Source: a virus
Strand: one strand, 5' to 3'
Virus record (IMG/VR): IMGVR_UViG_3300020462_000067
Location: 1 to 20,583 of that record
DNA length: 20,583 bases
Position numbers and translations under genes: made by a program. Numbering within the stretch: the stretch's first letter is position 1; each line of letters opens with the position of its first letter. Shown here in pieces: positions 1 to 20,583 of the stretch. The notes beneath the pieces were generated by a model that ran no database searches, was not told where the DNA came from, and was given only the letters and a program-made list of their open reading frames with translations.

Positions 1-366
1 GTTCTTGAATAAATCATTACTTACAATATAATCACTATCTAACATCAGTGTTTCGTCATAAGGGGTTAAATCATACGCACTAGTTCTTAAATCATTCTTA
101 AATTCTAACTGTTTAAAAATATTAGTGCCGTCATAATAACGTTTTCTACTAGGTGCAGTTGATAATGGGACTTCTATTACTTGATCAAAGACTGTTTTAT
201 AATCTTTATAAGTGTCTTTAAGATATTCGACACTATCTGTAACTATAGTTGTAGGGAGGTCAAGATACTGTTTAATACGTTTTGCTAAAAAATGTGCTTG
301 TTTGACGTAGTCTATTTGAGCATTATTTCGAGCAAAAATTAATACGCCTTTTTTATTGTTGCTCAT
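1..366 (-). CDS. Glycosyltransferase-like phage protein (N-terminal part, runs off left edge)
   Basis: The frame is open from an ATG at 366-364 to base 1, giving the first 122 residues of a longer protein; no stop is reached. It begins MSNNKKGVLIFARNN and continues with a predicted alpha/beta pattern (VLIFARN, then a helix, then PTTIVTD), ending with LDSDYIVSND at about residues 109-118. The Asp-x-Asp (D110-S-D112) after a hydrophobic strand is what a nucleotide-sugar and metal-binding DxD motif of a GT-A glycosyltransferase looks like. Proteins of this appearance recur beside structural genes in marine T4-like phages. The start is fixed by an in-frame TAG just upstream (375-373); an AGGA at 377-380 is a plausible ribosome site. 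The ATG lies inside the 119-residue gene, a 14-base overlap that suggests translational coupling. The enzyme role is inferred, and the rest of the protein lies outside the window. Confidence 0.72.
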   Translation of the reverse strand, partial: MSNNKKGVLIFARNNAQIDYVKQAHFLAKRIKQYLDLPTTIVTDSVEYLKDTYKDYKTVFDQVIEVPLSTAPSRKRYYDGTNIFKQLEFKNDLRTSAYDLTPYDETLMLDSDYIVSNDLFKN

Positions 367-712
367 GGTCAACTAATCCTGACACAGTCCTTTTAGTGCG
401 GATTTTTTCATACTCTGTTTGATATTCATTAGTGGCCGCAAAATAGATATCCATAATATCGTCAAAGAACTTAATTAAATCTTCAATCTTAATTGGAGTA
501 TCATTATCATCAAGCAAGACTATATCAGAGTCATTACCCTTGCTTATAAGCATACTCACAAAAGTAATCAATTCTTTAGTTACTGAAAATTGTCCGCCAT
601 TAAAATAATGCACGGCACTTTGATAATACTTTTCTTTTAAAACACGCTTTTGATTATTCAGCGTTACCATGTAATTAGAAAAGTCTAATGCTTTGGATAA
701 TCGCTCATCCAT
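353..712 (-). CDS. Conserved small marine T4-like phage protein, unknown function
   Basis: This gene encodes 119 residues starting MDERLSKALDFSNYMVTLNNQ. The protein looks soluble and largely helical, with charged stretches (KRVLKEKYYQ, EDLIKFFDDIMDIYF, YQTEYEKIRTKR) and no signal peptide or membrane segment. The 'KALDFSNYMVTLNNQ' and 'FNGGQFSVTKELITFVS' blocks resemble, from memory, a conserved hypothetical protein of T4-like cyanophages. No biochemical role can be assigned. The start is well supported: a strong AGGAGA ribosome site lies at 718-723, five bases before the ATG. That site is buried in a hairpin that also carries a late-promoter-like octamer, so this gene probably has special translational control. 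Its 3' end overlaps the glycosyltransferase-like gene by 14 bases. A chaperone or assembly factor for the neighbouring fibres is conceivable but is pure inference. Confidence 0.88.
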   Translation of the reverse strand: MDERLSKALDFSNYMVTLNNQKRVLKEKYYQSAVHYFNGGQFSVTKELITFVSMLISKGNDSDIVLLDDNDTPIKIEDLIKFFDDIMDIYFAATNEYQTEYEKIRTKRTVSGLVDHEQQ

Positions 713-717
713 AACTA

Positions 718-748
718 TCTCCTGTTAATATGCTATATTTACAGGAAA
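718..748 (-). promoter_or_regulatory. Hairpin sequestering the ribosome-binding site of the 119-residue gene
   Basis: Read on the minus strand, bases 745-741 (CCTGT) pair with 725-721 (ACAGG) and bases 739-735 (AATAT) pair with 731-727 (ATATT). These are separated by one A-A mismatch and close on a three-base loop AGC (734-732). The outer stem extends through 746-748 with 718-720, including one G-U pair. The 3' arm therefore contains the complete AGGAGA Shine-Dalgarno site (723-718). No U-run follows the hairpin, so an intrinsic terminator is unlikely. The 5' arm contains the late-promoter-like octamer. Confidence 0.6.
736..743 (-). promoter_or_regulatory. Candidate T4-type late promoter (TGTAAATA)
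   Basis: Read on the minus strand, TGTAAATA matches 7 of 8 bases of the T4 late promoter octamer TATAAATA. It lies in the 56-base gap 713-768, the longest non-coding stretch in the window, 23 bases before the ATG of the 119-residue gene. Initiation a few bases downstream, near 730, would leave a short leader that keeps the ribosome site but loses the 5' arm of the hairpin. Confidence 0.5.
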
Positions 749-768
749 ATTACTTTGGGGAAGTTAAA

Positions 769-1674
769 TTAGGTTAGATTACTACCAGCGTCATTGGCAT
801 ACGTTGGCGTAGGAACCGCAACGTTTACACCAGTTGGACGGAATTGAGTAATGATGCTTGTAAGTGTACCCTTAACAAATTCATCAGTTGGTGTACCTGG
901 ATCTGTAGGATCATCATCATTAAAATTAATTCTAAATGTTAAAATATCTGGGTTAGGTGCTGTATTACCTTTTACTTCAATAATATAATGGTTTTCTGTA
1001 TACTGTCCTGATCCTGCTTTATCAAAAACTGCTTGATAACTTGTAGTAAGATCATGATAACCAATAGCAGAACCTGTACCTGATCCTGTTGATGAAGTAG
1101 CTGTATAGTTAAATTTTACTGTTCCCATATTAGATAATATTGTAGCCCAGTTAATTGTTTTAGCTTCTGTACCAACAAACGCAATATTTGCCGACATACG
1201 AACTTCACCGCCTGCATTAAAGTATTGTCTTGCATGATCAGTATCTGTAAACGTTACATTAACTATATGATCAAGTTGACCATTCCAATCAACAGTATAT
1301 TGGCCTTGAATGGCCGCTTCTGCTGTACCTTGATTAGTATCTATTAGGAATTTTTCATTTTCAAGTGTAGTAGTTAAGTTCTCAAATTGGGCAACACCTT
1401 TTTTATTAACTGAATTACTATCTTCAATTACATCGGTTGCAACAATAAGAGCAATTTCACTTGGTGCAGTATTTGTTTGGTGTACTCTACCTGCGGAAAT
1501 GTCATTAAAAAGCAACGACATATGAGTTGCTGTAACAATCTCTGCCGCGGCTACTTGTGAGCTCTCTAATGATTGACCGTATCCGTCATCACCAGAACCA
1601 GTTCCTAAGATTGTAGCAACACGACTTTGTAAGTTATTGTATCGTGCCGCTGTGATAATATCACCAACTGCCAT
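769..1674 (-). CDS. Marine T4-like phage virion structural protein, ITA-YN-LQ family
   Basis: This gene encodes 301 residues. The N-terminus, AVGDIITAARYNNLQSRV followed by ILGTGSGDDGYGQ (about residues 2-33), is a signature I associate with virion proteins of T4-like cyanophages and pelagiphages. It is followed by an 'H..LL.ND...GR.HQ' block. The centre contains HARQYFNAGGEVRMSA (about 148-163), another block recurrent in marine phage structural proteins. The rest is Thr/Ser/Gly-rich and probably beta-structured; I see no cysteine and no membrane segment. The C-terminus is a low-complexity DDDDPTDPGTPTDE stretch, then an open tail. The start is supported by AAAGG at 1683-1687, inside the end of the 501-residue gene; only three bases separate the two genes, so they are probably co-transcribed. 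It is likely a tail or fibre accessory protein; its exact place in the virion is unknown. Confidence 0.85.
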   Translation of the reverse strand: MAVGDIITAARYNNLQSRVATILGTGSGDDGYGQSLESSQVAAAEIVTATHMSLLFNDISAGRVHQTNTAPSEIALIVATDVIEDSNSVNKKGVAQFENLTTTLENEKFLIDTNQGTAEAAIQGQYTVDWNGQLDHIVNVTFTDTDHARQYFNAGGEVRMSANIAFVGTEAKTINWATILSNMGTVKFNYTATSSTGSGTGSAIGYHDLTTSYQAVFDKAGSGQYTENHYIIEVKGNTAPNPDILTFRINFNDDDPTDPGTPTDEFVKGTLTSIITQFRPTGVNVAVPTPTYANDAGSNLT

Positions 1675-1677
1675 AAT

Positions 1678-3183
1678 TTATACCTTTAATATACATTCAA
1701 CTAGTTTCTCTGAAGCACTAGCATTTGATTCGAGGGCAACGCCTACAATTAATGCACCATTTTCTATTATTGTAGTAGCTGTTCCTGTTTTACCTGCAAA
1801 AACACTTTGTCCTTTGTCTACAGGACCTGTTACTCTTACTGGAACTCGTCCTTTAAGTGCAACATTTTGTCCATCAGCATCTGAATTCATTAAGTATGCT
1901 GGATTTTCACTAATAACACCTACTGGTGCTGGTGCAATAAATCCTAAGTCTTTAGCTTCATTTGTTACATCACATTCAGTAAGTTCTTTTGAAGCGTCTC
2001 CACTAACTGCAACTACTGTACCAAACGCATATTCCTTGTCAGTTGTATATTTCTCTGCCAAGTCAGCGTATTGAGCCGCTGTAGCTGTTCCTGTAAATAA
2101 GTTTGCAAATAAGTTACCGCTTCCATCTCTAACTGCTACAGTATTATTAGTTGCGGCAGTATCTGCAGATCTAAAATTAGCACCTACTTTAAGTGTTTCA
2201 GCTTGTGAAGCCAACCCTGTAAAAGCAGTTGCATGAACGTTTGCAAATTTTAATGTTGATGTTCCTAAACTAAATGTATCAGTTGTTGGAGCAAACATAC
2301 CCGTTGCGTCAATTGTAAGAGGTTCTTTAACAGCTCCCAATGAATCGTCAACTTTAAATTTAATTTTTGTACCAACCTGATTCTGTATTACACCTTCGTT
2401 ATCATTTTCGATGTAAATTTTCATGTCATTGGAGTCACCAATGGCAATACCAGCATCTGCAAAGGTTGTTAATGAAGTAAATGCACCTGACCCTGCAAGA
2501 GCAAAGTCTGTGTCTGTTTTACCATTTAATTTTAATGAGTTACTTGCTGTTCCCCAGTAATAATCTGTTGAACTAGTAACACCGCCTGTTGCATTAATTG
2601 TATTACGTAATGTAGTACCCTTTTTAATGCTATCAAATCCTGTAATAGCGTTAGTAGGATCTGTTGAGTCAATTGTAAATGCTACTGAACTAATAATAAA
2701 AATTACTTCATCATTAACTGTAGCGGCAATAATAATTCTGTTTACGCTAGTGTTATCACGTACAGTTTTTGTTACCATCTGTGAAACTGTAGCACCAACG
2801 CCTTGAGGTCCAATTAGAACATATCCTGTTCCGTTAAAAGCATATAATTGTTCATTTGCAGAATCCCACCATAAATCACCTGTGGCTAATCCTGCTGGAG
2901 CAGTAGTGGCTACTTCTGCACCGCCTGTAGTTCTAAATTTAGTACCATCGTAAAATTTTAACTTACTTGCTGTAGCATCAAACCAAACTTGCCCTGAAAT
3001 AGCTTTTGGTGGTTGTGCCGCGCCACTAAAATTTTCTAGTAAATGTAAGAAATTCTCATTTTGAATTTCGCCGTATCCTGCATAGTTTTTACCTACTAAC
3101 TTGATGTCAGTAGTTTGGTCAACTGTACCGTCTTCTACGACTACTAATGTTACACCACTATATCTATCAATTGTATATGCCAT
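1678..3183 (-). CDS. Tail fibre-like protein, third paralogue, appendage-type tip
   Basis: This gene encodes 501 residues. Residues 1-130 form the N-terminal module shared with the 604- and 677-residue neighbours: ENFLHLLENF, GQVWFDATASKLKFYDG, GDLWWDS..QLYAFNGTGY. A beta-rich shaft follows, including LGTSTLKFANVHATAFTG at about 305-322. The tip starts near residue 368 with AAQYADLAEKY. It continues with GTVV, GVISENPAYLMNS, VALKGRVPVRVTGPVDKGQ and VGVALES. This resembles the C-terminal domain of several phage appendages (Peptidase_G2-like fold, which in some phages self-cleaves); the assignment is from memory and no catalytic residue is claimed. The start is supported by AGGGG at 3191-3195, seven bases from the ATG, with a late-promoter-like octamer just upstream. 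It is probably trimeric and surface exposed, and co-transcribed with the 301-residue gene. Confidence 0.87.
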   Translation of the reverse strand: MAYTIDRYSGVTLVVVEDGTVDQTTDIKLVGKNYAGYGEIQNENFLHLLENFSGAAQPPKAISGQVWFDATASKLKFYDGTKFRTTGGAEVATTAPAGLATGDLWWDSANEQLYAFNGTGYVLIGPQGVGATVSQMVTKTVRDNTSVNRIIIAATVNDEVIFIISSVAFTIDSTDPTNAITGFDSIKKGTTLRNTINATGGVTSSTDYYWGTASNSLKLNGKTDTDFALAGSGAFTSLTTFADAGIAIGDSNDMKIYIENDNEGVIQNQVGTKIKFKVDDSLGAVKEPLTIDATGMFAPTTDTFSLGTSTLKFANVHATAFTGLASQAETLKVGANFRSADTAATNNTVAVRDGSGNLFANLFTGTATAAQYADLAEKYTTDKEYAFGTVVAVSGDASKELTECDVTNEAKDLGFIAPAPVGVISENPAYLMNSDADGQNVALKGRVPVRVTGPVDKGQSVFAGKTGTATTIIENGALIVGVALESNASASEKLVECILKV

Positions 3184-3203
3184 TTAATAACCCCTGTTAA
3201 GTA

Positions 3204-3211
3204 TATTTATG
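3204..3211 (-). promoter_or_regulatory. Candidate T4-type late promoter (CATAAATA)
   Basis: Read on the minus strand, CATAAATA matches 7 of 8 bases of TATAAATA. It lies in the 33-base gap between the 604- and 501-residue genes, ending 20 bases before the 501-residue ATG. Spacing and position match the other two candidates. It would drive the 501-301 gene pair. No convincing hairpin covers this ribosome site. Confidence 0.55.
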
Positions 3212-3216
3212 CTTTA

Positions 3217-5031
3217 TTACCATAAACCGCCGCTGGACCCGAGATCGGCATCAAACACCCACGTTGTGCCAGTTACGATAAAACGCTTTAATCCTCGACC
3301 AATTGTTACATTTACAGTACCACTTGCGTTAGTAAATGCGATATCTTGTAACACACTCTCATTCTGTACACCATTCGAGTCAACAGCTATGAAGGATTTA
3401 GTTAAAACTGGTGTATCAACATTAATTCCGCTTACAGTTGCCCCTGTTATTGTAGATGTTGTAATATACGCATATGACCCAGTTTTCTTGTTTGCCGCCG
3501 GGTATACATCTTCAATTATTGTGGCAACTTGTGCATTTGAAAGTCCAGTTACATCTAAACTCATAAGCACAGGCTCTAAATTAATCTGATCATCGACATA
3601 AAACTTGGTCGCCGCATCTTGGTCGCCTGTTGGATTAGCTAATCCGCCAATTTGCTGATTATTTGTAATTTGAATAGCACCATTACTAGTAAGTTGTAAA
3701 GCACTAGTACTAGTTGAAATAGCATTTCCATTAAGCGTAATATCATCAACACTTAACGTAGTAAGTGTTCCTATTTGTGTTAATCCTAATGCTTGAGTTA
3801 CTGTTGATCCTATTTCTGTCTTGTTTAGTACTTCTGCGCCATCAACTTTATAACCTTTAGTTGCGACTAAATCAATATTATCTGAACTAGTCCATGCTTG
3901 AGTTGTATTTTTCCATAGCCATTCTTTATCTAATTGAGATGATTTAAGTATAATACCACCACCATCTACTTGTGAATTATTAAGAACAGTACTATCACTT
4001 GTTATTGCTAACTCAATGTTTTTATCTTCTACTCTTAAATTTTGTGTTTCTACATTAATGTTAGCACCAGAAACTATAAGATCACCGTCAATTTTTGTAT
4101 CTCCACCTACATGAAGTGCATATTGTGGATCTGATTTAAATACTCCAAAGTGTGAGTTTTCTGTTTTAACTACAAGTGCATCAATAAAGCCTGTTGGCTT
4201 TCTAACTCTAACTTTCCAATCATGATTTGATAACTGGTTTTCAGTAACAAATGATGTACCTACTATTTTTATAATATTATTTTGTGCTAATCCAACTGTA
4301 AGTCCACCTGAGTTTTGTATTGTTAATGCACCAGTTGTAGTTGCTGAAGCATCTGCAGGTAAAAATTGTGCCGCTGATTTAACATTTCCACTAGCATCTC
4401 TTAACGCACTAGCTTGATCGGCAATACCTCTGTATCTAAAGTCAGTAAGACTAACAGGAGTAAATCCTTTTTTAATTATTCCAGTTATACCAGAAATTGT
4501 AAATCCAGTTGCCGGTGTAAATTCTGTGTTACTCCAAACACCAACAGTAGTACCTGCAATAAAATATTTCATTACAACATGACTATTATTAAATGTATCT
4601 ACAAGTGTAACAATTTCAAATCCACTTTTACCTTGTGTTTTAGTATAGATTGGCCCAGCTAATTCTAAGTCAGTCCCATCATAAAAATAAAGTTGATTAG
4701 CATCACTGTCAATCCAAAGGTCTCCAGCAACTAATGTGCTAGGTTGTTGTGCTTGTACAGATGGTGCACCACTTGTTCTAAAACCAACACCGTCATAAAC
4801 TTTTACTCGTTGTGTTGATGTATCATACCATAATTGGCCTTTTAGTGGATTGCTAGGAGCAGAGGACTTCGCAAAGTTCTCTAACATCTTAATTAAGTTT
4901 TCATTTAGCGATTCACCAAACCCTGAATAGTTTTTACCTATTAAGGAAATATCTGTTGTACTTGTATCTAATTGACCGTCAACTAAATCAACTAATAACG
5001 TTCCGTCTGTTTTGTTTAGTTTATAACTCAT
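3217..5031 (-). CDS. Tail fibre-like protein, second paralogue, unique tip
   Basis: This gene encodes 604 residues. Residues 1-130 are the shared fibre module (NENLIKMLENF, GQLWYDTSTQRVKVYDG, GDLWIDSDANQLYFYDG). The similarity to the paralogues continues with 'SNTEFTP..ISGITGIIKKG' and 'YRGIADQASALRDASGN'. The shaft holds LHVGGDTKIDGDLIVSG (about 302-318), a fibre repeat that typically precedes beta-helical or trimeric shaft segments. It also holds LANPTGDQDAATKFYVDDQ (about 464-482), the classic 'NPT..DAATK.YVD' hinge found just before tail-fibre tips. The last 120 residues (SLDVTGLSNAQVATIIEDVYP to the C-terminal GLW) match no family I recognise. I see no cysteine. Its ATG overlaps the stop of the 677-residue gene as TAATG, and AGAGGT at 5041-5046 is the ribosome site, so translation is probably coupled. 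Likely role: host-recognition fibre. Confidence 0.88.
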   Translation of the reverse strand: MSYKLNKTDGTLLVDLVDGQLDTSTTDISLIGKNYSGFGESLNENLIKMLENFAKSSAPSNPLKGQLWYDTSTQRVKVYDGVGFRTSGAPSVQAQQPSTLVAGDLWIDSDANQLYFYDGTDLELAGPIYTKTQGKSGFEIVTLVDTFNNSHVVMKYFIAGTTVGVWSNTEFTPATGFTISGITGIIKKGFTPVSLTDFRYRGIADQASALRDASGNVKSAAQFLPADASATTTGALTIQNSGGLTVGLAQNNIIKIVGTSFVTENQLSNHDWKVRVRKPTGFIDALVVKTENSHFGVFKSDPQYALHVGGDTKIDGDLIVSGANINVETQNLRVEDKNIELAITSDSTVLNNSQVDGGGIILKSSQLDKEWLWKNTTQAWTSSDNIDLVATKGYKVDGAEVLNKTEIGSTVTQALGLTQIGTLTTLSVDDITLNGNAISTSTSALQLTSNGAIQITNNQQIGGLANPTGDQDAATKFYVDDQINLEPVLMSLDVTGLSNAQVATIIEDVYPAANKKTGSYAYITTSTITGATVSGINVDTPVLTKSFIAVDSNGVQNESVLQDIAFTNASGTVNVTIGRGLKRFIVTGTTWVFDADLGSSGGLW

Positions 5032-7064
5032 TAGCTCGCTACCTCTGGACCTGAATATATGATGTAGTTAACTGCCATATATGGGTTCATAATATCTACA
5101 GGTGATCCTAGTGGTATTTGTTGTCCAGTTAAAACACCTCCACTTGTTGGCAAGGCTTGTCCTGCCCCTGTTCCAGTTGGTGAATCATATTGAATTGCTT
5201 CTGGATCATTTGGTGATCCTGAAACATCTCTTAGAGCATAATACTGATCACCACTATTACCTCTTAAATCATGTTCGTGTTCTGGTAAGTTTGTAACTGC
5301 TATTTCTTGTGTTTGTTGTCCTGAATGAGTTCCTATGTTATCAGCCGCCGCACTTGTAACGGAATTAGCACTAGTACCGCCCATGTTATCTAAACCTAAT
5401 GGGAACCTACCTCTTAAATCTGGTAAGCAGAAAAATCCTGCTGTAACTAATGTTTGATCTTTAAAGTTATATTCAATTGCATTAAATAAATTTTGATACA
5501 ATGCAATAGAAACTTCTCGTCCATCACACATTAACCAACTAACAGGTGCAACTGCTCCGCCCCACATTGTAATTCCGCCAATTGGGTATGTTGGTATTGC
5601 ACCAAACAAGTTATTTCTTGAAACTTTATATACACCAGTTGTTCCGCTTACTCTATTAATTAATATTTCATCATCAACTTGACTTATAGCAGATTCGTCT
5701 TTATTAGCAATAAAACTATTTGCAATAGAAGTAGTAAATGTTTTAGTACTTTGATCTTGCCCATCAAAACTAAACGACGGTGATGTAACATCTCCTGTCA
5801 TTTGGAAAGTTGTTGGACTTGCTAATTTATCTGCAGATCCTGAACGTCCACTAACTGTACCTGTAACGTTTCCTGTTAAGTTACCAGTAAAGGTTTGTGC
5901 ATGAACATTTAACCATTGTTCGTTAGTTGTTCCTAAATTACGTGATAATGTTAAGTTAGGTACAATGTTTTGTGTTGTAAGTAATCCTGCAACGTTAGTG
6001 TCGCCACCAACAAATAACTTTTTCGCAATTCCTACACCACCTTTTGTTGTAATACTTCCTGTACTAATAGTCGAAGCGTCAGTAGTACCTTCTACTAATA
6101 CTGAACTATCAGTTTGAATATTACCAACAACATCTAATGGTTGGTCTGGTGATAAGTTATTAATACCTACTCTAGCTTGTGAATCAATTCTAATAACTGT
6201 TCTAATTGTACCAGCATCATTAACTCTTATGTCAATGTTTGATCCTGATGTTAAGTGAGATATAATTCCCGCTTGTCCTTCAACACCAACTGACATAGCA
6301 CTATCTGATCCAACAATAATACCTGAATTATTTTTAACTTTAATTGGAAATAAACTTGTGCTGAGTATATCATTTCTTAAAAAACTAGCCGCCGGTACTG
6401 CGTTGCCGCTTACTATTAAGGCTTCTGCTTTTTCTGCCGTGCCGTAATATTTTCCTGCACCTTTACCTGTAATATCTGTTGTACTTAAATTATAACCTGG
6501 ATTAATTGTAGTAAAGCCACTAATAACACTCTTAGGTGTAAATTTTTCTGTTGAAATTATTGCAAGTACTTTTGCTTTAACTTCTACTTGTAAAACTGTA
6601 TAAGAAACATTATCTGTTCCAACGACAACAACTGGTTTAATACCTGTTGACAATCCGTCACTAAATGTTGGACCTACTAAAATCCATCCTGAACCTGTAT
6701 AAAGATAAAGTTGTTGATTGTCTGTATCAACCCATAAGTCGCCAACAACTGATTGGTTAGCGGCAGGTTCATTAGTTGCTTTTTTTAATCCACTTGCAGA
6801 AATCCAGTTAGTACCATCATAAATTTTTAATTGGTTAACACTAACTGTAGTGTCATACCATAGTTGACCTTCTACAGGATTTCTTGGAGATGTATTAAAA
6901 GCAAAATTTTCTAGTAAGTGTAAAAAGTTATCTGCAATAGCAGTTCCATAAGCCGTAGTATTACGCCCAGGTATATCTAAACTAGTAACCTGATTAATAG
7001 TATTATCTTCAACTACAATAGTACCCTTATTTGCTAGGTCAGTATGTGATACTAAATATGCCAT
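5031..7064 (-). CDS. Tail fibre-like protein with phage tail-collar domain, first paralogue
   Basis: This gene encodes 677 residues. Residues 1-135 form the shared fibre module (DNFLHLLENF, GQLWYDTTVSVNQLKIYDG, GDLWVDTDNQQLYLYTGSGW). The shaft contains TKGGVGIAKKLFVGGDTNVAG, then NLTGNVTGTVSG, and a VSRNNLFG turn. From about residue 490 a phage tail-collar domain (T4 gp12 type, PF07484) is clear: YPIGGITMWGG, WLMCDGREV near 512, CLPDLRGRFPLG near 550, LPEHEHDL near 593-600, and the C-terminal MNPYMAVNYIIYSG. The HxH in LPEHEHD matches the conserved histidine pair that binds metal in gp12-type short tail fibres. The two cysteines I see are both in this domain. A gap of four bases separates it from the 204-residue gene; GAGG at 7074-7077 is the ribosome site. 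It probably acts as a receptor-binding or short tail fibre; its identity as the gp12 equivalent is inference. Confidence 0.92.
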   Translation of the reverse strand: MAYLVSHTDLANKGTIVVEDNTINQVTSLDIPGRNTTAYGTAIADNFLHLLENFAFNTSPRNPVEGQLWYDTTVSVNQLKIYDGTNWISASGLKKATNEPAANQSVVGDLWVDTDNQQLYLYTGSGWILVGPTFSDGLSTGIKPVVVVGTDNVSYTVLQVEVKAKVLAIISTEKFTPKSVISGFTTINPGYNLSTTDITGKGAGKYYGTAEKAEALIVSGNAVPAASFLRNDILSTSLFPIKVKNNSGIIVGSDSAMSVGVEGQAGIISHLTSGSNIDIRVNDAGTIRTVIRIDSQARVGINNLSPDQPLDVVGNIQTDSSVLVEGTTDASTISTGSITTKGGVGIAKKLFVGGDTNVAGLLTTQNIVPNLTLSRNLGTTNEQWLNVHAQTFTGNLTGNVTGTVSGRSGSADKLASPTTFQMTGDVTSPSFSFDGQDQSTKTFTTSIANSFIANKDESAISQVDDEILINRVSGTTGVYKVSRNNLFGAIPTYPIGGITMWGGAVAPVSWLMCDGREVSIALYQNLFNAIEYNFKDQTLVTAGFFCLPDLRGRFPLGLDNMGGTSANSVTSAAADNIGTHSGQQTQEIAVTNLPEHEHDLRGNSGDQYYALRDVSGSPNDPEAIQYDSPTGTGAGQALPTSGGVLTGQQIPLGSPVDIMNPYMAVNYIIYSGPEVAS

Positions 7065-7068
7065 TTAC

Positions 7069-7683
7069 TTACGCCTCATTAAAACCAGTTAAACTTTGTA
7101 CCCTTACGGTATAATCAATCTGAATTAATCTATTTAAACTCTTCTGAACTGGGTGGAAAACTACATGAGTTAACAATCTACCAGTTCCTGATTTTGCATA
7201 ACTTACAAGTCCTAACTCATCAAAAACATAAAGACTTTCAGTTCCTGTTGCATTATCAATTGCATCTTGTCCGCTAGGCTCACCATAGTCTAATAAACAA
7301 GTTGCTAAAATATCTGTATAATTTGTACCACTAACATGACGAGTTTCTAGCTTATTTCTTGTAGGATCTGTATTATTAACTGAATTGTCGTCAATTATTT
7401 TAGTATACGTTTGACTGTATAAACTAGCATTGGTACCTGTGGAATTAGGTGACAAATATGTAATAATTCCTGTAGGATCTACAGAAGTACCACCATTACC
7501 AAAAACCATGCTATTAACAAAGCCTTCACCTTGATTTGCTAGACTGTCTGCTAATGCAAGACTCATATTTTCGTAATGAATAGCATTTCGCTTGTTTACG
7601 AAAATTTCGCCCGAGTCTGGGTCATGAATTTTAATGTGTCCTTGTAAAAGTACACCGTTTTGCTCTTTAAAGTTGTCTATCAT
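7069..7683 (-). CDS. Conserved virion structural protein of marine T4-like phages (NAIHYENM family)
   Basis: This gene encodes 204 residues. The start (MIDNFKEQNGVLLQGHIKIHD) leads into DPDSGEIFVNKRNAIHYENM (about 21-40), ALADSLANQGEGFV, and MVFGNGGTSVDPTGIITYL (about 59-77). I associate these blocks with a conserved virion protein encoded beside tail-fibre genes in T4-like cyanophages and pelagiphages. The C-terminus is beta-rich (LLTHVVFHPV, LNRLIQIDYTVRV). No signal peptide or membrane segment is visible. The start is supported by AGGA at 7691-7694, seven bases before the ATG, and by a late-promoter-like octamer overlapping the end of the giant gene. It lies between the giant virion gene and the collar-domain fibre, so it could be an adaptor joining fibres to the baseplate; this is inference, and I cannot equate it with a specific T4 gene. 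Confidence 0.87.
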   Translation of the reverse strand: MIDNFKEQNGVLLQGHIKIHDPDSGEIFVNKRNAIHYENMSLALADSLANQGEGFVNSMVFGNGGTSVDPTGIITYLSPNSTGTNASLYSQTYTKIIDDNSVNNTDPTRNKLETRHVSGTNYTDILATCLLDYGEPSGQDAIDNATGTESLYVFDELGLVSYAKSGTGRLLTHVVFHPVQKSLNRLIQIDYTVRVQSLTGFNEA

Positions 7684-7701
7684 ATTAATATCCTACAAGT
7701 G

Positions 7702-7709
7702 TATTTATT
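7702..7709 (-). promoter_or_regulatory. Candidate T4-type late promoter (AATAAATA)
   Basis: Read on the minus strand, AATAAATA matches 7 of 8 bases of TATAAATA and sits across the stop codon of the giant gene, ending 18 bases before the ATG of the 204-residue gene. It is preceded by CTAAATA in the same stretch, another late-promoter-like heptamer. It would drive the 204-677-604 unit independently of the giant gene. Base composition makes chance matches possible. Confidence 0.5.
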
Positions 7710-10700
7710 TAGGTAACGTTGCCTCTTCACTTCTTAAGAAACGTCCTATACTGTTTTCCTGTCTATGCAACGGAACTCCTGTGTCAGTCCACACTCGCCC
7801 GAGCTTTCTCACCACTATAATTTTACTATTAATTGGTGGTGTATTCAACATTGTTACTGTTGAAGTTGTACCATCTACGCTAAATTCCGCAGGTAGTGTA
7901 ACATCTGCTTCAGGGCTGTCTAAATCAACAGTTTTATCGAATGAACTAATTTCATTCTTGCGTAAACGCTTCCCTGCTACAAAAATTTCAAAATCATTTA
8001 CTGATTTTGGAATAAAATCAACTGTTATAGCCTTAGTTGAACCATCAGCTGAAAATACTTGAGTTAGTACTTCGTCTTTATAAGGTACCGTCTGTGGACT
8101 ACTTTGATCAAATACATCAGTTCCTGTAGTATGCTTCTCTGCAATACCTGTTCCTAATGTACCCCTGCGTAACTGCCTAATAGCGCCACCTTCTTTCAGA
8201 TAGTACTCTATACGCTCTCCATTAATGAATAATATACCTGGAATTCCCTTATCTTTATTAGGGAGCGGTAAACTATCATAATTTGTGACAAAAATCTTAC
8301 TATCATACCAATTTAAGTCTTCAGCTAATGTGTATTTATTACTATCTCCAAGACGCTTGTAGTGTGTTCGGTTAAGCATATCTTTAAAGATACTAAACCC
8401 AAATTTAGGAATAATTATAGGATTAGTAAAGTGTATAACTTCAATTGTATCATTAGGGTCTATATCAACTACAATCCTGATATGTTTTCTATCATCAGTA
8501 ACATAGTAATCAATGCTAGGAGTTAATGCTACTTGATTTAACGTAACCCATACATATTCAGCATCAATGGCTTCTTCACGTAATCTAATTATTCCATTAG
8601 TTAATTGATGATATTCAGTATAATCATCTGTTCCAACTGTAACAGCATTTCTAGCCACTACATCAAATACTTCTCTTTCTATTTTTCTAATATCGTGCTT
8701 ACTAAACTGATAGATAGTTACTAGATCACCATTAGCCGGAGCAGTATCTAAATAAACTTCATTTGGTGTTTTAACAAATAAACTTGTTCCACTATCAAAG
8801 TAACCCATTTGATACTCACCACTATCAATAATAAACACTTCTAATTTGTCGCCAACAACACCAACATCTGTGTTTAACACAACTGTTCCATTAAATGTGT
8901 CCCAACGCCAAGTTGTATTAAGAGTTTCTTCAACTCCATTTAAAAATACTCTAACGTTTTCAGCACTAACTGTAGCTGTTGAAATTTGCCATTGACGTAA
9001 TTGATATTCGCGTCCTACAGCAACTACAAACTGTTGATTATATCCTGCTTTTAAAAATTTATTACCAACCTTAACTACAATGTTTTGACTAGTTGGCTCA
9101 CTAGTAAATGGTACTTGAGCTAACTGGAATTTCTTATTAATAGCATTACCAGTAAAACTATCTGTTGTCATTTGACTAAATTCTTGAGACGTACTGTCGT
9201 AAATTGCATATTGAATTACTGCACCAGCATTAGGAACTGATCCTAATCTAAATACAGCTCTGTTTGGAGTTTCATACGTGCTGTCTGTTTTAGATAAATC
9301 AGTAGTAACAGTTTCTCCGTCAACAGTTAAAGTAAATGACAATCCGTCTTTCCAAACAACCGGCGTTACAAATTGTGCTGTTGATCCGTCACCAACAAAT
9401 TTATCTATGTCAAGAATCTTTTCACCGTTGTTAGACATTGTTGAAATATGTACTAATTTATTATCACTAGGTGCTGTAGTAAATTCAAGACGTTTAAGTT
9501 GATAATTTATAGTAAACCCTGTTGGTGCTTCTAAAATTGCTCCATCAACTTTTACAAAAATGTCTTTATTACTCGCTGGTAACTGATTAATATTAAAATT
9601 CTTATTAGTTCCGTCACCAAAGTAATTATGACTACTAATAATACTTGAACCATCTGCTGTTCTATCGTAAACTTTAAAATCAACAGTATCCATAACTTGT
9701 CCTGGAATTAATTCTTCAGGACCTTTAGATGTTAATGGTGTAACAAATCCGTCGCCGTCAACAACTATTTCTTCTGACAAAATTCCTTTAGCTGACGAAT
9801 AAGCTAGATCGCCGCCTTGTAAGGCTGTATCATAAGCATCAGGATCTGGAATAAAACTACCATCACTAGATGCCTTTCTAATAACAATTACATCATCAGC
9901 AACTGTTGGAATTACTTCTTCATCTAACTGAACTGTTTGTGTAACGCCGTCACCTATAATTGAATCCATTACAGCGTTTGGATTTCCTGTTACTCCAATA
10001 GTACTTCCGTCCCATTGTGGGTCATCTACACGTACACCATTTTTATAAACGTTATAAGTTACACCATCTTCTAATGGTTTGCTAAGAGCAAACACATTGG
10101 TGCTTCCGTCTAATGTAAATATTTCATCTTCAAATGTATTATCAAACGTATCCCAGGTTGAAGTAAACCAAGGTTCTGCAAACCAACCTGCTCCGCCACC
10201 AAAGTCAAAACTTCTAATTTCTACACCACCGTAATCAATACCTTCCATTAACTGTGATATATCATTTCCTAGCATTCCGTCAGTTGGTTTATAAAATAAA
10301 TTAATACGGTCTTGTGCTTGAAGCATATCAACAGCTTTGCTGTACTTAATTACTACTGGTGCTAAATTCTTAGGAGGTTCTATGAAGAATATTTCTCCTG
10401 TATATCTTGTATATCCTTTAGTATTATCTGCAACATTTTTAAAAGTGTACTCGCTTGTTAATGCTTCAACTCCGCTAACAGTAATAAAAATTTGACTTGG
10501 TCTTAAATCCATAGGCCATTTTAATGAAATCCTTTGCGTACTTGCATTACCAGTAAAGGATTCTGTTTCTTCAAGAGTAGTAATTAAGAATGTTCCTGAT
10601 ACTCTATCAAATCTTGATACAATGTGAGCATTACGTATTTTTCCATTACCTAATTTTGCAGAAACAACTGCTGGTTTACCGCCTTCTGATTGTGTACCAT

Positions 10701-13700
10701 TAATAGTAACTGTTGGTGCTGACAAGTAACCTGTTCCAACATTTGTCATTTTAATCCAAGTAATTTTTCCACCTGTACCAATGTATGCTTGTGCTTTAGC
10801 ACCTGTTCCGCCACCGCCACTAAATGTAATTACTGGAACTTCAAGATACCCTGTTCCACCATCTTTAATTTGAATCATTACAACTTCGTAACCTAAACAA
10901 TCTTTCCAATGCTTGTTTGGATACGTTGAAATTAATTTATCTTCGCCATACAATGCATCATCTTTAATTTTCAATGACGCTGGTACAATTCTTCCATCTT
11001 CCATATTATAAGCTGGTGGTAAATCAAAATCTGTTATTACAGATTGTGTATTATCTTGTCTTGTATAAGAAGTTAAGTATTCCCTAATTTTAGTTTTGTA
11101 GGGTTTAGTTTCTTCAATAAATTTTTCATAACTTGGAAGATTATCATTTTGGAATGTAATTTTTTCAGTTAAATCTCCAATGTTATGTTTTGCTTTAAGG
11201 AAACTAGTTTTAAATGCCCAATCAATAAATCGTTGTTCAGAAAGAACATAACGTAAACTTGACGTAAACAATTTATTATATTCAACAGCAAGATCGTCTA
11301 CAAAAATATCATCACGTAATGCTTCTAAAATTACTCTAAATTCATGTACTGGTTGATTATCATAATCACTAGTATCATAACTTAAACTATCATATCCTAT
11401 ATGATGTGTTGGATAGTTAAACAAACTTGAAGCAAATTGTATTGTTCCGTGCTGTCTACCAACTGTTGAATAATTTGTAGTATAATCTGTATCTACAATA
11501 TCATTAATTTTCTTTAATAATAGCCAACCGCCTGTACCTACTGTTTTAATTTTAACAACATCACCTAGCTTATCGTCTAATGCTGTTAGTTGATAGCTTT
11601 CATCAATTAAATGATTAACGTGTGAAAACTCATTATATCCTGTTTCATACCAATCAGCATACTCCCAAAATTCAGGAACATTATATGATTGACTGTCAGT
11701 TCTTTCCCATAGTTTTGTTGTAATACTATAAGCATGAATTGACCACTTACCGTTAATGTTTTCATCTGCTTTAATAAGTGTGCTATATTTTCTAACTTCT
11801 ATTGCGGCTGATATATCATAATCTCTACCGGCGTGTTTTACAGCTACAGAATTAATTTTTCCTAACGTGTCTATTGTTATAATAAGTTCAGCACCTCGAC
11901 CGTTACCTATTTTAGTAAATTCGTATGTTGGTGGTACTTTATAACCTCTACCTGGATCAGTAATTTCAACTCTATCTAATTTACCATTAATCCAAATTGG
12001 TGTTAACACCGCTTGTTTAACATTCGCAGTACCAACAAATACTAATTCAGCATACGTATCAACAGTTTGATCAAACTTGCCAGAATTAATAGTTGGCATT
12101 AAATCAACTTGTTTTAAATTCTCAATATTAAATTCATCAACAATAATATGTTGTTTAAGAACCCTATTAACTCTTTCAATAAGTTGTTTTACTGCTTCAA
12201 GCCTATTTACAAACCAACTTTGTCTTGGTCTATCTAAAATACCGTATCTTTCTTTTGGACTTAAATCAGTATCTGGAACTGCTCTATATTTTATATCCCA
12301 GCCAATTAAACTATCAAACCACTTACGTTCTACATCTGCTTTAGGTCTACTAGTTTCTAATCCGTCACTTATAAGTTGATATTCATTATGAATATTAGTA
12401 TAAACTGGAATAGTCCAGTAACGGAAATTAACTGCTGAATTATCTGAATTAAACAATGCATCAGTATTATATAATGCAAATCTGCTGTCACTATACAATG
12501 ACGCATACTTATAACCTTGAGCTTTAGGATCTTCAATTAATTGTGCAACATCAAACGCACTTGTTTTTCTCCAGTCTAGATCAGGAATAAACTTTTTGTT
12601 TTTTACCCAATAATAATACTTTGTTGAAAAACTTTGTGCTTGTTTATTAAACACTCTAACTGATGCTAATGTAGAATCATCAATATATTTAGGTGTTCCA
12701 CTAATGCCTTTTGCTAATCCTTCTTCTGTATCTGCTATCTCATTCCATTGTGATGGTTTAAGTGTTGATTCAACCCATTCGTAAATATCAACTGAAGCAC
12801 CTTTAAATAATTTACCCCACGTTGCTGTTTGATAAATTATATCTCCTTGGTACGGATTATGATATTTTACAGTACTTAAATCCCACCATAGTTTTCCAAC
12901 ATACGGTTTGCCCCAAGCGGCTCCTTCATCAACAACAGATATCTCCATACCAATTGTGTATGTTGCTGGATCATATAATGTTTTAAAGGAAATTTCTTCT
13001 TCGGCAGTACCTGCAATTTTTCCTTGAATAGGATCGATATAATCTATCTGACTAGCAAGTAAATTTTTCGCTGTATCATAAACAAACACACCTTTAAATT
13101 TAGATACATCAACTTGATCAATTGGAAAACGTAATTGTTCCCACGATAGAACATTTCTTTCGCGTCTAAAGTCAATTATTGTTCCCATAAAATTATCGCC
13201 TGGAGTAATAGTTAATTCAGGCATAGAAACATAAACATGGTTATCTGTAAATAATACATGATCACCGAAGCGTCTTGTTACAGGATTATTATAAACAAAT
13301 TTTTCACTATAAAGTAATGTATTGTTAAAACGCTGGAAAATAAGAACTTGTCCACTATCTTCATTTGCTGTTTTAAACTGGGTAAGATTATTATCAAACG
13401 ATGTAGTTACAACTGTAGTGTTTGCATCAAATTTTGTAGTTGAAATAAGATCACCACCACGTGATGAAACAGCTAAATTGTTTTTATCAAAGTCTAATGT
13501 TGCACCAAATCTTTCTGCTACATCAGTCTCTGGACTATAAAGTGTTTGAGACCATACAAAGCTACCTTCTACAAGTCTGTAAACATAAACAGCACCATTA
13601 TTAGTATCCACTTCATCTTGTAGTGGAGCTCCAATGGCTACCATTGTTCCATCATCTGAAACTGCTACTGCTGTTCCAAACCCTATACCTGGAGTAGGTG

Positions 13701-16700
13701 TTACTATTGCTTGACTAAATTCATAATGGCCTTGATTTATTCTATATATAAGAACCTTAGGATCACTATCAGTAAACTCAGCCACTACAGCTAAAACATT
13801 TCCATCTTTATTACTTGTAAACGTTTTAGCAAAATTCTTTAATGTTGCTTGATCTACAATTATCTCACCATCAACAACTAAACCAACATCGTTAGGAATA
13901 TATCCTACATAATCTATATGGCTTGATAATTGTGTCCATACTCCTGGAACAAACGCACCCGCTGATAAATTAGTTTTACTTTGATAAAAAGACTGTTGAT
14001 ATAAAACAATATCATTTTCAAAATAAATTGTTGACGCACTAAACACACCTTTATAATTTTTGTCTTTGCCAATTGCATAATCAAATGTGTTTCCACTTGC
14101 ATCTTCACCGTGATTAAAGAAGTATACTCTACCAGCTTCACCTACTGTATTAGCATCTTGAGTACTAACATACAAATAGTGTAACTTGTTATTTGTAGCA
14201 AATTCTACTTTTTTACCAAGGTATTTGTTATTATCATTATGCTCTGAAATATATCCATGGTTTAATGAATACTCGCCATTAGGTGTTTTATCATAAGTTA
14301 AAAATATTCCTTCGTTAGTGTATGAACTTGCATCACCTTCTGTATGTGCTGGAACATTATATTTTTGCTTCCAGTCTTTGTTTAATGGCGATGGGTAATT
14401 AGGTGTTCTAGCAATTCCACTAACTGTACTACTTGAGTAAAAATGTACTTCTAATTCATTTTGAAACGTTGACGAAGTAACTGGTAATTGAGTTGAATCC
14501 GTATTTTTAACAATAACCATCTTACCTGCAATCGATGAATCCATATCGGCATGATCTAATCTCCCAGATAAACGATTAACGCCAGGACTAATAGCATCTT
14601 TAATACTAATAGTACTAGTAGCACTATTATTAAATCCAAAGCTAAATGTCCCTGTTCTGTCTTTTACATAAACGCGACACGTTAATAGTTGTTCTTGTAA
14701 GTATGTTACTTTAGCTGTGGCACCTGTGGTGTCGTCAATAATAATTTGATTTTCTTGAGGAATATAAGGATTTCCACTTAAATCAAAGTTTGTAAATGTA
14801 ATATCAATAAACCCGTTCCATAAATCAAATACTGTATGTGCCTGGTCATTTAGGTATGGAAAAGTTAAGCCTAACGATGCGGGGTCAAATACTGAGATAG
14901 GTGCAACACCTCCTCTTATAGTATTAACCCAAAAGTTAATGCTGTCTATTGGATTAACAGTATCTGTAAATGCCTTTGGTCCTCTTACAAACCACAGTTC
15001 ACTTAAATTAGGTAAACCGTTTTTATCATAATAACTTAAATGTCCTAATCTGCCGCCTCTTGTTGGATCTGTAACAAGACTTAATGCACGTACATCGTCC
15101 ATTGTGTTGCCAAAGACAACAGGTGAACGTGATTCAGCTGAAGTAATAAAATCTTGTCCAATAAGATTAGGTATTGAAATTTCTTGTAATTCAGTTACCG
15201 CTGTAGTAAATGAAGGAATACCATCAATTCTCCACCAACCGCCAAATGTACTTGCGGCGTTAGTTGGTCTAATTAATTCAAATGTTCCACAACTTTGTGC
15301 ATTTAAAGAAATTGTGCCAGTGGGTGCAAATGCTCCACTAACATCTTTCATATAAATTATAGCTTGGCTAACATTTTCAATTCTAATATATGATACTTCA
15401 CCAACCGCAGTATCTGACGATAATGTATCGCCTGTTGTTGGAATACGTATTATGTTGTCAACGTATAATACTGCATCAATTTTAGTTGCAATAGTTTTAG
15501 TTCCTTCTACTGCTGAAATACCTGGGCCGACTTCACCCCACGGTTTTATACCAGTTGGATAATTTTGTGAAAATTCATTCCAGTTAAGAACTACTTTATC
15601 ACCTGCGGCTGATCCATCATATTGTGCAACTGGGGCTCTAATTAATATATGATCTGTAGTAACATCTAATCCATAATCACCTCTAATAGCATAAACTATT
15701 TTAGGATATGAATTGTTTACTGTATCATAATGAGCTTCTTCTATAAACGACGTTGACCAAAAACTTGGAAATGTTAATGCTCCTGTTGCCGCTGATATTG
15801 GAAATTGTGCTTCCCAGAATGTTTCTAGATACTTAACAAGGTTGCCGGCAATATAAGCTGAACCTCCATCAAAGTCACCTTTAAATTTAGTTTTTACATT
15901 ACTGGCATTCGGAGCACTAATAACTAAATGATTTCCATCATCACTTAATGCAACACTAGATCCAAATTTTCCTGGGCCAGTATAAAGTCCATTAGGTGCA
16001 TCAATTGTTTGTCTATGATAATAATCTACATTGTCTGCAACTCTATTAAAAACATAAACTTTTTCTTGTTCACTTGATGATGCAACTAAAATAGTATTTC
16101 TATCGTTAGTTGCAATAACTTTACCAAATTCATGTCCTTCACCTGTTACTAGGTTAGAAATAAATTGATGTGAACTGTATGTTGGTTTATTTTGTAATAC
16201 AGACCATTTATTATTATCGTCGTCATCAACCCAAATTATTTCACCGTGTTGTAATTCACTATTAATAATTCTAGTATTTGCTTCTGCCATTGTAGCAACT
16301 CTGGCGGAAATAAACTTTGTAATAAATCCATCAGCAAGTTCTACATCTTCAGTTGTGCCGTTTTCATAACAAATAATCTCAGCTAATGATACTGCTTTAA
16401 CTTTAAAGAATTTTTCTGCACCAGCAACATCAAGTACACCTACTAAATCGTCTTTGCTATATCTAGCTTGTGTATTAATTTTTATTGTTGTTGTTTTAGC
16501 ATCTTTATCTGAAGTTATAGATACAACTCTATCTAGTGTTCTTACGTACTTAACAACATCCCATGTTGCTCCACGTGAGCCTACCCATACATAATCTCCA
16601 ACATTTAAAGATGACGTTGCTTCATTTAAAATATCATCATACTTTGCAACTGTTAATTTAACATCTTGTTCGTTAACAAAACCAGCTGTCTGTATATACT

Positions 16701-19700
16701 CTAAAAAGTTTTCACGTTTTGGAAACGGCTTATGATTATAATTGTTAGGTTTAAGATAAACTTCAAACGGTCTTAGACGATAAATTAAATCAGTTTCTAA
16801 GCCTGAAACAGTATCAACTAATTCAATTGGTTGCGGAGATAGTTTAAATTGAGCTTCATCTAATTTAAATTCTACTTCATCAAAGCCATCAGTAGAGCCA
16901 TACTGTCCTAACTTAACAGCCCACTCTTCATAAAAGTCTATACTGTCTTTGTCTGCACTACTTAATGCATCAAATAATTTTGTTAAACTATTTTGTGTTC
17001 CTTTATCTTGAATATACCCTTGATAAAATTTATATTGACTAACATCATCATTAATAATATTTGAAAGATACTCTCTCTTTTGATATCCTATAAGATGTTG
17101 TGCTATTCTTTGTTGTTCTGTATCAAAGTTATCAGTATCTAAATCATAATAATCTTTAAATTGTTTTGCTTTATAATCTAAGTTTGGAATTAATTTAGCT
17201 TCTGGTTTAACAGATAGTCGTTCCCACTTAGAAGCATCAAAGTTTTCTGTTCCAGGTGTTTTTATTGTAGAAACATAATAAAATTCTTTATATTTTACTG
17301 TATCACCTATAACATAATCTTTATAAGATTTCCATTCATTAACAACTGCATTGTCATATATAAAGCCTGGAATATTTAAACTTCCTTTCCAGTCATCAGT
17401 TCTATAACCTAAAACTTTAATTCGTTCTTGTCTATATCCTGGTTCTAAGTCATAGATTATATCATTAAAAACTGTATGATTATCAAGTAAACAAACGTGT
17501 TCTTTTTGTATTAACGGTAACTTAACAGCATATATACCATCAGCAGTATTTCGTGTAGTTATTTCAAGTCTATTATCGTTACTTCTATAAACTTTAGCAA
17601 ATTCAGGTTCTAATTTACGACCGTCTGCTTTTAAAAGTGTAAAGTCGTGGAAGCTATCAAAGATATTATCAGAAACAAAGTAGTCTCTTTTAAATTTTAA
17701 CTTATTACCAGCTGGACTTAAAGTTATAACACTATCTTCTTTCCAGTTTTGTGTACTCCAGAATAAAAATTCTTTAGCACTTAACTCCCAGTTTTCAATT
17801 GTATTAATAGTAGAATTAAAATAATTAAAATCAAATCCTAATTGTTCTAAGTACTTGCCGTAACCTAATAAGAAATCAACAACTTCTTGAATCGATGTTA
17901 ATAACGTACCATAAGCTAATTCCTTTGTACTATTAATAATTGGAGGAGTAATATCAAACTGACGTCTGAATACTGCTTCTGTACCTCCACTAGTTGGTAA
18001 TTCAACTAATTTAGCAAAAAATTCTTGTTGAAAATCAGTTCCACTAGTATGAGCGTCTTTAACTCTAAAAAATTCTGTACCAAACTGAACAGTTTGTCCT
18101 AATACATATACTTGGTTTGCTCTCCATTCTAAGAATGAATCAGTAACTCCGCCTACTCGTACAACAGGATCGTCTGTTAACTCAATTGCTCTAAGATAGG
18201 TAAAGTATGGATTAGTTTTATCATATCCTTTTATAATAAAGCCTGCGGCTTTTTTCTCAATAATAACACCACTATAACTTACTAGCTCAACTACAGAACT
18301 TGTATTTAAAAATACTTTATAGTTTTCGTCTGGAACAAAAACATTACCTTCGTTAAACGGAGACCTGCTATCTAATAATAGTTTAAATTTGTCTTTATGA
18401 GTATATCCAGCAACTTTAAATCCTAACTGATTTTTTAAAGACTTTAATGAAGTTGAATAATCACTATATAACCCTTGTGATTCTGAATTAATATAATCAC
18501 AAATATAATTAACTAATCCTGAAGTATTAGACCTAACAGTATCTGTTATTGACATAGGAAAAACTAAATCTTTTAGTCGAACTCTTTTATTAGTTTCGCT
18601 ATAAACAATCTCTTTTGCTGGATTACGAATAATTCGTGATCTATCAAATCCTAATCCCATAATTTTAGTTGGTTGATTAAGAAGCCAACTACAAAGGAAT
18701 GCAAACGGATATTCGCTACTTCTACGCCAAGCTGTTTCTGTTGGTGCTTCGTCTCCAAATACAAATTCTTTTTTAGTTAAAACAAGAACATAGTTTTTAG
18801 CAAAGTTACTATCTAATGGACTTAATAAGTTACCTTCGCCATCAACAGGAATATGCTTTGTAATGTCTTTTCTCGCATACGCGGCAAGATATTTTACTGC
18901 TTTGCCGGGTTCTCTAATTACACCGTCTTCGATATCTTTCCATAAAATTTTATTTTCTCTAGTATAAGGTGCTGGACCATATACGCCTTGCCACCAAGTT
19001 GGCTCAATAGTATATCCTAATATTTCCCAAGGATGTGTATGCGGGCGATCAGTATCATATGCTTCTTTATAAATTGCTCTCCAATACCCTGGTAGTTTTG
19101 CTCCTTTAGGTGAAGTCATACTACCATAGTTAAATGTAAAACTATTTGTTCTTTCATAGAAGTCATGATCTGTATAATCTATATTATTAACATTTTCTAA
19201 CCAAGCTACAAAGTCTGTAATTAAGGCTTTATCTCTATCCCATTTTCTAAACCCAGTATCCCTTGACTCGCCGCCAATAAATTCGTGTATATCTAAAATA
19301 GTTGGATCATATTCAGTTTTTATATTATTAAAGATTCTTTGTTCTAGTTCTAATAATAAATCATCTCTAAAATCGCCAAAGCAAACAAAAATATTACCAT
19401 CGTGCCCTTGTATAACTTCAGTTGGCGTTTGATAAGTGTTATCAATGTATTTCATTGGTTTATATTTTGGATATAAACCTAATTTAGTTGGCGTTGCTGG
19501 AATATAACTTCCATCAGTAGTTTCGTATTCAGAAATCTCAATAATATCATCAACGGCTTTAGTTGCTGTAACTGTTACAAAGCCCGGATGGTCAGCTTCA
19601 AATATATAATCTATACCATGATGTAATTGTGCTTTATTTTTATAAACGTAAACTGCTCTATTAGATAAAGTTTTTAAATCAAAGTTATTAGACAATGCAA

Positions 19701-20583
19701 AAAATTGTGTATCTTTGTCTTTTACCTTATGCGTTGTTGTGATACACGTTCCAATACCTATCATATCACTAAAGTAAAACGGCATATCGTTAGTTTTACT
19801 ACTAACTACTGCATCCATTACTTTATTAAAATGAAGTAATGTTTCTCCTGTAAATCCTACAGTATTTGCTTTTTGAAGAAATAGTCTTCTAAACTTTCCA
19901 TATTCATTACTAGCATATCTAAGTGCTTTAATAATATTTGCATTACTATCAGTAATATGATATAAAGCAAGATCAAGCTGTCCACTATGTTGAACAAAAC
20001 GTCGACCATATGGAGCAAGGTTTCCAATGTCTCGTAAATTATTCATGCCAGGCATTGAACCTTTAAACTCATCATTATATTCACTCATTGAGTGAACATG
20101 GTCAGTTACTTCGCCTAATGTAAAAGCAAGAACATTATCGTTTAATGGATTTCGTTCTAAGTTATGTGGTATTTCATAATATCCGTTTTGATTTTTCTTT
20201 GTAGCACTATTAGATATAACTTTAACTATATCATCAGTTACTAACTTTTTAATAAACGTAATATAAGCTATACCGTTAATTCTATTAACTGCAAAATCTG
20301 TTAAAGGATATTTTCTTACATTATTAACATAAACTCTTAACCATAAATCATTTAAGTCACCACTACGGTCATAAACATCAACAGCAAAGTCATTTGTTTG
20401 ATTAGTAACAACATATTGTCTTACCACGTGTTGTCTACTATTTTTAATAGCTTTAATCCAACCCGAAGTATATACAAAAGTACTAAGATCGGAAAACTCT
20501 TTTAATAATGTTACGTCAGTATTTCCTTTTACAACTGCATTATTTTGTTGATAGGTATATGTCTCACTTAATAAATCAAAATT
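7705..20583 (-). CDS. Giant modular virion structural protein (at least 4,292 residues, 5' end beyond window)
   Basis: One frame without a stop fills 63% of the window and stays open to the right edge. A GTG at 20427-20425 could be taken as a start, but the frame continues upstream for 52 more sense codons and no ribosome site precedes the GTG, so the true start lies outside. Residues below are counted from the edge. About 418-561: conserved KLPGYWR, DTDRPHTHPWEILG and PTWWQGVYGPAPYT blocks. 806-864, 1078-1123 and 2178-2224: chitin-binding (CBM5/12)-like modules. 1478-2489: seven FG-GAP-like propeller blades interrupted by an insertion. 2551-2604: GKLWWDLSTVKYHNP block. Near 2655: YYYWVKNKK. 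Near 2785: RPRQSW. 2866-2938 and 3231-3316: GTGY modules. 3338-4264: array of beta repeats. Near 4140: RRGTLGTG. The blocks match, from memory, very large structural proteins of marine T4-like phages. Its place in the virion (baseplate periphery or fibre) is unknown; the beta-rich domains argue against a tape measure. Confidence 0.9.
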   Translation of the reverse strand, partial: NFDLLSETYTYQQNNAVVKGNTDVTLLKEFSDLSTFVYTSGWIKAIKNSRQHVVRQYVVTNQTNDFAVDVYDRSGDLNDLWLRVYVNNVRKYPLTDFAVNRINGIAYITFIKKLVTDDIVKVISNSATKKNQNGYYEIPHNLERNPLNDNVLAFTLGEVTDHVHSMSEYNDEFKGSMPGMNNLRDIGNLAPYGRRFVQHSGQLDLALYHITDSNANIIKALRYASNEYGKFRRLFLQKANTVGFTGETLLHFNKVMDAVVSSKTNDMPFYFSDMIGIGTCITTTHKVKDKDTQFFALSNNFDLKTLSNRAVYVYKNKAQLHHGIDYIFEADHPGFVTVTATKAVDDIIEISEYETTDGSYIPATPTKLGLYPKYKPMKYIDNTYQTPTEVIQGHDGNIFVCFGDFRDDLLLELEQRIFNNIKTEYDPTILDIHEFIGGESRDTGFRKWDRDKALITDFVAWLENVNNIDYTDHDFYERTNSFTFNYGSMTSPKGAKLPGYWRAIYKEAYDTDRPHTHPWEILGYTIEPTWWQGVYGPAPYTRENKILWKDIEDGVIREPGKAVKYLAAYARKDITKHIPVDGEGNLLSPLDSNFAKNYVLVLTKKEFVFGDEAPTETAWRRSSEYPFAFLCSWLLNQPTKIMGLGFDRSRIIRNPAKEIVYSETNKRVRLKDLVFPMSITDTVRSNTSGLVNYICDYINSESQGLYSDYSTSLKSLKNQLGFKVAGYTHKDKFKLLLDSRSPFNEGNVFVPDENYKVFLNTSSVVELVSYSGVIIEKKAAGFIIKGYDKTNPYFTYLRAIELTDDPVVRVGGVTDSFLEWRANQVYVLGQTVQFGTEFFRVKDAHTSGTDFQQEFFAKLVELPTSGGTEAVFRRQFDITPPIINSTKELAYGTLLTSIQEVVDFLLGYGKYLEQLGFDFNYFNSTINTIENWELSAKEFLFWSTQNWKEDSVITLSPAGNKLKFKRDYFVSDNIFDSFHDFTLLKADGRKLEPEFAKVYRSNDNRLEITTRNTADGIYAVKLPLIQKEHVCLLDNHTVFNDIIYDLEPGYRQERIKVLGYRTDDWKGSLNIPGFIYDNAVVNEWKSYKDYVIGDTVKYKEFYYVSTIKTPGTENFDASKWERLSVKPEAKLIPNLDYKAKQFKDYYDLDTDNFDTEQQRIAQHLIGYQKREYLSNIINDDVSQYKFYQGYIQDKGTQNSLTKLFDALSSADKDSIDFYEEWAVKLGQYGSTDGFDEVEFKLDEAQFKLSPQPIELVDTVSGLETDLIYRLRPFEVYLKPNNYNHKPFPKRENFLEYIQTAGFVNEQDVKLTVAKYDDILNEATSSLNVGDYVWVGSRGATWDVVKYVRTLDRVVSITSDKDAKTTTIKINTQARYSKDDLVGVLDVAGAEKFFKVKAVSLAEIICYENGTTEDVELADGFITKFISARVATMAEANTRIINSELQHGEIIWVDDDDNNKWSVLQNKPTYSSHQFISNLVTGEGHEFGKVIATNDRNTILVASSSEQEKVYVFNRVADNVDYYHRQTIDAPNGLYTGPGKFGSSVALSDDGNHLVISAPNASNVKTKFKGDFDGGSAYIAGNLVKYLETFWEAQFPISAATGALTFPSFWSTSFIEEAHYDTVNNSYPKIVYAIRGDYGLDVTTDHILIRAPVAQYDGSAAGDKVVLNWNEFSQNYPTGIKPWGEVGPGISAVEGTKTIATKIDAVLYVDNIIRIPTTGDTLSSDTAVGEVSYIRIENVSQAIIYMKDVSGAFAPTGTISLNAQSCGTFELIRPTNAASTFGGWWRIDGIPSFTTAVTELQEISIPNLIGQDFITSAESRSPVVFGNTMDDVRALSLVTDPTRGGRLGHLSYYDKNGLPNLSELWFVRGPKAFTDTVNPIDSINFWVNTIRGGVAPISVFDPASLGLTFPYLNDQAHTVFDLWNGFIDITFTNFDLSGNPYIPQENQIIIDDTTGATAKVTYLQEQLLTCRVYVKDRTGTFSFGFNNSATSTISIKDAISPGVNRLSGRLDHADMDSSIAGKMVIVKNTDSTQLPVTSSTFQNELEVHFYSSSTVSGIARTPNYPSPLNKDWKQKYNVPAHTEGDASSYTNEGIFLTYDKTPNGEYSLNHGYISEHNDNNKYLGKKVEFATNNKLHYLYVSTQDANTVGEAGRVYFFNHGEDASGNTFDYAIGKDKNYKGVFSASTIYFENDIVLYQQSFYQSKTNLSAGAFVPGVWTQLSSHIDYVGYIPNDVGLVVDGEIIVDQATLKNFAKTFTSNKDGNVLAVVAEFTDSDPKVLIYRINQGHYEFSQAIVTPTPGIGFGTAVAVSDDGTMVAIGAPLQDEVDTNNGAVYVYRLVEGSFVWSQTLYSPETDVAERFGATLDFDKNNLAVSSRGGDLISTTKFDANTTVVTTSFDNNLTQFKTANEDSGQVLIFQRFNNTLLYSEKFVYNNPVTRRFGDHVLFTDNHVYVSMPELTITPGDNFMGTIIDFRRERNVLSWEQLRFPIDQVDVSKFKGVFVYDTAKNLLASQIDYIDPIQGKIAGTAEEEISFKTLYDPATYTIGMEISVVDEGAAWGKPYVGKLWWDLSTVKYHNPYQGDIIYQTATWGKLFKGASVDIYEWVESTLKPSQWNEIADTEEGLAKGISGTPKYIDDSTLASVRVFNKQAQSFSTKYYYWVKNKKFIPDLDWRKTSAFDVAQLIEDPKAQGYKYASLYSDSRFALYNTDALFNSDNSAVNFRYWTIPVYTNIHNEYQLISDGLETSRPKADVERKWFDSLIGWDIKYRAVPDTDLSPKERYGILDRPRQSWFVNRLEAVKQLIERVNRVLKQHIIVDEFNIENLKQVDLMPTINSGKFDQTVDTYAELVFVGTANVKQAVLTPIWINGKLDRVEITDPGRGYKVPPTYEFTKIGNGRGAELIITIDTLGKINSVAVKHAGRDYDISAAIEVRKYSTLIKADENINGKWSIHAYSITTKLWERTDSQSYNVPEFWEYADWYETGYNEFSHVNHLIDESYQLTALDDKLGDVVKIKTVGTGGWLLLKKINDIVDTDYTTNYSTVGRQHGTIQFASSLFNYPTHHIGYDSLSYDTSDYDNQPVHEFRVILEALRDDIFVDDLAVEYNKLFTSSLRYVLSEQRFIDWAFKTSFLKAKHNIGDLTEKITFQNDNLPSYEKFIEETKPYKTKIREYLTSYTRQDNTQSVITDFDLPPAYNMEDGRIVPASLKIKDDALYGEDKLISTYPNKHWKDCLGYEVVMIQIKDGGTGYLEVPVITFSGGGGTGAKAQAYIGTGGKITWIKMTNVGTGYLSAPTVTINGTQSEGGKPAVVSAKLGNGKIRNAHIVSRFDRVSGTFLITTLEETESFTGNASTQRISLKWPMDLRPSQIFITVSGVEALTSEYTFKNVADNTKGYTRYTGEIFFIEPPKNLAPVVIKYSKAVDMLQAQDRINLFYKPTDGMLGNDISQLMEGIDYGGVEIRSFDFGGGAGWFAEPWFTSTWDTFDNTFEDEIFTLDGSTNVFALSKPLEDGVTYNVYKNGVRVDDPQWDGSTIGVTGNPNAVMDSIIGDGVTQTVQLDEEVIPTVADDVIVIRKASSDGSFIPDPDAYDTALQGGDLAYSSAKGILSEEIVVDGDGFVTPLTSKGPEELIPGQVMDTVDFKVYDRTADGSSIISSHNYFGDGTNKNFNINQLPASNKDIFVKVDGAILEAPTGFTINYQLKRLEFTTAPSDNKLVHISTMSNNGEKILDIDKFVGDGSTAQFVTPVVWKDGLSFTLTVDGETVTTDLSKTDSTYETPNRAVFRLGSVPNAGAVIQYAIYDSTSQEFSQMTTDSFTGNAINKKFQLAQVPFTSEPTSQNIVVKVGNKFLKAGYNQQFVVAVGREYQLRQWQISTATVSAENVRVFLNGVEETLNTTWRWDTFNGTVVLNTDVGVVGDKLEVFIIDSGEYQMGYFDSGTSLFVKTPNEVYLDTAPANGDLVTIYQFSKHDIRKIEREVFDVVARNAVTVGTDDYTEYHQLTNGIIRLREEAIDAEYVWVTLNQVALTPSIDYYVTDDRKHIRIVVDIDPNDTIEVIHFTNPIIIPKFGFSIFKDMLNRTHYKRLGDSNKYTLAEDLNWYDSKIFVTNYDSLPLPNKDKGIPGILFINGERIEYYLKEGGAIRQLRRGTLGTGIAEKHTTGTDVFDQSSPQTVPYKDEVLTQVFSADGSTKAITVDFIPKSVNDFEIFVAGKRLRKNEISSFDKTVDLDSPEADVTLPAEFSVDGTTSTVTMLNTPPINSKIIVVRKLGRVWTDTGVPLHRQENSIGRFLRSEEATLPK
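7790..10570 (-). repeat. Array of degenerate ~80-residue 'GDGST' beta repeats in the giant protein C-terminus
   Basis: Repeated units follow the pattern F.GDGst..F.L...P.....i.V.VdG......Y.......i.F...P..g..i.v. Examples of unit starts: SFTGNASTQRISLKW (near 10570), FTLDGSTNVFALSKP (near 10125), IIGDGVTQTVQLDE (near 9955), YFGDGTNKNFNINQLP (near 9630), FVGDGSTAQFVTPVV (near 9405), SFTGNAINKKFQLAQVP (near 9160), FSADGSTKAITVDFIP (near 8060) and FSVDGTTSTVTML (near 7890). Between the last two classes lies a conserved insert with GIPGILFINGERIEYYLK and RRGTLGTGIAEKHTTGTDV (about 8100-8300). The repeats probably form serial beta-sandwiches of a fibre or adhesin stalk. Confidence 0.6.
10635..11985 (-). 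other. Two 'GTGY' glycine-rich beta modules flanking a linker in the giant protein
   Basis: Module 1 (about 11770-11985) has DPGRGYKVPPTYEFT, then GNGRGAELIITID, then VKHAGRDYDISAAIEV. Module 2 (about 10635-10890) has DGGTGYLEVPVITFSGGGG, then GTGAKAQAYIGTGGKIT, then NVGTGYLSAPTVTING. Each unit therefore contains two half-repeats of the form (G.GY..pP.i.f...g.Ga.a...i..gg.i..i.v...G.gY). This pattern recurs in marine phage virion proteins; its function is not known to me. Confidence 0.5.
13110..16150 (-). other. Region encoding a probable seven-bladed FG-GAP-type beta-propeller with insertions
   Basis: Within the giant gene, seven units share a pattern: (F/L)G..v...D.n.l.V..p followed by .vyvf.r. 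Blade 1 (16020-16140): FGKVIATNDRNTILVASSS...KVYVFNR. Blade 2 (about 15855-15975): FGSSVALSDDGNHLVISAP. Blade 3 (14085-14260): LGKKVEFATNNKLHYLYVS...RVYFFNHG. Blade 4 (13680-13840): FAKTFTSNKDGNVLAVVAE...VLIYRINQG. Blade 5 (13520-13690): FGTAVAVSDDGTMVAIGAP...AVYVYRL. Blade 6 (13275-13515): FGATLDFDKNNLAVSSR...VLIFQRF. Blade 7 (13110-13270): FGDHVLFTDNHVYVSMP...IIDFRRE. Seven is the blade number of integrin-alpha-type propellers. About 530 residues separate blades 2 and 3, and a chitin-binding-like module separates blades 3 and 4. The fold is inferred from the repeat pattern. Confidence 0.65.
17215..17350 (-). other. Chitin-binding (CBM5/12)-like module in the giant protein
   Basis: The encoded WKSYKDYVIGDTVKYKEFYY, followed by a 'T.GTENFDASKWERL' ending, has the layout of a CBM5/12-like carbohydrate-binding module: W...kdY..GD.V.y...fY.s...t.G..f....W. 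A second clear copy lies at 17990-18165 (WRANQVYVLGQTVQFGTEFF) and a third at 13905-14055 (FSASTIYFENDIVLYQQSFY...VPGVWTQL). A possible degenerate fourth is near 15810-15870 (YIAGNLVKYLETFWEAQF). The match is to the pattern, not to a database. Confidence 0.5.

Follow-up and report, generated by a model that had tools for sequence, protein, structure and literature searches.

A hairpin that hides the ribosome-binding site of a small conserved marine-phage gene and carries a promoter-like octamer in its 5' arm

The locus behind the tail-fibre genes

The window, that is the whole stretch of 20,583 nt analysed, contains a short gap between the end of a tail-fibre block and the gene of a 119-residue protein. 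The features at and around this gap are as follows.

1-366, minus strand: glycosyltransferase-like gene, start only (ATG at 366), with a 14-nt overlap with the end of the 119-aa gene
353-712, minus strand: 119-aa gene, the controlled gene, of a conserved marine-phage family
718-748, minus strand: hairpin sequestering the ribosome-binding site (5' arm 748-735, loop 734-732, 3' arm 731-718)
718-723, minus strand: AGGAGA Shine-Dalgarno (SD) site within the 3' arm, from sequence and fold
729-731, minus strand: predicted transcription start that removes the 5' arm, by T4 late-promoter geometry some 13 nt downstream of the octamer's first base
736-743, minus strand: TGTAAATA, an octamer resembling a gp55-type late promoter, within the 5' arm and beginning at -31 relative to the ATG
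769-1674, minus strand: 301-aa gene, end of the tail-fibre block, upstream on the same strand and source of read-through RNA
3204-3211, minus strand: CATAAATA, late promoter of the upstream block, at -28 of a 501-aa gene
7702-7709, minus strand: AATAAATA, late promoter at -26 of a 204-aa gene, an element also present in the nearest long relative

Searches of Pfam, PHROGs, NCBIfam and PDB sequences did not assign a convincing function to the 119-aa protein, and 50,697 annotated phage records contained no match to the gene. Matches to Adenosine_kin and flagellin fell below cut-off and were taken as chance. The AlphaFold2 model of the protein (pLDDT 88.5) comprises two long helices, two beta hairpins and a short helix. 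It matched the folds of an uncharacterised phage protein (E 1e-5) and of DUF4376 phage proteins (E ~2e-3), and the PDB fold search returned weak prefoldin similarity only (1fxk, E 0.4). From this fold similarity and the position behind the fibre genes, a role as fibre-assembly chaperone would be a fair guess and no more. The next gene, labelled glycosyltransferase-like in the first-pass annotation, would be expected to be controlled together with the 119-aa gene that it overlaps; its full-length homologue had no Pfam family match. Further upstream lies the gene of the 204-aa protein, homologues of which occur in jumbo phages of the Rak2-like group and of Agrobacterium and Sinorhizobium. It is preceded by an open frame of at least 4292 codons (7705-20583, minus strand) that runs off the window, and Sinorhizobium phage Phosso carries a homologous giant virion structural gene at the equivalent place.

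The hairpin and its promoter-like octamer

The minus-strand leader of the 119-aa frame reads 5'-UUUUCCUGUAAAUAUAGCAUAUUAACAGGAGAUAGUU-AUG. In its minimum free energy fold, 748-741 pair with 725-718 and 739-735 with 731-727, the sole mismatch being A740xA726, and the inverted repeat, the AGGAGA at 723-718 and TGTAAATA at 743-736 lie exactly where the first-pass annotation had placed them. Computed at 37 °C, as were all folding energies for these marine phages, the 60-nt RNA of 690-749 folds at -19.1 kcal/mol with a z of -5.2 and was equalled by 0 of 200 shuffles; larger contexts lower the signal to z -4.3 and -2.2. Folding with and without the 5' arm left the SD closed on read-through RNA and largely open on RNA begun at 730/731. 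On the former the probability of SD pairing is 0.95-0.96 with 30-150 nt of downstream context and opening costs about 10 kcal/mol, against 0.2-1.6 kcal/mol on the latter, where the SD is paired with a probability of 0.12-0.31 in RNAs reaching up to +100. At +150 this probability is 0.67, yet opening still costs only 1.6 kcal/mol. On upstream-initiated RNA the SD is predicted to lie in a helix, a trait of the T4 e type of leader. A small second hairpin covering the AUG (711-693) is predicted for the long and the internally started RNA alike. The Rfam search returned only a sub-threshold match to Mu-gpT-DE (E 0.33), which was rejected.

The octamer TGTAAATA differs from TATAAATA by one mismatch, at -12. 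By itself it is no rarity in the window, where 68 one-mismatch matches to TATAAATA were observed and 91 expected by chance. As in gp55-dependent promoters, the AT-rich TAGCATATTAA lies directly 3' of the octamer and a -35 element is absent near the gap; a scan of the window found no sigma70-like site around it. The first-pass annotation had proposed a late promoter inside the hairpin. The gp55-like sigma and the ATAAATA promoters of close relatives described below are in keeping with this, but TGTAAATA itself deviates from the phage consensus [GAC]ATAAATA, which was derived from the nearest long relative. In that relative TGTAAATA occurs in 15 copies, and the only one (1/15) to precede a gene stands before the homologue of the 119-aa gene. 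Late promoters of Aeh1 likewise deviate at -13/-12 (PMC2988020). The 5' arm contains TGTAAATA, and its TAAATA core is common to all 12 clusters of the window's clade. Off consensus as it is, TGTAAATA may plausibly be an active late promoter in the window.

The window is a 20.6-kb fragment; the gp55-type sigma was found in long relatives. It was recovered with T4 gp55 as query and then with the profile phrog_12791, and 7/8 long relatives encode such a late sigma (profile E about 1e-74 to 1e-80), including the nearest of them, L010 (L010/G001, 199,810 bp; E 5e-74). The sigma-70 region 2 profile (PF04542) gave no match in five relatives. In L010, ATAAATA is the most enriched upstream 7-mer (17 genes vs 0.46 expected), where it reads [GAC]ATAAATA and for the most part lies between about -25 and -34, and the counterpart of CATAAATA in this genome is GATAAATA. 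The enrichment together with the sigma agrees with what excerpts of the report on the Rak2-like jumbo phage CBB describe, namely a gp55-like sigma and ATAAATA before structural genes (PMC5259590). The supergroup of CBB has homologues of the 204-aa protein, and the late motif and sigma type are the same, whereas the 119-aa gene lacks a match in annotated phages and the excerpts describe no nested hairpin (PMC5259590).

Three further late-promoter genes of the nearest long relative (L082:12262-13705, L089:16045-19546 and L089:1952-2198, all on the minus strand) have leaders that fold over the start site more than in any of 100 shuffles. One of these leaders runs ATAACTTCC-GATAAATA...-GGAAGTTAT ahead of a 480-aa gene. 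With such leader-over-start folds at three more late-promoter genes, the device may be general in this group.

Sequestration and promoter class among relatives

The queries put to viral contigs were the 119-aa protein, the alignment made from it and three distant relatives; they yielded 312 leader records, 98 of them distinct, in 64 clusters at 80% identity. The nearest upstream ORF lies on the same strand almost everywhere and is usually a homologue of the 301-aa gene; the gap between it and the gene measures about 40-115 nt, mostly 50-75, and a glycosyltransferase-like homologue directly follows in every relative whose contig extends far enough. The layout is therefore conserved, the relatives having in common a read-through source, a short gap, the gene and a coupled gene.

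For each cluster only the upstream part was shuffled, with dinucleotides kept and the SD and coding part fixed. Across the 64 clusters, opening the SD costs a mean of 6.0 kcal/mol vs 3.5 for shuffled leaders, and 36% beat 95% of their shuffles. Opening the start region (-13 to +5) takes 10.5 on read-through RNA, 7.2 on shuffled and 3.9 on internally started RNA, and in 41% of the 64 clusters it is hidden more deeply than in 95% of the shuffled leaders. Genes from the same phages that served as controls have a mean z of ~0 (n=49), and 8.5% of 235 dereplicated controls pass the same 95% threshold as compared to 41% (Fisher p 9e-9). The pass rate is 8.6% among sigma70-promoter controls and 11.8% among late-octamer controls (Fisher p 5e-4 for each). 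Class by class, 7/12 clusters of the late clade pass vs 6/51 late-promoter controls (p 0.0015), and 19/52 of all remaining relatives vs 3/35 sigma70-promoter controls (p 0.0026); as the clusters are related and phylogenetically non-independent, all these Fisher p values are descriptive. In 29/29 strong clusters the bases that pair with the start region come mostly from upstream of the predicted +1 (mean 94%), a figure partly expected because these clusters were selected for upstream pairing and the leader is short. About half of the distant clusters have no significant sequestration.

The stems are built from unrelated sequences in different lineages, such as CUUUAGACU/AGUCUAAAG in L081, AUACUCCUAU/AUAGGAGUAU in L079, CUCCUUUAA/UUAAAGGAG in L130 and CUCCUAUUAGU/ACUAAUAGGAG in L154. 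At the fourth pair of its stem, counted from the CC/GG end, the window has G-C; among close relatives, L002, L003 and L011 have G-U there and L009 has A-U. These changes were read by eye, without a covariation model, because a MAFFT alignment of six close leaders puts L009 one base off. The first-pass annotation had looked to aligned relatives for compensatory changes and had named a stem disrupted without compensation as evidence against its proposal. The hairpin is kept, with the G-C, G-U and A-U forms of that one pair, but the close lineage L005/L010 (91-92% protein identity) goes part of the way towards such a disruption, its outer pair being broken and its SD paired at only 0.40. The start region of L005/L010 is still somewhat closed (rank 9/100), and L018 has no excess of sequestration. 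Taking the predicted folds and controls together, the hairpin that hides the ribosome-binding site in the relatives is very unlikely to be a matter of chance.

A different pairing was seen in L019, L020, L026 and L027 of the late clade, where the SD is poor (GGA/AGGA). The 5' arm (UCUAAAUAGUA) pairs in most of these leaders with the AUG and the bases immediately preceding it, and L019 and L020 rank 1-2 of 100 for the start region.

The promoter nested in the leader is of two classes. Around 50 of the 64 clusters carry a near-perfect sigma70 promoter (TTGACA-17-TATAAT/TATACT) whose -10 element mostly ends 22-29 nt before the ATG, which places the +1 just upstream of the SD. The TAAATA late-type motif is limited to the 12 clusters of the window's clade, at -24 to -41, in the forms TGTAAATA, TCTAAATA, ATTAAATA, TTTAAATA and CTTAAATA. 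This clade has an SH-aLRT support of 97 and the promoter class label needs one change on the tree, a single switch from sigma70 to late-type. In four members (L016, L036, L124 and L130) a -35 element, either degenerate or good, is still followed at 17 bp by a TATAAT, and the late octamer falls within this sigma70 spacer. The two starts would be about 5-15 nt apart, and these leaders look like intermediates between the promoter classes.

Proposed selection by transcript origin and competing explanations

We consider it likely that the gap acts as a filter for transcript origin, which keeps read-through RNA silent, lets internally started RNA be translated and insulates the gene from the fibre operon. 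RNA reading in from the fibre genes, presumably abundant, would carry both arms and bury the SD, so that the 119-aa protein, and probably also the product of the overlapping glycosyltransferase-like gene, would be poorly made from it. RNA begun at the promoter core in the 5' arm, with its +1 near 730, would be without that arm and would be translated. The purpose may be to insulate the dose and timing of the gene from a strong late fibre operon. A moving ribosome or an RNase could alter the fate of the long RNA.

The first-pass annotation had read the gap as a T4-style switch. In T4, the start sites of e, soc, 49 and I-TevI are hidden on upstream-initiated RNA, transcripts of e that start at late promoters within the structure are translated well, and similar leaders were reported in T4 relatives (PMC3014915). 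The window shares with e an SD in the 3' arm, a late-type octamer in the 5' arm and an internal start that would free the SD. It differs from e in that the small gene is non-homologous and lies behind tail-fibre genes, the upstream RNA is probably late, the octamer is TGTAAATA, most relatives are sigma70-type and the 5' ends are predicted ones. The RBS-hiding hairpin and the promoter-like motif in a removable arm stand; the early/late timing is not supported in the form proposed. A true temporal switch, with early or middle read-through silent and late RNA from TGTAAATA translated, would fit this anatomy, the gp55-like sigma and the TAAATA core retained in the window's clade. We nevertheless judge it unlikely, as the fibre block has its own late promoters that make the read-through RNA probably late, the window showed no sigma70 promoter in the vicinity of the gap and the nested promoter of most relatives is sigma70-type. 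The off-consensus TGTAAATA and the late promoters upstream make insulation from fibre read-through likelier than early/late separation, and in the sigma70-type relatives the gene would be early and the late read-through silent, the reverse of T4. Selection by transcript origin would be the common denominator across both promoter classes.

The other explanations concern the stem itself. Its main role could be to end fibre-operon transcripts as an intrinsic terminator overlapping the next promoter, with SD hiding as a by-product; in L033, L050, L062, L079, L160, L161 and L243 the promoter core lies in a strong stem with a U run after it (U runs were taken directly from the leaders), and those stems may also terminate the fibre transcript. 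For the locus as a whole this is improbable, because a U tract is missing from the window and its close clade, the stem there being followed by AGUUAUG, a terminator scan of the gap found no GC-rich stem with U tract, and 17/64 leaders are T-rich before the ATG, several of them without such a stem. The literature search gave no useful match for a promoter within a terminator. That an AT-rich promoter core pairs by chance and without function with an AT-rich leader would accord with a stem made mostly of A-U pairs, with the want of good SD pairing in L005 and L018 and with the distant clusters that are not significant, but it is rendered very improbable by the dinucleotide shuffles, by promoter-bearing control genes of the same phages that lack the effect and by the building of the stem from different sequences in different lineages. 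A protein-binding or RNase processing site serving stability control or autoregulation has precedent in T4 genes 43 and 32, where stems at the start site act as operators. It is hardly to be credited here, where neither loop nor stem sequences are conserved between lineages and only the pairing to the start region is kept, which is unlike a protein operator.

For the origin filter that we favour, a close likeness is offered by IS10 and IS50, in which read-through RNA folds over the start site, RNA from the internal promoter does not, and the element is protected from outside transcription. This origin-dependent fold matches the sigma70 form of most relatives, whereas in IS10/IS50 it serves transposase genes at element ends and here a resident phage gene with conserved synteny. 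It is quite possible, though we stop short of favouring it, that a sigma70 promoter in the stem is ancestral, the gene having been early and silenced on late fibre read-through, and that one clade moved to late-type control via double-promoter leaders with the hairpin kept. If so, the hairpin would have outlived its promoter and the sigma70 form would be a mirror of T4 lysozyme.

Promoter-in-hairpin switches are a classic of T4, known from few genes and mostly from close T4 relatives. In the family described here, one small gene has the layout in dozens of marine phage lineages, divergent as they are, and with two promoter classes. The unrelated stem sequences are natural replicates for asking whether selection on hairpins of this kind acts on timing, dose or insulation. 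The system also lets one ask how the transcription class of a phage gene can change while its translational lock is kept.
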